From Reyranella sp. (lineage in GTDB: Bacteria > Pseudomonadota > Alphaproteobacteria > Reyranellales > Reyranellaceae): DNA of 64,000 nucleotides. Made by a program: the position numbers and the translations under genes. The notes beneath the pieces are model-generated. The model did no database searches. It was not told the origin of the DNA and was given only the letters and a program-made list of their open reading frames with translations. Positions within the stretch are counted from its first letter, which is position 1, and every line of letters starts with the position of its first letter. The DNA lies in the NCBI RefSeq assembly GCF_004297405.1, contig NZ_SCVC01000011.1, positions 186,001 to 250,000 of the forward strand. Direction: 5' to 3'. Positions 1 through 64,000 of the stretch are shown here, in pieces.

Positions 1-1
1 T

Positions 2-613
2 CGCGTGCTCGACGGCCTCATCAAGCGCGGCGCCGGCGAGCCGATTCAGTCTGTGATCTGGGTGTCGGACCTGCGCGGCTTCACCGACCTGTCGGAACGG
101 CTGTCCGGGCCGGACATGATCACGCTGCTCAATGCCTACTTCGGATGCCTGGCCGGCGCCGTGCTCGACCATGGCGGGGAGGTGCTGAAGTTCATCGGTG
201 ATGGGCTCCTGGCCGTCTTCCCCTTCACGACCTTCGCGACGGAGCAGGCGGCGGCGCAGGCGGCTCTCGCTGCTGCCGAGCAGGCCTGCGCGGACCTGGA
301 GCGGCTGAACGCGGCACCGCCGGCGGAGATCGCCGCCATCAAGGGCTGGCATCCGCTGCGTACCGGGATCGCCTTGCACGATGGCGAAGTGTTCTTCGGC
401 AATGTCGGCGCCCCCGGACGCCTCGACTTCACCGTGATCGGCCGCGCCGTCAACGCGGCAAGCCGGGTCGAAGCCCTCAGCAAGTCGCTCGGGCGCACCA
501 TCCTCATCACCGAGACGGTCGCAGCCCGTCTCGACCGGCCGCTCGACGATCTCGGGCGACACCCGTTGCGCGGCGTGGCGCAGCCGGTCGCGATCTTCAG
601 CCCTAAAGCATGA
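2..613 (+). CDS. Class III adenylate/guanylate cyclase, C-terminal part (cut by window edge)
   Basis: This is the catalytic domain of a class III nucleotide cyclase, which makes cAMP or cGMP from the nucleoside triphosphate. The visible 200 residues carry SDLRGFT with the first metal-binding Asp, GDGLLAVF with the second, and NAASRVE with the transition-state Asn and Arg, so the domain looks catalytically complete. The frame is open to the left edge, so the GTG at 5 is probably internal and any sensor or transmembrane part lies outside the window. A large hairpin follows at 643-688. A second cyclase lies at 27.3-29.4 kb. ATP or GTP preference cannot be judged here. Confidence 0.85.
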   Translation, partial: RVLDGLIKRGAGEPIQSVIWVSDLRGFTDLSERLSGPDMITLLNAYFGCLAGAVLDHGGEVLKFIGDGLLAVFPFTTFATEQAAAQAALAAAEQACADLERLNAAPPAEIAAIKGWHPLRTGIALHDGEVFFGNVGAPGRLDFTVIGRAVNAASRVEALSKSLGRTILITETVAARLDRPLDDLGRHPLRGVAQPVAIFSPKA

Positions 614-642
614 TGTGTGGTTCTGCCGCCGTCCGTTCGCGC

Positions 643-688
643 GTATGAGTTGAGATGGGACCGCGAACGGTCCCATCTCAACTCATAC
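643..688. terminator. Very long perfect hairpin (21-bp arms, 4-nt loop)
   Basis: The arms run 643-663 and 668-688 and are exact reverse complements around a CGAA loop. The hairpin sits 30 bp after the cyclase stop and about 105 bp before the next gene. No T-run follows on either strand, so it may act as a transcript-end or stability structure, or be a dispersed repeat. Confidence 0.6.
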
Positions 689-794
689 CGCCCTAGGCCC
701 GCTTAGCGGAAAAGAACAGACTGCCTCCTTTCGCCGCTTGAGCAGGGCGGCCGGGCCGGGCATGTGTCTGATCGACTAGTGTGGGAGGTTCAAG

Positions 795-1790
795 ATGAAG
801 ACCAAATTCAATCGTCGCTCCATTTTGGCGGCAAGCGCCGCTGCAGCTCTCGCGCCCGGCGCCGCGCTCTTTCCGGGCCAGGCCGGAGCGCAGGCATGGC
901 CCAACAAGCCGATCCGCTGGGTCGTGCCTTACACGGCGGGCGGCCTCACCGATTCGGTGACGCGCCTCACCCTGGAGAAGACCAACGTCGGTCAGACCTT
1001 CGTGGTCGACAACAAGCCCGGTGCCAACTCGCTGATCGGTGCCGAAATCGTCGCGAATGCCCCACCCGATGGCTACACCTTCCTGACCGTCATTGCTGCC
1101 CATGCGGCGAACAAGACGCTCTACGAAGGCAAGCTGAAGTTCGATCCGGTGGCGAGCTTCGCGCCGGTGTCGCTGGTCGGCATCGCGCCGATCATGATCC
1201 TCGTCAGCAACGACATGCCGGTAAAGAGCGTCGGCGAGCTGATCGACTACGCCAAGAAGAACCCGGGCAAGATCTCGTTCGGCTCCTCGGGCGTGGGCGC
1301 GGCCGCCCATCTCTCGACGGAACTGATCATGCAGGTCACCGGCACCAAGATGGTGCATGTGCCGTACAAGGGCACGGCGCCGGCGCTGGCCGATCTGATG
1401 TCGGGCAACCTACAGCTCCTGCTCGACGTGCCGATCGGCACGATGAGTCAGGTGCGTGCCGGCAAGGTCCGGGCGCTCGCCATGATGTCGAAGGATCGCG
1501 TGCCGGGCGCCGAAGACATCCCAACCATCGTCGAGTCGGGCGGCCCGCTGATCGAATCCTCGAGCTGGGTGATGTTCATGGCGCCGGCCAACACGCCGAA
1601 GGACATCGTCGACAAGCTGGGTGCCGAAGTCGCCAAGGCCGTGAAGGACGAGGCGTTGCGCAAGCGGCTGGCCGAGCAGGCCGTGATCCCGGTCGGCGCG
1701 ACGCCGGCGGAGACGGCGAAGTTCCTGAACGACGAAGTCGAGAAGTGGCGGAAGGTGATCACCACCGCCGGCGTGAAGATCGAAGCCTAA
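795..1790 (+). CDS. Bug/TctC-family solute-binding protein (copy 1)
   Basis: This is a 331-residue periplasmic binding protein of the Bug (tripartite tricarboxylate transporter receptor) family, which binds carboxylates or other small organic acids. The N terminus has a twin-Arg signal-like stretch (NRRSILAAS) and a likely cleavage after GAQA near residue 34. The family opening motif follows (PNKPIRWVVPYTAGG), as does the later NNKPGAN segment. The ATG has a good ribosome site (GGGAGG). No TctA or TctB membrane genes are next to it, which is usual for Bug proteins. It is followed by two hairpins facing the convergent receptor gene. The ligand is unknown. Confidence 0.9.
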   Translation: MKTKFNRRSILAASAAAALAPGAALFPGQAGAQAWPNKPIRWVVPYTAGGLTDSVTRLTLEKTNVGQTFVVDNKPGANSLIGAEIVANAPPDGYTFLTVIAAHAANKTLYEGKLKFDPVASFAPVSLVGIAPIMILVSNDMPVKSVGELIDYAKKNPGKISFGSSGVGAAAHLSTELIMQVTGTKMVHVPYKGTAPALADLMSGNLQLLLDVPIGTMSQVRAGKVRALAMMSKDRVPGAEDIPTIVESGGPLIESSSWVMFMAPANTPKDIVDKLGAEVAKAVKDEALRKRLAEQAVIPVGATPAETAKFLNDEVEKWRKVITTAGVKIEA

Positions 1791-1791
1791 A

Positions 1792-1817
1792 GCCGTTCCC
1801 TTTCACAGGGAAACGGC
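1792..1817 (+). terminator. Hairpin after Bug copy 1
   Basis: Left arm 1792-1801 and right arm 1807-1817 pair with a single-base bulge. It begins two bases after the stop codon of the Bug gene, so it is a likely transcript end. Confidence 0.5.
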
Positions 1818-1836
1818 GAACGTTCACGAAGCAGGC

Positions 1837-1862
1837 GGCGCCTTCTCGAGGAAGAAGGCGCC
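1837..1862. terminator. Convergent hairpin between Bug gene and TonB receptor gene
   Basis: Ten-base arms (GGCGCCTTCT and its complement) flank a 6-nt loop. It lies between two genes whose 3' ends face each other, so it could stop transcription from both sides. Confidence 0.55.
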
Positions 1863-1877
1863 GGGGCGCGACAGCCG

Positions 1878-4355
1878 CTAGAAATCTGCGGTCAACGACA
1901 GCCTGAAAGTTTGCGGCGCTCCGACGCTGAGCGTGGTCGCCCCGAAGCCGCCTGCCCAGTAGTTGGTGTCGAAGAGATTTTCGACGTTGAAGCGAGCGAC
2001 AAGGAGCTTTCCTTTGGCGCCGGGGTTCTCGAACGTATAACGAGCCCCGACATCGAAGCGCGTCCAGGCCGCCAGGCTGCGCCGAGGCCAGGTCGCATCG
2101 ATGTACTGCGAGCCCGTGTAGACCATACGACCGTTGAGCGTGAGACCGGGCACGAACGGCAAGTCCCACTCGCCCGCCAGGCGTAGCTCGACGCTCGGGG
2201 CCATCGGCGCCGTCCAGCCATTCGTGACGCCGCCCTGGGTCTTGGTCAGGACAGCATCGAGAAACATCGCACCGCCCAGCAGGCGCACGCCTTCGATCGG
2301 TTCACCAAAGAAGTTGAGCTCGAGCCCCTGGTTGCGCTGCTCGCCGCCGAGATACTGCGTGTTGTTCGTGACGTTGGTCAGGATGCTCGGCTGGGTGATC
2401 TGGAAGAGGCTGGCCGTCGTGGTGAGCTTTCCCCAGTCGACCTTCACGCCGACCTCGAACTGCGTCGACACATAGGGAGCAAAGATCTCGCCGGCATTCG
2501 TGAAGGCCGGCCCGACGACGATGCCCTGCTGCAGGCCCTGAATGAAGTTGCCGTAGAGAGAGACATTGCTCCACGGCTTGACGACGAGCGCGACCGATGG
2601 CGTGAGCGCGCTCTGATCGTAGGTCGATGTCTGGGCGCCGGTGAGCACGTTGTAGTTGGTGGATCTGACCTGCTGCAGGCGGCCGCCGAGCGTGAGCTGG
2701 ATGCGCTTGTCCGCCATCAACAGCGTGTCGGCGATTGCGAGGCTGGAGAGGGTGCTGGTCGCGGTCTTGTTGGCCGCGGGGTTCGCGAGATTTGGCCGCG
2801 CGACGATCAGCGGATCATAGATGGTCGTGGCATAGGCCGTGCCGTTGACCGCATTCGCTCCCTGGTCCTGCTGGAGCGTCGTGGCACTGAAGGCAAACTC
2901 GTGCCCGATCGGACCGGTATCGACCGTGCCGCGGATGCCTGCCTCGCCGGTCAGCCACGTCGAATAGATGTTCTGGGTCCGTGGCGTGGTCGTGGCGGCG
3001 CCGGACGCATTGTTGACGGCTACGTTGAACACGCCGAACTGTCCGTTGCGATAATCGTGTGCGCCGAACGTCGCGTAGGCGGTGATGCGCTCCGTCAGAT
3101 CGAACTCACCCCTGACGATGCCGAAGATGTCCTTGCGTTCGTTGGTGCTCCACGGCTGTCCGCCGGGATTGCTGCGGGCGTCTGGCGCCCAGGGAACCGG
3201 AACATTGGCCCCCAAGGCGATGAACGGGATCAGTCCGTTGATGAACTGGTACTGGTAACCGAGATCGGCCGACAAGCGCACGCGCTCGCCGCGGAAATCC
3301 AGACCGAGAGTGGTCAAAGCCCTCTTGTCGCTGTTCCACTCCACGGCCGTTTGACCGGCGCGATAGACGCCGTTGAGCCGAACACCCACTTCCTTGTCTG
3401 GACCGACGCGGCGGCCGATATCGACATGGCCGCCGAACTGCGCCGTCGAATTATAGGATGCGGTGAACTGGGTCAGAGGATCGGGACCGGCGCGCTTGGC
3501 CACGAGATTGATCGTGCCGCCGACGGAACCGCCCGGCGGCATGCCGAACAGCATCGCGCTCGGCCCCTTGAGCACTTCGACTCGCTCGGCGAACTCGGGC
3601 ATCACCGAGAGGTAGGGTGCCATGCCCTGCAATCCGCCGAGCATGGGCGAATCCAGAACGCTGAAGCCGCGGATGTACATGGCGTCGATGCCCGTGCTTC
3701 CGTCGGGATAGAACGATCTCACCGACGGATCGTCGATCAGGACATCTCGTATCGTCTTCGCCTGCTGGTCCTGCGCCTTCTTCGCCGTGTAGCTCGTCTG
3801 GTTGAAGGGGGTGTCCATCACGTCGCGATTGCCGAGCAGGCCGAGCTGGCTTCCCGTCGCGACCTGGCCGCCGGCATAGGGTGCCGGGATATTGTCGATC
3901 ATCGCCTGCGACGGGACCGGATAACCCTGTACCTGCACGGGATCGAGCTGCAGCGTGGAGTCGCTGCTCTGACCTATGCGGTGCAGCGCGATCGTAGCGC
4001 CGCGCGATCCCGACCAGGAGAGGCCTGTCCCTGCGAGGAGCTGCTGCAGGGCAGCGTCGATCGTCATCGTGCCCTGTACGCCTTGCGTGGAGAGACCGCG
4101 TACCAGGGCGGCATCGGCGGTGATCTGCCGGCCGGATTGCTGACCGAACAACGGCAGGGCGCTGGCGAGTGATTGAGGAGGGATGTTGAACGTGCGTGTG
4201 TTCGCCGCTTGCGCCATCATCTGCGCCGAAGGCGGTGGCTCCTGCGCATGAGTTGTTGCTGTGTTTGCCGCTAAGGCAGCCAGAAGCGTCGACGCTCCCG
4301 CAACTACGCGGAAGCGCATCGCTCGAATGCGCATCTTCGTCACGCCAGACTCCAT
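1878..4355 (-). CDS. TonB-dependent siderophore receptor with signalling (STN) domain
   Basis: This is an 825-residue outer-membrane receptor of the FpvA/FecA class. A signal peptide (about residues 1-37) is followed by an STN domain near residues 54-112 (IPPQSLASALPLFG), a TonB-box-like stretch (LDPVQVQG), the plug domain from about 190, and a 22-strand barrel ending in the usual terminal Phe. STN domains pass ligand occupancy to a FecR anti-sigma factor. The genes for FecR and an ECF sigma factor lie directly upstream on the same strand, in the order sigma, FecR, receptor. Ferric siderophore is the expected ligand, but its identity cannot be told. Other starts at residues 8 and 13 are possible. 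Confidence 0.92.
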   Translation of the reverse strand: MESGVTKMRIRAMRFRVVAGASTLLAALAANTATTHAQEPPPSAQMMAQAANTRTFNIPPQSLASALPLFGQQSGRQITADAALVRGLSTQGVQGTMTIDAALQQLLAGTGLSWSGSRGATIALHRIGQSSDSTLQLDPVQVQGYPVPSQAMIDNIPAPYAGGQVATGSQLGLLGNRDVMDTPFNQTSYTAKKAQDQQAKTIRDVLIDDPSVRSFYPDGSTGIDAMYIRGFSVLDSPMLGGLQGMAPYLSVMPEFAERVEVLKGPSAMLFGMPPGGSVGGTINLVAKRAGPDPLTQFTASYNSTAQFGGHVDIGRRVGPDKEVGVRLNGVYRAGQTAVEWNSDKRALTTLGLDFRGERVRLSADLGYQYQFINGLIPFIALGANVPVPWAPDARSNPGGQPWSTNERKDIFGIVRGEFDLTERITAYATFGAHDYRNGQFGVFNVAVNNASGAATTTPRTQNIYSTWLTGEAGIRGTVDTGPIGHEFAFSATTLQQDQGANAVNGTAYATTIYDPLIVARPNLANPAANKTATSTLSSLAIADTLLMADKRIQLTLGGRLQQVRSTNYNVLTGAQTSTYDQSALTPSVALVVKPWSNVSLYGNFIQGLQQGIVVGPAFTNAGEIFAPYVSTQFEVGVKVDWGKLTTTASLFQITQPSILTNVTNNTQYLGGEQRNQGLELNFFGEPIEGVRLLGGAMFLDAVLTKTQGGVTNGWTAPMAPSVELRLAGEWDLPFVPGLTLNGRMVYTGSQYIDATWPRRSLAAWTRFDVGARYTFENPGAKGKLLVARFNVENLFDTNYWAGGFGATTLSVGAPQTFRLSLTADF

Positions 4356-4447
4356 TCCCCAAGACTCAGAGCTGGCGCGATACGGCGGCGGCTCGCCCGG
4401 GAAAGGCGTCGCGTTGCTGCTCCCTTATCGATGCAACGACGTGGCTG

Positions 4448-4472
4448 CGCGAAATTCTAAAAATTCTTCGCG
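4448..4472 (-). promoter_or_regulatory. Dyad between fecR-like gene and receptor gene
   Basis: CGCGAA (4448-4453) and TTCGCG (4467-4472) form an inverted repeat around an AT-rich 13-base centre, just past the FecR stop and about 95 bp before the receptor start. It could be a receptor promoter element or a processing structure. Low certainty. Confidence 0.3.
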
Positions 4473-4476
4473 AGCC

Positions 4477-5499
4477 CTACGAACCGGAGACAACAAGGAC
4501 CCACAGCGTGACACGGCGCACTTTCGCACCGTGAGCGCGCGCCATGCCGCGCAGTGCCTCTTCGGGGTCATCGAGATTGTAGGCTCCCGTGATGCGCAGA
4601 TCACCGAGCGCGTCGTCAGTCAGGATGATGGCGCCTCCCCAATAACGGCGAAGCTCTTCGACGGCGTCCCGCAGGCTTCGATCCTGTGCGAGGAGCTGGC
4701 CCTGTCGCCAGCCGGCGATCAAATGCGGAGGCTCGTCCGCACGACGGATTTCGCCTTTACGCAGAACCTTCACCGATTGGCCGGCTTCGAGTCGCTCGGT
4801 TGCGGTGAATGCGCCCTCCGAGGCGCCAACCTGTACGACGCCCTCCTGCACGGCGACGCTGACGCCGCCTGACTCCCAACGGACGTCGAAACTGGTGCCG
4901 ACCACCAAAGCCTGGACGTCACCTGCGACGACGCGGAACGGGCGCGCCTTGTCCGGTTTGACCTGGAAGAAGGCTTCGCCCTGCAGCAGCCGCACGCGCC
5001 GCTCGCCAGCCTCATAGGAAACCGCGATGGCGCTGGCGGGGGCCAGCGTCACTTCGCTGCCATCCTGCAATTCGAGATGACGCAATGCGGCCGTGCCCGT
5101 CGTGTAGTCGGACCGGAGTTGCACGAGCGCCGCGGGCGCGACCACAAGAGCGAGCGCTGCGGCGACAGCCGTCCCCATCGTGGCAAGCAGCCAACGCCGT
5201 TTCAGCGCATCGATTATCCCGGCAGCCCATACCGCTTGCGTCCGTGCTGCCCCGCGCTGTCCGGCCACGAAGGGACGCCACTTGTCGGCGTGGGCCGGGG
5301 TCGTCGCGGCCACCATGCCGGAGACATGACGGGTCGTCGCCCATGCCGCCTCGTTCAGCGGGCTCGCGGCGCGCCAGACCTCGAAGCGACGGCGTAGATT
5401 GTCGTCGCCAGGGTCCTCCTGCAGCAGGATGAGCCACTCGGTGGCCTCTCGGGAGGCGAGCTGCCGTGCCTGATCCGCCGTGTCCGCCGTTTCCTCCAT
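4477..5499 (-). CDS. FecR-family anti-sigma/sigma regulator
   Basis: This is a 340-residue inner-membrane regulator that couples the STN domain of the receptor to the ECF sigma factor. The N-terminal cytoplasmic domain (about residues 16-54, EATEWLILLQED) is the short domain typical of FecR proteins. A transmembrane helix follows near residues 103-128, then the periplasmic FecR domain (about 135-235), and a C-terminal stretch resembling a secretin/STN fold. The start is supported by a strong GAGGAAGGG site. It lies 75 bp after the sigma gene and 121 bp before the receptor gene. Confidence 0.9.
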   Translation of the reverse strand: MEETADTADQARQLASREATEWLILLQEDPGDDNLRRRFEVWRAASPLNEAAWATTRHVSGMVAATTPAHADKWRPFVAGQRGAARTQAVWAAGIIDALKRRWLLATMGTAVAAALALVVAPAALVQLRSDYTTGTAALRHLELQDGSEVTLAPASAIAVSYEAGERRVRLLQGEAFFQVKPDKARPFRVVAGDVQALVVGTSFDVRWESGGVSVAVQEGVVQVGASEGAFTATERLEAGQSVKVLRKGEIRRADEPPHLIAGWRQGQLLAQDRSLRDAVEELRRYWGGAIILTDDALGDLRITGAYNLDDPEEALRGMARAHGAKVRRVTLWVLVVSGS

Positions 5500-5574
5500 C
5501 CCTTCCTCTTCGAGCCTCTTCTGGCGGAGTCCTATCTTGGTAACGATCCAGTCGCCTAGGATTCTTGAAATAGT

Positions 5575-6075
5575 TCAGGGCCATCCCAGGCGGTGTTTGC
5601 AGTGCTGCAACGCATCCGTCACCAGCACCTGGGCCAGTGGCAGGGAGATGCCGAGGAAGGCCGCGATCTCCCGCAGCTTGCAGCCACCGAACCGATGCAT
5701 TTCGAAGGCGATCCGCGTGCGCTCCGGCAACTCGGCCAGGGCCTCGTCGAGCAGACGCAGTTCATCGCGATAGAGCGCGACGGCTTCCGGCGTCGATGGA
5801 CTGTCAAGCGACACCGCCACATCGAGATCGAGCTTGGCGAAGATCTTGTCCTCGCGCGCGCCGCGGCGGCGTCCGTCGACCGCCAGATTGCGCACGATCC
5901 TGTAGAGGTAGGCGAGTGGTTCGCCGAGAAGCCGCTGGCGGGCAACCTCGTCGAAACGCAGCCAGGCTTCCTGGACCAGATCCTCCGCCTGCGCACGCGA
6001 GCCGACGATGCTGGTGGCGTAGTCGACCAGGGATCGGCGGTGCGCGATGAACAGGGATGTAGTGTCGAACGGCAA
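5575..6075 (-). CDS. ECF RNA polymerase sigma factor, FecI type
   Basis: This is a 166-residue sigma-70 family protein with region 2 (about residues 8-75, including QAEDLVQEAWLRFDE) and region 4 (about 110-160, ELPERTRIAFEMHRFGG), and little else. This is the layout of FecI sigma factors that drive siderophore receptor genes. The only usable start in the open frame is TTG at 6075, because an in-frame TAA lies at 6088-6090. No clear Shine-Dalgarno sequence precedes it, so expression may be weak. A Fur-box-like dyad lies about 20 bp upstream. Confidence 0.9.
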   Translation of the reverse strand: MPFDTTSLFIAHRRSLVDYATSIVGSRAQAEDLVQEAWLRFDEVARQRLLGEPLAYLYRIVRNLAVDGRRRGAREDKIFAKLDLDVAVSLDSPSTPEAVALYRDELRLLDEALAELPERTRIAFEMHRFGGCKLREIAAFLGISLPLAQVLVTDALQHCKHRLGWP

Positions 6076-6094
6076 GGCAGGTGGACGTTAACGT

Positions 6095-6115
6095 AATTGC
6101 GAACCGTTCGCAATT
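6095..6115 (-). promoter_or_regulatory. Fur-box-like palindrome upstream of the ECF sigma gene
   Basis: AATTGCGAA (6095-6103) and TTCGCAATT (6107-6115) form a perfect 9-3-9 inverted repeat directly in front of the sigma gene. Its length and TTGCGAA-type arms resemble alphaproteobacterial Fur or Irr sites, and it heads an iron-uptake unit, so iron repression is the natural reading. Confidence 0.6.
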
Positions 6116-6285
6116 GGATCTGCGGCGATCTTCAAGAGGAGCGAAACTGCGGCGTGAAGATCGATGCCTCTGGCGTGGGTCGATCCCCCGGGGCTGCAGT
6201 GTAGAGTCGTTCGGCAGTTCTTTGACGTGGCGTAGAATTTGCCTGAACCTCCGTGATGGCGCGATGCCGCCGAGGAGGATGGACT

Positions 6286-7878
6286 GTGCAAGGTTTGGTA
6301 CGCCGAAGTCTGACCGCCGCTATCGCAACGCTGGCTGTAACGTGGCCGCTCGCAGCCATCGCACAAAGCACGCCGACGACGTTGCGCGCGGTGATGCATT
6401 CCGATCTCAAGGTCATCGATCCGATCTGGGTGTCGGCGCAGATCGCGCGAACGCACGGCTATCTGGTCTACGATACGCTGTTTGCGCTCGACGCCGACAT
6501 GAAGGCGCAGCCCCAGATGGTCGACAGCTACAAGGTCAGCGACGACAAGCTCACCTACACCTTCGTCCTGCGTGATGGCCTGCAGTGGCACGATGGAAGG
6601 CCTGTTCTTGCGGCAGACTGCGTCCAATCGATCAAGCGCTGGGCCGAGCGCGACGGCGTCGGGCAGCGCCTGATGCAGGCCACCAAGGATCTCGAGGCCG
6701 TCGACGACAAGACGTTCCGCCTGACCCTCAAGGAGCCGTACGGCTTCGTCATCGAGTCGTTCGCCAAGCCCGGCAGCACGGCGCCCTTTATGATGCCCAA
6801 GCGCATCGCCGACACGCCGGGCACGCAACAGATACGCGACGCGACGGGATCGGGGCCCTTCATCTTCAAGGCCGACGAGTGGAAGCCGGGCGAGAAGGTC
6901 GTCTACGTCAAGAATCCCAACTACAAGCCGCGCGCCGAACCGCCGTCCGGGCTGGCGGGCGGCAAGGTCCCGAAAATCGACCGCATCGAATGGCTCGTGA
7001 TGCCCGACGTGCAGACGGCGGTAAATGCGCTGCAGAACAACGAGATCGACGTCATCGAAGCGCTGCCACCCGACCTGCTGCCGATGCTGCAGGCCAACAA
7101 GTCGATCGTCTATCAGCGCGGCAAGTATCCCGGACAGTACACGTTCCGCCTCAACTGGCTGCATCCGCCCTTCGACAATCCGAAGATCCGCGAGGCTGCG
7201 GGCTATGCCATCGACCAGAAGCCCTTCCTCGATGCGCAGGTCGGCGACGAGAAATTCTATCAGGTGTGCAAGGCCTACTTCATCTGCGGCACGCCGCTCG
7301 CCACCACGGAAGGCATGGACGGCCGTCTGGAGGGCAACGTCGCCAAGGCGCGCGAACTCCTCAAGGCGGCAGGCTACGATGGAACGCCGGTCGTACTGAT
7401 GCGGACGACCGATCTGGCGGCGCTCGTCAATCTCGCGCCTGTCGCCAAGGCGCAGCTCGAGAAGGCCGGTTTCAAGGTCGACATGCAATCGGCGGACTGG
7501 CAGACCACGGTCAGTCGGACGAACAAGCGGGATGCGCCGGCCAATGGCGGCTGGAACCTCTTCCTCACGAGCTGGGGTGCACTCGACTCCTCGAACCCGA
7601 TCGTGTCGCAAAATCTCAACGCGTCATGTGAGAAGGCGACGCCGGGCTGGCCTTGCGACAAGAAGCTGGAGGAGCTGCGCGACCAGTTCGCGCGTGCGCC
7701 GGATCTTGAGCAGCAGAAGAAGATCGCGACGGAGATCCAGGTCCGTGCCGCGACCTTGGGCACGCATTATCCGCTCGGTGAGTGGTACGGCATGATGGTC
7801 CATCGCACCAACAGCAAGGGCTGGCTGCCGCCCATGAGCGCGATGCTGTTCTGGAATGCCGAGAAAACCGGGCCTTGA
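6286..7878 (+). CDS. Peptide/nickel-type ABC transporter substrate-binding protein (orphan)
   Basis: This is a family 5 solute-binding protein (DppA/OppA class), 530 residues from the chosen start. A signal peptide ends near WPLAAIAQS, and the mature part has the family features DPIWVSAQIARTHGYLVYDT, WHDGRPV and a GSGPFIF stretch. The GTG at 6286 is preferred over an ATG at 6253 because an AGGAGG site lies 7 bases before it and it places the signal peptide correctly. No permease or ATPase genes are adjacent, so its transporter partners are elsewhere. The substrate could be a peptide, opine or other organic molecule. Confidence 0.88.
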   Translation: MQGLVRRSLTAAIATLAVTWPLAAIAQSTPTTLRAVMHSDLKVIDPIWVSAQIARTHGYLVYDTLFALDADMKAQPQMVDSYKVSDDKLTYTFVLRDGLQWHDGRPVLAADCVQSIKRWAERDGVGQRLMQATKDLEAVDDKTFRLTLKEPYGFVIESFAKPGSTAPFMMPKRIADTPGTQQIRDATGSGPFIFKADEWKPGEKVVYVKNPNYKPRAEPPSGLAGGKVPKIDRIEWLVMPDVQTAVNALQNNEIDVIEALPPDLLPMLQANKSIVYQRGKYPGQYTFRLNWLHPPFDNPKIREAAGYAIDQKPFLDAQVGDEKFYQVCKAYFICGTPLATTEGMDGRLEGNVAKARELLKAAGYDGTPVVLMRTTDLAALVNLAPVAKAQLEKAGFKVDMQSADWQTTVSRTNKRDAPANGGWNLFLTSWGALDSSNPIVSQNLNASCEKATPGWPCDKKLEELRDQFARAPDLEQQKKIATEIQVRAATLGTHYPLGEWYGMMVHRTNSKGWLPPMSAMLFWNAEKTGP

Positions 7879-7894
7879 TGCTTTGAGAAGATGC

Positions 7895-7926
7895 CATTGC
7901 GGCGCCGGTTCCCCGGCGCCGCAATG
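7895..7926. terminator. Strong convergent hairpin
   Basis: Fourteen-base GC-rich arms (7895-7908 and 7913-7926) pair perfectly around a TTCC loop. It fills the short gap between two genes that end facing each other. Confidence 0.65.
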
Positions 7927-7932
7927 CTTTGC

Positions 7933-8607
7933 TCAGTTCGCGGCGAAGCAATAGAGCAGGCCGGCGCCGCCGGTGGCCACCAGCGAAGCGGCGTCGCACG
8001 CCCGCGACGGGTGCGAGGTGTTCCACGACTTCGACGCCTCGTCGTCGCGCAGCCCCATGCGGTCGGAATGGCCGACCATGGCATTGCCTTCGCCACTCTT
8101 GGTCCAGTTACCGCACGTCATGTCTTTGTCGGGCGGGAAGGCGGTACCGTTGGCCTGCGTGCCGGTCAGGATGTCGTGCTGGTTCACCGTGTAGAGCCGG
8201 CTCGGGATCAGGCGGCCGGTCTCGGCGACGACGGTCTCGGCCGCGATCTTGTTGTTGGGCGAGTGCAGGTCATCGACGCTGGTCGCGATCTGGACTCCTT
8301 TGGCATTGACCCATGGGCCTTTGCCGATGCGATCGCGTGCGTTGACCGCCGTCGCACCGCCCACCGCCTGCGTGCTGAGATAGGCACGCCATGTCTTGGC
8401 ACCGGCGCCGGCTTTGGCTGCCAGGGTCTGGCAGTGGCGGTCGGCACCTTCGAGGCCACCATAGTTGGCGCCCTGCGGTCCGCCGACGCTGGTGACGAAG
8501 AAGGTCATCTCAGGAAACTGCGGCGGAGGCTGTTGGGCATAGGCTGAGGCGGCCAGCATCATCGTTGCCCCGGCCATCCCTGCCAGCGCGTGTCTGGTAA
8601 GTGTCAT
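7933..8607 (-). CDS. Secreted lectin-like protein (C-type-lectin/endostatin-like fold)
   Basis: This 224-residue protein has a signal peptide (about residues 1-24, ending AYAQ). The mature part starts with TFFVTSVGGPQGANYGGLEG and contains DRHCQTLA, WRAYLST, MTCGNWTKSGEG and a final LYCFA. These features recur in secreted alphaproteobacterial proteins usually annotated as lectin, whose fold resembles C-type lectins and endostatin. At least four Cys residues (HCQ, TCGN, RACD, LYCF) could form disulfides. A GGGAGAG site supports the start. Its sugar or protein target is unknown and it sits alone. Confidence 0.65.
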   Translation of the reverse strand: MTLTRHALAGMAGATMMLAASAYAQQPPPQFPEMTFFVTSVGGPQGANYGGLEGADRHCQTLAAKAGAGAKTWRAYLSTQAVGGATAVNARDRIGKGPWVNAKGVQIATSVDDLHSPNNKIAAETVVAETGRLIPSRLYTVNQHDILTGTQANGTAFPPDKDMTCGNWTKSGEGNAMVGHSDRMGLRDDEASKSWNTSHPSRACDAASLVATGGAGLLYCFAAN

Positions 8608-8705
8608 CGTTCTCTCCCTAGGCTTCTTGCTTGATTGACGCGGCTATCCTCGCGTCGCCTGGAGGAGAATCCCAAGTCACTTTCCCGTGGGTGGAGACAG
8701 GCCGG

Positions 8706-9718
8706 TCAAAGGAGAGGCGGCGGCCCGGCCATGGCGAGGGCGTTCTGGCCGAACAGGGCGCCCAGGATGTCGGGCGAGAACATGACATGCGCTTTCGCGG
8801 CATGGGCGTCACGGAACAGGCGCTGCATGGTGCCGCTGAGATAGAGACCGCTGGAGCCCTAGACCGTCATCAGAATATTCACGGCTTCGAGGCAAAGGCG
8901 CACCGAGAAGAACGCGTCGCGGCGGTAACGCAGCTCGTCCTCGTGCCGAGGCTCGCGGCCGGCGCGCGCTATCTCCATCGCGTGCGAGCAGACCGCTCGC
9001 ATCATCATCTCCGCCGTGTCGATGTGTGCACCAGCCTTGGCCACCTTGATCTGGACGGTCACGCTGGCGCCGACCGGCTGCCCGGTGGTCGTGGCATTGC
9101 GTTTGCGCGCCGAGCCCGGGTGAGGTTTGCCATTCAGCGCCCACGCCGTGAGCGTGCGGTACTCCGGCACGAACAGGTTTCTGGTTGCGACATCCTTGGA
9201 GCCTGTGCCGGAGAGACCGACGGCATGCCAAGTGTCGATGATCTCGTATTGCGAGCGATGGACGAGCGCGAAGCGCTGATCGACCGGTGGGCCGTCGTCG
9301 CGCTCGCGCACAATGAAGGCCAGCATGTTCCAGTCGGAATTGTCGACGCCGGAGGAAAGCGGCCAGCGGCCAGAGACCTCGTAGCCGCCATCGACCTTGC
9401 GGCCGCGGCCGGCGGGGAAGGCGAGCGACGTGGCGATCAGCGTGTCGCGCGAGATGTCCCAGATCTCTTCCTGCGCCGCGGGCTGGTAGTAACCCAGCAT
9501 CCAATGATGGCTGGCGAGATTGCCGAGGTTCCAGGCGGTCGAGGGACAGACGCGGGCGATCGCAGCGCATGTGTCGACGATAATGCCGACATCGAGATCG
9601 GCGCCGCCGACACGGGGAGGTTGGAGCATGCGGCAGAGGCCGGTGCGGTGGAGGTCGCGCTCGGTCTCGTCGGCAGAGTCGCCGACTTCGACCAGCCAAC
9701 GGCCTGTTGCATGCGCAT
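8706..9718 (-). pseudogene. Decayed HsaA/acyl-CoA-dehydrogenase-like flavin monooxygenase
   Basis: The sequence resembles two-component flavin monooxygenases of the HsaA/acyl-CoA dehydrogenase fold, but it is broken. A plausible original start with GGGAGG lies at 9718, but that frame must shift within about 20 codons to reach the conserved part (DLHRTGLCRMLQPPRVGG). The middle is intact (SHHWMLGYYQPAAQEEIWD, WPLSSGVDNSDW), then a stretch appears deleted after LFVPEYRTLTAW. A TAG at 8859-8861 interrupts the frame. The family C terminus (MQRLFRDAHAAKAHVMFSPD) continues in the same frame down to a TGA at 8706. An open frame of 325 codons with a start at 9836 covers the middle but is unlikely to give a working enzyme. 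Confidence 0.75.
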
Positions 9719-9842
9719 CCTTGTCCTCCCCGGGCGCTGCCTTGTTCTTGCCTCTAACGATGCGTGGCACCTGCCGGTCGGTCAAATAGCGGCATCCCCG
9801 CGTCGTTGTGCCGCCGTGGTCCATTCGTTCAAACACTTCCTC

Positions 9843-9876
9843 TGCAATCGACGGCGTCCTTGCGATGTCGATTGCA
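9843..9876. repeat. Inverted repeat upstream of the decayed monooxygenase
   Basis: TGCAATCGAC (9843-9852) and its exact complement (9867-9876) are separated by 14 bases. The pair lies in the roughly 300-bp gap before the pseudogene start and ahead of the small membrane protein on the other strand. It may be a leftover operator. Nothing else is seen in this gap. Confidence 0.35.
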
Positions 9877-10016
9877 AAATCCTCGTTCTGTGCCGCTCTC
9901 CACCCAGACTTGTCCGGTACTTCACCAAGTCCGCAATCGAAGTCTACAAACAGGCCGACAGTCCTTGTGCAACCTCAAGGCTTTACTCGTTCGATGCGGT
10001 GGCGTTTGCTGCGCCC

Positions 10017-10526
10017 ATGATCTCGCCTCTAAGTCTGGCGAACGGCCTCACGCTTCTGTTCGCTCTGCTCTGCCTCTGGACGTCTGCATCGCAGTCGCGC
10101 GGTGGCATAACGACTTTGGGTCGGTTGGCATTGCCGGGGGGCTTCTCCGTCATCGTCGCCCTCATGCTTCTGGCGAGTGTCTTCGAGACGAGCATCTTCC
10201 ACGACGTGCTGTGGCTCGCGTCTTTCGTCGTCGGCTCGTTCCTCGGTCGTCGACGGGGCTGGGCGTTGCCGGTGCGCACCGACAAGACGACGGGACTCCT
10301 CTGGTTGCCGCGCACGATCGACGGCGTTGTCGCCTCGCTGATACTTGTCGCGGCGATGTCCATCGACTTCATCTCGGCGTTAGCCGGTGAGTTGATCGTC
10401 GAGCCGGCGTACATCGCGGCAATCAGCGCCCTGTGCGGCGGCTTCCTCGGCTACCGCGTCCTGGTGATCGCCCTGCGCAGCATCCGCCCCGGTGGCGGCC
10501 CGTCTGAGCTTTCCCGCCTGGCGTGA
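10017..10526 (+). CDS. Small polytopic membrane protein of unknown function
   Basis: This 169-residue protein consists mostly of hydrophobic segments (for example ANGLTLLFALLCLW, FSVIVALMLLASVF and AAISALCGGFLGYRVLVIAL), giving about four or five membrane helices. A basic loop (FLGRRRGWALPVRTDK) lies between them. The ATG at 10017 is the natural start, since the open frame further upstream is only the antisense of the decayed monooxygenase. I recognise no family. It ends about 50 bp before the VOC gene on the same strand. Confidence 0.55.
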   Translation: MISPLSLANGLTLLFALLCLWTSASQSRGGITTLGRLALPGGFSVIVALMLLASVFETSIFHDVLWLASFVVGSFLGRRRGWALPVRTDKTTGLLWLPRTIDGVVASLILVAAMSIDFISALAGELIVEPAYIAAISALCGGFLGYRVLVIALRSIRPGGGPSELSRLA

Positions 10527-10579
10527 CTTCTCCGACGTGCTTCAGCACTATGATCGGACACCCATCAAACAGGTGAACG

Positions 10580-10981
10580 ATGTCGTTGAAGATCGAACGC
10601 GTGGATCATCTCGTTCTGAGCTGCCGGGATGTCGAGGCCACGGCCGACTGGTATCAGCGTGTCCTGGGCATGACCAAGCAGGTCTATGGACGAGAGCAGC
10701 GTATCGCGCTCTTCTTCGGCAACCAGAAGATCAATGTTCGCCCCACGGGCGACGAGAGCTGGGTGACATCCAAGGTCGACATACCCGGCGCGCTCGACCT
10801 GTGCTTCGTGACCACATCATCGCCGGTTGAAACGATTGCCCACTTCGAGGCGTGCGGCGTGAAGGTTGTCGAAGGTCCGACAACCCGCTCAGGTGCATTG
10901 GGTTCGTTCGTCTCGGTCTACTGCCACGATCCGGAAGGCAATCTGATTGAAGTCTCGTCCTACCCCGAGGCTTCGAACTAG
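10580..10981 (+). CDS. VOC/glyoxalase-fold protein
   Basis: This 133-residue single-domain vicinal-oxygen-chelate protein has two beta-alpha-beta-beta-beta repeats. It starts with the typical VDHLVLSCRDVEATADWYQ and ends with CHDPEGNLIEVSSYP. His and Glu residues at the usual metal positions (VDHLV and the Glu of LIEVS) suggest a metal-dependent lyase, dioxygenase or resistance enzyme, but the substrate cannot be assigned. Its stop overlaps the end of the convergent amidase gene by 4 bases. Confidence 0.8.
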   Translation: MSLKIERVDHLVLSCRDVEATADWYQRVLGMTKQVYGREQRIALFFGNQKINVRPTGDESWVTSKVDIPGALDLCFVTTSSPVETIAHFEACGVKVVEGPTTRSGALGSFVSVYCHDPEGNLIEVSSYPEASN

Positions 10982-12399
10982 AGTCCCTTCAGCGTCTCCA
11001 CGACCTTCGCCTGCGGCCAGGTCCAGCCGCTCGCGCTTTCGTAGGCACGCATCGCCTGCAGGACGACATGATCGGCACGCGGGGCACCGATGATCTGCAG
11101 ACCGACGGGGAGACCGGCCTTGGTGAGGCCTGCCGGCATCGACGCGGCGGGCTGGCCCGTGAGGTTGCACGGCAAGGTGTAGGGCGCGCCCTTGGTCCAG
11201 CGCGGAAACGCTTCTGAATTATAGAGCGTGTCGACCGGTGGCCCGGCGGTCGGCGCCACCGGCGCCAGCAGCAGATCGTACTGGCGGTGCCATAGAGCGA
11301 GATCGCGCGCCAGCTTGCTCTTGGCTTCGTAGCTCTTGGCATAGTCGGCCAGCGTGATGGCGAGGCCCTTCTCGGCGGCGGCGCGGAAGCCGGGGTCGAG
11401 CTTGCCATGGAGCTGCGTCGGGATCTGGCGGAAGCGGGTCGCGAAGCTGCCGATCCACAGCGGCTCGAAAGACAACTGCAACGGATCGATCAACGGACCG
11501 ACATCCTCGACATGGGCGCCGAGGTCCTCGAAGCGTTTCGCGGCGGCGGCAACGAGATCGCGCACTTCGGGGTCGGCCTTCACATGGCCGAAGTCGAGGC
11601 TGAGGCCGATCTTCCAGCCGCGCACGCCGGCCTCGAGGCCGACCGTATAGTCGCGCGGCTCGGCGGGCAGCGATCGCCAGTCCCGCGCATCGGGTCCCGC
11701 CGTGATGTTCAGCGCCATGGCGGTGTCGAGCACGGTACGCGACAGCACGCCCTGGCTAATCACGTCGGCGAAGGGAGCATCGGCGGGATACTGCGGGATG
11801 CGTCCGAACGACGGCTTGAGACCGACCAGACCGGTATGGCCGGCGGGAATGCGGATCGAGCCGCCGCCATCGTTACCGTGGTTGAAAGGATTGATACCGG
11901 CGGCGGTGAGTGACGAGGCACCGCCCGACGAACCACCCGGCGAGTGCTCGAGATTCCATGGGCTACGGGTCGTGCCCTGCAGCGGCGAGTCGGTCAGCGC
12001 CTTCCAGCCGAACTCCGGCGTGGTGCTTTTCCCCAGCAAGATCATGCCGGCCGACTGCAACCTTTCGGCGACCGGGGCGCTCTCCTTGACCGGGGTTTCG
12101 TCGGTGGCGTGCGAGCCGTAGCGCGTCGGCCAGCCCTTCACGTTGGTGGTGTCCTTGATCGTCGTTGGGACGCCATCGAAGGGAGAAAGAGGCTGATTCT
12201 TCTGCCAGCGCGCTTCCGAAGCTGCTGCCGCAGCCTTGGCGCCAGCCTCGTCGATCATGACGAAGGCATTGAGATGAGGTTGCAGCTTCGCTGCACGAAC
12301 CAGCATTGCGTCGATGACTTCGACAGGTGAAGCCTCCCGGCGCTGATAAAGTTTTGAGAGTTCCGCTGCGGAAAGCCAGTCAAATGATCGTTCAGACAT
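10978..12399 (-). CDS. Amidase-signature family amidase
   Basis: This 473-residue amidase hydrolyses an amide through a Ser-cisSer-Lys triad. The Lys is visible in TTIKDTTNVKGWPTRYGS and the serines lie in the PGGSSGGASS signature (about residues 150-160). The glycine-rich stretch NDGGGSIRIPAGHTG follows, as in the family. Length fits a stand-alone amidase rather than GatA. No GatB or GatC genes are near, so a catabolic amide is a better guess than tRNA amidation. It has no signal peptide. Confidence 0.9.
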   Translation of the reverse strand: MSERSFDWLSAAELSKLYQRREASPVEVIDAMLVRAAKLQPHLNAFVMIDEAGAKAAAAASEARWQKNQPLSPFDGVPTTIKDTTNVKGWPTRYGSHATDETPVKESAPVAERLQSAGMILLGKSTTPEFGWKALTDSPLQGTTRSPWNLEHSPGGSSGGASSLTAAGINPFNHGNDGGGSIRIPAGHTGLVGLKPSFGRIPQYPADAPFADVISQGVLSRTVLDTAMALNITAGPDARDWRSLPAEPRDYTVGLEAGVRGWKIGLSLDFGHVKADPEVRDLVAAAAKRFEDLGAHVEDVGPLIDPLQLSFEPLWIGSFATRFRQIPTQLHGKLDPGFRAAAEKGLAITLADYAKSYEAKSKLARDLALWHRQYDLLLAPVAPTAGPPVDTLYNSEAFPRWTKGAPYTLPCNLTGQPAASMPAGLTKAGLPVGLQIIGAPRADHVVLQAMRAYESASGWTWPQAKVVETLKGL

Positions 12400-12506
12400 G
12401 CGTATTTGGTCGGTTCTCGACGGTGTGTGGATGTTTCAAATTAGGGGGGCTTACGCAGTGTCGACTCTGATTTCTCGCAAGTCGAGAGCGTATTGGAGAG
12501 TGCGTG

Positions 12507-12815
12507 ATGGAAACGATTACTGCTCTGGTCGCGGCCGGAGCTGCCCTCGGGCTTAGTTATATGATCGGCCGGTCGCTTACGGCCTCGACGCTTCTCGTCG
12601 CCCTCGGTGGCTTCGCGAGCGGCTTGGGTTTCGCCGTTCTCTTCTTCGTTCTTGCGGTGACCGTCGGCCATCTGGTGCCGGGTGTCTTCGAGCCATGGTT
12701 CGTCGGCGTCCACTTCATCGGGCTGGCTGTTATCGGGCCGATCCTTGGCGCGACTGTCGCGACCCTCGCACACCGTCACGTCGAGCGCGTCGACGCGGCC
12801 CGCCTGCCGTTCTAA
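12507..12815 (+). CDS. Small hydrophobic membrane protein
   Basis: This 102-residue protein is almost entirely hydrophobic, with about three or four membrane helices (ITALVAAGAALGLSYMIG, LLVALGGFASGLGFAVLFF, FIGLAVIGPILGATVATL). The ATG at 12507 is preferred to the GTG three bases earlier because of a GGAGAG site six bases upstream. No family is recognised. A hairpin follows it. Confidence 0.55.
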   Translation: METITALVAAGAALGLSYMIGRSLTASTLLVALGGFASGLGFAVLFFVLAVTVGHLVPGVFEPWFVGVHFIGLAVIGPILGATVATLAHRHVERVDAARLPF

Positions 12816-12828
12816 GGCGGCGTCCCGG

Positions 12829-12848
12829 GCCTGCCATTCCTGGCAGGC
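12829..12848 (+). terminator. Hairpin after small membrane protein
   Basis: GCCTGCCA (12829-12836) and TGGCAGGC (12841-12848) pair perfectly around a TTCC loop, 13 bases after the stop codon. Confidence 0.5.
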
Positions 12849-12923
12849 ATTCTTACACTCGAAATCTGCACCTTTCCCGCGCCTATCCGGCAACGCTAAG
12901 CTCGCGTCGAAGGGGGAGGGACC

Positions 12924-13811
12924 ATGACCGAGGTGAAACTCGGCGCCGGCACGGCCGTGCGCATCGAGGAAAGCTACGAGCCCAACTTCGAAGCCAAGAC
13001 GTTCTTTCCCGACTGGGATCCGGCCGTCGTGCAGCGCCATCGCGACTGGCTGTTGCCGGCGCATTACGACGAAGCGTCGGGCTGGCTGAAGCTCAGCGTC
13101 CATAGCTGGCTGCTGAAGGTCGACGGCAAGACCATCCTGATCGATACCTGTGTCGGCAATCACAAGCCGCGACCGCATCGGCCCAAGTGGCATCTCATGG
13201 AGACCAAATATCTCGAGCGGCTGAAGGCGTCCGGCGTCGAGCCCGATCAGGTCGACATGGTGATGTGCACTCACCTTCACGTCGATCATGTGGGCTGGAA
13301 CACACGCCTCGACAACGGCCGTTGGGTGCCGACCTTCAAGAATGCCAAGTACGTCTTCAGCCGCGCCGACTACGATCACTATCTCAAGCTCGACAGCGAT
13401 CCCAAGACCGGACCAGTCAACGCCGGCTCGTTCCGCGACTCGGTGCTGCCGGTGGTCGAAGCGGGTCTCACGCAGATGGTGGAGGGCGCGGCGCGCCTCG
13501 ACGAGAACCTCGCGGTCGAACCGGCCCCCGGTCACACGCCCGGCACCATCGCCATCAAGTTCGAGTCGCGCGGTGAGAAGGCGCTATTCTGCGGTGACAT
13601 CCTGCATCACGCCGTGCAGGTCTATCATCCCGAATGGAACAGCTTCGCCTGCGCCGACGCTGTCGGTGCACGCAAGAGCCGGCGCGAGGCACTGGAACAT
13701 TGTGCCGGCAGCGGCGCACGCCTGATGCCTTGCCATTTCGGCGCGCCGTTCAGTTGCCATATCGACCACAAGGGCGACGGTTTCGTGCCGCGCTTCGACG
13801 CTGCCTTCTAA
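12924..13811 (+). CDS. MBL-fold metallo-hydrolase
   Basis: This 295-residue metallo-beta-lactamase-fold hydrolase carries the zinc motif HLHVDHVGWN (near residue 113) and later metal ligands in PGHTPG, FCGDILHH and MPCHFGAP. This resembles the lactonase-like and alkylsulfatase-unrelated MBL enzymes of organic-compound catabolism. The start has a GGGGGAGGG site. It is followed 12 bp later by a NIPSNAP gene and probably shares its transcript. The substrate is not evident. Confidence 0.88.
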   Translation: MTEVKLGAGTAVRIEESYEPNFEAKTFFPDWDPAVVQRHRDWLLPAHYDEASGWLKLSVHSWLLKVDGKTILIDTCVGNHKPRPHRPKWHLMETKYLERLKASGVEPDQVDMVMCTHLHVDHVGWNTRLDNGRWVPTFKNAKYVFSRADYDHYLKLDSDPKTGPVNAGSFRDSVLPVVEAGLTQMVEGAARLDENLAVEPAPGHTPGTIAIKFESRGEKALFCGDILHHAVQVYHPEWNSFACADAVGARKSRREALEHCAGSGARLMPCHFGAPFSCHIDHKGDGFVPRFDAAF

Positions 13812-13823
13812 AAGGGGAAAAGA

Positions 13824-14150
13824 ATGATCTACGAACTGCGTGTCTACAAATGCGTGCCGGGCCGTCTGCCGGCGTTGCTCAATCGCTTCGCCACCATCAC
13901 GCTGAAGCTGTGGGACAAGCATGGCATCAAGCAGGCCGGCTTCTGGACAACCCTGGTCGGCGAGTCGAACCAGGAACTCTACTATCTGCTAGCCTGGGAT
14001 TCGCTGGCCGACCGCGAGAAGAAGTGGAACGCCTTCGCGGCCGATCCTGATTGGCTGGCCAAGCGCGCCGAGACCGAGAAGGACGGCGCCATCGTCGCCA
14101 ATGTCTCCAACCAGTTCCTGTCACCGACGGCGTTCTCGTCAGTGAAGTAG
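13824..14150 (+). CDS. NIPSNAP-family protein
   Basis: This 108-residue protein with a ferredoxin-like dimeric alpha-beta barrel opens with MIYELRVYKCVPGRLPALLN. It contains the family's KHGIKQAGFWTTLVG and YYLLAWDSLADREKKW segments. NIPSNAP proteins are often encoded beside catabolic genes, but their role is poorly defined. It has a strong AAAGGGGAAAAG site and follows the MBL hydrolase by 12 bp. Confidence 0.85.
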   Translation: MIYELRVYKCVPGRLPALLNRFATITLKLWDKHGIKQAGFWTTLVGESNQELYYLLAWDSLADREKKWNAFAADPDWLAKRAETEKDGAIVANVSNQFLSPTAFSSVK

Positions 14151-14163
14151 CTATCTGCCTTGA

Positions 14164-14189
14164 GGCCCGCGTCCTTCGCGAGGCGGGCC
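14164..14189 (+). terminator. Hairpin after NIPSNAP gene
   Basis: GGCCCGC (14164-14170) and GCGGGCC (14183-14189) pair around a 12-base loop, shortly after the NIPSNAP stop. Confidence 0.5.
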
Positions 14190-14294
14190 CAAAGTCCTCC
14201 TTGCGGCGGCCAGCGCCCCATGACGATGGTGCGACGGATCGGCTTGACCGTGTGGCAAGTATGCTAGGCTTTGCGGATCAAGGGAGGAAATGAA

Positions 14295-15266
14295 ATGCAA
14301 AGAAGAACATTCGTGGGCGCGGGCAGCGCCGCGCTCGCAGCTCTCGCCGCCGGCCCGGCATTCGCTCAGAAGATCACCGGCGATGTGCGTTTCCTGTGCG
14401 GCTTCGCACCGGGCGGCACGGCCGATCTCCTGTCGCGCATCCTCGCGGAGGCGGTCGGGCCGGAAGTTGGCCAGAAGGTGATCGTCGACACCAAGACGGG
14501 CGCCAGCGGCTTCATTGCCAACGAGACGATCGCCAATGCGCCGCCGGATGGCCGCACGATCGGACTGGCTGCCATGGCAGCGCTCTGCGTGGCGCCGGTG
14601 ATGCCGGGGCAGAAGCTGCCGATCAACGTCGATACCGACCTCACGCCGATCGCCAACGTCGCCGGCGTCTACAACATGCTGGTCGTCGGCAAGCACATGC
14701 AATATCGCACCGTGCCGGAGATCATCGACTTCGCGAAGAAGAATCCAGGCAAGCTCACCTATGCGTCGGCGGGCAACGGCACGTCGCAGCATCTGGCGGG
14801 CGAACTCTTCAAGAAGATGGCCGGCGTCAACATCCTGCACGTGCCCTATCGCGGTGGTGCGCCCGCCATCCAGGACATGATCGCGGGCAATTGCGACATG
14901 ATGTTCGGCAACATGCCGGAGTTCCTGGGCCAGATCGGCGGTGGCGGCCTGATCCCGGTGGCCTTCGGGTCGCCGCGGCCCTCGCCACTCTTTCCCAACC
15001 TGCCGCTGATCTCGAAGTTCCTGCCGGGCTTCGAGGTGGTGAACTGGTTCGGCGTCTTCGGCTCCAAGGGCCTGCCGGCCGACCTGACCGACCTCTGGAA
15101 CAAGGCGCTGCGTGCGGCCGTTGCCAAGCCGGAGGTGCAGAAGCGCTTTGTCGACAGCGGCATGGATACCGTGATCGGCTCGCCGGCCGAGTTCAAAACC
15201 ACGATCATGGCCGATCGCAAGAAGTGGGCGGAGGTCATCAAGGAAGCGGGAATGCGCGCCGACTGA
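14295..15266 (+). CDS. Bug/TctC-family solute-binding protein (copy 2)
   Basis: This 323-residue periplasmic Bug protein has a signal peptide ending near GPAFAQ, then the motifs FLCGFAPGGTADLLSR and TKTGASGFIANETIANA. The ATG at 14295 is chosen over 14271 because GGGAGG lies 7 bases before it. The protein has the usual ATLDGIKAL-type middle replaced by HVPYRGGAPAIQDMIAGN, which forms the ligand site in the family. It is alone, with no TctAB genes. The next genes, an ABC importer, have their own promoter region. Confidence 0.9.
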   Translation: MQRRTFVGAGSAALAALAAGPAFAQKITGDVRFLCGFAPGGTADLLSRILAEAVGPEVGQKVIVDTKTGASGFIANETIANAPPDGRTIGLAAMAALCVAPVMPGQKLPINVDTDLTPIANVAGVYNMLVVGKHMQYRTVPEIIDFAKKNPGKLTYASAGNGTSQHLAGELFKKMAGVNILHVPYRGGAPAIQDMIAGNCDMMFGNMPEFLGQIGGGGLIPVAFGSPRPSPLFPNLPLISKFLPGFEVVNWFGVFGSKGLPADLTDLWNKALRAAVAKPEVQKRFVDSGMDTVIGSPAEFKTTIMADRKKWAEVIKEAGMRAD

Positions 15267-15335
15267 AGCGGCGATCTGAACTGGCAGGGAGGGCGGCTCT
15301 TTCCTCGACTCCGGTCCGGCGGGCTGGTAGCACTA

Positions 15336-15350
15336 AGTTGTCAGACAACT
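15336..15350 (+). promoter_or_regulatory. GntR-type operator before the ABC importer
   Basis: AGTTGTC-A-GACAACT is a perfect 15-base palindrome 20 bp before the substrate-binding gene. Its core (TTGTCAGACAA) is identical to that between the GntR gene and the TauD gene at 54251-54263. The form fits operators of the FadR/FCD branch of GntR regulators. Confidence 0.6.
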
Positions 15351-15370
15351 AGGCAACTCATGAGGAAACG

Positions 15371-16738
15371 ATGAGACGCGTTCTGGCGGGCGTTGTCGCT
15401 GCGGCGATTGCCCTCTCTGCCGTTCCGGGCTTCGCCCAGGAAAAACTCACCGTGTGGTGGGTCAAGGGTTTCTACAAGTCCGAGGACGAAGCGCTCTACG
15501 CCGCGATCAAGAAGTTCGAGCAGAAGACCGGCGTGAAGGTCGACCTGTCGCAATATGCCGTGCAGGACATGAACGCCAAGTCGGTGGCCGCGCTCGAATC
15601 CGGCACGCCGCCGGACGTCGCTTATTCCGACACCTACGACGTGCAGACCGCCGGCAAGTGGGCGTTCGACGGCAAGCTCGAGGACATCACCGACATCATC
15701 GAGCCGATGAAGGACCGCTTCGCTCCGGTCACCATCGAGACGGCCTACCTCTACAACGACAAGACCAAGAAGAAGGCCTATTACGGCTTCGCCCTGAAGC
15801 AGCAGACGCTGCACATCCAGTATTGGAAGGACATGCTGGGTCAGGCCGGCTTCAAGGAAAACGACATCCCCGGCACGTGGAAGGAGTACTGGTCCTTCTG
15901 GTGTGAAAAGGTTCAGCCGGCCGTGCGCAAGGCCACGGGGCAGCGGGTCTATGGCATCGGCAGCCCGATGGGCGTCGAGTCGACCGACTCCTTCCAGTCG
16001 TTCCTGAGCTGGGTCGATGCCTACAACGTCAAGCTGGTCGACGATTCGGGCAAGGTCCTGGTCGATGATCCCAAGGTGCGCCAGGGCCTGATCGCGGCAC
16101 TCAAGGATTATACCGACGTCTATGTGAAGGGCTGCACACCACCGTCGTCGACGACCTGGAAGGATCCCGACAACAATGTCGCCTTCCACAACCGCACGAC
16201 GGTGATGACGCACAACTACACGATCTCGATCGCCGCCAAGTGGCTGGACGATGCCAACAACGAGGCGCTCACGCCCGAGCAGCGTGCGGCTGGCCGCAAG
16301 GCCTACGACGAGCTGATTGCCACCTCGGGCTTCCCCAAGAAGCCGGATGGTTCGCCGATGGTCTATCGTACGGCCGTCAAGGTCGGCGTGATCTTCCAGG
16401 ACTCCAAGAACAAGGCGCGGGCGCGCGAGTTCCTGAAGTTCCTGTTCGAGGAGGATAACCTCCGCCCCTACGTCGAAGGCGCGCTGGGTCGCTGGTTCCC
16501 GGTTACCAAAGCCGGCCAGGAGAGCCCGTTCTGGCAGGCCGACCGCCATCGGAAGGCCGTCTACGACCAGTTCAAGGCAGGCACGCTGCCCTTTGAGTTC
16601 ACCAAGAACTACAAGTTCACCATTCTCAATAACGAGAATGTGTGGGCCAAGGCGATGAACCGCGTGGTCAGCGAGAAGGTGCCGGTCGAGAAGGCAGTCG
16701 ACGAGATGATCGCCCGCATCAAGGAAGTGACCAAGTAG
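15371..16738 (+). CDS. Sugar-type (CUT1) ABC transporter substrate-binding protein
   Basis: This 455-residue family 1 binding protein has a signal peptide cleaved near GFAQ. The mature part opens with KLTVWWVKGFYKSEDEAL and includes ALESGTPPDVAYSDTYDVQ, as in sugar, polyol and glycerol-phosphate binding proteins. Two permease genes follow, forming a transport operon (the first gap is 23 bp and the permease genes overlap). No ATPase gene is in the operon. A GntR-type operator lies just upstream. The substrate is probably a sugar or polyol but is not proven. Confidence 0.9.
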   Translation: MRRVLAGVVAAAIALSAVPGFAQEKLTVWWVKGFYKSEDEALYAAIKKFEQKTGVKVDLSQYAVQDMNAKSVAALESGTPPDVAYSDTYDVQTAGKWAFDGKLEDITDIIEPMKDRFAPVTIETAYLYNDKTKKKAYYGFALKQQTLHIQYWKDMLGQAGFKENDIPGTWKEYWSFWCEKVQPAVRKATGQRVYGIGSPMGVESTDSFQSFLSWVDAYNVKLVDDSGKVLVDDPKVRQGLIAALKDYTDVYVKGCTPPSSTTWKDPDNNVAFHNRTTVMTHNYTISIAAKWLDDANNEALTPEQRAAGRKAYDELIATSGFPKKPDGSPMVYRTAVKVGVIFQDSKNKARAREFLKFLFEEDNLRPYVEGALGRWFPVTKAGQESPFWQADRHRKAVYDQFKAGTLPFEFTKNYKFTILNNENVWAKAMNRVVSEKVPVEKAVDEMIARIKEVTK

Positions 16739-16761
16739 GCCCTGCCGCCCAGAGTAGGCGT

Positions 16762-17640
16762 ATGACAGCGTCCGTGATCGACACGCCGGCCCGCCGGGAG
16801 AAATCCCGATGGGCCGGCTTTGCGCTGTCCGAGCGGCAGACCTGGGGCCTGCTCTTCGTGGCGCCCTATATCGCAATCTTCGTGGGCTTCGTGCTGTTTC
16901 CGGTCGGCTACAGTTTCTGGCTGGCGCGCAGCCCGCGCCTCTATGTCGAGCTCGCCAACGATCCGATCTTCCTGCGCACGGTCATCAACACCTTTGTCTT
17001 CCTGGTGGTGGCGATCAACGTGAAGATGGCGGTCGCGTTGTTCCTGTCGGGTTTCTTCACGCATCCGCGCTGGTGGGTGAAGGTGCTGGCGGTGCTCTTC
17101 GTGCTGCCATGGGCGGTGCCGTCGATCCCGACCATTCTCTCGATACGCTTCATGCTCAATCCCGAATGGGGCGTCATCAACCAGCTCATCTTCAAGCTGA
17201 CTGCCGAGGACGGCCCCAACTGGCTGAACGATCCGACGCTCGCGCTGACACTGTCCATGCTGGTGCACATCTGGAAGTCGCTGCCGTTCTGGACCCTGAT
17301 CCTGCTGGCAGGCCGACTCGCGATCCCGCACGAACTCTACGAGGCTGCTGCGGTCGACGGCGCCGGCGCCTGGCATCGCTTCCGCTTCATCACCTGGCCG
17401 TCGATGAGCACGCTCTACGTCACCTGTACGCTGCTTTCGATGATCTTCACGGTGGGCGACTTCAACAGCGTCTACCTGCTGACGGGCGGAGGCCCGGCTG
17501 ATCTCACGCATGTGCTGGCCACACTTGGCATCCGCTATCTGCGGCTCGATCAGGTCGGCCTCGCCATGGCGTCGATCGTCTGCGCCCTGCCGTTGATCCT
17601 GCCGCTGGTCTATTTCATGATGAAGCGGCTGTCTCGATGA
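16762..17640 (+). CDS. ABC transporter permease, MalF-like
   Basis: This 292-residue inner-membrane permease has six predicted helices. The cytoplasmic coupling motif YEAAAVDGAGAWHRFRFITWP (near residue 194) docks on an ATPase. The start is the ATG at 16762, since the open frame before it lies inside the binding-protein gene. It overlaps the next permease by the 4 bases ATGA, which points to coupled translation. It is the MalF-like partner of the sugar importer. Confidence 0.9.
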   Translation: MTASVIDTPARREKSRWAGFALSERQTWGLLFVAPYIAIFVGFVLFPVGYSFWLARSPRLYVELANDPIFLRTVINTFVFLVVAINVKMAVALFLSGFFTHPRWWVKVLAVLFVLPWAVPSIPTILSIRFMLNPEWGVINQLIFKLTAEDGPNWLNDPTLALTLSMLVHIWKSLPFWTLILLAGRLAIPHELYEAAAVDGAGAWHRFRFITWPSMSTLYVTCTLLSMIFTVGDFNSVYLLTGGGPADLTHVLATLGIRYLRLDQVGLAMASIVCALPLILPLVYFMMKRLSR

Positions 17641-18491
17641 GCCCGCGCAAACTCCTGCGCAACATCGGCCTCGAAGCGGGATTGCTGCTGATCGGCATTC
17701 CGGTCCTGCTATGGACCTTGATCCCGATCTACCACATGTTCCTGTTCGCGATTTCGCCCAAGGACGCGGCCTTTTCGGGCCAGCTCTGGCCGACCAATCC
17801 GACCCTGCGCAACTTCGAGATGGTCTTCGCCCAGAAGCACCACTTCCTCTATCACTTCTGGCTGCAGATGTTTAACTCGCTGATCATCTCGATCGGCACC
17901 GCAGCCATCACGCTGTTCGTCGCGACGGCAGCGGCGTTTGCGATCAGCCGCCTGCGCATGAAGGGTGGTCGTCTGGTGATGAACCTGGCGCTCCTGACCT
18001 ACTTCATCCCGGCCGCCTTCCTGGCGGTGCCGATGTACAAGACCATGGGCATGTACGGGCTGCTCAACAACGACTGGGCGCTGGTGCTGGCGATGGCGAC
18101 CATCGCCTCGCCCTATGCCATCTGGATCCTGCGCCAGGCGTCGGACAAGCTGCCGGTCGAGCTCGACGAGGCCGCGATGATCGACGGCGCCTCGCCGTTC
18201 CAGCTCTTTCGCATGATCTATCTGCCGCTGATGGTGCCGTCGTTGATTGCCGTCGGCACCTATGCGTTGCTGCTGGCATGGAACGAGTATCTCTACGCGT
18301 TCCTATTGCTGTCGAAGGACACTGCGATCACCCTGCCGGTGGCGCTGGGCAACTTCCTCTCGGCCGACGATTCGCCTTGGGAACTGCTGATGACGGCGGG
18401 TTTCCTCTACGCCCTGCCGCCGGCCGCGATCTACTACGCCTTCCGCAAGTACATGTCCTCCGGCCTCACGGCCGGAGCGGTGAAGGGGTAG
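17637..18491 (+). CDS. ABC transporter permease, MalG-like
   Basis: This 284-residue permease has six helices and the coupling motif LDEAAMIDGASPFQLFRM (near residue 180). It is the second membrane subunit of the sugar-type importer. It overlaps the first permease gene by 4 bases. Its last 26 bases also form the end of the convergent MFS gene, with a hairpin in or beside the shared stretch. The ATPase that would normally follow is absent. Confidence 0.9.
   Translation: MSPRKLLRNIGLEAGLLLIGIPVLLWTLIPIYHMFLFAISPKDAAFSGQLWPTNPTLRNFEMVFAQKHHFLYHFWLQMFNSLIISIGTAAITLFVATAAAFAISRLRMKGGRLVMNLALLTYFIPAAFLAVPMYKTMGMYGLLNNDWALVLAMATIASPYAIWILRQASDKLPVELDEAAMIDGASPFQLFRMIYLPLMVPSLIAVGTYALLLAWNEYLYAFLLLSKDTAITLPVALGNFLSADDSPWELLMTAGFLYALPPAAIYYAFRKYMSSGLTAGAVKG
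18458..18477. terminator. Hairpin within overlapping convergent gene ends
   Basis: CTCCGGCC (18458-18465) and GGCCGGAG (18470-18477) pair around a 4-base loop. They lie inside the coding ends of the permease gene and partly of the MFS gene. Confidence 0.4.
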
Positions 18492-19767
18492 CGGTCGGGA
18501 CTGCGCCCAGACGGGCCGCCAGCCGCTGCTTGTCGGCTTCGGGCCGGATGAACAGCAGGCCGATCAGCCCGCCCACGATCAGCAACCCGCCCAGGATGAC
18601 GAAGCCGTGCTCGTAGCCGGCCTGGCGGCTGGTTGCTTCCTGGATGATGCGGCCCATCGCCCAGGGTGCGATCACGCCGGCCGACGTGTAGATCGAGGTC
18701 ACGATGGCCAGCATGGCGGCGCGCTGCCCGTGCGGCGTCAGCTCGCTCACGATCATCGGCGTGACGACATAGATCGTGCTGCCGATTGCGCTGCCGATGA
18801 CCAGCAGCGCGACCTTGATGCCCGGGTCCGTCGTGACGGCGATGAAGGGCAGTATGCAGCCCCCCAGGATGACCGTGGCGGCGGGGAAGATGCCACGGCT
18901 GATACGGCTCGACACGCCGCTCTTCTTGAGGCGCTGGGAGTACCAGCCGCCGGTCAGGACGACTGTCATGCCGAAGAGCCACGGCAGGATGAACAGGTTG
19001 CCGCCCATCGTCTGGCTGTAACCCAGACCGTCGACCAGATAGGCCGTGAACCAGGTGAGGCCGAGCGCCAGGCCCCAGTAGCTCGCGAAGGCCGCACAGC
19101 AGGCCGCGACGATGCTGGGGCAGGAGAGGAGGTGGCGGTAGGATACATGCTCGCCGCCGTCTGCCGCGCCATGCACCGGCGGGTCCACCAGCGTGCCTTC
19201 GCGGCCGAAGATCAGCCACAGCCCTGCCCAGAGCAGGCCGACGATGCCCAGCGCGCCGAACGCCCAATGCCAGGAGTAGTTCACGATGATGAAGTTGAGC
19301 GCCGGCACGGCCACGATGACGCCGAGCGCCGAGCCTTGGGCCACGATGGCGGTCGGCACGCCGCGCAGCGAGTCGGGAAACCACTTGTAGAGCGCATGCA
19401 CGGCGACCGGACCGGCCGGGCCTTCACCGGCGCCGAGCAGGATGCGGCAGACGAGTAGCGTCTGGAATGTCGCGCTCATCATGATCGGGAACTGCACCAG
19501 CGACCAGATGATCGCCATGCCGAATAGCATGTGACGCGTCTGTACGCGGTTGGCGAGGAAGCCGCCGACCACGCCGGCAACGGCGAACAGGAAGAAGAAC
19601 GAGGAGCCCAGCAGGCCGAACTGATCCGGCGTGAGCTTCAGCTCTTCCATGATCGGCTTGGCGGCCAGGCCGACGACGACCTTGTCGGCGAAATTAATCA
19701 GCATGAAGAGGAAGACGAGGGCAGTGATGCCCCAGGCGCCCTTGAGGGGCCGATCCTGAACTGTCAC
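18466..19767 (-). CDS. MFS transporter (anion:cation symporter-like)
   Basis: This 433-residue major facilitator carrier has twelve predicted helices. The N-terminal half includes LINFADKVVVGLAAKP and CRILLGAGEGPAGPVAVHAL, patterns common in the ACS branch that imports organic acids such as galactonate, phthalate or tartrate. The substrate is unknown. Its 3' end overlaps the permease gene by 26 bp. It is not obviously in an operon. Confidence 0.88.
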   Translation of the reverse strand: MTVQDRPLKGAWGITALVFLFMLINFADKVVVGLAAKPIMEELKLTPDQFGLLGSSFFFLFAVAGVVGGFLANRVQTRHMLFGMAIIWSLVQFPIMMSATFQTLLVCRILLGAGEGPAGPVAVHALYKWFPDSLRGVPTAIVAQGSALGVIVAVPALNFIIVNYSWHWAFGALGIVGLLWAGLWLIFGREGTLVDPPVHGAADGGEHVSYRHLLSCPSIVAACCAAFASYWGLALGLTWFTAYLVDGLGYSQTMGGNLFILPWLFGMTVVLTGGWYSQRLKKSGVSSRISRGIFPAATVILGGCILPFIAVTTDPGIKVALLVIGSAIGSTIYVVTPMIVSELTPHGQRAAMLAIVTSIYTSAGVIAPWAMGRIIQEATSRQAGYEHGFVILGGLLIVGGLIGLLFIRPEADKQRLAARLGAVPTATPSPLRP

Positions 19768-19876
19768 GTGGCGTTACTCCCGACACCGCCCGCTTGCATC
19801 GGGCTTATGCTCATCAGACGTGACGGCAGAAGGTCCGTCAAGGAAATGACAGTTGCGTCATGCTTCACGCAAGGAA

Positions 19877-19904
19877 AAGGGGCGCCCCGTTGGAGGCGCC
19901 CCTT
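19877..19904 (-). terminator. Intrinsic terminator of the LivJ-like gene
   Basis: Ten-base arms (AAGGGGCGCC and its complement) flank an 8-base loop. On the minus strand the stem is followed by TTTTCC, so it looks like a true Rho-independent terminator, 20 bp after the stop. Confidence 0.7.
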
Positions 19905-19924
19905 CCGTCTCGTCTTTCAGAGGA

Positions 19925-21160
19925 TCAGCCCTTCACGAACGGGCACTTGCCATCCTTCATCGGGCGATAGGCTTCGTTGCCCGGCACGGTAGCGATCAGC
20001 TTGTAGATGTCGTCCTTGCTCTTGGACTCGGCCGGTGTCTTGACCTGGAACAGGTACATGTCGCGCTCCAGGCGGCCATCCTCGCGCAGCTTGCCGTTCT
20101 TGGTCATGACGTCGTTGACGGGGATTTCCCGCATCTTCGCCATGACGGCCTTCGCCTCGTCGGTGCCGGCAGCCTGCACGGCCTTGAGATAATGCAAGGT
20201 CGAGCTGTAGACGCCGACCGTCAGCATGCTGGGGATCTTGTCCTTCTTGGCGCGAAAGCGCTTGGTCCAGGCGCGGGTCTCGTCGTTGAGATCCCAGTAG
20301 AACGACTCGGTGAGCACCAGGCCCTGCGCCACCGGCAGGGTGAGCGCCGCGACGTCTGTCGAGAAGACGAGGAGACCGGCCAGGCGCTGGCCGCCCTTGG
20401 TGATGCCGAACTCACCCGCCTGCTTGATCGAGTTGATCGTGTCCTGGCCCGCATTGGCGAGGCCGATGACCTTGGCCTTCGAAGCCTGGGCCTGCAGCAG
20501 GAACGAGGAGAAGTCCTGCGTGCTGAGCGGATGCCTGACGCCACCCAGTACCTTGCCGCCGGCCGCCTGCACGACTGCGGTGACGTCGCGCTCGAGTGCG
20601 TGACCGAAAGCGTAGTCGGCGGTGAGGAAGTACCACGAGTCGCCGCCGTCCTTCACGACCGCGCCGCCCGTCACCTTGGCCAGCGAGTAGGTGTCGTACA
20701 CCCAGTGTGCGCCGGTCTCCGAGCACGACGGGCCGGTGAGGTCGGCCGAGGCGGCGCCGGTGTTGATGTCGATCATGCCCTTTTCCTGGGCAATCTTGCG
20801 CACGGCCAGCGCGACCGACGAAGTGCCGATGCCGGTGATCATCTTGACGCCATCGACGTCGTACCATTTGCGGGCGATCGCGGCGCCGACGTCGGGCTTG
20901 GTCTGATGATCGGCCTGCAGGATCTCGATCGGCCGGCCGAGAACCTTGCCGCCGAAATCGTCGATCGCCATCTGCATCGCTTCGACTTCGCCCTGTGTGA
21001 GGTCGCCATAGACGCCGGAGAAGCCTTCCATCACGCCGATCTTGAGGGGTGCAGGCGCCTGCGCCTGCGCGACGGCGACGAGGCCGGCAACGGTTGCGGC
21101 AATGGCTGCCGTCACCACGCCGGCATACCGGATGGTTGTACCAAAACGCATAGTCTTCAT
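19925..21160 (-). CDS. Branched-chain amino acid-type ABC substrate-binding protein (LivJ/BraC-like)
   Basis: This 411-residue periplasmic binding protein has a signal peptide ending near AVAQAQA. The mature part (LKIGVMEGFSGVYGDLTQGE) is the type I fold used by Liv systems for amino acids, amides and aromatic acids. It contains ADHQTKPDVGAAIARKW and the DGGDSWYFLTADYAFG stretch. It is on the strand opposite to the livGFHM genes at 23.1-26.4 kb and is parted from them by a membrane-protein gene, yet it is the likely binding protein of that transporter. It has its own terminator. Confidence 0.9.
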   Translation of the reverse strand: MKTMRFGTTIRYAGVVTAAIAATVAGLVAVAQAQAPAPLKIGVMEGFSGVYGDLTQGEVEAMQMAIDDFGGKVLGRPIEILQADHQTKPDVGAAIARKWYDVDGVKMITGIGTSSVALAVRKIAQEKGMIDINTGAASADLTGPSCSETGAHWVYDTYSLAKVTGGAVVKDGGDSWYFLTADYAFGHALERDVTAVVQAAGGKVLGGVRHPLSTQDFSSFLLQAQASKAKVIGLANAGQDTINSIKQAGEFGITKGGQRLAGLLVFSTDVAALTLPVAQGLVLTESFYWDLNDETRAWTKRFRAKKDKIPSMLTVGVYSSTLHYLKAVQAAGTDEAKAVMAKMREIPVNDVMTKNGKLREDGRLERDMYLFQVKTPAESKSKDDIYKLIATVPGNEAYRPMKDGKCPFVKG

Positions 21161-21261
21161 TCCTCCCTGATGCGGTTCTCCCCGCAGAAGGCCGAAACCT
21201 TAGCGTCGGTCCGATGAGCGCGCCAGAAGGATCAACCTTGCGCGAACGGGACAGGCTAGCA

Positions 21262-22938
21262 TCAAGGTGACGGTATGATTGCACCGCGACGACTGACGAC
21301 GGTCCAGCTCTGCGTCTCATTGCGCACCGGAAAGTAGTCGGCGAGATAAGCGCCGTATCGGGCGCGTGCGGCGGCGGTTCCCGGGCTGTAACTGGAGAAT
21401 TTCGGGATCAGCACATGGTCGACATCGGCGAACAACGCTTTGGCCGGTTGCATCGGCATGCCGGCGCCCGACCACAAGGTCTCGCCCTTTGGCGGCGGCC
21501 AGCCGAGCATGAACGGGAGTGGGTTGACCTGATCGAGTACGACAACGCCGCCCGGCCGATAACGAGGGCCGGCCAGCAAGGCGGCAGCTTCCATGATCGT
21601 CTCGACATACTCGTACTGCGAGAGTTCGTAGCGAGGATGGATCGCCCGCGCTCGATTGAGCAGTGGCGCCTTTGCTTCGCCTTTGGCAAAGGCCGCCAGC
21701 AACCCTTCGCGCTCCGCAGGCACGGCGAATCCGCGCAGGTTGGTGCTGTCGACCACTGACAGGCATTGCTCGCAGTCGGTCTTGAGGTGATAGCCCGCCA
21801 GACTGAGAGCCGACGAGCCCATCGACAGCAACGGAAAGGCCAGGAGTGCCGCGAGCAGTAGCGGTGTCGTGCGTTGCTGGCGCAACTGATGGACGAAGAG
21901 AAAGGCGATTACGACAGCGAGCGGCATGCCGTGCGGTTGGGCGTTCTGCGTCAGCAGGAAGGCGCCGGCCGCCAGCAGGAAGGCCGTAGCCAAGGGAAGC
22001 CGCAGCGGAGCGCGGCCGTTCCACCACATCCATGCCGCGATGACCAGGGCCACGACATAAGGCGCATAGCTGTCGCCATAGGCGAAGAAGTTCATCAGGT
22101 GGTTGTCGAGACTGTCGCGCACGCCGCCGGCCTGCACCGCGCCCAGGACATCGGCCAAATAGGCGTGATTGTAGGGCGCGACTGCATTCAAGGCCGCAGC
22201 GCCACCGACCGCCAGCCATATCCACCACCGGTCGCGAATGTGCGGGGAGACCAAAAGGGCGACCCCAACGGCCCCGAGTCCGACGGCGAAGTAGGTCACC
22301 TTGAGGTAGTACATTGTGACCAACAGAAGTCCACCAGCCACCGCTTCAATCCAGTCACCACGGCGTCCGATGCGCGGCGGTACGAAGAGAAGTAGAGAGA
22401 GGATCGCGATCGCACCCCACCCGTACCGGTTGTACGACATAGCAAAGGAATAAGCAGTCGGCAGATCGCCGACATTCGCCGGCCTCAAGGCGAGCAGGCA
22501 CACGAAGACCACGAAGATTACGGCAGGCAGCAGGGGCAGACGCCGCCACGCAACGATCACAGCCGTGATGAAGAGGAACGATGTGATGATGGCCACGCCG
22601 ACCAGAAAGGCGTGCGGTGTCGGCCCGACGATCGAGAAGCCCAGGGCCGTCAGAACGAAGTTCAGTTCGCCAACCGGATCGTGGAAATCGACGTGCGCCA
22701 CATGGCCGTAATGCAGGTGCCACGCCCCCGAGAGATTGAACAGGAGATCCCAGCTCATCTCGCGCGACAGCAGCCGATCGGGTGACAGCAGCGCCCAGGC
22801 AGCGGCAATGACCGGAACCGCCGCCACGACCGTGAGTCTGGCGAGCGACGTGTCGCCCGTCATCAGAGTCGCTGCAACCTCGTCTGCTGGCGTGTGCAGG
22901 GAGGTCGCCTCGCGCTTGCTCGCGACGAGGTTGTCCAT
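21262..22938 (-). CDS. Large polytopic membrane protein, possible GT-C-like
   Basis: This 558-residue protein has about ten hydrophobic helices through residue 370 (numbering from the chosen start), then a soluble C-terminal part (for example TDCEQCLSVVDSTNLRGF and LDQVNPLPFMLGWPPPKGE). An acidic loop after the first helix (MSWDLLFNLSGAWHLHYG, HVDFHDPVGELN) recalls GT-C glycosyltransferases or mannosyltransferase-like proteins, but I cannot name the family. The ATG at 22938 follows a weak AGG site. A longer frame to 23049 also exists. It lies between livJ-like and livG, facing away from livG. Confidence 0.6.
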   Translation of the reverse strand: MDNLVASKREATSLHTPADEVAATLMTGDTSLARLTVVAAVPVIAAAWALLSPDRLLSREMSWDLLFNLSGAWHLHYGHVAHVDFHDPVGELNFVLTALGFSIVGPTPHAFLVGVAIITSFLFITAVIVAWRRLPLLPAVIFVVFVCLLALRPANVGDLPTAYSFAMSYNRYGWGAIAILSLLLFVPPRIGRRGDWIEAVAGGLLLVTMYYLKVTYFAVGLGAVGVALLVSPHIRDRWWIWLAVGGAAALNAVAPYNHAYLADVLGAVQAGGVRDSLDNHLMNFFAYGDSYAPYVVALVIAAWMWWNGRAPLRLPLATAFLLAAGAFLLTQNAQPHGMPLAVVIAFLFVHQLRQQRTTPLLLAALLAFPLLSMGSSALSLAGYHLKTDCEQCLSVVDSTNLRGFAVPAEREGLLAAFAKGEAKAPLLNRARAIHPRYELSQYEYVETIMEAAALLAGPRYRPGGVVVLDQVNPLPFMLGWPPPKGETLWSGAGMPMQPAKALFADVDHVLIPKFSSYSPGTAAARARYGAYLADYFPVRNETQSWTVVSRRGAIIPSP

Positions 22939-23082
22939 CGTCCTGGTTGATCCCTCACCCGTATATCTGCCTATCACGCAGGCAGTGAGAGAGACCGTGA
23001 TCATTCTGAGGCGAGGGGCACCAGCCGGCCGCTGGACAGGCCGTGGCAATTCCGTGTTATAGGCAGCTTACCGGGAGGACTG

Positions 23083-23838
23083 GTGAAAGAAGAAACAATT
23101 CTAGAGGCCGAAGGTCTCACTAAAGAGTTTAAGGGCTTTGTTGCCGTCAAGAATGTCCGCTTGCGCGTGCGTCGTCACACGATTCACGCGCTGATCGGAC
23201 CGAATGGCGCGGGCAAGACCACGTGCTTCAATCTGCTGACGCACTTCCTGTCTCCGACGGCAGGGCAGATCCACTTCAACGGACGGAACATTACCGGCAG
23301 CTCGCCGGCCGCGATCGCGCGGATGGGGCTGGCGCGGTCGTTCCAGATCTCCGCGGTGTTTCCGCATCTGTCGGTGCGCGAGAACGTGCGCGTCGCTTTG
23401 CAGCGCAAGCTCGGCAACTCCTTCTATTTCTGGCGCTCCGAGCGGGTCCTGAACAACCTCGATGCGCGCGCTCTCGAGCTGGTCGAAGCGGTGGGTCTCA
23501 GCGCTTTCGCTGAATTGCCCGCCGTGGAATTGCCCTATGGCCGCAAGCGCGCGCTCGAGATCGCCACGACCCTGGCGCTCGAACCCGAGATGATGCTGCT
23601 CGACGAGCCGATGGCCGGCCTCGGCCAGGAGGACATCAAGCGCATCGCGGCCCTGATCAGAACTGTCGCGAAGGACCGCACGGTCCTGATGGTCGAGCAC
23701 AACATGTCCGTGGTCGCCGATCTCTCCGACACCATCACTGTGCTGGCGCGCGGCGAAGTGCTGGCCGAGGGACCTTACGCCTCGGTCTCGAAGGACCCGG
23801 CCGTGGTCGAGGCTTACGTTGGTACCGGTCATGGCTGA
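23083..23838 (+). CDS. livG: Liv-type ABC transporter ATP-binding protein LivG
   Basis: This 251-residue ATPase has Walker A GPNGAGKTT (near residue 37), the LivG-type signature region VELPYGRKRALEIATTLAL in place of the LSGGQ form, and Walker B MMLLDEPMAGLG. It energises uptake of branched-chain amino acids or related compounds. It starts at GTG with a GGGAGG site, and its end overlaps livF by 8 bases. It is the first gene of livG-livF-livH-livM. Confidence 0.92.
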   Translation: MKEETILEAEGLTKEFKGFVAVKNVRLRVRRHTIHALIGPNGAGKTTCFNLLTHFLSPTAGQIHFNGRNITGSSPAAIARMGLARSFQISAVFPHLSVRENVRVALQRKLGNSFYFWRSERVLNNLDARALELVEAVGLSAFAELPAVELPYGRKRALEIATTLALEPEMMLLDEPMAGLGQEDIKRIAALIRTVAKDRTVLMVEHNMSVVADLSDTITVLARGEVLAEGPYASVSKDPAVVEAYVGTGHG

Positions 23839-24535
23839 GACACTTCTGAAGGTCGCCGGCCTGCAATCCTGGTACGGCGAGTCGCACATCCTGCACGGCG
23901 TCGATTTCGAGATCCGCCGCGGCGAGCTCGTGACCCTGCTTGGGCGCAACGGCGCCGGCAAGACCACGACGCTGAAGTCCATCATGGGCATCGTGGAGAA
24001 GCGCACCGGCTCGATCACCTTCGAGGGCCAGGAGACGGTGGGCCAACCCTCCGACAAGATCGCGCGCCGTGGCATCGCCTATTGCCCCGAGGAGCGCGGC
24101 ATCTTCTCGAGTCTGAACGTTGATGAGAATCTCAGCTTGCCACCGGTCGTGAAGCCGGGCGGCCTGAGCATCGAGGAAATCTACACGCTCTTCCCAAACC
24201 TCCTCGAGCGGCGGCGCAGCCAGGGCACCAAACTGTCGGGCGGTGAGCAGCAGATGCTGGCCATCGGCCGTATCCTGCGGACCGGCGCCGATCTCCTGCT
24301 GCTCGACGAACCGACGGAAGGTCTGGCACCCGTCATCGTTCAGCGCATCGGCGAGATCATCCGCCAACTCAAAACGCGGGGCTTCACGATCCTGCTGGTC
24401 GAGCAGAACTTCCACTTCGCCGCCACCATCGCCGATCGCCACTATGTGATGGAAGATGGCCGCGTCGTCGACACGGTCGTCGCCAGCGACGTCCAGCAGA
24501 GCATCGGCAAGCTGCAAGCCTATCTGGGAGTGTAG
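23831..24535 (+). CDS. livF: Liv-type ABC transporter ATP-binding protein LivF
   Basis: This 234-residue ATPase has Walker A GRNGAGKTT, signature LSGGEQQMLAIGRIL and Walker B DLLLLDEPTEGLAP. The pattern AYCPEERGIFSSL is typical of LivF. The ATG at 23831 is chosen over a TTG at 23819. It overlaps livG by 8 bases and ends 7 bp before livH, so the genes are surely co-translated. Confidence 0.92.
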   Translation: MAETLLKVAGLQSWYGESHILHGVDFEIRRGELVTLLGRNGAGKTTTLKSIMGIVEKRTGSITFEGQETVGQPSDKIARRGIAYCPEERGIFSSLNVDENLSLPPVVKPGGLSIEEIYTLFPNLLERRRSQGTKLSGGEQQMLAIGRILRTGADLLLLDEPTEGLAPVIVQRIGEIIRQLKTRGFTILLVEQNFHFAATIADRHYVMEDGRVVDTVVASDVQQSIGKLQAYLGV

Positions 24536-24542
24536 GGACTTC

Positions 24543-25424
24543 ATGTTCGAACTTCTCGGCATTCCGCCCCAGGCACTGTTCGGTCAGCTCCTGCTCGGCC
24601 TTATCAACGGCGCCTTCTACGCCATGCTCAGTCTCGGCCTTGCCGTGATCTTCGGCATGTTGAACGTCATCAACTTCACGCACGGCGCCCAGTACATGAT
24701 GGGCGCCTTCGCCGCGTGGCTGTTGCTCGGTTACCTCGATGTGCCGTTCTGGGCCTCGCTGGTGCTGGCGCCGGTGATCGTCGGTCTGATCGGCATCGTG
24801 CTCGAGAAGCTGCTGCTGAAACGCATCTACCATCTCGACCATCTCTACGGCTTCCTGCTGACCTTCGGCATGGCACTGGTCATCGAGGGCCTGTTCCAGC
24901 TCCAGTGGGGATCGTCGGGTGCGCCTTATCCCAACCCGATCCCGGGCGGCTACAATCTCGGCTTCATGTTCCTGCCGACCTATCGCGGCTTTGTCGTCCT
25001 GGCAGCACTCGTGATCTGCCTCGTCACCTGGTACGGCATCGAACGCACCAAGCTCGGCGCCTACCTTCGGGCGGCTACCGAGAATCCAACCCTGGTGCGC
25101 GCCTTCGGCATCAACGTGCCGCGCCTGATCACCCTGACCTATGGTCTGGGCGTTGCGCTTGCCGCTCTCGCGGGTGTGCTCGCTGCACCCATCCAGCAGG
25201 TCTCGGCGCTGATGGGCACCAACCTCGTGCTGGTGGTCTTTGCGGTCGTGGTGATCGGCGGCATGGGCTCGATCATGGGCTCGATCGTCACGGGCTTCGG
25301 GCTCGGCATGATCGAAGGCCTGACCAAGGTCTTCTATCCGCCGGCCTCCAATACGGTGATCTTCGTCGTCATGGCGATCGTGCTGCTGGTCAAGCCGGCT
25401 GGCCTTTTTGGACAGACCAAATGA
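24543..25424 (+). CDS. livH: Liv-type ABC transporter permease LivH
   Basis: This 293-residue permease has about eight helices, with NGAFYAMLSLGLAVIFGMLN and NFTHGAQYMMGAF near the start and AVVVIGGMGSIMGSIVTG near the end, all LivH hallmarks. The start is the ATG at 24543, seven bases after the livF stop. It overlaps livM by ATGA. Together with LivM it forms the membrane channel. Confidence 0.92.
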   Translation: MFELLGIPPQALFGQLLLGLINGAFYAMLSLGLAVIFGMLNVINFTHGAQYMMGAFAAWLLLGYLDVPFWASLVLAPVIVGLIGIVLEKLLLKRIYHLDHLYGFLLTFGMALVIEGLFQLQWGSSGAPYPNPIPGGYNLGFMFLPTYRGFVVLAALVICLVTWYGIERTKLGAYLRAATENPTLVRAFGINVPRLITLTYGLGVALAALAGVLAAPIQQVSALMGTNLVLVVFAVVVIGGMGSIMGSIVTGFGLGMIEGLTKVFYPPASNTVIFVVMAIVLLVKPAGLFGQTK

Positions 25425-26359
25425 CCTCGCAGCGTATCGGTTACGCCATCCTGATCATCCTGGCGCTGGTCGCTCCGGCGTTCGCCTATCCCGTCTTCCT
25501 GATGAAGGCGCTGTGCTTCGCGCTTTTCGCCTGTGCCTTCAACCTGCTGCTGGGCTATGCCGGCCTCATGAGCTTCGGCCATGCCATGTTCTTCGGCATG
25601 GCGGGCTACTTCTACGGCCATGTCGTCAAGGCCTGGGACATGCCACCCGAAGTCGGCCTGCTGGCCGGCGTGCTCGGTGCGGCAGCGCTCGGCCTCGTGA
25701 CCGGCGCGCTCGCCATCCGGCGCCAGGGCATCTACTTCGCGATGATCACGCTCGCCTTCGCGCAGATGGTCTACTTCTTCTGCGTGCAGGCGCCGTTTAC
25801 CGGCGGCGAGGACGGGCTGCAGGGCATTCCGCGCAAGGCGTTGCTGGGCGGGCTGATCCCGACCAAGAACGACTTGGTCCTCTACTATGTCGTGCTGACG
25901 ATCTTCCTGTTCGGATACGGCGCGATCTACCGCTTCATCCATTCGCCGTTCGGTCAGGTGCTGAAGGCGATCCGCGACAACGAACAGCGTGCCGTATCGC
26001 TGGGCTACGAGGCGGATCGCTACAAGCTGCTGGCCTTCGTCCTCTCGGCGGCGCTGGCCGGTCTGGCCGGCGCCACCAAGGCGCTGGTGCAGCAGTTCGC
26101 CACTCTGACCGACGTTGCCGCCTCGACCTCCGGTGAGGTCGTGCTGATGGCTCTGGTCGGTGGCCTCGGCACCATCATCGGGCCGGTGGTCGGCGCCTTC
26201 ATCATCATCACGATGCAGAACTATCTGGCGGGCTTCGGCCAGTTCGTGCTGGTGATCCAGGGCGCCATCTTCGTCGTGATCGTGCTGGCCTTCCGCAAGG
26301 GCGTGGTGGGCGAGTTCGCGGAATGGTGGAGACGGCGACGCACGGCCAGCTCGCGCTGA
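25421..26359 (+). CDS. livM: Liv-type ABC transporter permease LivM
   Basis: This 312-residue permease has about ten helices and the motifs NLLLGYAGLMSFGHAMFFGM, AIRRQGIYFAMITLAFAQM and LMALVGGLGTIIGPVVGA that mark LivM. Translation begins at the ATG overlapping the livH stop. It closes the livGFHM cluster. The binding protein is most likely the LivJ-like gene at 19.9-21.2 kb. Confidence 0.92.
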   Translation: MTSQRIGYAILIILALVAPAFAYPVFLMKALCFALFACAFNLLLGYAGLMSFGHAMFFGMAGYFYGHVVKAWDMPPEVGLLAGVLGAAALGLVTGALAIRRQGIYFAMITLAFAQMVYFFCVQAPFTGGEDGLQGIPRKALLGGLIPTKNDLVLYYVVLTIFLFGYGAIYRFIHSPFGQVLKAIRDNEQRAVSLGYEADRYKLLAFVLSAALAGLAGATKALVQQFATLTDVAASTSGEVVLMALVGGLGTIIGPVVGAFIIITMQNYLAGFGQFVLVIQGAIFVVIVLAFRKGVVGEFAEWWRRRRTASSR

Positions 26360-26395
26360 GGTGATTGCCCTGCGGGTCGTGAACAGGGAGACGCG

Positions 26396-26473
26396 ATGAC
26401 GGGCACGCGACTGCCGGGTTTCGTGCGCTTGGTCCTGTTCGCGCCCTTCGTGTTTGTGATTTTCGTGCCGTGA
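26396..26473 (+). other. Candidate 25-residue membrane micropeptide or TTCGTG-rich repeat
   Basis: A short frame with AGGGAG five bases before its ATG encodes 25 residues that are almost all hydrophobic after an LPGFVR start, enough for one membrane helix. The DNA is also built of degenerate TTCGTG-like hexamers, so it may be a non-coding repeat that merely reads as hydrophobic. It lies in the 190-bp gap between livM and the RraA-like gene. Confidence 0.3.
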
Positions 26474-26552
26474 TCGCGTAGGGCCCACGACCCTTGCCCA
26501 CGGGCGGCATTCGGGCCAAGAACGAGGCGGTTACCAAGGGGAAACATCCGAT

Positions 26553-27287
26553 ATGACCGAGCTTTCCGACGACCAGCTTTTCGCCGAACTGCGCAAGATC
26601 GACACGCCGACCATCACCAACGTCGTCGCGACCTATCCGAAGAATCCCCTCTGCCTCGGCCTCTACAATCCGTGGACCGAGAACTGGTACACCGACACGT
26701 CGATCCGCTGCATGTATCCCGAGATGGGCGCCATCATCGGCTACGCCGTGACCTGCGTTTACGGCCTGCCCGATCCGAACTATTCCGGCCGGCTCTCCTT
26801 CATGGACGTGGTTGATGCGCTCGACGCCATGAAGAAGCCGACGATCCTGGTCATCCAGCAGAAGTGGCCGCCCGAGCTGATGAACAAGGCGGGCCTCGCC
26901 GGCGAGATGATGACGACCTCGATGCAGGCCGTGGGTTGCGTCGGTCTGCTGTCCAACGGCCCGTCGCGCGATGTCGATGCCATCCGCCGCATGAAGTTCC
27001 AGATGCTGCTGAGCGGCGTTACGGCGGGCCACGGCGAGATGGCGGTGCAGTCGGTCAACGCGCCGGTCTCGGTCGGCGGCATGGACGTGGCACCGGGCGA
27101 GCTGATCCATATGGACGAGAACGGCGCCGTGAAGTTCCCGGCCCAGCATGCCCGTGCCGTGCTGAAGAACGCGCAGGCGATGCTGGCCGACGAAGCCGAC
27201 AAGCTCGAGAAGATGCGCAAGGCCAAGTCGGCTGCGGAGATCCGCGCCATCAACTCCGGTGGCACTTACGGCGCGAAGAAGGGATAA
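26553..27287 (+). CDS. RraA-like/HMG-aldolase-family protein
   Basis: This 244-residue member of the RraA/4-hydroxy-4-methyl-2-oxoglutarate aldolase family opens with FAELRKIDTPTITNVVA and has the active-site-like stretch AVGCVGLLSNGPSRDVDAI. The catalytic Arg-Asp pair (PSRD) is kept, but the usual Asp before the Gly is Asn here. Family members cleave oxo-acids or bind RNase E. The catabolic reading fits better because it follows an amino-acid-type transporter. A C-terminal coiled helix (EADKLEKMRKAKSAAE) is present. It precedes a cyclase gene by 10 bp. Confidence 0.8.
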   Translation: MTELSDDQLFAELRKIDTPTITNVVATYPKNPLCLGLYNPWTENWYTDTSIRCMYPEMGAIIGYAVTCVYGLPDPNYSGRLSFMDVVDALDAMKKPTILVIQQKWPPELMNKAGLAGEMMTTSMQAVGCVGLLSNGPSRDVDAIRRMKFQMLLSGVTAGHGEMAVQSVNAPVSVGGMDVAPGELIHMDENGAVKFPAQHARAVLKNAQAMLADEADKLEKMRKAKSAAEIRAINSGGTYGAKKG

Positions 27288-27297
27288 GGTTCCGCTG

Positions 27298-29424
27298 GTG
27301 AGCACGACCGTCGCCGAGCCGCGTCCAACACGCTGGGGGCTGGCGGCCAAGCTGTTCGCCGTCCTGCTGCTGCTGGGCGTCGTGGCGGTCCTGATCACCA
27401 GCGTTCTGGGCTACATGCGTGCCCGCGAGGCACTGGAGAAGGTGATCTTCGATCAGCTCACCTCGGCGCGCGAGACCAAGGCGCACCAGGTCGAGGCTTA
27501 CTTCCGCACGATCCGCAGCGAGATGCGCCTGCTCGCGGCCTCCAAGATGGTCGTGGATGCCATGAAGGGCTTCCGCGAGGCCGTCGACGAGCTGGACCGG
27601 CAGGACGTGCCTGCGGACACCCGGGAGAAGGTGCTGGGCTGGTACAACAATGACTACATGCCGATGGTGCGCCGCGTCCTGAACAAGGACGTGCCGGTCG
27701 ACGATTTCCTGCCGGTGGGCGCCGCGCCGTACTTCCTGCAGAAACTCTACATTGTCGATAACCCGCATCCCGCAGCACGGCGCAAGCTGATGGACGATGC
27801 CGGCGACGGCAGCACCTACAGCAAAATCCATGCGACCTATCACCCGCTGATGCGAACGGCGGCGGCGACGCTCGGCTTCTTCGATTACCTGATGGTCGAT
27901 CCGCGCAGTGGCCGGGTCATCTACAGCGTCGACAAGGAGGCCGACTTCGCGACGTCTTTGCGGGCCGGCCCCTATCGCAATTCCAACATCGCGTCGGCGG
28001 CATCCCGTTGTGCCGGTGCGCCTGATCCGTCGGCGACTTGTCTGGACGATTTCGCGCCCTACCTGCCGGCGGACGGCATACCCGCGGCCTTCATGGCGGC
28101 GCCCGTGATCGATCAGGGCGCAGTCATTGGCGTGCTGGTGGCGCAACTGTCGATCGACGAGCTCGACGATATCGTAACCGGCGGGCGGCGCTGGCGGCAC
28201 GAGGGATTAGGCGCGACTGGCGAAGCCTATCTGGTCGGGCCCGACTTTCTGGTGCGATCGAGTGGCCGCAACTTCTTCGAGAACCGCGACCTCTACTTCT
28301 CGGAGCTGAAGGCCGGAGGTGCTTCCGACGAGGACATTGCCAACATCCGTCGCTACGGCACGCCGATCCTGCATCAGCATGCCGACACCACGGCGACGCG
28401 CGCCGCGATCGGCGGCGTCGAAGGGGTGGGGGAGGTCATCGGCTATCGCGGCATTCCCACCTTGGCCTCTTGGGGACCAGTCAAGATCAGCGGCGTGAAC
28501 TGGGCTCTGGTCGTCAAGATCGACAGCGCCGAGGCCTTCGCGCCGATCTACCGGCTGGAGCGTGCCCTCCTGGTGGTCGGCGCCGTCGCGCTCCTGGTGG
28601 TGCTGATCACGGCCGCCTGGCTGTCGCGCTCGCTGCTGGGGCCGCTGCGTGACCTGACCGCCGGCGTGCGGCGCTTCGCAGCCGGTGACTATGGCGCCCA
28701 CGTGCCGGTGCGTTCGCGCGACGAGATCGGCCAGCTCTGCCTTGCCTTCAACGGCATGATCGACGAGCTGCACGAGAAGAACCAGCTCATCGAAGCCAAG
28801 AACCGCGAGAACGAGGAGCTGCTGCTCAACGTGCTGCCGGCGCCCATCGCCAACCGCCTGCGCGGTGGCGAGCAGGGCATTGCCGACGGCTTTGCCGAAG
28901 TCTCGGTCGCCTTCGCCGATCTGGTGGGTTTCACCGCTCTCTCGTCTGACATGCCTCCAGCGGAAGTGGTGACGCTGTTGAACGGCCTGTTCACGCGCTT
29001 CGACATGGCGGCCAGTGAAATCGGCATCGAGAAGATCAAGACGGTGGGCGATGCCTATATGGCGGTGTGTGGTCTGCCCGTGCCGGCGGCCGATCACGCC
29101 GAGCGCATGGTGCGCATGGCCATCCGCATGGTCCACATCACGCGCGAGCACGCCATGGAGCATGGCGTCTCCATGCGGCTGCGCGTCGGCATCAACAGCG
29201 GGCCTGTCGTTGCCGGCGTCATCGGCAAGAGCAAGTACATCTACGATCTCTGGGGCGACACGGTAAACCTGGCGAGCCGCATGGAGTCCGGCGGCATTCC
29301 GGACTCGATCCAGGTGACGCGCCCCGTCTACGAGGCGCTGAAGGACAAGTTCGCCTTCGAGTCGCGTGGCACCATCGAGGTCAAGGGCAAGGGCGGCGTC
29401 GAGGCCTGGGTGCTGCGGCTCTAG
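27298..29424 (+). CDS. Membrane-bound adenylate/guanylate cyclase with Cache and HAMP domains
   Basis: This 708-residue sensor cyclase has a first helix at about residues 16-36 (LFAVLLLLGVVAVLITSVL), a large periplasmic dCache-like domain to about 415, a second helix (ALLVVGAVALLVVLITAAWL) and a HAMP domain to about 500. The class III catalytic domain begins at VSVAFADLVGFTALSS. Metal Asp residues (FADLVGF, TVGDAYM) and the NLASRME transition-state residues are present. The GTG at 27298 is chosen because the frame upstream lies inside the RraA-like gene. It probably shares a transcript with that gene. It would turn an outside ligand into a cyclic nucleotide signal. Confidence 0.9.
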   Translation: MSTTVAEPRPTRWGLAAKLFAVLLLLGVVAVLITSVLGYMRAREALEKVIFDQLTSARETKAHQVEAYFRTIRSEMRLLAASKMVVDAMKGFREAVDELDRQDVPADTREKVLGWYNNDYMPMVRRVLNKDVPVDDFLPVGAAPYFLQKLYIVDNPHPAARRKLMDDAGDGSTYSKIHATYHPLMRTAAATLGFFDYLMVDPRSGRVIYSVDKEADFATSLRAGPYRNSNIASAASRCAGAPDPSATCLDDFAPYLPADGIPAAFMAAPVIDQGAVIGVLVAQLSIDELDDIVTGGRRWRHEGLGATGEAYLVGPDFLVRSSGRNFFENRDLYFSELKAGGASDEDIANIRRYGTPILHQHADTTATRAAIGGVEGVGEVIGYRGIPTLASWGPVKISGVNWALVVKIDSAEAFAPIYRLERALLVVGAVALLVVLITAAWLSRSLLGPLRDLTAGVRRFAAGDYGAHVPVRSRDEIGQLCLAFNGMIDELHEKNQLIEAKNRENEELLLNVLPAPIANRLRGGEQGIADGFAEVSVAFADLVGFTALSSDMPPAEVVTLLNGLFTRFDMAASEIGIEKIKTVGDAYMAVCGLPVPAADHAERMVRMAIRMVHITREHAMEHGVSMRLRVGINSGPVVAGVIGKSKYIYDLWGDTVNLASRMESGGIPDSIQVTRPVYEALKDKFAFESRGTIEVKGKGGVEAWVLRL

Positions 29425-30713
29425 GCTCTGCGATGCAGGGCCGGTTGCGGTGTCACGAGCAGCTTGTCGATACGCGTGCCGTCAATGTCGACGACCTCGA
29501 AGCGCCACAAGCCGTGACTGAACGACTCGCCGATCCGGGGCAGGCGCTTCATCCGGTCGAGAACAAAGCCCGCAACTGTGTGATAGCGATGATCCGGCGG
29601 CAGGAGAATGCCGAGCCGCTCGCCGAGCTCGTCGACCGGACAGCTGCCGTCGATCAGCAACGAGCCGTCGTCGCGCACGGTGAAATTCGGTTCTTCACGT
29701 TCTTCAATGTCCGCGACGACCGTCTTCAGAATGTCGCCCTCGGAGACGATGCCCTCGACGCTGCCGTGTTCGTCGACGACGATCACGAGGTTGAGCGGTG
29801 ACTGGCGCAACTGCTCGACGACGTCGATTGCCCCCAGTCGGTCGCTGACCACAGGAACGGGTTGCACGAGCAGGCGTACCGCGTCTACGCCGCCGTCCAT
29901 CAGTGCGACGAGCGCGGCGCGTACGGGGATCGCGCCGACGACCTCATCGATATCGCCATTTGCCGCCAGGATCCGGGCGTGGCGAGACGCGCGGATTGCC
30001 TGGCGAATCGTTTCATCGTCATCCTGCAGGTCGAGCCATTCGATGTCCGGCCGTGGAGTCATCACGCCGCGCACCGAACGGTCGGCGAGCCGCATGACGC
30101 GCGAGATCATCGACCGCTCTTCCGGCTCGACGACGCCCGACCGCTCGGCCTCGTCGATCATCGTCTTGATCTCCTCGTCGGTGACGCCCGCCTCGCGCGG
30201 ACGACTCTGGCCGAGCAAGCGCAACCCAAGTCGTGCCGAGACATCGAGCAGAATTACGACCGGCGCGGCACCCCTCGCCAGGATCTGCATTGGTCGTGCG
30301 ACGATTGCCGCGACTTGTTCGGCGTTGCGCATGCCGATCTGCTTCGGCACCAGCTCGCCCAGCACGACCGAAAGATACGTAATCATCACGACCACTGCGA
30401 CATAGGCCACCGGTTCGGCGATGCGGGTCGGCACGTCCTGGCTTTCGAGCCACGCGTCGCCGCGTTCGGCGATCGTGGCACCGCTGAAGGCTCCGGCGAC
30501 GATGCCGACGAGCGTAATGCCGATCTGGACTGCCGACAGCATACGGCCCGGCTCGCGCATGAGGTCGAGTGCGACGCCGGCTCCACGCGATCCCGAACGC
30601 ACCATTTGCTCCAGCAACGGCCTCTTGGCTGAAACCAGCGCCAGTTCAGACATCGCCAGAAGGCCATTGACGACAATCAATCCAGCGACAATAGCCAGTT
30701 CGACGGCAAGCAT
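29421..30713 (-). CDS. CorC/HlyC-family membrane protein (DUF21, twin CBS)
   Basis: This 430-residue protein of the CNNM/hemolysin C group has an N-terminal DUF21 membrane domain with about four helices (VELAIVAGLIVVNGLLAMSE), the GELVPKQIGMRNAEQ motif, two CBS domains (about residues 200-325, MTPRPDIEWL) and a C-terminal CorC_HlyC domain. It likely acts in magnesium or cobalt efflux or membrane protection. The ATG at 30713 starts directly at the membrane domain. The longer frame to 30818 has no support. Its stop overlaps the cyclase stop by 4 bp. Confidence 0.88.
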   Translation of the reverse strand: MLAVELAIVAGLIVVNGLLAMSELALVSAKRPLLEQMVRSGSRGAGVALDLMREPGRMLSAVQIGITLVGIVAGAFSGATIAERGDAWLESQDVPTRIAEPVAYVAVVVMITYLSVVLGELVPKQIGMRNAEQVAAIVARPMQILARGAAPVVILLDVSARLGLRLLGQSRPREAGVTDEEIKTMIDEAERSGVVEPEERSMISRVMRLADRSVRGVMTPRPDIEWLDLQDDDETIRQAIRASRHARILAANGDIDEVVGAIPVRAALVALMDGGVDAVRLLVQPVPVVSDRLGAIDVVEQLRQSPLNLVIVVDEHGSVEGIVSEGDILKTVVADIEEREEPNFTVRDDGSLLIDGSCPVDELGERLGILLPPDHRYHTVAGFVLDRMKRLPRIGESFSHGLWRFEVVDIDGTRIDKLLVTPQPALHRRA

Positions 30714-30753
30714 GTTCACCCCGTGTGAATTTGCTACTATAGACGAAGCCAAG

Positions 30754-30779
30754 CGTCGAACGGAGAATGCCGTTCGACG
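30754..30779 (-). terminator. Hairpin between methyltransferase and CorC genes
   Basis: CGTCGAACGG (30754-30763) and its exact complement (30770-30779) flank a 6-base loop. A smaller 6-bp hairpin follows at 30783-30799. They lie after the methyltransferase stop and before the CorC start, so they may end the first transcript. Confidence 0.5.
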
Positions 30780-30888
30780 GTCGCACCTGTTGGAGGTGCC
30801 GTCGGCAACGCGTCGCAACGATACTTGCGCTCGTGGACGCCGATTCGTTTACGGGCCGGTCAGGATCTGGTCGCGATGGTCGCGGCTG

Positions 30889-31611
30889 TCATGCCGCCGC
30901 GACGTACTCGAAATCCAGCCAGCGATAATTATCGGAACTGAAACCGAAATCGAGGATCGTGCGGAGCTGGGCAGGAGCCAGGCGCGCGCGGATCTTGTCG
31001 GCATCGTACCACTCGGCCCAGGGCGTGCGATCGCCGTCAGTCATCTTCCCCCATTTGTCGAAGGCCGGCGATCCCTCCTTGGCCCAGCGCTCCTTGGGAT
31101 AGACCAGCTCGAGCCAGCGGCCACCGACTTTCAGTTTCTTCAGGACGTTGAGGCATTCCTCGCGCGCGATATCGAACGGCACATGGTGGATGGAACCGCA
31201 GGCGAGGACGGCGTCGAATTGGCCGTCGAGCTTGTCGAAGGAAAGATCCGACCCGATGAGATGCGTCGTGACCTTGAGCCCTTTCAACACCGCGATCCGC
31301 TCGATCATCGCGAGATTGTCGGCGGCAATATCGGCGAAGGTCCAGTGCGCGCCCTGGCTGGCGAAGCGCAGACCGTCCAGGCCGAGGCCCGAACCCAGTT
31401 CGAGTACGCGCCGGCCGTTGGTGAAGTCGCGGTAGAGCGGTCCGATCCAGCCGATCACGCCGGACGCCCTGGTGGCGGCCATGCCATCCCAGAACGACAG
31501 CAGCTCGGCATCGGGAAGCTTCAGGAGATCGCTGCTGTAACGCCGGCCGTCGATGTCGTCACCACCGGGCACTTCGCGCCACTTCTCGCGGTGAGCTGCT
31601 AGAACATCCAC
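30889..31611 (-). CDS. Class I SAM-dependent methyltransferase
   Basis: This 240-residue methyltransferase has motif I VLELGSGLGLDGL (near residue 69) and an acidic post-I strand (FADIAADNLAMIE), and the middle motif FDAVLACGSIHHVPFD. These belong to the small-molecule class I fold. It follows a radical SAM gene by 46 bp on the same strand and may act on the same product. The substrate is unknown. Confidence 0.85.
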   Translation of the reverse strand: MDVLAAHREKWREVPGGDDIDGRRYSSDLLKLPDAELLSFWDGMAATRASGVIGWIGPLYRDFTNGRRVLELGSGLGLDGLRFASQGAHWTFADIAADNLAMIERIAVLKGLKVTTHLIGSDLSFDKLDGQFDAVLACGSIHHVPFDIAREECLNVLKKLKVGGRWLELVYPKERWAKEGSPAFDKWGKMTDGDRTPWAEWYDADKIRARLAPAQLRTILDFGFSSDNYRWLDFEYVAAA

Positions 31612-31657
31612 GTGTCACCTCAATCTATTCGTCATTTGGACCGAGCGGCGCCTGTCG

Positions 31658-32719
31658 TCAGGAGCGGCGGAACGGCGTCAACAATTCGGCCAGCCAATGC
31701 TTCGGCGGTGGCGGTGGGGCAGGTTCTTCAGGCGGTGCAGGTGGTTGATCGAACCGCACCGTTCTCATGTAGGGGCTGTCGCCATCCTTGGTGTCCGACC
31801 ACATGACCCACCACTGGCATTTGGCGCAGACCTTGCCGAGCTCGCTGTCGGGGTCTTCGTACATGTCGCACAGCCGGTCATAGGCTTCCTGTAGCGACGT
31901 ATCGGCGATGTTGGGCAGCCATGACGTATCGGCTTCGTGCGACTGCACCATCATGGCGCAGCAGGGCGTAATCTGGCCGGACGGCAGCACATAGAGCTGG
32001 ATGTGGCAGTCGTTGCGCTTCTCCGGCACGAAGAAGAGGTTCCGGAACTTCAGCACGTCGTAATACTCGGCGTGGAAGTGAACTGCATCGACGCGGTCCG
32101 ACCAGAACTCGGCGAACTCCTCCAGCCGGGCGCGCGTGTCGCCGATCAGGATGCAGTTCACCTCGACGTTGATCTCTGGGATCTGCTCCTTGCGGCGGCG
32201 CAGATAGGCGATGGTGTCCAATACGCGGTCGAGATCGCCGCCGCGGCGGATCTTGGCGTAGGCGCGCGGCTCGATATGGTCGACGCTGAAGCGGAACTCG
32301 CGAACGCCCATCGCCAGCATTTCCTCGAGCCGCTCCGGCGGCATCGACTGGCCATGGCTCAGCACATTGACGGGATGGCCGAGATCGACGGCCTTGTGGA
32401 CGTGGTCGAGAGCGTGCGGATCCTGGAAGAAGTCGCCGGTGGCGGCGAAGTGGACTTTCTGACCGGCCGGAATATCGCGCAGACCCTTCTCGATCAGTTC
32501 AGGCGCCAGGGTCTTCGCCTTCTTGGTCGCGTTCGGTCCGTTGAAATGACAGAAGACGCAGCTCAGCTCGCAGGTCTCGGTCGTTGCGAAGCCGGCGAAG
32601 TCGAGTTCGGCACGGCGGTCAGCCTTGGGGACGAACGGCGCCGTGGTGATCTGGTCGAGCTTTTCAGCCTCGGCAACCCGAGGAGACTTGGGCGCAGTCG
32701 CTATGGAAGCGTCGGACAT
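31658..32719 (-). CDS. Radical SAM protein with SPASM-like C terminus
   Basis: This 353-residue enzyme has the iron-sulfur motif CELSCVFC (CxxxCxxC, near residue 53). Later strands fit a radical SAM barrel (FAATGDFFQDPHALDHVHKA, REFRFSVDHIEPRAYAKIRR). The C-terminal Cys residues (TPCCAMM and CAKCQWW) suggest one auxiliary cluster of SPASM type, as found in peptide or sugar modification enzymes. It ends in a proline-rich stretch. It is paired with the methyltransferase gene. No precursor peptide gene was seen nearby, so the substrate stays open. Confidence 0.85.
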   Translation of the reverse strand: MSDASIATAPKSPRVAEAEKLDQITTAPFVPKADRRAELDFAGFATTETCELSCVFCHFNGPNATKKAKTLAPELIEKGLRDIPAGQKVHFAATGDFFQDPHALDHVHKAVDLGHPVNVLSHGQSMPPERLEEMLAMGVREFRFSVDHIEPRAYAKIRRGGDLDRVLDTIAYLRRRKEQIPEINVEVNCILIGDTRARLEEFAEFWSDRVDAVHFHAEYYDVLKFRNLFFVPEKRNDCHIQLYVLPSGQITPCCAMMVQSHEADTSWLPNIADTSLQEAYDRLCDMYEDPDSELGKVCAKCQWWVMWSDTKDGDSPYMRTVRFDQPPAPPEEPAPPPPPKHWLAELLTPFRRS

Positions 32720-32807
32720 CGTCCTCCGGTGATTCGTTGACGAATTCGGGGAGCAGGCTCACGCAAGAAATTTGAACACGCGTTCTACCTTTTTGTCCGC
32801 CACTTCA

Positions 32808-32829
32808 GCCGGTCGTGTCAATGACCGGC
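32808..32829 (-). terminator. Hairpin after quinone reductase gene
   Basis: GCCGGTC (32808-32814) and GACCGGC (32823-32829) pair around an 8-base loop in the gap between the quinone reductase and the radical SAM gene on the same strand. Confidence 0.4.
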
Positions 32830-32891
32830 CCTTGCGTCACGATTACGGTCTGCTTGGTCAGATTTGTGACGTTGCCGAAGGAAATGGCAGC

Positions 32892-33497
32892 TCACGCCGC
32901 TTCGCATTGGCCGGAGCCATTGAAGAGATCGCGACCGATCGTGCGGGCGGTCTCCAGAAGGGAAACCGGATCCCGCGTTTCCGAATCGAACAGGAACTCC
33001 GATGTCGCAACGGAGGCGCCGCAATAGTCGAAGATCCCATGATCGATCTGGGTTTTCATGGCGCCGGAATAACCATGCCGCTCGAAGGTTCCTGCGTCGG
33101 TGCCGGCGACACCGAGCAGATGAACGCGGAGGTGGCGAAGCTTCTTCACCACCTTGCCCTCTGGCGCGTATTCGTAGGCCCAGCCGTTGCTGAAGACGCG
33201 ATCGATCCACCCCTTGAGGATCGCCGGCATCGACCACCAGTAGACCGGATAGACCAGCACCAGGTCGGTGGCGCGGTCGATCCGTTCCTGCTCCGCAATG
33301 ACATCGGCGGGAGGCGCCGTATCCTTGTGATAGGCGGCGAAGTCGGCCGCGCTGAACCTGGGGTCGAAAGCTTCCGCCGTAAGGTCAGCGATCTCGAAGG
33401 AATGCCCGGTCTCGGAAATACCCTCGGCGATTTTGGTGGCGACGCTGCGGCTGAGCGATTTGGGGGCAGGGTGCGCGACAACGACGAGAGCGTGCAT
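32892..33497 (-). CDS. NAD(P)H:quinone oxidoreductase, flavodoxin-like fold
   Basis: This 201-residue FMN/FAD protein of the MdaB/KefF/DT-diaphorase group has the opening ALVVVAHPAPKSLSR, the phosphate-binding SRSVATKIAEG region and DLVLVYPVYWWSMPAILKGW. It reduces quinones by two electrons and guards against electrophiles. It diverges from a TetR gene, and the 90 bp between them carries two tandem palindromes, which suggests control by that TetR protein. Confidence 0.9.
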   Translation of the reverse strand: MHALVVVAHPAPKSLSRSVATKIAEGISETGHSFEIADLTAEAFDPRFSAADFAAYHKDTAPPADVIAEQERIDRATDLVLVYPVYWWSMPAILKGWIDRVFSNGWAYEYAPEGKVVKKLRHLRVHLLGVAGTDAGTFERHGYSGAMKTQIDHGIFDYCGASVATSEFLFDSETRDPVSLLETARTIGRDLFNGSGQCEAA

Positions 33498-33543
33498 GGC
33501 AGGGCTCCTTCCAACTCATTGCAGATGAGGGGCGATTGCTATA

Positions 33544-33568
33544 TACTTTTAGTAAGTTACCTTTGGTA
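33544..33568. promoter_or_regulatory. Twin tandem palindromes in the quinone reductase/TetR promoter
   Basis: TACTTTTAGTA (33544-33554) and TACCTTTGGTA (33558-33568) are each perfect dyads with 4-base arms and a TTT centre, 14 bp apart centre to centre. They lie between the divergent starts and are the likely binding sites of the TetR protein. Confidence 0.55.
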
Positions 33569-33587
33569 TATTAAACTGTCAAGCGCC

Positions 33588-34196
33588 GTGCCAAAAATTC
33601 CGTCTCCGCAGCCGCGCCGCCGCCTGTCACGGGAGGAAAGGCAGCGCCAACTTCTGGACGTTGCGTGGCGGCTGGTTCGGGAAGAGGGCACGGACGCCCT
33701 GACGCTGGGACGACTCGCCGAGCAGGCGGGAGTCACGAAGCCCGTCGTTTACGATCATTTCGTCACTCGTCCGGGGCTGCTGGCAGCGCTTTATCGGGAG
33801 TACGACGCACGTCAGACGGCGTTGATGGATGCCGCGATCCAGGCGAGCGAACCGACCCTGCCGGGCCGGGCTTCGGTCATCGCATCGTCCTGTGTCGATT
33901 GCGTACTCCTGCAGGGCCGTGAAATCCCCGGCGTGATCGCCGCCCTCACCAGCTCGCCGGAGCTCGAGAAGATCAAGCGCGAGTGTGAAGTGGCCATCAT
34001 GGAGAAGTGCCGGATCGCTCTGACGCCCTTCGCCAAAACCGGCGCTATCGCGCCCGCCGGTCTTTGGGCGATGTTCGGTGCGACCGAAGCCCTGTGCTAC
34101 GCCGCCGCGACCGGGGAAATTACGGCTGACGAGGCGAAGAACGAACTCTTCGAAATCATCGTCGCGATGGTCGACAGGGGCGCACGCGACACCTGA
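33588..34196 (+). CDS. TetR-family transcriptional regulator
   Basis: This 202-residue regulator has an N-terminal helix-turn-helix (RRRLSREERQRQLLDVA, then LGRLAEQAGVTKPVVYDHF) and an all-helical ligand domain with a C at SSCVDC. The GTG at 33588 is used because the open frame upstream is antisense to the quinone reductase gene. It is divergent from that gene and probably represses it and itself, with a quinone or electrophile as inducer. Confidence 0.88.
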   Translation: MPKIPSPQPRRRLSREERQRQLLDVAWRLVREEGTDALTLGRLAEQAGVTKPVVYDHFVTRPGLLAALYREYDARQTALMDAAIQASEPTLPGRASVIASSCVDCVLLQGREIPGVIAALTSSPELEKIKRECEVAIMEKCRIALTPFAKTGAIAPAGLWAMFGATEALCYAAATGEITADEAKNELFEIIVAMVDRGARDT

Positions 34197-34318
34197 CGCT
34201 TGGGCGAAGGCTGCCTTAACTGTCGAAAAAATTCTGAAGCACGATGTCGATTTCCGTGAAGCTCGTTCGTCGTTCCAATATCGGGCCGATAAGGCCGGCC
34301 TAGACGAGGAGACAGACG

Positions 34319-34687
34319 ATGCGTGTGATGGTGCTCGTGAAGGCGACCGAAGACAGCGAAAAGGGCTTTTCCCCCACGCCCGAATCTCTCGCGATGCTCG
34401 AGGCGATGGGCAAATTTAACGAGGAGCTGGTCAAGGCCGGCATCATGCAGGCCGGCGAAGGCCTCAAACCCTCCTCGCAGGGCAAGCGTATTGCGTTCGA
34501 TGGTCCCGGCCGCACGGTTATCGACGGGCCTTTCGCCCAGACCCGCGAACTGGTCGCCGGCTTTTGGCTCTGGGAAGTCAAGGACATGGATGAGGCGGTC
34601 GCCTGGGTGAAGCGCTGCCCCAATCCCATGTTGGGACCGAGCGAGATCGAAATCCGGCCGCTGTATGAGATGGCCGACTTTCAATGA
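34319..34687 (+). CDS. YciI-like (DGPF) domain protein
   Basis: This 122-residue protein has a ferredoxin-like fold. It starts with MRVMVLVKATEDSEKG and carries the family motif VIDGPFAQTRELVAGFWLWE (the DGPF motif). Members are often encoded beside ECF sigma factors and stress genes, but their chemistry is unclear. It is 122 bp after the TetR gene on the same strand. Confidence 0.85.
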   Translation: MRVMVLVKATEDSEKGFSPTPESLAMLEAMGKFNEELVKAGIMQAGEGLKPSSQGKRIAFDGPGRTVIDGPFAQTRELVAGFWLWEVKDMDEAVAWVKRCPNPMLGPSEIEIRPLYEMADFQ

Positions 34688-34750
34688 GAATCTGGCACGG
34701 GATGTCACCGAGACTCAGCCACGGCCAGTTCCGGGCTTTGTACCAATCTC

Positions 34751-34800
34751 ATTCATGAGCCTGCTACATAGGTGCATGCGAGATTATCCCACTAATCGCC
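34751..34800 (+). promoter_or_regulatory. LysR-type promoter region shared with the cupin/LysR intergenic
   Basis: This 50-bp stretch, 43 bp before the AhpD-like gene, matches 36994-37043 without gaps. It includes the identical 11-base ATTCATGAGCC and an identical ACTAATC at the same spacing. See the site at 36994. It is probably the regulatory region of the AhpD-like/P460 operon. Confidence 0.5.
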
Positions 34801-34843
34801 GCCATACGGCCCGTTAGCTTCAAGAGACCCGCTCGGAGGTCTC

Positions 34844-35611
34844 ATGAAGTCCCTTCTGTCCGCGTTCGCTGTCCTTGCTCTTTTCTTCACGCCCGCCGTT
34901 TACGCCCAGCAGCCGACGCCGCCGTCGCCCGACGATGTCCGCAAGGTCGCTCCCGCGCTTGAAGCGTACCGTCAGGCGCGCCTATTCGACGATCTCTGGA
35001 AACGGCCAGAGCTCTCGGCCCGCGACCGCAGCCTCGTCACGATCGCGGCGCTGATCGCGCGCAACCAGACGATTGAGCTGCCTTTCTATGTTGAACGCGC
35101 GCTCGACAGCGGCGTGAAGCCTGCGGAAATCTCCGAAGCCATCGTGCATCTCAATTTCTATGCTGGCTCCTCGAACGCGATGGCGGCCGTCGCGGCCGCA
35201 AAGGATGTGTTCGCACGACGCGGCATTACACCGGCGCAGCTACCGGCCGCTGCGCCGCCCAAGCTGCCGCTCGACGAGAAGGGAGAAGCGGATCGCGCCC
35301 AGCGGGTCGGCCAGCAGTTTGGCGCCGTCTCGCCAGGCTTGGTGCACTACACGACCGATATCCTGTTTCGCGATCTCTGGCTTCGTCCGGACTTTGCGCC
35401 GCGCGACCGCAGCCTGGTGACTGTGAGCGCCCTCGTCGCCAACGGGCAAGTGGGACAGATCCCCTATCACTTGGGTCGCGCCATGGATAACGGGTTAACG
35501 CAATCACAGGCGGGCGAGGTGCTGACCCAGCTCGCCTTCTATGCCGGCTGGCCCGCCAGCTTTTCAGCGATCCCTGTCTTCAAGGACGTGTTTGAGAAGC
35601 GGCCGAAGTAG
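34844..35611 (+). CDS. Secreted carboxymuconolactone decarboxylase/AhpD-like protein, two repeats
   Basis: This 255-residue protein has a signal peptide (ending VYAQ) and two carboxymuconolactone decarboxylase repeats (ARDRSLVTIAALIARNQTIE, about residues 60-125; PRDRSLVTVSALVANGQVGQ, about 185-245). AhpD-type redox enzymes need a CxxC pair, but none is present here (NFYAGSSNAM stands in the place). It probably acts as a periplasmic decarboxylase- or lactonase-like protein. It is followed at once by a P460 gene, with no bases between stop and start. Confidence 0.82.
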   Translation: MKSLLSAFAVLALFFTPAVYAQQPTPPSPDDVRKVAPALEAYRQARLFDDLWKRPELSARDRSLVTIAALIARNQTIELPFYVERALDSGVKPAEISEAIVHLNFYAGSSNAMAAVAAAKDVFARRGITPAQLPAAAPPKLPLDEKGEADRAQRVGQQFGAVSPGLVHYTTDILFRDLWLRPDFAPRDRSLVTVSALVANGQVGQIPYHLGRAMDNGLTQSQAGEVLTQLAFYAGWPASFSAIPVFKDVFEKRPK

Positions 35612-36082
35612 ATGAAGCGGATCATCGTTGTCGCACTCCTTGGAGCCGTCTGGTTCGTCGTGGCTGCAGCGGTTGCCTGGCAGGTGCAAGCCTCGGCTGA
35701 TTCTGTGAGGTTCCCCGATAACTTTGCCGACGGAGTCCTCTACACCACAGTGACGCGCGGAAACTTGAAAGAGGAGATCTGGACCAGCCGCGCCACCATC
35801 GACGCCGTGAAGGCGGGTCACCCTATTCCGAGCGGTACGGTGATCACTCTGGTCGATTTTCGCGACGGCAAACTCTTCCGCTACGTCGTGATGGAGAAGC
35901 GCGCCGGGTGGGGAGGGCAGTACCCGCCGGACAGGCGCAATGGCGAGTGGGAGTATCAGGCATTCAACGCAGACCGCACGGTGAACACTGCCAAGAACCT
36001 CGATCGATGCTTTGCCTGCCACAAACCGCGCGCGGCGCAGGACTTCGTGCATACCTTCGAGCAGATGAAGACTGCGAATTGA
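35612..36082 (+). CDS. Cytochrome P460-family heme protein
   Basis: This 156-residue exported protein has a signal anchor (IIVVALLGAVWFVVAAAVAW), a P460-type beta domain (FRDGKLFRYVVMEKRAGWGG) and a CFACH heme motif near residue 133. P460 proteins bind heme with an extra Lys crosslink and oxidise hydroxylamine or reduced nitrogen compounds, though many relatives have unknown roles. It directly follows the AhpD-like gene and should be co-transcribed. Confidence 0.85.
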   Translation: MKRIIVVALLGAVWFVVAAAVAWQVQASADSVRFPDNFADGVLYTTVTRGNLKEEIWTSRATIDAVKAGHPIPSGTVITLVDFRDGKLFRYVVMEKRAGWGGQYPPDRRNGEWEYQAFNADRTVNTAKNLDRCFACHKPRAAQDFVHTFEQMKTAN

Positions 36083-36088
36083 GCCCAT

Positions 36089-36982
36089 TCACCCGCGATG
36101 CCGCAGTGCCTCGACAAACAGGGAGAAGGCGCGCGAGGGTTGGCGACGACTGGGATAGTAGAGGTGATAACCTGCAAACGGCGGGCACCAATCGGTCAGC
36201 ACGCGCTTGAGCCTGCCCTTGGCGATGTGCAGCATAGCCACCGTCTCCGGCACGTAGGCTAGGCCGAACCCTGCCAGCGCCCCGTTCAGCATATGTGGCG
36301 TGCCGGTGAAGGTGAGCTGCCCCTCGACGCGCACGCGCACCTCGCGGCCAGCCTTCTCGAATTCCCAGGCATAGAGCCCGCCATGGGTGCGCAGACGCAG
36401 GTTGATGCAGTCGTGGTCGACCAACTCCTGCGGCGTACGCGGTGCGCTGCGTCCCTTAAAGTAGGCCGGCGCGCCGACTACCGCCATCCGCGTGTCTGCG
36501 CTGATGCGGACCGCGATCATGTCTTTCGCCACCTGTTCGCCGCCGCGCACGCCCGCGTCGAACCGCTCCGCCACGATGTCGGTCAGCCCATAGTCGCTCA
36601 CGATCTCGACCCTGATGTCCGGATACTTCTTCAGGAAGGGCACCAGCTTCGGCCAGATCACCGTGTCGGCCACGACGTCGACCGCCGTGATGCGGATCGT
36701 GCCGGCCGGTTTGTCGCGGAAGGCGCTCAGCGCCTCCAGCTCGGCCTCGATCTCCTGCAGCCGCGGTTCGACCGTGCGCAGCAGGGTCTCGCCCGCCTCT
36801 GTCGGCGCCACGCTGCGTGTCGTGCGGGTCAGCAGGCGCACCGCCAGCCGCTCCTCCAGTGCGCGGATCGTATGGCTGAGCGCCGATTGCGAGAGGCCGA
36901 GCCGTGCCGCGGCGCGGGTGAAGCTGCGCTCGCGCGCGACGACCGAGAAGGCGTGCAGATCGTCGAGGATCTTGCGGTCCAT
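36089..36982 (-). CDS. LysR-family transcriptional regulator
   Basis: This 297-residue LysR regulator has an N-terminal helix-turn-helix (ERSFTRAAARLGLSQSALSH) and an effector domain starting near residue 90 (GTIRITAVDVVADT). It is divergent from the secreted cupin gene and lies 6 bp beyond the P460 stop on the other strand. A palindrome with the T-N11-A form lies 16 bp before its start and a near copy precedes the AhpD-like gene. It therefore probably regulates both. Confidence 0.92.
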   Translation of the reverse strand: MDRKILDDLHAFSVVARERSFTRAAARLGLSQSALSHTIRALEERLAVRLLTRTTRSVAPTEAGETLLRTVEPRLQEIEAELEALSAFRDKPAGTIRITAVDVVADTVIWPKLVPFLKKYPDIRVEIVSDYGLTDIVAERFDAGVRGGEQVAKDMIAVRISADTRMAVVGAPAYFKGRSAPRTPQELVDHDCINLRLRTHGGLYAWEFEKAGREVRVRVEGQLTFTGTPHMLNGALAGFGLAYVPETVAMLHIAKGRLKRVLTDWCPPFAGYHLYYPSRRQPSRAFSLFVEALRHRG

Positions 36983-36993
36983 GTCGGCACTCT

Positions 36994-37043
36994 ATTCATG
37001 AGCCGGGCTCATAAGTCCATATGGCTCTTATCGACTAATCACC
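36994..37043. promoter_or_regulatory. LysR-box region between lysR and cupin genes
   Basis: ATGAGC-CGG-GCTCAT (36998-37012) is a perfect dyad holding the T-N11-A pattern. The whole 50-bp stretch matches 34751-34800 without gaps, including the first 11 bases and ACTAATC at the far end. It lies between the divergent LysR and cupin genes. Confidence 0.55.
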
Positions 37044-37094
37044 GAAGCACTCAGTCGATAGATGTCGTGTGCGCTACCAAATCAAGGATCCGTC

Positions 37095-37577
37095 ATGAAA
37101 CTCCTCGTCGCGACCCTCGCCACCACCATTGCCTCGCTGCTACCACTCGCCGCTGGCGCGCAGACGGCCGCCATCCTCGAGATCAAGCGCAACGGCAGCC
37201 AGCCTTCGGGCAAAGGGCCGGCGGACTTCTTCACCGGCACCGTCCGCGTCGATCCGCTGTTCCAACAGGAAGCGCCTTGGCAATCGCGCGGCGGTACCGT
37301 CACCTTCGAGCCCGGCGCACGCACGGCCTGGCACACCCATCCGCTAGGCCAGGTTCTGGTCGTGACTGCGGGCGCCGGCCGCGTGCAGCGCGAAGGCGGC
37401 CCCGTGCAGGCGATCGGCCCGGGCGACGTAGTCTGGATACCGGCCGGCGTGAAACACTGGCACGGCGCGGCGCCGACCACCGCCATGACCCACATCGCGA
37501 TCACCGAGGCCAAAGACGGCAAGGTGGTCGAATGGATGGAGAAAGTGACGGACGAGCAGTACGCACCAGCGCGTTAA
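37095..37577 (+). CDS. Secreted cupin, hydroxynitrile-lyase-like
   Basis: This 160-residue protein has a signal peptide (cut near AGAQ) and a cupin domain with the metal motif [17 protein letters not shown] and a second His in [10 protein letters not shown]. These features match manganese-dependent bacterial cupins of the mandelonitrile-lyase type, but in most genomes the true substrate is unknown. The ATG at 37095 has AAGGA ahead of it. It diverges from the LysR gene. Confidence 0.85.
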
Positions 37578-37627
37578 GTCCCCGAAAGGAGTCCGCAACA
37601 GGGACCTTGAAAGCCCGAGACCCCAAT

Positions 37628-37671
37628 TGTCCCGTAACTCAGTTGGATAGAGCGGCGGTTTGCTAAACCGC
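37628..37671 (+). other. Truncated tRNA relic
   Basis: The sequence has a tRNA 5' half: CCCGTAACTCAGTTGGATAGA (written here only in part as a D-arm) and a perfect anticodon hairpin around TTGCTAA. After the anticodon stem the T-arm and 3' acceptor strand are missing. The D-arm resembles that of the intact tRNA-Arg 250 bp away on the other strand. Confidence 0.6.
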
Positions 37672-37674
37672 TAC

Positions 37675-37922
37675 TCATATCCGCCCTTTGGTCGATGCCA
37701 ATGAACTCGCAAGCCGCGATGGCGACGACTCCGCTCGATAAGTCGCCGATCAACGTGACCTCGACGAGGGCGGAGAATGACGCCTGTCGGCTGAAACATC
37801 TCGGAAACGCGCGTGTCAGAAACGTGCCCAACGGGCCCGCATGTTGCTGCGCCGTTCTGCGTGAACATGCGCACTCGGTGGATAACACCCGAGTCGTGTT
37901 CTTCGATATTTCAATGAGTTAG
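37675..37922. other. Gap without clear genes
   Basis: I see only short open frames without family features (the longest is 75 codons on the plus strand) and no ribosome site that stands out. The region lies between the tRNA relic and the intact tRNA-Arg. Confidence 0.5.
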
Positions 37923-37999
<77 letters not shown>

Positions 38000-38140
38000 A
38001 ATGCGGCCGGAACATAGCGGAGGGGTCTCGACCACGCAACGCGGGCCTTTTGGCAGGTTGGACGTGATACCGGCCTTGGCGACGGACGGCGATTGAGCGA
38101 CAGTCCGGCCATAACGAGCAACACTTCTGGGGGAAATGCC

Positions 38141-39148
38141 ATGTCGGGATACAATCGACGCGATTTTGTCCGTGCATCAGGTATGGCCACTGCGCTTGCC
38201 ACGTTGGGTCTCGCCGCTCGGGCCGGGGCGCAGGGCGCCGCGCCACTCGAGACCGTGCGTATCATCACCGGTTTCCCGCCGGGCGGCACGTCCGACACGC
38301 TGTGCCGGCGCGTCGCCGAAGGGCTGCGTGGCACGAGCTACACCAAGGTTGCGCTGGTCGAGAATAAACCCGGAGCGGGCGGGCAGATCGCCGTGCAGTC
38401 CATGAAGGGCGCCGCGACCGACGGCAGCGTGATCCTTCAGACGCCGGCCTCGATGCTGATGATCTACCCGCACATCTACAGGAACCTGGCCTACAACGCC
38501 TTCACCGATGTCACGCCGGTATCGCTCGCCTGCACCTTCGATTTCGGCTTCTGCGTCGGGCCGGCCGTGCCGGACAGCGTGAAGACCATCCCGGAGTTCC
38601 TGGCCTGGTGCAAGGCGAACCCCGACAAGGCGAACTATGGCTCGCCGGCGGCCGGTTCGGTGCCGCATTTCATCGGCGTGCTGCTGGGGCAGGCGGCCGG
38701 CGTCGAGCTGAAGCACGTCGCCTATCGCGGCACGCAACCCGCCGTCCAGGACCTGGTCGGCGGTCAGATCCAGGCGGTCTCAGGCCCGGTCGGTGAGTTC
38801 ACCCAGCAGGCCAATGCCGGCAAGATCCGCTTCCTCGGCGTGTCGGGCGGCGCGCGCAGCCGCTTCGCGCCGAACGTGCCGACCTTTGCCGAGCAGGGTT
38901 ACAAAGACCTCGTCTTCTCCGAGTGGTTCGGCTTCTTCGCGCCGGGCGGCACGGGTGCGCCCGTGGTGGAGCGCGCCAATGCTGTCCTGCGCACGGCGCT
39001 GGCGCAGAAGGATGTCGTCGATGGGCTCAGCGTGATGGGCCTCGAAGCCAAGTCCTCGACGCCGGCGGAATTGGCGACACTCCTGAAGGAGAGCTACGAC
39101 CGCTGGGGACCGATCGTGAAGAAGATCGGCTTCACCGCCGACTCCTGA
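38141..39148 (+). CDS. Bug/TctC-family solute-binding protein (copy 3)
   Basis: This 335-residue Bug protein has a twin-Arg signal (YNRRDFVRASG, cut near RAGAQG), then VRIITGFPPGGTSDTLCRR and VENKPGAGG, as in the family. The ATG at 38141 has GGGGGAA ahead of it and is preferred over 38093. It stands alone after the tRNA-Arg, and no TctAB genes are near. The downstream SDR gene is convergent. Confidence 0.9.
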   Translation: MSGYNRRDFVRASGMATALATLGLAARAGAQGAAPLETVRIITGFPPGGTSDTLCRRVAEGLRGTSYTKVALVENKPGAGGQIAVQSMKGAATDGSVILQTPASMLMIYPHIYRNLAYNAFTDVTPVSLACTFDFGFCVGPAVPDSVKTIPEFLAWCKANPDKANYGSPAAGSVPHFIGVLLGQAAGVELKHVAYRGTQPAVQDLVGGQIQAVSGPVGEFTQQANAGKIRFLGVSGGARSRFAPNVPTFAEQGYKDLVFSEWFGFFAPGGTGAPVVERANAVLRTALAQKDVVDGLSVMGLEAKSSTPAELATLLKESYDRWGPIVKKIGFTADS

Positions 39149-39154
39149 TCTCGT

Positions 39155-39898
39155 TCACCCGCGCTTATGGAACTGTGAGCCGCCATAGGATTGGTCGGTC
39201 GGCACGATCTCCATGTAGCTCACATCCATGCGCTGCGGGGCGCCCAGCACGAACATGATGGCTTCGGCGATGTCGGCGGGCAGCAGGGTTTCGAAGCCGT
39301 CGTAGAACATGCGACGGCTTTCCTCCTGGCTCTGCGCCAGCACGAGATGCGCGCCGGTCTCGACACGGCCGGGAGAGATTTCGCTCACACGTACGCCCGA
39401 GCCATGGAGGTCGAGACGCAGCGTGTTGCTGAGATTATGAATGGCGGCTTTTGTCATCGCGTAGACCGGCATGCCGGAGAGGGGCCAGGTGCCGGAGGTC
39501 GAGCCGAGATTGACGATATGGCCGAGCCCGCGTGCCTTCATGCCGGGCACCACGGCGGCCAGGCAATTCAGCGTGCCGCGCAGGTTCACGTCCAGCAGCG
39601 CATCGATGTCATCGGGCGCGGTCTCCCACGATGCCGTCGCGCGGACCAGGGCCGAGGCGTTGTTGATCAGCACGTCGGCATCCAGCGAGCCGAGCGCGCT
39701 CATCACCGCGTCGCGATGCGTGATGTCGAGCGCCATCGGCCGGCACCCCGTCTCGTTGGCCAGCGCCACGAGATCGTCGGCGGAACGGGCTACGGCGTAG
39801 ACTTCGAGGCCGCCGACCCGCAGCTCTCTCACCGTCGCCGCGCCGATGCCGCGACTTGCGCCCGTGACGATGGCAGTGCGATAGCGATCCAGAGACAG
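39155..39898 (-). CDS. SDR-family oxidoreductase with apparent CTG start
   Basis: This 247-residue short-chain dehydrogenase is classical. It has the cofactor loop GASRGIG (near residue 13), NNAS near 80, and the catalytic Ser, Tyr and Lys in GSTSGTW and YAMTK. The first ATG, GTG or TTG in frame is the GTG at 39832, which would remove the first strand and the GASRGIG loop. A CTG at 39898 with a perfect AGGAGG site 5 bases before it restores the whole fold, so CTG is the likely start. It converges on the Bug gene and is divergent from the RidA gene. Confidence 0.85.
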   Translation of the reverse strand: MSLDRYRTAIVTGASRGIGAATVRELRVGGLEVYAVARSADDLVALANETGCRPMALDITHRDAVMSALGSLDADVLINNASALVRATASWETAPDDIDALLDVNLRGTLNCLAAVVPGMKARGLGHIVNLGSTSGTWPLSGMPVYAMTKAAIHNLSNTLRLDLHGSGVRVSEISPGRVETGAHLVLAQSQEESRRMFYDGFETLLPADIAEAIMFVLGAPQRMDVSYMEIVPTDQSYGGSQFHKRG

Positions 39899-39970
39899 AG
39901 GCTCCTCCTTGGTGCGGCGCCAACGGCCGCCTAAACTTCCACCATAGCGTATCGACAGCGGGGAACGATC

Positions 39971-40351
39971 ATGGCCAAGAAACTCTTTCCGGACGGCACC
40001 GAGGTCGCGGGCTTCTATGTCCGCACGATCCGGAGCGGTCCTTTCGTCTTCGTGTCCGGGACGACCTCGCTCGACTCCAAAGGGCGCGTGCAGGGCAAGG
40101 ATGCCGCGCAGCAGACGACAATCACCATGCGCAAGATCGAAGCCGGTCTGAAATCAGCCGGCGCACGCCTGTCAGACCTCACGCGCACGACGATCTACGT
40201 CACTGACATTCGCGACATGACGGCCGTCAGCAAAGCGTTGGGCAAGGCGCTCAAGGGCTCTGTCGTCGTCTCGACCCTGGTGGCGGTCAGCGCGCTCGCC
40301 GTGCCGGGCCTGCTGGTCGAGATTGAGGCGACAGCCGTCGTCGATCGCTGA
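39971..40351 (+). CDS. RidA-family enamine/imine deaminase
   Basis: This 126-residue RidA/YjgF-type protein has GPFVFVSGTTSLDSKG, an Arg in the RTTIYVTDIRDM stretch, and the closing LLVEIEATAVV. Family members hydrolyse reactive enamines formed by amino acid dehydratases, or act in small-molecule catabolism. It is divergent from the SDR gene, and its ATG lies 72 bp from the CTG start. Confidence 0.88.
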   Translation: MAKKLFPDGTEVAGFYVRTIRSGPFVFVSGTTSLDSKGRVQGKDAAQQTTITMRKIEAGLKSAGARLSDLTRTTIYVTDIRDMTAVSKALGKALKGSVVVSTLVAVSALAVPGLLVEIEATAVVDR

Positions 40352-40357
40352 AGCCCA

Positions 40358-40642
40358 TCAAGCCGGCGGGTAGGGAATTCTGTTGCGCTGGAGGAGGTTC
40401 TCCAGCGTCTTGATGCCTTGCTGATAGCGGCCCTTCTGGCAGTCGATGCCGGCGCCGAGTCGCAGCATGTCCGGCCCGCCGGAGCCTTCGCTGCGCCGCG
40501 TGTTGTACTTGTCGAAGAGCGCCCCCAGCTCGGCGCAACGTGCTGCAAGCTGTTCGTTGGTCTGCTGTGCATTTGCCGGAGCCGGCAACCAGACAAGAAC
40601 GGCAAGGATCGATAGGAAACAGGCACGGCGGTGTCGCGTCAT
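40358..40642 (-). CDS. Small exported protein of unknown function
   Basis: This 94-residue protein begins with a signal peptide (RRACFLSILAVLVWLPAPANA) and continues with QQTNEQLAARCAELGALFDK and a Cys-containing stretch (GAGIDCQKGRYQQGIKTLEN). Two Cys residues in the mature part could pair. The ATG at 40642 is preferred to the GTG at 40693 because it puts the signal peptide at the N terminus. I recognise no named family. Confidence 0.6.
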   Translation of the reverse strand: MTRHRRACFLSILAVLVWLPAPANAQQTNEQLAARCAELGALFDKYNTRRSEGSGGPDMLRLGAGIDCQKGRYQQGIKTLENLLQRNRIPYPPA

Positions 40643-40742
40643 GGTTGAAGTATAGGCCACAACCTCCGCCGCCTTGAACCTGCGGATAGCCACGATGTAC
40701 TGTCATTTTATCGTCCGACAACCGGACAAACGGGGGGTAAGC

Positions 40743-41060
40743 ATGGTTTCTCGATCGACGGTTCGGTTGGCGCTGGCTGTTGGCCTTGCGGCATTGGCGA
40801 CGGCCTGCGCGGTGGCCAAGAGCACGCCCGGCGAAGATCCACGGAGCGGGACTAACGCCTCGATGATCACCTGGGCCGACGGCAAGGAAGCCATCGCCAT
40901 CACTTGCAACGAGCCGGGCGGCTGCCAGACGCGCGCGGTCGCGATGTGCAATCGCACCAACGGCGACTACACCGTGCTCAAGATGGAGAACATGCCGACG
41001 CGCGGCGATCTTGGTACCGTCCGCGGTGCGGCATCGGCTGTCGTGCGCTGCGGCAGGTAA
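40743..41060 (+). CDS. Small putative lipoprotein
   Basis: This 105-residue protein has a signal peptide with a lipobox-like end (LAALATACAVAK) and a mature part with Cys residues (TCNEPGGCQ, MCNRT, VRCGR). The ATG at 40743 has GGGGG ahead of it. It diverges from the small exported gene before it and converges on the alpha/beta hydrolase. No family is recognised. The Cys-rich end suggests disulfides in the periplasm. Confidence 0.6.
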   Translation: MVSRSTVRLALAVGLAALATACAVAKSTPGEDPRSGTNASMITWADGKEAIAITCNEPGGCQTRAVAMCNRTNGDYTVLKMENMPTRGDLGTVRGAASAVVRCGR

Positions 41061-41076
41061 CGACGATCGGCGTCGA

Positions 41077-42069
41077 TCAACGGCTGCGGCGCGATCCCCA
41101 GGCCGTCGCCATCTTTGGCTGAGACGAGGTTGCCTCGGCGCCCGAAGGCAGGGCGGCCTCGTGATCGGCGATCCAGGCCGCGACGTCGGCGGCCACGGTC
41201 GGCCCGGCCTTGTCGCGCATCAGCAGGTGATAGCCGTCCTTATAGAAGGCGAGCTTGGAATCGGTGCGCGGTGGCATGGTCTCGATGGCGGCCCGTACCG
41301 GCTCCTGCGGCACGATGCGATCGCCGAGACCGTGCATCATGAGATAGGGAAGCCGGACGTGGCCGGCGGCGACGCTCGCATCGTCCATCAGGTTGATCAG
41401 CCCGTAGGCCATGTCGAGTCGCGTCTGACGCAGAATCATCGGGTCGTTGCGCAGCTTCTCCAGGGTCTTGGGATTGTCGGTCGGCTTGTAGTCGATCGAA
41501 GTAGGACCCGAAGGCATCCAGGGGATCGTGTGGCCGAAGAACCAGAGGCCCGCGCTCGCCATCGGCCCGAAGGTCTCGCGCGAGCGCAGGGCCGTCGCCG
41601 ACAGGATCAACCCGTCGGCTTCGACACCGCGATCTGCGGCGACCAGCACGACGGCGCCGCCCATGCTTTCGCCTGCAAGGTAGAACGGCACGCCGGGGTA
41701 CTTGGCGCGCAGCAGCGCCGTCACGGCCTTGGCATCGTCGACCAATGTGTCGGTGCCGGGCCAGCGACCGCGCGTCGGGCTGCCGCCGAAGCCGCGTTGG
41801 TCATAGGCATAGGTCGTGATGCCGTCCTTGGCCCAGATCTTCGCGGGCTCTTCCCACGCATTCCGATAGTCGCCGAAGCCGTGCAAACCCAGGATCACCG
41901 CAGTGGGCGCGCCGTTTGCCGCAGGCCAGGTCGAGAGCGGTAGCGCCGTGCCGTCGGCCGCGACATAACGGTTTCCGGTCAGCTTTGGCGCCTGCACCGT
42001 GCCGCCCGCCGGAACGACGGTCGGGGCACAGGCGGAAAGCATGACCGAAACGGCGACGGCGGCTATCAT
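41077..42069 (-). CDS. Lipoprotein alpha/beta hydrolase (lysophospholipase-like)
   Basis: This alpha/beta hydrolase has a lipoprotein signal (VSVMLSACAP), the oxyanion-loop GLHGFGDYRNAWEEP, the nucleophile motif YLAGESMGGAVV (Ser) and the final DRIVPQEP and GYHLLMRD (Asp and His). It resembles monoacylglycerol lipases and lysophospholipases. The ATG at 42069 gives a 330-residue lipoprotein; a TTG at 42081 would add a more basic N terminus. It is divergent from the zinc-finger gene, with only 25 bp between them. Confidence 0.8.
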   Translation of the reverse strand: MIAAVAVSVMLSACAPTVVPAGGTVQAPKLTGNRYVAADGTALPLSTWPAANGAPTAVILGLHGFGDYRNAWEEPAKIWAKDGITTYAYDQRGFGGSPTRGRWPGTDTLVDDAKAVTALLRAKYPGVPFYLAGESMGGAVVLVAADRGVEADGLILSATALRSRETFGPMASAGLWFFGHTIPWMPSGPTSIDYKPTDNPKTLEKLRNDPMILRQTRLDMAYGLINLMDDASVAAGHVRLPYLMMHGLGDRIVPQEPVRAAIETMPPRTDSKLAFYKDGYHLLMRDKAGPTVAADVAAWIADHEAALPSGAEATSSQPKMATAWGSRRSR

Positions 42070-42094
42070 GCGCCGGCGCAAAAGGAGTGGGATT

Positions 42095-42277
42095 GTGACT
42101 GAGCCGTTTGAAGTCATCACTGTCGATACTGACCGCGTCGCCTGCGATGGCGGTGGCGGCGCGTTGGGCCATCCTAAAGTGTATCTCAACCTCGGCTCGG
42201 AGGGGCATGTCGAGTGCCCTTATTGTAGCCGGCTGTACAAGTTGCGCGAAGGCGCGCATCCCGCGCACGCTCACTAG
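42095..42277 (+). CDS. Small CHCC-type zinc-finger protein
   Basis: This 60-residue protein has a zinc ribbon made from TDRVACDGGG and the tight pair HVECPYCSRLYKL, typical of the zf-CHCC family whose mitochondrial member is complex I subunit NDUFS6. The bacterial versions are common in alphaproteobacteria and of unclear role. The GTG at 42095 has AAGGAG 7 bases before it. It precedes a MaoC gene by 9 bp and may be co-transcribed. Confidence 0.85.
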   Translation: MTEPFEVITVDTDRVACDGGGGALGHPKVYLNLGSEGHVECPYCSRLYKLREGAHPAHAH

Positions 42278-42286
42278 GACCGACCC

Positions 42287-42745
42287 ATGAAACAGCTCGG
42301 CGAAGGCTGGAACTGGCGCGATCTCAAGATCGGCGACAAATTCACCACCTATGGCCGGACCCTCTTCGAGGCCGACCTTCTGAATTTCGTGACGCTTTGC
42401 GGCTTTTCCGAGGAGCTGTTCACCAACAAGGAATACATCAAGGAGCACGCCCCCATGCGCGGCGGGCATCCCGTCCCGGGTGCGCTGGTCTATTCCATGG
42501 CCGAGGGTCTGGTGATTCCGACCACCCTGCAGGGATCGGGGCTGGCCTTCCTGTCGATGGGTTTCGACATCAAGGGGCCGACGTACGTGAACGACACGAT
42601 CCACGTCGAGATCGAGGTCACCGAGATCAAGCCGACGTCCAAGGATCCCTCGCGGGCGCTGGTCCGGACGACCAATCTGGTGAAGAACCAGAAGGGTGAG
42701 ACCGTGCTGATCTACACGCCGCTGCGCATGATGCAGGGCCGCTGA
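42287..42745 (+). CDS. MaoC-like hotdog-fold dehydratase
   Basis: This 152-residue hotdog protein opens with WRDLKIGDKFTTYGRTLFEADLLNFVTLCG and continues PVPGALVYSMAEGL and VNDTIHVEIEVTEIKPT. MaoC proteins hydrate enoyl-CoA or act as related dehydratases on acyl-CoA or mesaconyl-type substrates. Its last base is the first base of the crotonase start. It opens the run MaoC, crotonase, PhyH, LysE. Confidence 0.88.
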   Translation: MKQLGEGWNWRDLKIGDKFTTYGRTLFEADLLNFVTLCGFSEELFTNKEYIKEHAPMRGGHPVPGALVYSMAEGLVIPTTLQGSGLAFLSMGFDIKGPTYVNDTIHVEIEVTEIKPTSKDPSRALVRTTNLVKNQKGETVLIYTPLRMMQGR

Positions 42746-43521
42746 TGGCCAAGGTTGCCGTCGAGAAGGAAGGCACGACCACGATCGTCTCGATCGATCG
42801 CTTCGCGGAGGCGCGCAACGCGGTCGATCCCGAGACGGCGATCCTGCTGCGCGAGGCCTTTCTCGCCTTCGACGCCGACGAGTCGCAGTCCGTTGCCATC
42901 CTGACCGGCCGCGGCGGCACCTTCTGCGCCGGCTACGATCTCAAGGTCGCGGCCAGCCGCGAAAGTCCCTCGGCCTTTGATCCGGCCGGTCCCGGCCCCA
43001 TGGGGCCGACGCGGCATCTTCTGTCCAAGCCGGTGATCGCCGCCGTCGAAGGTTACGCCGTAGCAGGCGGCCTCGAACTCGCGCTGTGGTGCGATATGCG
43101 TGTCGCTTCCGAGAGCGCCAAGTTCGGTGTGTTCTGCCGGCGCTGGGGCGTGCCGCTGATCGATGGCGGCACGGTGCGCCTGCCGCGCCTCGTTGGCCAT
43201 AGCCGCGCCCTCGACATGATCCTGACCGGCCGAGAGGTCGGCGCCCGCGAGGCCTTCGACTGGGGGCTGGCCAACCGATTGGCACCTGAGGGGCAGGCAC
43301 TCACCGAAGCCAAGGCGCTGGCTAATGTGCTGGCGAAGTTTCCGCAGACCTGCCTGCGCTCGGATCGCCAATCGTCCTACGAACAATGGGCGCTCGATCT
43401 GCCGGCGGCGCTCATCAACGAGGCGCGGCGCGGGATGCCGGCGTTGCAGGCGGAGACACGCAAGGGCGCTGCCCGATTTGCTGCCGGCAAAGGACGCGGC
43501 GGCGATTTCGGAGAAATCTGA
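42745..43521 (+). CDS. Crotonase-fold protein, one catalytic Glu missing (copy 1)
   Basis: This 258-residue enoyl-CoA hydratase/isomerase-fold protein has the oxyanion segments GTFCAGYDLKV and AVAGGLELALWCDMRVASE. The first Glu of standard hydratases is kept (GGLELAL), but the second, in the usual FGxPE position, is Cys (FGVFCRRWGVPLIDGG). It may therefore act as a hydrolase, isomerase or decarboxylase rather than a plain hydratase. It overlaps both neighbours by one base and is part of the MaoC-PhyH run. A paralog lies at 46.0-46.8 kb. Confidence 0.82.
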   Translation: MAKVAVEKEGTTTIVSIDRFAEARNAVDPETAILLREAFLAFDADESQSVAILTGRGGTFCAGYDLKVAASRESPSAFDPAGPGPMGPTRHLLSKPVIAAVEGYAVAGGLELALWCDMRVASESAKFGVFCRRWGVPLIDGGTVRLPRLVGHSRALDMILTGREVGAREAFDWGLANRLAPEGQALTEAKALANVLAKFPQTCLRSDRQSSYEQWALDLPAALINEARRGMPALQAETRKGAARFAAGKGRGGDFGEI

Positions 43522-44330
43522 TGAGCCTGCCGACCGACGCGGAGATCGCGCAGTACCGTAGCGACGGCGCTATTTGCCTGCGCGGCGCTTTCTCGCTCGA
43601 CTGGATCGAACGGCTGCGTGCGGCGGTCGATGCCGACATGGCGGCGCCGGGGCCGATGGTCCGCATCAATACACCCAAGGATGCACCAGGGCTGTTCTTC
43701 GTCGATTTCCAGCTCTGGCAACGCCATCCCGACGCACGTTCTTTCGTCTACGAATCGCCGGCACGCGAGATCGCGGCGCGTCTGATGGGCTCGGACGAGG
43801 TCGTCTACTATCACGACCATCTTCTGGTGAAGGAGCCGGGCACGCAGGAGCGCACGCCGTGGCACCATGATCAGCCCTACTATCCGATCGATGGTGAGCA
43901 GATCGTCTCGCTGTGGCTGCCGCTCGATCCCGTCGACCGGGCAACCTGTGTCGAATATGTGAAGGGCTCGCATCGCTGGGGCCGCTGGTTCCAGCCCAAG
44001 TTTTTCAAGCAGGGCGGCGTCGATCTCGCCGTGCAGGACAGCCGCTTCGAGCCGCTGCCCGACCTCGATGCTGAACGTGACCGGCACGAGTTCCTCGCCT
44101 GGGACATGAAGCCGGGCGACGTCATCGCCTTCCATGCGCTGACGCTTCATGGCGCCTCGGGCAACCGTTCGACCTCGCGCCGTCGTCGTGCCTGGGCGAC
44201 GCGCTGGTGCGGCGACGACGCGCGCTACGCCACGCGTGTCGGCCAGATCTCGCCACCGCTCGAAGGCCACGGCCTGAAGCCGGGCGATAAGCTTGAGTGT
44301 GAGACTTTTCCAAAGGTCTGGCCGCAGTGA
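43521..44330 (+). CDS. Phytanoyl-CoA dioxygenase (PhyH)-family oxygenase
   Basis: This 269-residue Fe(II)/2-oxoglutarate oxygenase of the PhyH family has the iron motif HHDQPY (HxD) and a distal His in FHALTLHGASGN. The CVEYVKGSHRWGRWF and RATRWCGDDARY segments fit the family. It would hydroxylate an acyl or other small substrate. It begins at the ATG that overlaps the crotonase stop and ends in a 4-base overlap with the LysE gene. Confidence 0.88.
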   Translation: MSLPTDAEIAQYRSDGAICLRGAFSLDWIERLRAAVDADMAAPGPMVRINTPKDAPGLFFVDFQLWQRHPDARSFVYESPAREIAARLMGSDEVVYYHDHLLVKEPGTQERTPWHHDQPYYPIDGEQIVSLWLPLDPVDRATCVEYVKGSHRWGRWFQPKFFKQGGVDLAVQDSRFEPLPDLDAERDRHEFLAWDMKPGDVIAFHALTLHGASGNRSTSRRRRAWATRWCGDDARYATRVGQISPPLEGHGLKPGDKLECETFPKVWPQ

Positions 44331-44956
44331 ACGAACTGTTCGTGTTTGCCGGCGTAATCGCGCTGGCGTCGGTGTCGCCTGGCCCGAATGTCGTCCTAGT
44401 CGTCGATCACAGCTTGAGCTTCGGTGTGCGGCGCGTTGCCCCCACCATCCTCGGCAACATCTCGCTGCTGTTCCTGGTGGCACTTGCTGCGGCACTGGGC
44501 GTCGCTGCGCTGCTACTCGCGATGCCGGGCCTGTATGACGGCTTGCGGCTCGCGGGCGCAGCCTATCTCGTCTTCCTCGGCATGCGCGCGCTGCGCAACG
44601 CCTGGCGATTGCGGGGCGATGCCATCATCGGCGCACCGGCCACCGAGGTGAGCGCGCTACGTCGATACCTCCAAGCCTTCTTCGTGAGCGCGACCAATCT
44701 GCAGTCCGTGTTTTTCCTGGCGGCGCTGTTTCCCAACTTCGTGCACCACGATCAGCCGCTCGCGCCGCAATTCTTTGTGTTGTTCTCCGTGCTCATTCTG
44801 GTGGTGGGTTCAGTGCACTTCGCCTACGCGCTGTCTGCGGCCGCGATTCAGTCCCGCGTTGGCGACCGCCGCTTTCGGCGGTCGATTCAAGCGGTATCGG
44901 GCCTGGCGATGCTAGGCTTCGGAACGGCGATCGCCGCCAGCGTCCTGCGCCGTTAG
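44327..44956 (+). CDS. LysE-family export protein
   Basis: This 209-residue LysE/RhtB-type exporter has about six helices, with SPGPNVVLVVDHSLSFGVRR at the start and YLVFLGMRALR in the middle. The family exports amino acids or their analogues. It starts at a GTG overlapping the PhyH stop by 4 bases. Together with MaoC, crotonase and PhyH it may serve one catabolic or detoxifying route. It ends 5 bp from the convergent quinone oxidoreductase gene. Confidence 0.88.
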   Translation: MNELFVFAGVIALASVSPGPNVVLVVDHSLSFGVRRVAPTILGNISLLFLVALAAALGVAALLLAMPGLYDGLRLAGAAYLVFLGMRALRNAWRLRGDAIIGAPATEVSALRRYLQAFFVSATNLQSVFFLAALFPNFVHHDQPLAPQFFVLFSVLILVVGSVHFAYALSAAAIQSRVGDRRFRRSIQAVSGLAMLGFGTAIAASVLRR

Positions 44957-44961
44957 CGGCT

Positions 44962-45984
44962 CTACGGAACGAGCACGGCCTTGCCGACGACGGTGCGTTC
45001 CTCGATCAGCTTGAAGCCTTTGATCCAGTCCGCGAGATCGTAGGTCGCGGCGACCGTGGCCTTGAGCTTGCCTTCGACGAACCAACGGGTCAGGTCCTTC
45101 TGGGCATCGGCCACCATCGCGCGGCGCGCGGCGAGGGCTGCTTCTTCCTTGGGCGAGGGCTTTCCCTTACCGCCCCAGCCGTTCCAGTAACCGTAGTAGA
45201 AGCCGATCACCGTCACGTTCTTGACCAGAAGGATGTTGGCCGGAATCTGCGGGATGGTGCCGCTGGCGAAGCCCATCGGGATGATGCGACCTTCGGGCGC
45301 CACGCAGCGCAGCGAAGCGTCGAACGCCGAACCGCCGACCGGATCGTAGATCACATCGGCGCCGCGTCCGCCTGTCAGCTCCAGCACCTTGGTGCGCAGG
45401 TCTTCTGAGCGGTAGTCGATCAGGTGGTCAGCGCCGGCCTCTTGCGCAGCCTTGAGCTTGTCAGGGCCGCCCGCGCTCGCGATCACGACGGCGCCCATCG
45501 CCTTGCCGACTTCGATGCCGGTGAGGCCCGAGCCGCCGCCCGCGCCGTGTACCAGCAGCACTTCGCCGGGCTGAAGGGCTGCCTTCCACTTCAGCGCGCC
45601 ATAGGCGGTGGGATAGAGCGTCGGGAAGTTGGTCGCCTCGGCGTAGGGCAACTGCTCAGGAATCGGGATCAGGTTGGCCGCGGTCGCGATGGCATACTCG
45701 GCAAAGCCGCCCTGGCTGACGCCGGTGGCGATGCGGTCACCGACCGCGACGTTGCTGACGCCTTCGCCCAGAGCCACGACATGACCCGCGAGTTCGTTGC
45801 CCGGTACGTACGGCAGCGCCGGCTTGTTCTGATGCTTGCCCTGCACACCCAGCATCGCGGCGAAGCTCACGCCGGCAGCGCGCACGCGCACCAGCACCTC
45901 GCCGGCCTTCGGCACAGGCTGCGGGATGTCCTCGATCTTGAGATCGTCGATCGGACCATAGGCATGACAGACCAGCGCCCGCAT
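44962..45984 (-). CDS. Zinc-independent NADPH:quinone oxidoreductase (MDR family)
   Basis: This 340-residue medium-chain reductase opens with MRALVCHAYGPIDDLKIEDI. It has the NADPH-binding LLVHGAGGGSGLTGIEVGK and the GGSAFDASLRC stretch, and no zinc-ligand Cys pattern, so it is of the quinone oxidoreductase type. The ATG at 45984 has AAGGAAG five bases ahead; a longer frame to 46059 runs into the crotonase gene. It follows that gene by 22 bp and appears to be last in the puuD operon. Confidence 0.88.
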   Translation of the reverse strand: MRALVCHAYGPIDDLKIEDIPQPVPKAGEVLVRVRAAGVSFAAMLGVQGKHQNKPALPYVPGNELAGHVVALGEGVSNVAVGDRIATGVSQGGFAEYAIATAANLIPIPEQLPYAEATNFPTLYPTAYGALKWKAALQPGEVLLVHGAGGGSGLTGIEVGKAMGAVVIASAGGPDKLKAAQEAGADHLIDYRSEDLRTKVLELTGGRGADVIYDPVGGSAFDASLRCVAPEGRIIPMGFASGTIPQIPANILLVKNVTVIGFYYGYWNGWGGKGKPSPKEEAALAARRAMVADAQKDLTRWFVEGKLKATVAATYDLADWIKGFKLIEERTVVGKAVLVP

Positions 45985-46006
45985 CTTCACTTCCTTTATT
46001 CCTGCG

Positions 46007-46774
46007 CTACTTCTTGAACTGGCCGTGCCGGCCTTCGCCCTTGGCGAAGCGCGCTGCACCGCTTTGCGATTCCTGCCGCCGCGCTTCCAGCGACAGCTCC
46101 ATCTCGCGCTGGATCGCGGCCGCCTCGTCGCGGTCGAAGCTCTCGTAGGCTGACTGGCGGTCCGACGTCATGGCGATGGGCGGGAAGCCCGCGATCTGAA
46201 GGGCGAGCTTCTCCGCCTCGGCGCGTGTCGTGCCACGGGCCACCTTGCGTGTGGCCAACCCGATGGTGATGGCTTCGTCGGCACCGACGGCACGGCCGGT
46301 CAGCAGCATGTCCATGGCGCGGCCCTGGCCCACGATGCGCGGCAGGCGCACGGTGGTGCCATCGCTCATCGGCACGCCCCAGCGGCGCGAGAACACACCG
46401 AAGGACGCGGTCTCATCGACGATGCGGATATCGCAGAACAGCGCGACACCCAGCCCTCCGGCGCAGGCATGGCCTTCGATGGCGGCAATCACCGGCTTGG
46501 CAAGTGGCGCGCGCAACGGCCCATCGGCGCTGCCGGCCCACGGGAAATAGTCCGTGCCGCCGCCCAGCTCCTTGAGGTCGGCACCGGCACAGAAGGCACC
46601 GCCGGCGCCCGTCAGGACGGCCACCTTTGCCTGCGGGTCGGCCTCGAAAGCGCGCAGCGCATCGGCAAGCCCGTGCGCGGCCTCATTGTCGAGGGCGTTC
46701 TTGGCTTGCGGCCGATTGATGGTGATCGTCGTGACCGGACCCTGGGCCTCGACCACGATTTTGGAGGTGCTCAT
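46007..46774 (-). CDS. Crotonase-fold protein lacking both catalytic Glu residues (copy 2)
   Basis: This 255-residue crotonase-fold protein has GAFCAGADLKEL and GHACAGGLGVALFCDIRIVDE. Aligned to enoyl-CoA hydratases, the first catalytic Glu is Gly (GGLGVAL) and the second is Ser (FGVFSRRWGVPMSDG), so ordinary hydration is not expected. It is a paralog of the protein at 42.7-43.5 kb. It lies 9 bp after the candidate immunity gene and 22 bp before the quinone oxidoreductase gene. Confidence 0.82.
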   Translation of the reverse strand: MSTSKIVVEAQGPVTTITINRPQAKNALDNEAAHGLADALRAFEADPQAKVAVLTGAGGAFCAGADLKELGGGTDYFPWAGSADGPLRAPLAKPVIAAIEGHACAGGLGVALFCDIRIVDETASFGVFSRRWGVPMSDGTTVRLPRIVGQGRAMDMLLTGRAVGADEAITIGLATRKVARGTTRAEAEKLALQIAGFPPIAMTSDRQSAYESFDRDEAAAIQREMELSLEARRQESQSGAARFAKGEGRHGQFKK

Positions 46775-46783
46775 GACACCGTC

Positions 46784-47164
46784 TTATCTAACGGTCGCGA
46801 GTTCGTCTTCAAGCTGGGCGTTGGACCGCCTCGGTGTGCGGAAGTACCACCAGTTTTTCTGTGCGGTCCATTTCTCCTTGCGCGCCGTGCCGTGGCCCCA
46901 GACGCAGCGCTTGAAGTCGCGCGTCGCCGATATGAAGACCCTGTCGGCTTCGTCGAGCTTCAGCGCGTGATCACCCATCTCCTCGCGGCTGAACATGGGC
47001 AGCGCCTCGAGGATCAGTTCGCGCACGTCGACGTCGTTCAGCCAGTTGTCGAGGTCGAAATTGTAACCCTGCCGCTCGAGATCGGCCGTGAAGGTCGTCC
47101 ACTGGTCGATCAATTCGCAGAGGTCGGCCACGTCGGGCGGACCGGGAGGCGGGGGAGGGTTCAC
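46784..47164 (-). CDS. Acidic hypothetical protein, candidate immunity partner
   Basis: This 126-residue acidic, soluble protein has a proline-rich N terminus and the stretches NFDLDNWLNDVDVRELILEA, EEMGDHALKLDEADRVFI and NWWYFRTP. I recognise no named family. It overlaps the upstream nuclease-like gene by 4 bases and lacks any signal peptide. This is the arrangement of a cytoplasmic immunity protein next to a toxin, and that role is inferred from position alone. Confidence 0.6.
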   Translation of the reverse strand: MNPPPPPGPPDVADLCELIDQWTTFTADLERQGYNFDLDNWLNDVDVRELILEALPMFSREEMGDHALKLDEADRVFISATRDFKRCVWGHGTARKEKWTAQKNWWYFRTPRRSNAQLEDELATVR

Positions 47165-47628
47165 TCGCGACCTCGCTCGGCCTGCCGGCGATAGTATCGC
47201 TCGCCGTCGTTCGGCTTGAAGAAGGTACGGATCACGCCATTGGGATTGAAGGCGATGAACGCACCTGTCTGTTTGTCGAAACGGGTCGTCACACCGTCGG
47301 TGCGCACCGTCTCCAGGATCGGCCCGCCGACGCGCGCATCGCGCAGGAGCTGCGCCTGCCGCAGGTAGTCCTGCTTGGTGATGCGGCCGAACTCCGCGCC
47401 ATGCTTCTCGAAATGGTCCTCGAGCCGTCGCGAGTCGGCGAAACCGACGCTGGCGCCCCAGCCGCCCGTGCTGGACGCGGGTTCGCGCGCTTCTGTGACG
47501 GTGGTGTTGCGCGCAGCCTCTCCAGCGCTGCGGTCACTGACCTGGAACCAGTAGAGAAAGATCGCGACCGCCGCCAAGGCCGCCGTCAGGAGACGACGCC
47601 ACGGCAGGCCGCCGGTGCGGACATTCAT
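47161..47628 (-). CDS. Membrane-anchored protein with BECR/pyocin-large-subunit-like nuclease domain
   Basis: This 155-residue protein has one N-terminal membrane helix (LLTAALAAVAIFLYWF) and a C-terminal domain of about 90 residues that matches the pyocin-large-subunit-like BECR nucleases found at the C termini of polymorphic toxins. The conserved points are HFEKHGAEFG, TKQDYLRQAQ, the TRFDKQTGAFIAFNPNG strand and IRTFFKPN, with the His and the final Phe-Lys as probable active or binding residues. The ATG at 47628 lies 4 bp after the puuD stop. It overlaps the next gene by 4 bases. It is not carried on a large secreted toxin, which is unusual. Confidence 0.65.
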   Translation of the reverse strand: MNVRTGGLPWRRLLTAALAAVAIFLYWFQVSDRSAGEAARNTTVTEAREPASSTGGWGASVGFADSRRLEDHFEKHGAEFGRITKQDYLRQAQLLRDARVGGPILETVRTDGVTTRFDKQTGAFIAFNPNGVIRTFFKPNDGERYYRRQAERGRE

Positions 47629-47632
47629 TTTG

Positions 47633-48820
47633 CTATTGTGCGCCACCCTTGAACCACCGCGCAATCATCCGCCGTTCGGCGTCGGTGATGTGCGTCAGGT
47701 TGCCGGGGGGCATGACCCGCGAGGCCGCAGCCTGCTGGTTGATGGCAGCGGCCATGGCGTGGATCTGCGACGGCGTCTCCAGGAGGATGCCCTTGGGTGG
47801 CGCCACGAAGCCTTCCTGCGTGGGCTTGGCGGAATGGCAGGAGACGCAACGCGCCTGGATGATGGGCTGGACCTGGTCGAAGGCGACCGGGCCGCCACCA
47901 TCGGCGCTCGGTCGTGGCAGGGCGAGCAGGGCGGTGAAGGCAATGAACACGAACCCCGACGCCAGCACCAACGGATTGGCGTTGCCCTTGTGGCGCTGCA
48001 CGAACCAGACGCGGATCAGCGCGCCAGCTACCGAGATCAGGATCAGCAGCACCCAGTTCCACTCGTGGCCGTAGAGGCCGGCATAGTGGTTGCTGATCAT
48101 CGTGAACAGCACAGGCAGGGTGAAATAGGTGTTGTGGACCGAGCGCTGGCGGCCCATCAGGCCGTACTTCGGATCGAGCGGCCGGCCTTCTTCCTTGGCC
48201 TTCACCATTTCGCGCTGGCCTGGAATGATCACGAAATAGACGTTGAGCACCATGATCGTGCCCAGCATCGCGCCGAAATGGATGTAGGCGCCGCGGCCGG
48301 AAAAGATGTGACAGAGCGCCCAGGCCGAGGCGATGCAATAGAGGAACAGCAGCCCGCCCAGGACGGCATCGTCCTGGCCCAGGGCCGACCGGCAGAGCCA
48401 GTCGTAGACCAGCCAGCCCAGCACCAGGAACCCCAACCCGATGGCGATCGCGGCAGGCTTGCTGAGTTCCATCACCGAGGGGTCGATCAGGGCAACTTCC
48501 GCACCGTAGTAATAGACGAGGCACAGCAGGAAGAAGCCGGTGATCAGGGTCGTGTAGGCTTCCCACTTGAACCAGTGCAGTTCCGGCGGCAGGCGCTCGG
48601 GGGCCAGGGCAAATTTCTTGGCCGTGTAGAAACCGCCGCCATGGACGGCCCAGACTTCGCCGCCGATGCCCTTGGCGACATCGGCCGGGTCGAGCGGCTT
48701 GTGCAGGTGGTTGTCCAGCCAGATGAAGTAGAAAGACGCCCCGATCCAGGCAATGCCCACGATCATGTGAGCCCAGCGCAGCAGTAGATTCAGCCAATCG
48801 ACGATAAACGCAGCGTCCAT
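47633..48820 (-). CDS. puuD: Urate hydroxylase PuuD (membrane urate oxidase with cytochrome c domain)
   Basis: This 395-residue protein has an N-terminal membrane domain with about eight helices (WAHMIVGIAWIGASFYFIWL) and a C-terminal c-type heme domain (CVSCHSAKP, near residue 331). This is the architecture of PuuD, which oxidises urate and passes electrons to the respiratory chain. It diverges from malate synthase and starts the run puuD, nuclease-like, immunity-like, crotonase, quinone oxidoreductase. Urate breakdown ends in glyoxylate, the substrate of the neighbouring malate synthase. Confidence 0.88.
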   Translation of the reverse strand: MDAAFIVDWLNLLLRWAHMIVGIAWIGASFYFIWLDNHLHKPLDPADVAKGIGGEVWAVHGGGFYTAKKFALAPERLPPELHWFKWEAYTTLITGFFLLCLVYYYGAEVALIDPSVMELSKPAAIAIGLGFLVLGWLVYDWLCRSALGQDDAVLGGLLFLYCIASAWALCHIFSGRGAYIHFGAMLGTIMVLNVYFVIIPGQREMVKAKEEGRPLDPKYGLMGRQRSVHNTYFTLPVLFTMISNHYAGLYGHEWNWVLLILISVAGALIRVWFVQRHKGNANPLVLASGFVFIAFTALLALPRPSADGGGPVAFDQVQPIIQARCVSCHSAKPTQEGFVAPPKGILLETPSQIHAMAAAINQQAAASRVMPPGNLTHITDAERRMIARWFKGGAQ

Positions 48821-48907
48821 GCTTCCTCGTAGCGCCTTGCCGGGCGGGGCCTCAAGGCGGTAAATCGCCCCTTCGCAGTGATTCGAACGATTTCAAGGGG
48901 AAATGCA

Positions 48908-50527
48908 ATGACGGCTCTGGACCTTCCGGCGGGTGTTTCGATCGACGGCGCGATCAAGCCCGGCTTCGAAAAGGTGCTCACCAAGGAGGCTGTCGAATTC
49001 CTTGCCGACCTGCAGCGCAAGTTCAACGACCGCCGCGAGGAGTTGCTGGCGGCCCGCGTCGAGCGCCAGAAGCGGCTCGATGCTGGCGAAAAGCCGGACT
49101 TCCTGCCGGAGACGGCGAAGATCCGCGAGAGCGACTGGACGGTGGCGCCGCTGCCCCAGGACATTCTGGATCGCCGCGTCGAGATCACCGGACCAGTCGA
49201 TCGCAAGATGATCATCAATGCGCTGAACTGCGGCGCCAACGTCTTCATGGCCGACTTCGAGGATGCCTCGACGCCGACCTGGGCCAACATGGTCGAGGGC
49301 CAGTACAATCTCGCCGACGCGGTGCGCCGCCAGATCGACTATGTTGATCCCAACAGCGGCAAGGCCTACAAGCTGAACGACAAGACCGCCGTGCTGTTCG
49401 TCCGGCCGCGCGGCTGGCACCTGCTCGAGAAGCACGTCACGGTCGACGGCAAGCCGATGTCGGGCTCGCTGTTCGATTTCGGTCTCTACTTCTTCCATAA
49501 CGCCAAGGAAGCGCTGTCGCGCGGCACTGGCCCGTACTTCTACCTGCCGAAGATGGAGAGCCATCTCGAGGCGCGGCTGTGGAACGACGTGTTCGTCCAT
49601 GCGCAGGACGCGCTCGGCGTGCCGCAGAAGTCAATCAAGGCCACCGTGCTGATCGAGACTATCCTCGCTACCTTCGAGATGGACGAGATCCTGTGGGAGC
49701 TGAAGGACCACTCGGCTGGCCTCAACTGCGGCCGCTGGGACTACATCTTCTCCTTCATCAAGAAGTTCCGTGAACAGGAGTGGGCGGTGCTGCCGGATCG
49801 CGGCACGGTCGGCATGACCTCGCACTTCCTGCGCTCGTACAGCCAGCTCGTCATTAAGACCTGCCATCGCCGCGAGGTGCATGCGATGGGCGGCATGGCG
49901 GCGCAGATTCCGATCAAGAACGATCCAAAGGCCAACGACGAGGCGATGGGCCGCGTGCACGCCGACAAGAAGCGTGAGGCTGGTGACGGCCATGACGGCA
50001 CTTGGGTTGCGCATCCGGGCCTCGTGCCGATCGCCAAGGCCGAGTTCGATGCGGTGATGAAGGAAGCCAACCAGATTGCGCGTAAGCGCCAGGACGTGAA
50101 CGTCACGCCGGCCGACCTGATCCAGATGCCGTCGGGTCCCAAGACCGAGGCGGGACTGCGCCAGAATGTGGCCGTGGGCATCGGCTACGTCGAAGCCTGG
50201 CTGCGCGGCATCGGTTGCGTGCCGCTGTTCAACCTGATGGAAGACGCTGCCACCGCCGAGATCAGCCGCGCACAGGTCTGGCAGTGGGTGCGCCACAACC
50301 AGAAGCTCGACGACGGTCGTGCCATCACCAAGGAGCTCGTGCGCGAGATCGTGCGCGAGGAGAACGACAAGGTGAAGGCCCAGATGGGCGAGGAGAACTA
50401 CGCCAAGGGCCGTTACGAAGACGCGGCCCAGCTCATGATCGACCTGGTCGAGCAGCCGCAGTTCTACGAATTCCTGACCCTGCCGGCGTACGATCGCATC
50501 ATCGCCGACGAGAAAGCTGCGGCCTGA
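48908..50527 (+). CDS. aceB: Malate synthase A
   Basis: This 539-residue malate synthase condenses glyoxylate with acetyl-CoA to give malate. The catalytic stretch [17 protein letters not shown] (near residue 110) and the later [12 protein letters not shown] and [12 protein letters not shown] fit form A, and the length excludes form G. The ATG at 48908 has AAGGGG ahead of it. It is followed closely by an oxalate-CoA-ligase-like gene (10 bp) and so may belong to C2-acid metabolism. It is divergent from puuD. Confidence 0.93.
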
Positions 50528-50537
50528 GGGACAGACG

Positions 50538-52070
50538 ATGGTCAACAACGTTTACGACGTCACTTCGGCCGGCAAGGCGGATGCACCGGCGATCGGGGCA
50601 CCGGGTCGTCCCTGGCTCACCTACGCGGGCCTCAAGAAACTCACGGACGACACGCTCGCCACCTTGAACGGTGTCGGCATCGGCCGTGGCGATCGCGTCG
50701 CCATGGTCGTCCACAACGGCCCGGAGATGGCGGCCTCGTTCATCGCCGTGGCCTCGGGCACGACGTCGGCGCCGCTCAATCCGGCCTATCGCGATGAAGA
50801 GTTCGAGTTCTACCTCGAAGATCTCAAGCCCAAGGCCGTGATCGTGCAGCAGGGCATGGACAGTCCGGTACGTGCGGTTGCCAGCAAGGTCGGCGTGCCG
50901 ATTGTCGAGCTGGTGCCGACGGCTGATGCGCCCGCGGGCACTTTCACGCTCGACGTCTCGGCCCTGAAGCCTGCCAAGGCGGCCAAGCCCGGAACGTCGA
51001 CGGGCGAGGAGATCGCTCTGGTGCTGCATACGTCCGGCACGACGGCGCGGCCCAAGATCGTGCCGCTATCGACGGCGAACCTCGCTGCCTCGGCGCGCCA
51101 CATTGGAAAGTCGCTGGCGCTCACACCGGCCGACCGCTGCCTCAACATCATGCCGCTGTTCCATATCCACGGCCTGATCGCGGCAACCCTGTCGTCGCTG
51201 GGCGCCGGCGCTTCGGTGTCGTGCGCGCCGGGCTTCAATGCGCTGCGCTTCTTCGCCTGGCTCGAGGAAGTGAAGCCCACCTGGTACACGGCCGTGCCGA
51301 CCATGCATCAGGCGATCCTGGGTCGCCTGCGCAGCCATGTCGAAGCGGCCAAGGCCGCCAAGCTGCGCTTCATCCGGTCCTCGTCGGCCTCGCTGCCGCC
51401 ACAGGTCATGGCCGAGCTCGAGGCGGCGTTCGGCTGCCCGGTGATCGAGGCTTACGGCATGACCGAGGCCAGCCATCAGATGGCGTCGAACGCGCTGCCG
51501 CCGGGCAAGCGCAAGCCGGGCGCGGTCGGCCTGGCGGCTGGTCCGCAGATCGCCATCATGGACGATGCCGGCAACATGCTGCCGCAGGGCACAATCGGCG
51601 AAGTCGTGATCCAGGGGCCGAACGTGACGGCGGGCTATGACAACAACCCGGATGCCAACCTCAAGGCCTTTGCCAATGGCTGGTTCCGCACGGGTGACCA
51701 GGGCCGCTTCGACGAGGACGGGTACCTGTTCCTCACCGGCCGGCTGAAGGAGATCATCAACCGCGGCGGCGAGAAGATCAGCCCGATCGAGATCGACGTC
51801 ATCCTGATGGATCACCCGGCGGTCGAGCAGTGCGTGACCTTCGCCATCCCGCATCCCAAGCTGGGGGAAGAGGTGGGCGCCGTCGTCGTGCTGCGTAGTG
51901 GCATCGAATGCACGGAGCGCGAGCTGCGCGACTTCGTGGCCAAACACGTCGCCGACTTCAAGGTGCCGCGCAAGGTCGTGTTCGTGGCCGAGATCCCCAA
52001 GGGTGCGACCGGCAAGCTGCAGCGCATCGGCCTTGCCGCCAAGCTTGGCCTCGGCGAAGTGACGGCCTGA
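50538..52070 (+). CDS. AMP-forming acyl-CoA synthetase, oxalate-CoA-ligase-like
   Basis: This 510-residue adenylating enzyme has the P-loop LHTSGTTARPKIVPL (near residue 160), EAYGMTEASHQM, and the C-terminal RGGEKISPIEID and GKLQRIGLAAKL with the catalytic Lys. Its stretches MPLFHIHGLIAATLSSLGAG and WYTAVPTMHQAIL closely follow plant and yeast oxalyl-CoA synthetases. Oxalate or a related dicarboxylate is a fair guess, and the malate synthase next door suits C2 acids. It ends 10 bp before the reductase gene. Confidence 0.85.
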   Translation: MVNNVYDVTSAGKADAPAIGAPGRPWLTYAGLKKLTDDTLATLNGVGIGRGDRVAMVVHNGPEMAASFIAVASGTTSAPLNPAYRDEEFEFYLEDLKPKAVIVQQGMDSPVRAVASKVGVPIVELVPTADAPAGTFTLDVSALKPAKAAKPGTSTGEEIALVLHTSGTTARPKIVPLSTANLAASARHIGKSLALTPADRCLNIMPLFHIHGLIAATLSSLGAGASVSCAPGFNALRFFAWLEEVKPTWYTAVPTMHQAILGRLRSHVEAAKAAKLRFIRSSSASLPPQVMAELEAAFGCPVIEAYGMTEASHQMASNALPPGKRKPGAVGLAAGPQIAIMDDAGNMLPQGTIGEVVIQGPNVTAGYDNNPDANLKAFANGWFRTGDQGRFDEDGYLFLTGRLKEIINRGGEKISPIEIDVILMDHPAVEQCVTFAIPHPKLGEEVGAVVVLRSGIECTERELRDFVAKHVADFKVPRKVVFVAEIPKGATGKLQRIGLAAKLGLGEVTA

Positions 52071-52080
52071 AGGAGCGCGC

Positions 52081-53049
52081 GTGACCTCGATCTGCGTTTT
52101 CGGTGCCGGCGCCATCGGCGGTCTGATGGCGGCCAAGCTCGAGATGGCCGGCACGCCGGTCACCGTCGTGGCGCGCGGACCGCATGGCGATGCCCTGCGG
52201 ACCAAAGGCCTGACCCTCCTGAGCGAGGGGCAGGAGACCGTCACGCGCCCGCGTGTGGCGACCGATCCGAAGGAGATCGGTCCGCAGGACTATCTGGTGC
52301 TGACGCTCAAGGCGCATTCGCTGTTGCCGGCAATGGCGCAGCTCAAGCCTTTGATTGGACCTAACACGACCATCGTGGCGGCCATCAACGGCGTGCCCTG
52401 GTGGTACACTTACAAGCTCGGTGGTGACTTTGACGGCCGGCGCATCGAGTCGGTCGATCCCGAGGGCAAGCTCACGGCAGACCTGCCGCCATCGCAGGTA
52501 TTGGGCAGCATCGTTTATCCGGCAGCCGACGTGGTCGAGCCGGGTGTAGTCGAGCATACCTATGGTGATCGCTTCTCCCTCGGTGAGCCCGACGGCAGCC
52601 GCAGCGAACGCGCGACCAGATTGTCGGAACTGCTGATCAAGGCGGGCTTCAAGGCGCCGGTGCGGCCGCGCATCCGCGACGAGCTGTGGGTCAAGCTCTG
52701 GGGCAACATGGCGTTCAATCCGCTGAGTGCGCTTACCACGGCGACCTTGGACCGGTTGATCGCCGAACCCGGTACGCATGCCGTTTGCCGCGCGCTCATG
52801 GTCGAGGGGCAGCAGGTCGCCGAGAAGCTTGGTGTGAAGTTTGCCATCGGCGTCGACAAGCGCATCGCGGGCGGCGCCGAGGTCGGCGCGCACAAGACGT
52901 CCATGCTGCAGGACCTCGAACGCGGCCGCCCACTCGAAATCGAGGCGCTGTTGGGCGCCGTGGTGGAGATGGCCGAGTGGGTCGGCGTCGACATGCCGAT
53001 CGGCCGGACCGTTCTGGCGCTGGTGCGCCAGCGCGCAGCGATGCGCTGA
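52081..53049 (+). CDS. 2-dehydropantoate 2-reductase-like protein (KPR family)
   Basis: This 322-residue protein has the NADPH motif GAGAIGGLMAAKLEMAG and the family's KLWGNMAFNPLSALTTATLD (catalytic Lys). KPR proteins reduce ketopantoate, but the family is broad and many catabolic clusters carry copies that act on other 2-oxo acids. It starts at GTG after AAGGAG, 10 bp after the ligase gene, and so is probably co-transcribed with malate synthase and the ligase. Confidence 0.85.
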   Translation: MTSICVFGAGAIGGLMAAKLEMAGTPVTVVARGPHGDALRTKGLTLLSEGQETVTRPRVATDPKEIGPQDYLVLTLKAHSLLPAMAQLKPLIGPNTTIVAAINGVPWWYTYKLGGDFDGRRIESVDPEGKLTADLPPSQVLGSIVYPAADVVEPGVVEHTYGDRFSLGEPDGSRSERATRLSELLIKAGFKAPVRPRIRDELWVKLWGNMAFNPLSALTTATLDRLIAEPGTHAVCRALMVEGQQVAEKLGVKFAIGVDKRIAGGAEVGAHKTSMLQDLERGRPLEIEALLGAVVEMAEWVGVDMPIGRTVLALVRQRAAMR

Positions 53050-53061
53050 GAGGAGGCTGGC

Positions 53062-53490
53062 ATGGACGAGAAGATCGATCTCGTCTTCGATCCCGACAAC
53101 GAGCGCGCGGCCACCTATGTGCGCGACCGCCTCTCGATGTTCAATTCGAGCCAGACGGGAAAATCCGATTACTATCCCTGCTATATCTTCCTGAAGGGCG
53201 AGAAGAACGAAACCCTTGGCGGGCTGCTGGGCTACGTCTGGGCCGACTGGCTGTTCGTCTCCATCCTATGGGTCGACGAGGCACTGCGCGGCAAAGGCCA
53301 TGCGACGCGCTTGATGGATGCCGCTGAGGATTATGCCCGCTATCGCAACTGCCATTCCGCGTATCTCGACACGCATTCATTCCAGGCTCGGCCGTTCTAC
53401 GAGAGGCGCGGCTACGAACTCTTCGCCACGCTCGACGACTTCCCGTCCGGCCACCAGAAATTCTTCCTGAAGAAGACGTTGGCAAAGTAA
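53062..53490 (+). CDS. GNAT-family N-acetyltransferase
   Basis: This 142-residue acetyltransferase has the acetyl-CoA motif WVDEALRGKGHATRLMDAAE and the closing FYERRGYELFATL. The acceptor is unknown. It follows the KPR gene by 12 bp with GAGAGGAGG ahead, so it belongs to the same run, and it is closed by a hairpin. Confidence 0.88.
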   Translation: MDEKIDLVFDPDNERAATYVRDRLSMFNSSQTGKSDYYPCYIFLKGEKNETLGGLLGYVWADWLFVSILWVDEALRGKGHATRLMDAAEDYARYRNCHSAYLDTHSFQARPFYERRGYELFATLDDFPSGHQKFFLKKTLAK

Positions 53491-53510
53491 CGAGAGGCGA
53501 AAGCCTCTCG
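53491..53510. terminator. Convergent hairpin terminator (GAAA loop)
   Basis: CGAGAGGC (53491-53498) and GCCTCTCG (53503-53510) pair perfectly around a GAAA tetraloop directly after the GNAT stop. The next gene ends facing it. Confidence 0.65.
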
Positions 53511-53515
53511 ACGCT

Positions 53516-54217
53516 TCACTCCGCGCCCTGAAGCTCGGCGCGCACGGCCGCCGAGGAGTGCGCGAAGAGAAGCCGGGCGCCGGCTTCGGCTGCGCCTGCA
53601 TCGCCAGAGCTGATCGCACGCTCGATGGCTCGCCAATCCTTGGCGGCTTCCCGGCGTCGCTCAGCCTTGAGAAAGCTCGTGGCGCGTCCCCGGATCATGC
53701 GCCAGCTGCTGATCTCCGAAAGATGTTCGTACAGCGCCGGCAGTCGGCCATTGCCGCTCGCGGCGATGAGCAGAGTCTGAGCCGCGACGGAACGCTCCGA
53801 GAAGACCTGCGCGGGTGTCTCGGAATCGGCGGCAAGCCGCTCCATCTCGTCCGTGAGTTCCGCCAGCCTCTCGCGCGGCGCCGCGGGATCGAGCGCGCAA
53901 TTGCGTGCGGCGATCGCGAGCAGGGCCGCCCGGATCTCGAACAGGTGGAAGACATCGTCCTTCGCGAAGGGCGCCACGCGCGCGCCGAAGCGCGGGATCT
54001 GCTCGACGTAGCCGAGCTTGGCCAGGGCGATCAGGGCTTCGCGTACCGTGGCACGGCTCACGGCGTGCTGCTCCGCCAGGGCGAACTCCTTCAGCCGCTC
54101 ACCGGCCGGGAGGCGGCCGGACATGATGTCCTCGAGGATCCTCTCGGCCAGGAGCTCGGGGAGCGATTTGACGGCTTTGCCGAGGGGAATCGGCGCTTGT
54201 GGGGCGGTGGGGGACAC
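53516..54217 (-). CDS. GntR-family transcriptional regulator (FCD type)
   Basis: This 233-residue regulator has an N-terminal winged helix (LLAERILEDIMSGRLPAGER, then AEQHAVSRATVREALIAL) and an all-helical FCD effector domain starting near residue 95. It diverges from the TauD-like gene, and the gap carries a palindrome with the core TTGTCAGACAA, which it should bind. A longer version of the same core precedes the sugar-type ABC importer at 15.3 kb. Confidence 0.9.
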   Translation of the reverse strand: MSPTAPQAPIPLGKAVKSLPELLAERILEDIMSGRLPAGERLKEFALAEQHAVSRATVREALIALAKLGYVEQIPRFGARVAPFAKDDVFHLFEIRAALLAIAARNCALDPAAPRERLAELTDEMERLAADSETPAQVFSERSVAAQTLLIAASGNGRLPALYEHLSEISSWRMIRGRATSFLKAERRREAAKDWRAIERAISSGDAGAAEAGARLLFAHSSAAVRAELQGAE

Positions 54218-54250
54218 GGCGCGACCCTATCACAATTTGTCAGATTGATT

Positions 54251-54263
54251 ATTGTCAGACAAT
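54251..54263. promoter_or_regulatory. GntR operator between gntR and tauD-like genes
   Basis: ATTGTC-A-GACAAT is a perfect 13-base palindrome. A degenerate second copy (TTGTCAGATTG) lies about 14 bp to its left. The core matches the site at 15336-15350. Confidence 0.6.
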
Positions 54264-54302
54264 CGACAATCGGCAATAGTGCGGTAACTGAAGGAGGAAC
54301 GC

Positions 54303-55220
54303 ATGAGCACGCTTCAGGTGAAGCCGATCGGCTACGCGCTGGGGGCCGAAGTCACCGGTGTGGATTTGCGCCGGCCGCTCGAGCCGGCCTTGAAGGACGC
54401 CATCAACGACGCTTGGCTGCGCCACCTGGTGCTGGTGTTTCCAGGCCAGGACCTCTCCACGAACGAGCAGATCGCCTTCTCGCGATGCTTCGGCGATCTC
54501 GACAAGCACGAGTTCCAGCCGCGTTACACGCACCCCGACCATCGCGAGATCCTGCTGGTCACCAACAAGCTCATCGACGGCAAGCCCTCGGACACCCGCA
54601 ATACCGGCCGCAACTGGCACACGGACCTGACCTTCACGTCGCGGCCGGCAAAGGGCGCGCTGCTGCTGTGCCGGGAGAAACCGCCGGTGGGTGGCGACAC
54701 GATGTTCGCCAACATGTATCTCGCCTACGAGACGCTGAGCCAGCGCATGCGCGCCTTCATCGACGACATGGAGGCGATCCATGACGCGTCGCTGGTCAAG
54801 GGGCTGGAGCAGCGCGATCCGGAGAAGGTCGCGGATATGAAGCGCCGCAACCCGCCGGTGGCACACAAGGTCGTCCAGACCCACCCGGAGACCGGCCGCA
54901 GGTCCTTGCTGGTTGGTCAGCGCATCCGCGGCATCATTGGCCTGTCCGATGCGGAGAGTGCGGCACTCCTGGGCTTCCTGAACGAACACGCGGAGTCGCC
55001 GGAGTTCATCTATCGCCACCGCTGGACCGTCAACGATCTGGTGATGTGGGACAATCGATGCACGCAACACATCGCCTTGCCCGATTTCGACCAGCGCCAG
55101 CCGCGCCTGATGCTGCGCTGCTCGCTCCAGGGTGAGGTGACCGGCCGCGTCCTCGAACCGGCGGCTGCGCGCACTGACGATCGCGAAGCGTTGATGCAGA
55201 TGCTCGCGGCCGTGGCCTGA
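54303..55220 (+). CDS. TauD/TfdA-family 2-oxoglutarate dioxygenase
   Basis: This 305-residue Fe(II)/2-oxoglutarate oxygenase has the iron motif NWHTDLTF (HxD, near residue 104), a distal His in RCTQHIALPDFD and the 2-oxoglutarate-binding Arg that follows. The family oxidises taurine, aryloxyacetates or sulfate esters, and which of these applies is unclear. It starts after GAAGGAGG. It sits between a GntR gene and a Bug gene, which together form an uptake and oxidation module. Confidence 0.9.
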   Translation: MSTLQVKPIGYALGAEVTGVDLRRPLEPALKDAINDAWLRHLVLVFPGQDLSTNEQIAFSRCFGDLDKHEFQPRYTHPDHREILLVTNKLIDGKPSDTRNTGRNWHTDLTFTSRPAKGALLLCREKPPVGGDTMFANMYLAYETLSQRMRAFIDDMEAIHDASLVKGLEQRDPEKVADMKRRNPPVAHKVVQTHPETGRRSLLVGQRIRGIIGLSDAESAALLGFLNEHAESPEFIYRHRWTVNDLVMWDNRCTQHIALPDFDQRQPRLMLRCSLQGEVTGRVLEPAAARTDDREALMQMLAAVA

Positions 55221-55243
55221 AAAACAAGAACCGGAGGAAACAC

Positions 55244-56236
55244 ATGACGACGAGACGTGGGCTCACGCAGGGCCTGATGGCGACTGCCGCCGCTTTGGCC
55301 GGTGGCCGCTCAGCCTTCGCGACGCCCGACTATCCGACCAAGCAGGTCAAGGTGATCGCGCCGTTTGCGCCCGGTGCCGCCACCGACACCTGCGCGCGCA
55401 TCGTCGCGCAGCGGCTGGGCGAGCGGTGGGGCAAACCCGTCATCGTCGAGAACAAGGTTGGGGCGTCCGGGTCCATTGGCGCCGCGGCGGTCGCTCAAGC
55501 GGCTCCCGATGGCCACACGCTGTTGCTGGGCACGATCGGCACGAGCGCCACCAACGCGCATCTCATGCCCAACATGCCCTACGACACGTTGAACGACTTC
55601 ACGCCGATCAGCCTTTTCGCGACGGTCGCCATGCTCGTCGTCGTTCACCCCAGTCAGCCAATCCATTCGATTGCCGAGCTGATCGCCTATGCGCAGAAGA
55701 ATCCCGGCCGTCTCAACTGTGGCACCGCGGGCATCGGCTCATCGCCACATCTCGCGGCGCTGTTGTTCGAAAGCCTGGCCAAGGTGCGCTTCGAGCATGT
55801 GGCCTATGCCGGTGTTGCGCCCATGATCCCCGACATCCTGCAGAATCGCGTGAATGTCTCCTTGGGCGATGCGAGTTCCTTCCTGCCTCATGTCCGCAGC
55901 GGAGCGTTGAGAGCGATCGGCGTCACGACCGCGACACGCTTCGAAGGCCTTCCGGACGTGCCGACGGTCGCCGAAGCCGGGGTGAAAGGCTACGAGGCTT
56001 CGGCCTGGTACGGCGTGCTGGGGCCAGCCAAGTTGCTACCGGCCGTCGTCGCCAAACTCAGCGGTGATGTCGCGGCGATTGCACGGATGCCGGAGGTCAA
56101 ACAGCAGCTCGCGCCGCTTGCCGCCACGACCGTGGGCAGCACGTCCGACGAATTCGCAGTGTTCATCCGCGCCGAATACGATCGGTGGGGAAAGCTGATC
56201 CGCGACAGTGGCGTGCAGGTGAAGAAGCCAAGCTAG
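55244..56236 (+). CDS. Bug/TctC-family solute-binding protein (copy 4)
   Basis: This 330-residue Bug protein has a signal peptide cut near SAFATP, then KQVKVIAPFAPGAATDTCAR and VENKVGASGSIGAAAVAQ. It follows the TauD-like gene by 23 bp and so probably binds the substrate or a relative of the substrate of that oxygenase. No TctAB genes are near. It ends 3 bp before the convergent uracil-DNA glycosylase gene. Confidence 0.9.
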   Translation: MTTRRGLTQGLMATAAALAGGRSAFATPDYPTKQVKVIAPFAPGAATDTCARIVAQRLGERWGKPVIVENKVGASGSIGAAAVAQAAPDGHTLLLGTIGTSATNAHLMPNMPYDTLNDFTPISLFATVAMLVVVHPSQPIHSIAELIAYAQKNPGRLNCGTAGIGSSPHLAALLFESLAKVRFEHVAYAGVAPMIPDILQNRVNVSLGDASSFLPHVRSGALRAIGVTTATRFEGLPDVPTVAEAGVKGYEASAWYGVLGPAKLLPAVVAKLSGDVAAIARMPEVKQQLAPLAATTVGSTSDEFAVFIRAEYDRWGKLIRDSGVQVKKPS

Positions 56237-56239
56237 GGC

Positions 56240-57094
56240 TTATCTCGCGCCCAGGTCTTTCAGCTTCTTGTCCACCGACAGCAGGTCCCACCAGCTTTGC
56301 CGCTTGCTGGCGGGCGTGCGCAGCAGATAGGCGGGATGGAAGGTCGGCAGCGTTGGCACCTCGGTGCCGTCGTCGAGCCGCAGCGTCGTCCACTTGCCGC
56401 GCAGGCGCGTGATGCCCTCGGTCGTGTCGAGCACGGCCTTCACGGCCGTGCCGCCGGCCAGCACCAGGAGCTTTGGCCGCGCGAGTTCGATATGGCGGCG
56501 TGTGAAGGCAAGGCAGATCGCCTGCTCGGCCAAGGTCGGCGTGCGGTTGCCGGGCGGCCGCCAGAAGAGAATGTTGGTGATATAGAGGTCGCGCTCTCGG
56601 CTCATGCCGATGGCATCGAACATGCGATCCATGAGCTGGCCGCTCACGCCGACGAACGGCTTGCCCAGCCGGTCCTCGTCGGCCCCCGGCGCCTCGCCCA
56701 CGATCATCACTGGCGAACCGATGACGCCGTCGGCGAACACCGTGTTCTTGGCGGTGCGCTTCAGCGCGCAGCCTTCGAAGGCGCGCACTGCCGCTTCGAG
56801 TTCGGCGATGCTGGTGGCCTTGCGCGCGACCTCGCGGGCGTCTTCTACGAGCTGCGGCGATTCGAGCGGCACAGGCGCGCGCGGAGGCAGGGGTGCCGTC
56901 GGGCGGATCGGTGTCGGCGCTGCAGGCGTTGCACCTGGCGCGACCATGGGGGTGACGGAGGCTGTAACGGCGACGGGCGAAGGCAAGGCAAAGCGGTCGA
57001 CCGCCTCCTCGCCAATCGCCTCGTCGAGACCCTGGTCGACGTACCAGCGCAGCAGCGCTGCTGCGGCATCGGGTGCCAGGGAGAGATCGCTCAT
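56240..57094 (-). CDS. Uracil-DNA glycosylase, family 4/5-like
   Basis: This 284-residue glycosylase has a disordered N-terminal region rich in Pro and Ala (about residues 45-80) followed by the catalytic domain, with GEAPGADEDRLGKPFVG as the water-activating motif and TFHPAYLLR near the end. Cys residues at FEGCALKRTAKN and ICLAFTRRH are in places where family 4 enzymes hold an iron-sulfur cluster. It removes uracil from DNA. It overlaps the upstream MetX-like gene by 4 bases. Confidence 0.9.
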   Translation of the reverse strand: MSDLSLAPDAAAALLRWYVDQGLDEAIGEEAVDRFALPSPVAVTASVTPMVAPGATPAAPTPIRPTAPLPPRAPVPLESPQLVEDAREVARKATSIAELEAAVRAFEGCALKRTAKNTVFADGVIGSPVMIVGEAPGADEDRLGKPFVGVSGQLMDRMFDAIGMSRERDLYITNILFWRPPGNRTPTLAEQAICLAFTRRHIELARPKLLVLAGGTAVKAVLDTTEGITRLRGKWTTLRLDDGTEVPTLPTFHPAYLLRTPASKRQSWWDLLSVDKKLKDLGAR

Positions 57095-58158
57095 GAAAGA
57101 CGCTTCAGGAAGGCCCCGAGGATCGGCGCCCACAGGGCGGCATCGGCGTGGCTCGCCATATGGCCCTTGTTGGAGGGCAGCTCCACATAGGTGACGTCGA
57201 TGCCGGCCTTGCGCATGTCGCTGACATAGGCGGGCGACAGGGCGATGTCGAACAGCTTGTCGGTCGGAGACTGCACATAGAGCACCTTGGTGCCCTTGAG
57301 CTTGTCGTAGTCGCCGGTGATGTCGATGGTGCCGATGGCCCGGCGCAGCGCGACCATCGAGTGGCCGTCGTAGATCCTCGACCAGGCTTGGGCATTGGCG
57401 CGGATCGCCGCCTCGCGGGCCTTGGGATCGGGCATGGTCTCGGCCAGGATCTCGTTCTGGCCGTAGTTCATCAGCGTCTCGAAGCGGATCTCTTCGAGAG
57501 TGCGGGCGATGCCGCCATTCTCGTAATACCAGCCGCCATTCCAGTTGGGATCCGAGGCCAGCCGCTTCTGCAGGCTCTCCAGCCGATCCAGCCCGCCCGG
57601 CGAGCGTGGCGCTGTCACCGAAGGGACGATCGCCTTCATGAAGCCGGGATAGGAGGCGGCCCACTGAAACGACTGGAAGCCGCCCATCGAGGGGCCGATC
57701 ACCGCCACCAGGCTCTTCAGTCCGAGCGAATCGACCAGGAGCTTCTGGCTGCCGACGATGTCCCGCATGGTGATGTCGGGAAAGGTCGGGCCGTAGGGCT
57801 TGCCGGTGCGCGGATCGGTGCTGTTGGGGCCCGTGCTGCCGTGCGCCGAGCCCAGCGCGTTCACGGAGACGACGAAATAACGGTCGGTGTCGACCGCCTT
57901 GCCGGGGCCGATCAGGCCGTCGAACCAGCCGGCGGAACCCTCGGGGACGCCACGTCCCTGCTTGCCGGGTGTGTTTTTGCCTGCTGCGTGATGGCTCGAC
58001 GTGTAGCCATGCACGACCAGAATAGCGTTGTCCTTGGCCGGCGAGAGCGTTCCGTACGTTTCGTACGCAAGCTCAAGGATGGGCAAAGTCTGGCCACTTT
58101 CGAGGCGATAATCGCGTGCAGAGAAGATCTTGCTCTCGATACCGGTCAACTCTGCCAC
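57091..58158 (-). CDS. MetX-like alpha/beta hydrolase
   Basis: This 355-residue protein of the homoserine acetyltransferase family has the nucleophile stretch VAVIGPSMGGFQSFQ (Ser), the Asp in SPTDKLFD and the His in SNKGHMASHAD. The opening ELAYETYGTLSP also fits. True MetX proteins have GGSMGG at the nucleophile; here it is GPSMGG, so another acyl transfer or hydrolysis reaction is possible. It starts at GTG after GAGAGGGGG. No methionine genes are next to it. Confidence 0.82.
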   Translation of the reverse strand: MAELTGIESKIFSARDYRLESGQTLPILELAYETYGTLSPAKDNAILVVHGYTSSHHAAGKNTPGKQGRGVPEGSAGWFDGLIGPGKAVDTDRYFVVSVNALGSAHGSTGPNSTDPRTGKPYGPTFPDITMRDIVGSQKLLVDSLGLKSLVAVIGPSMGGFQSFQWAASYPGFMKAIVPSVTAPRSPGGLDRLESLQKRLASDPNWNGGWYYENGGIARTLEEIRFETLMNYGQNEILAETMPDPKAREAAIRANAQAWSRIYDGHSMVALRRAIGTIDITGDYDKLKGTKVLYVQSPTDKLFDIALSPAYVSDMRKAGIDVTYVELPSNKGHMASHADAALWAPILGAFLKRLS

Positions 58159-58276
58159 GGGAATTCCCCCTCTCAGCGGGTGGCGATCCTGCCCCCGACA
58201 GGCTATCTAGAATCGAAGGATTGCCGCCCAACAGGCGCGCGTCCATCAGGAAAAGGCACTGCAGAGCGAGACAGGT

Positions 58277-59932
58277 ATGACGCGCGAGGCGATGGAATAT
58301 GACGTTGTGATCGTGGGCGGCGGTCCGGCCGGGCTGTCGGCGGCGATCCGCCTGAAGCAGCTCGCGGCAGAGCGCAATCACGAAGTGTCGGTTTGCCTGA
58401 TCGAGAAGGGCTCGGAAATCGGCGCCCATATCCTCTCGGGCGCTGTGGTCGATCCGATCGGTCTGAACGAACTCATTCCCGACTGGAAGGAGAAGGGCGC
58501 GCCGCTCGAGACCCAGGTCACCGACGACCAGTTCCTGTTCTTCACCAAGAGCGGTTCCTACCGTTTCCCCAATTTCCTGCTGCCGCGGCTGATGAACAAC
58601 CACGGCAACTACATCGTGAGCCTGGGCGACGTCTGCCGCTGGCTCGGTCAGCAGGCCGAGGCACTGGGCGTCGAGATCTATCCGGGCTTTGCCGCCGCCG
58701 AGGTCCTCTACAACGAAGACGGCTCGGTGAAGGGCGTCGCCACCGGCGACATGGGCGTCGCCAAGGACGGCACCCACAAGGACAGCTACACGCCGGGCAT
58801 GGAACTGCATGCCAAGTACACGCTGATCGGCGAGGGCGTGCGTGGTTCGCTGGCCAAGCAGCTCATGGCCAAGTTCGATCTGCGCGATGGCGTCGATCCG
58901 CAGAAGTTCGGTATCGGCATCAAGGAACTCTGGCAGGTCGATCCTGCCAACTTCCGCAAGGGCCTGGTCGTGCATTCGCAGGGCTGGCCGCTGTCGGAGA
59001 CCGGCAGCTCGGGCGGCTCGTTCATGTATCACTTTGGCGACAATCTCGTTGCCATCGGCCTCGTGGTGCATCTGTCCTACGAGAATCCCTATCTCTCACC
59101 GTTCGACGAGTTCCAGCGCTTCAAGACGCATCCCGATGTCGCCAAGTACCTGAAGGGTGGCAAGCGTTTGGTCTACGGCTCGCGCGCCATCAACGAAGGC
59201 GGCGTGCAGTCGGTGCCGAAGCTCACCTTCCCGGGTGGCGCGCTGATCGGCTGCTCCGCCGGCTTCGTCAACGTGCCACGCATCAAGGGCAGCCATAATG
59301 CCGTGAAGAGCGGCATGCTGGCGGCCGAAGCGGCCTTCGAAGCACTGGCGGCGGGCAAGACCGGCGGCGACGAGCTGATCGCCTATCCGGTGAAGCTCAA
59401 GGCGTCGTGGATCTGGAAGGATCTCGACAAGGTACGTAACGTGAAGCCCGCGCTGAAGTGGGGCACGACGCTCGGTACGCTCTATGGCGGCATGGACATG
59501 TGGCTGCACGATCTCGGCATCCGCTTGCCGTGGACCCTGCGCCATCACAAGGCAGATCATGAAACTCTGCGACCGGCGAGCGAGTTCCAGCCGATCCAGT
59601 ATCCCAAGCCTGACGGTGTGCTTTCCTTCGACAAGCTCTCCTCGGTGTTCCTGTCGAACACCAATCACGAGGAGGACCAGCCGGTTCACCTGAAGTTGCG
59701 CGATCCCTCGATCCCGATCGCGGTCAACCTGCCGCTTTATGCCGAGCCGGCACAACGCTATTGCCCGGCCGGCGTCTACGAGGTGGTGACGGCCGACAAC
59801 GGCCAGCCGCGCTTCCAGATCAACGCGCAGAACTGCGTGCACTGCAAGACGTGTGACATCAAGGATCCCGCGCAGAATATCGACTGGTCCGTGCCCGAAG
59901 GAGGCGGCGGGCCTAACTATCCCAACATGTGA
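58277..59932 (+). CDS. Electron transfer flavoprotein-ubiquinone oxidoreductase
   Basis: This 551-residue ETF-QO takes electrons from acyl-CoA dehydrogenases through ETF and passes them to ubiquinone. It has the FAD motif [15 protein letters not shown] at the N terminus, a membrane-dipping middle part and the C-terminal 4Fe-4S ferredoxin domain ([17 protein letters not shown]). Length and layout are those of the full enzyme. A TPR gene overlaps its stop. It suits the acyl-CoA-type genes elsewhere in the window. Confidence 0.94.
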
Positions 59933-61707
59933 GACGCATGCGACGCATTCCCCTCGTGCTGCTCTCAGCAGCGCTGCTATCCGTTCTCCCGCTCGCGGGC
60001 CAGGCCCAACAGGGCAACCGGCCGCAAGCTAAGCCGTCGCAGACTCAACCCGGTGTCCGGCTCCAACCGACCTCGCTGGCGGGCCGCTACCTGGCCGCTC
60101 GCGTCGGCGAACAGGATCACGACTACGACATCGCTTCCGATCAGATGGATCAGGCGCTGGCGCTGACGCCCAACGATCCGGAAATGATCTACGCGGCCTT
60201 CCGGTTGCGCGTGTATGCCGGCCGCATCGATCAGGCCGCGCAGCTCGCGCCGGCAGTCCTTGCGACGCGTCCGGGGGACGGTTTCGCCAACCTGGTGCTG
60301 GCCGTCGAGGCGATCAAGAAGGGCGACTATCGCGGTGCCGAGCGGCAATTGGGCCGCATCGGTGCCGAGAATCAGCTCGGCGCGCTGCGTGAGTATGTGA
60401 TGGCCTGGCTGAAGGCCGGCGAGAAGGATTTTCCTGCAGCCCGTTCCTATCTCGCGCGCCTGAAGCCTGCCGCAGGCGAGCGGGCCGAAGCGCCGGCTTT
60501 GGTCATCGAGGCGCAGATCGACGAGCTGGCCGGCGACAAGGCCGCGGCCGAAGCGAAGTACCGCCGAGCCTCGACGCTCGATCGTAATGGCCTGCGCACC
60601 ACGATCGCCGTGGCCGAGGGCTTGCGCCGGCTTGGCAAGGATGCCGATGCACGCGAGTTGCTGAAGACCTATGGCGAAAAGTACAGCGACGCCGTCGTCG
60701 TCGATGCGCTGATCGCGCCCAACGCGCCGATGCCCAAGCCGCCGTCGCCGGCGTCCGGTATTGCCGAAATCCTGTTCGATATCGGCGGCATCCTGGCGGC
60801 GGATCAACGCAACCAGCGCACCGATCTGGCGCTGATCTTCTACCAGCTCGCCACCAGCCTGAAGCCCGATCAGGACTTCGCCTGGCTGATGATTGCGGGC
60901 CTCTACGAGCAGTTCAATCAGGTCCCGAAGGCTGTCACGGCGCTGGGCAAGATCGGACCGAACTCGCCGCTCTACTGGCAGGCGCGGCTGCGCACGGCGG
61001 CGCTCGATGCGCAGGAAGACAAGCTCGACCAGGCGGTCAGCCGGTTGCGCGCCCTGGTGGCGGAGAAGCCCAACCGCATCGACGCCGCGCTCACCCTGGC
61101 CGACCTGCTGCGCACCAAGGAACGCTATGCCGACGCCGTCGCTGCCTACGACACGGCGATCTCGCGCATGCGCAAGCCCGAAGAGCGTCACTGGCAGGTC
61201 TACTTCGGTCGCGGCATTGCGCTGGAGCGCACCAAGCAGTGGCCAAAGGCCGAGCTCGACATGAAGAAGGCGCTCGAGCTCTCGCCCGAGCAGCCCTATG
61301 TGCTGAACTATCTCGGCTATAGCTGGATCGACCAGGGGATGAAGCTCGAGGAAGGCATGAAGATGCTGGAGCGGGCGACTGAACTCAGGCCCGACGACGG
61401 ATCGATCACCGACAGCGTTGGTTGGGCCTTCTACCGGCTTGGTCAATACGACAAGGCCGTTGACTGGCTGGAACGGGCCACGGAGCAGAAGGGCGAGGAC
61501 CCGACGATCGCCGAGCATCTCGGCGATGCCTATTGGCATGTCGGTCGCCGGCGCGAGGCGCGCTTTCAGTGGGAGCGCGCCCTGCACCAGAAGCCCGACA
61601 AGGATCGCCTGCCGATCATCCAGGACAAGCTGGCGAACGGGCTGAGCCCGGGTAACGATAAGCCGACCGTCTACGAGAAGGCCGCCGATTCCAAGCAGGG
61701 CGGCTGA
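59929..61707 (+). CDS. Exported TPR-repeat protein
   Basis: This 592-residue protein has a signal peptide ([20 protein letters not shown], cut near GQAQQ) and at least eight tetratricopeptide repeats across the rest. Examples are [20 protein letters not shown] and [19 protein letters not shown]. It probably serves as a periplasmic or envelope scaffold. The start is either the GTG overlapping the ETF-QO stop or the ATG at 59938. It precedes ispE by 7 bp, so the three genes may be one unit. Confidence 0.87.
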
Positions 61708-61714
61708 TCGCGCA

Positions 61715-62557
61715 GTGCCGCTGGCTCGGGCAAAGGTCAATCTCTGGCTGAATGTCGTCGGTCGAAGAGCCGACGGCTATCACCTGCTCGATTCTCTGGT
61801 TGCCTTCACCGATCTTGCCGACGAACTCGATGTGAGCGCCGCCTCCGACCTGTCTCTGGAGATCGTAGGTCCCGGCGCTGCTGCGCTCCAGGAAGAAGCC
61901 GACAATCTCGTTCTGAAGGCCGCGCGTCGGTTGGCAGGGCGTGCCGGTTTGGCGCCGCGCGCCGCGCTCCGTCTCACCAAACGCATTCCCGTCGCGGCCG
62001 GAGTGGGCGGTGGCTCGGCCGATGCGGCGGCGGCGCTGCTGGCGCTGGTCGATCATTGGCGTGTGGCGATGCCCCAGGAAGAGTTGTTCGAACTGGCGGC
62101 CGAACTCGGCGCCGATGTGCCCATGTGCCTGGCCGGCCGGGCAGCGCTTGTTTCCGGCGTCGGGGAACGACTGGAGCCGGCGCCGCGTCTGCCTGCCTGT
62201 GCGATCCTGCTGGTCAATCCGGGAGTGCCCTTGCCGACGCCGCAGGTCTTCGCCGCGCGCCAAGGGGCCTTTTCGGCCGAGAGGGCGGCACCCACGGCGT
62301 GGCCTGATCTCGCTGCATTCGGCCGTGAGCTCGCCGCACGCGGCAATGATCTCACCGAGGCAGCCATCTCCTTGCGGCCCGAGATTGCGGAGATCCTGCA
62401 AGCCCTTCAGCACAGCGACAGCATTGTTCACGCCGCTATGAGCGGGAGTGGCGCCACCTGCTTCGGTCTCTACGCAACCATCGACGCAGCGCGGCGTGCA
62501 GAGGCAGAGTTGCCGCCGTCATGGTGGCGACATGCCGGTCAGCTCGTTACGGGCTGA
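61715..62557 (+). CDS. ispE: 4-diphosphocytidyl-2-C-methyl-D-erythritol kinase
   Basis: This 280-residue GHMP kinase of the non-mevalonate isoprenoid pathway phosphorylates 4-diphosphocytidyl-2-C-methylerythritol. It has ARAKVNLWLNVVGRRADGYH at the N terminus, the ATP loop PVAAGVGGGSADAAAAL and the closing MSGSGATCFGLYA. It starts at GTG, 7 bp after the TPR stop, and ends 3 bp from the convergent Sel1-type gene. Confidence 0.94.
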   Translation: MPLARAKVNLWLNVVGRRADGYHLLDSLVAFTDLADELDVSAASDLSLEIVGPGAAALQEEADNLVLKAARRLAGRAGLAPRAALRLTKRIPVAAGVGGGSADAAAALLALVDHWRVAMPQEELFELAAELGADVPMCLAGRAALVSGVGERLEPAPRLPACAILLVNPGVPLPTPQVFAARQGAFSAERAAPTAWPDLAAFGRELAARGNDLTEAAISLRPEIAEILQALQHSDSIVHAAMSGSGATCFGLYATIDAARRAEAELPPSWWRHAGQLVTG

Positions 62558-62560
62558 CGT

Positions 62561-64000
62561 TTAAGGCTTGGTAGGCGTCGCCGATCGACGCCGTTCTTTC
62601 AGCGACTCGAACAGCGCCTTGCTGGGCTCGCCGGTGATCCTGAGGCCCGCCGCCTTCTCATAGTCGCGGATCGCCGTGCGGGTCAGCGGTCCCATGATGC
62701 CGTCCGGCGTGTCGCGCAACAGATTGAGCTCGACCAGAAGCATCTGCACCATCTTGACCTGATCTACTGGCACCGTCGGCCAGGTCGCATCGGCCGGCAA
62801 TGTCGGCCGCACGATATCGATCGAAGTCGGCGGCGGCGGCGGTGGCTCGGGCTTGCCGATATCGATGATGCTGGCTTGCTGCTCGACCGGAGGGGCAGCC
62901 TTGGGTTCAGCCGCGAGAGCCTGCGCCTTCTCTTCGGTTTTTGCCTCCGCCTTTGGTGGAAGCGGCAACGGCGAGTTGGCGACGACGTCACGGTTGGCCA
63001 GCGCCGTGCGCATCGCGACGTACAATTCCTTGCTGGGCTCGCCGGTCTCGCGCATTCCCGCACCTTTCTGGAAGGTACGAATCGCGGTGCGGGTCATCGG
63101 TCCGATTGCGCCGTCTGGCGGGTCACGCAGGAGCTTGAGGTCGAACAAGACCTGCTGAGTGGCCCGTACCTGTTCGTTGGCGGCTTGCGGCCAGCCGGGC
63201 GGATCGACATTGGCGATTTGCGGCGCCGTCGGCGCCGGCCCACTGGATTGTGGGAGTGAGGCAGGCTTGGGTGGTTGCAGGGCCTCGACGATCTGCTTGA
63301 ACTCGTCCTGGCCGACCTGCTGTGCGCGCTCCAGTTCGCCTGGCGTGAGGAGACGTTGCAAAGTTTGCGCCCGCTGCCCCGAGGTCTTGGAGAGCGGCGT
63401 TTCCTCGCCCTTGTTCATCTGGCGGTCGAGTTCGGAAGCGATGGTGAACCAGGCCAGAGCGGCTGCTTGGTCCTTCGGTGCGGCATCGCCGCGTTCGTAG
63501 ATGTCGCCCAGGGTGAACATCGAAGCGACCATGCCCTGGCGTGTCGCCGAGCGCAGCAGCTCGACGGCTTCCTTGCCGTTGCGCGCGGCGCCCTTGCCGT
63601 CGCGCAGCAGCAAAGCGAGGTTGTGCTTGGCCATCGGCATGTCGGCATCGACGGCCTTGCGATACCACTCGATGGCTTTGCTGGAGTCGCGTTCGACGAC
63701 GAAGCCGCGCTCGTACATCACGCCAACGTTGAAGGCCGCCTGCGCCGAGCCCGCTTGTGCCGCCCTCAGCAGCCAACCGGCGCCGGCCTGAGCATCCTTG
63801 GTGACGCCTACGCCCTGCAGCAGCCGGCGCGCCAGTTCTTCCATGGCCAGGATTTCGTTGCCCTCGGCCCTGGTCCGCAACTCGCGGATCGGCATTGCTT
63901 CCCAGTCCGTCTTCGCGTCGGCGGGCTTCAACTCGGCAGCCTTCGCGTCGACAGGCTTCGTTTCCTCGGCCTTTGCGTCGACGATCTTCACGTCGACAAG
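62561..64000 (-). CDS. Sel1-repeat protein with two peptidoglycan-binding domains (5' end outside window)
   Basis: At least 476 residues are visible. A Lys/Ala-rich start (PVDAKAAELKPADAK) is followed by about four Sel1-like repeats (residues 35-185, for example AAFNVGVMYERGFVVERDSS). Two PG_binding_1 domains come next (about 265-320, PDGAIGPMTRTAIRTFQ, and 415-468, PDGIMGPLTRTAIRDYE). A Pro-rich linker joins them. The frame runs past the right edge, so the GTG at 63991 is likely internal and a signal peptide would be outside. It probably tethers envelope machinery to the cell wall. Confidence 0.85.
   Translation of the reverse strand, partial: LVDVKIVDAKAEETKPVDAKAAELKPADAKTDWEAMPIRELRTRAEGNEILAMEELARRLLQGVGVTKDAQAGAGWLLRAAQAGSAQAAFNVGVMYERGFVVERDSSKAIEWYRKAVDADMPMAKHNLALLLRDGKGAARNGKEAVELLRSATRQGMVASMFTLGDIYERGDAAPKDQAAALAWFTIASELDRQMNKGEETPLSKTSGQRAQTLQRLLTPGELERAQQVGQDEFKQIVEALQPPKPASLPQSSGPAPTAPQIANVDPPGWPQAANEQVRATQQVLFDLKLLRDPPDGAIGPMTRTAIRTFQKGAGMRETGEPSKELYVAMRTALANRDVVANSPLPLPPKAEAKTEEKAQALAAEPKAAPPVEQQASIIDIGKPEPPPPPPTSIDIVRPTLPADATWPTVPVDQVKMVQMLLVELNLLRDTPDGIMGPLTRTAIRDYEKAAGLRITGEPSKALFESLKERRRSATPTKP

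Follow-up and report, generated by a model that had tools for sequence, protein, structure and literature searches.

Two identical operator cores in a Reyranella contig probably serve different GntR repressors, one of them the putative regulator of a GguR-like regulon that would include a CUT1-type importer

The window, i.e. the whole stretch of DNA that was analysed, comprises 64,000 nucleotides of a contig of Reyranella sp. and carries, at 15.4-18.5 kb on the plus strand, the genes for a periplasmic sugar-type solute-binding protein (Pfam SBP_bac_8, 15371-16738) and two ABC permeases of the BPD_transp_1 family. The first permease is MalF/UgpA-like (16642-17640, listed from an upstream GTG, with the true start probably further in) and the second MalG/UgpE-like (17637-18491). 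A sugar-type binding protein together with two MalF/MalG-type permeases characterises a CUT1-type ABC sugar importer, and the assignment to this class was made from the binding protein and the permeases only. A MalK/UgpC-type ATPase is common in operons of the CUT1 class, although some importers of the class are known to use a shared one from another locus. No such ATPase gene was found directly after the permeases, where the next gene codes for an MFS protein on the other strand; since orthologous operons of other bacteria include a UgpC-like ATPase, the importer of the window is likely to use a shared one. The importer is 98% identical to that of R. massiliensis 521. The AlphaFold model of the binding protein matched oligosaccharide-binding proteins with Z about 32, the matches being binders of neutral oligosaccharides and not of uronates; this predicted fold points only to sugar or oligosaccharide binders in general.

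Upstream of the binding-protein gene lies a perfect 15-base palindrome, AGTTGTCAGACAACT (15336-15350, no strand assigned), which ends 22 nt 5' of the ATG. A strict sigma-70 scan before the importer found no promoter, but alignment of relatives points to a promoter-like CTCGACTC-N13-TGGTAG on the plus strand (15304-15330), 5 nt upstream of the palindrome. This element is kept whether or not an importer locus has the palindrome, with TGATAA or TGATAT in relatives in place of TGGTAG.

The second locus of interest consists of the gene for an FCD-type GntR regulator on the minus strand (53516-54217, Pfam GntR and FCD) and, divergently on the plus strand, the genes for a TauD/TfdA-type 2-oxoglutarate dioxygenase (54303-55220, Pfam TauD) and, after tauD, a TctC/Bug-type periplasmic binding protein (55244-56236). 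As stated in the initial annotation, the gap between gntR and tauD holds a perfect 13-base palindrome, ATTGTCAGACAAT (54251-54263, again without strand). It is adjoined on the minus strand by a conserved extra half-box with a TG box, ATTGTCG (54264-54270), and flanked by a degenerate second box, TTGTCAGATTG in direct reading (54237-54247, no strand assigned), which is perhaps an auxiliary site. On the plus strand, the palindrome holds a -35-like TTGTCA on the tauD side, with AATAGT 17 nt further, and directly next to it lies a -10-like AATAAT on the gntR side. Hence the site would overlap both divergent promoters, and one bound dimer could repress both. The core between gntR and tauD is retained in relatives of the window GntR with as little as about 50% identity, so that 54251-54263 is probably the regulator's own operator.

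Direct reading of the sequence bore out that the two palindromes have an 11-base core, TTGTCAGACAA, in common, with exactly two copies in the window (15338-15348 and 54252-54262) and none elsewhere in it. Shuffled versions of the window contained 0.01 copies on average, and two copies were reached in none of 100 shuffles. Many unrelated copies in the genome, which the initial annotation had named as grounds against its proposal, were not found: the 6.46 Mb in 50 contigs contain four copies, compared to one of the reversed control, and across 65 genomes of the genus the core occurs 98 times versus 15 for the control. All four genomic copies precede uptake genes or FCD-type GntR genes. Besides the copy before the importer and the one between gntR and tauD, with the Bug gene behind tauD, the third (G000:C14:118793) has a TRAP dctP-dctQ-dctM operon on one side and a SulP permease gene on the other, and the fourth (G000:C22:11619) immediately precedes a further FCD-type GntR gene, hereafter L020. 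Both palindromes of the window are real operator-like sites. A looser pattern, TTGTNNNACAA, was tried and dropped; it showed no enrichment in the genome (21 places versus 68 for the reversed control), so that only the form TTGTCWGACAA is informative. Core copies inside longer perfect palindromes, GTCGTTGTCTGACAACGAC, were seen as a tandem pair at L221:2560 and 2581 (G052:C4) and at L208:2476 (G061:C312); no recognised transporter gene follows directly 3' of these copies, which possibly represent a different element.

The gene L020 is located on another contig (G000:C22:11654-12382) and has the core in its own promoter. Both regulators are of the FCD type: the window GntR scored 55.8 bits for GntR (cut-off 27) and 37.2 bits for FCD (cut-off 24.3), and L020 scored 75.3 and 84 bits, respectively, above the curated cut-offs. 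Neither passed an NCBIfam equivalog cut-off. Since the core is found in the promoters of both genes, at least two FCD regulators of this genome have it in front of their own gene. No exact core was found in the upstream sequences of the other 14 FCD genes detected in the genome, as expected with four copies genome-wide. In both cases, a conserved palindrome of the form TKGT-N3-ACMA, as in operators of the FadR subfamily, adjoins the regulator's own gene. Among 30 orthologues of L020, 21 have the exact core in the promoter and two more have it with one mismatch, and many of these promoters carry the same 15-mer as the importer. Five orthologues have lost the core, and the same five genomes lack an intact importer palindrome; these genomes belong to one clade and therefore count as one event. 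In the five orthologues (L141, L145, L146, L147 and L149 of genomes G027, G029, G008, G017 and G025, respectively), promoter and operator are gone and the regulator gene stands almost directly after a gene for an M20-type peptidase/amidase. This arrangement suggests that autoregulation of L020 disappeared in this clade together with the importer palindrome.

The bases flanking the core differ between the sites of the two regulators. All 17 importer sites combine a G at -6 with a C at +6, and C at +6 is also found in all 21 sites of L020 itself. In the window-GntR sites, position -6 is A or T and none of 16 has C at +6. On its 5' side, the core is accompanied by a TG half-box in 16/16 window-GntR sites, compared to 0/17 importer sites and 1/21 L020 sites. 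When scored with two simple weight matrices, from whose training the near relatives of the window had been left out, the importer site reached 25.5 bits in the class of L020 and 8.2 bits in that of the window GntR (17 bits apart), and the site at 54251 reached 8.0 and 28.1 bits, respectively (20 bits apart). The TRAP site on C14 scored 24.2 bits in the L020 class versus 11.7 bits in the other. A uronate-dehydrogenase site in Tardiphaga shares the TG box and for this reason scored slightly higher in the window-GntR class, and this exception means that the class model is not universal. From these flanks, it seems that the adjacent base and an additional half-box distinguish the operators of two paralogous GntR regulators with an identical 11-base core. 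The pair of sites is a clean example of why a shared operator core alone is poor ground for inferring co-regulation.

We compared the distribution of the importer palindrome with that of the two regulator genes among congeners, many of which are represented by draft MAGs, so that absences are soft. The exact 15-mer AGTTGTCWGACAACT, with W at the centre, was found in 17 of 43 importer promoters of the genus, with varying neighbouring bases; seven importer loci that were checked by hand did not have it. L020 is present in 17/17 genomes with the palindrome and in 12/26 without it (Fisher p 1.5e-4). These 12 genomes, in which L020 occurs and the palindrome before the importer does not, count against ownership of the site by L020. 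In genome G043 (78% complete), an importer-type palindrome lies at a contig edge and L020 was not detected. On the importer tree, there were four supported independent pairs for L020 and the palindrome, of which 2-3 agree and none is opposite, albeit with p 0.25 in an underpowered comparison.

The initial annotation had proposed that the window GntR may control the importer as well as the TauD/Bug module, which would point to related substrates of importer and oxygenase. Such control by one regulator would account for the identical 11-base core at two sites, with only four copies in the genome and both loci on one contig, and there is some co-occurrence, as the window GntR is present in 9/17 genomes with the importer palindrome versus 4/26 without it (Fisher p 0.016). 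However, the importer occurs much more widely than the window GntR, the palindrome persists in 8 of the 17 genomes without this regulator, in four genomes the window GntR and the importer occur together in the absence of the palindrome, and phylogenetically independent pairs on the importer tree show no association. In addition, flanks and half-box differ consistently between the two kinds of site, those of the importer palindrome matching the L020 operator. The proposed kinship of the substrates is not supported either: the genes that share the importer-class site encode a uronate dehydrogenase and TRAP or ABC transporters of the sugar-acid type and not TauD or Bug proteins. No TauD gene with such a site was found in the relatives examined, and a Bug-type gene was found once (L204, opposite a TRAP gene). 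We therefore regard control of both loci by the window GntR, with related substrates, as very improbable, and on the best reading of these sites the regulon of the importer would be unrelated to the TauD/Bug module.

Alternatively, both regulators might bind both sites, so that the importer would answer to both through cross-talk of paralogues. The central 11 bases, where the usual contacts of FadR-type regulators fall, are indeed identical, but the steady split at -6/+6 and in the half-box over 17 and 16 sites suggests discrimination, at least via the near flanks, and we consider cross-talk improbable. Finally, the importer palindrome could be a chance or non-regulatory feature such as a hairpin of the leader RNA, with which its location 22 nt before the start codon and the many importer promoters of the genus without it would agree. 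Against this stand the exact conservation of 15 bases in 17 genomes while neighbouring bases vary, the recurrence of the palindrome before an importer orthologue in another order and the excess of core copies over the control in the genus (98 versus 15), which leave hardly any room for such an origin.

The other genes associated with the L020-class sites point to uronates, sugar acids of the plant cell wall. The gene after L020 matches the uronate dehydrogenase structures 6mfh (2e-71) and 3rft (5e-66), and most of the other core copies in the genus precede TRAP dctP genes. The TRAP binding protein on C14 is closest to PDB 4nx1/4ovp, which we take to be uronate complexes. In genomes G038 and G053, the L020 operator is common to a divergent gene for a TRAP binding protein; the one of G038 is closest to 4n8y, 4mhf and 4n15, and 4MHF binds D-glucuronate and D-galacturonate (PMC7660916). 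By site and neighbourhood, L020 is thus tied to a uronate dehydrogenase and a uronate TRAP transporter, as in a GguR-like hexuronate/aldarate regulon. The arrangement on C14 (G000:C14:108800-128700; L032:9994), in which TRAP dctPQM and a divergent SulP permease gene have a common operator of the L020 class, occurs in about 18 Reyranella genomes.

Related arrangements were found in other orders. In Tardiphaga-type genomes, AAGTTGTCAGACAAGT stands before an importer orthologue of about 73-75% identity. Five such genomes have exactly three copies of the core, one each upstream of the importer, a uronate dehydrogenase gene and the gene of another sugar-binding protein. The dehydrogenase is 68-70% identical to the Reyranella protein and has an SGL lactonase gene opposite. 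Each of the five genomes has a relative of L020 with 50% identity, which adjoins a TRAP DctM gene in the one genome checked. The third Tardiphaga site (L334:647-2954) lies between genes for an IclR-type regulator and an SBP_bac_1 protein, the latter being a candidate for another uronate transporter. The importers of Bradyrhizobium BTAi1 and B. aeschynomenes have no palindrome, and these strains have no close relative of L020. In MAGs of Burkholderiales, the importer orthologue is located between genes for a galactarate/altronate-type dehydratase and an IlvD/EDD-type aldonate dehydratase, in a cluster that also holds a TRAP DctM gene and a UgpC-like ATPase gene directly behind the permeases. 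In Polaromonas sp. C04, the importer orthologue is immediately preceded by a GntR gene of the NanR/LldR kind, and the Polaromonas relative of L020 adjoins a gene for a keto-deoxy-galactarate dehydratase (4ur7, 6e-101). The contexts in Polaromonas, Burkholderiales and Tardiphaga match GguR regulons as published in outline (PMC5507952).

Taken together, we hold it to be quite likely, as far as sequence comparison can tell, that each of the two palindromes serves an FCD-type GntR repressor of its own and that L020 runs a GguR-like hexuronate/aldarate regulon of which the importer is a member. The site at 15336-15350 would then be an operator of L020 and that at 54251-54263 the auto-operator of the window GntR. 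Since the importer palindrome is located just 3' of the putative -10 element, a dimer bound there would sit over the transcription start and repress the operon; binding of a sugar acid to the FCD domain would release the repressor. Given this position and the usual action of FCD repressors, L020 most likely blocks the importer promoter until a sugar acid releases it. The shared sites and gene neighbourhoods would make the importer a member of one regulon with uronate dehydrogenase and TRAP transporters, and it most likely carries a uronate-bearing sugar or some other sugar acid; the fold match of its binding protein to binders of neutral oligosaccharides counts against this. More tentatively, and with slightly less than even confidence, we propose that the importer represents an uncharacterised CUT1 branch of Alpha- and Betaproteobacteria that carries uronate-bearing oligosaccharides or sugar acids and is controlled by a GguR-like repressor. 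If this is true, ABC systems serve the entry of uronates alongside TRAP systems, and both answer to the same control. The main reading assigns a likely regulator and substrate class to a widespread but poorly characterised ABC importer.

Among known systems, regulators of the FadR subfamily of GntR proteins (LldR, PdhR, GlcC and others) recognise a TKGT-N3-ACMA palindrome with weaker extra half-boxes 7-12 nt from the centre (PMC4494728). The sites described here resemble theirs in the form of the consensus and in the extra half-boxes by the palindrome, whereas LldR, PdhR and GlcC have other targets and ligands. A literature search with the core TTGTCAGACAA returned nothing relevant, and its reverse complement led to LhgR of Pseudomonas putida W619, a GntR-family regulator whose footprinted auto-operator, TTGTCTGACAA (PMC8206213), has the same 11-base core as both window sites. 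Unlike what is proposed here, LhgR senses L-2-hydroxyglutarate and controls lhgO (PMC8206213), and the likeness shows only that the core is common to regulators with different effectors. The suggestion of the initial annotation that the palindromes have the form of FCD-branch operators agrees with the FadR-subfamily consensus (PMC4494728), the LhgR site (PMC8206213) and the conservation beside relatives of the window GntR. The closest counterpart in gene content is the GguR regulon of hexuronate/aldarate use, as described for Halomonas in PMC5507952. In the outline given there, it likewise ties a GntR-family regulator to a uronate dehydrogenase and a UxuPQM-type TRAP transporter (PMC5507952); compared to it, the regulon of L020, which resembles it in sites and neighbourhoods, would include the CUT1 ABC importer as an additional member.
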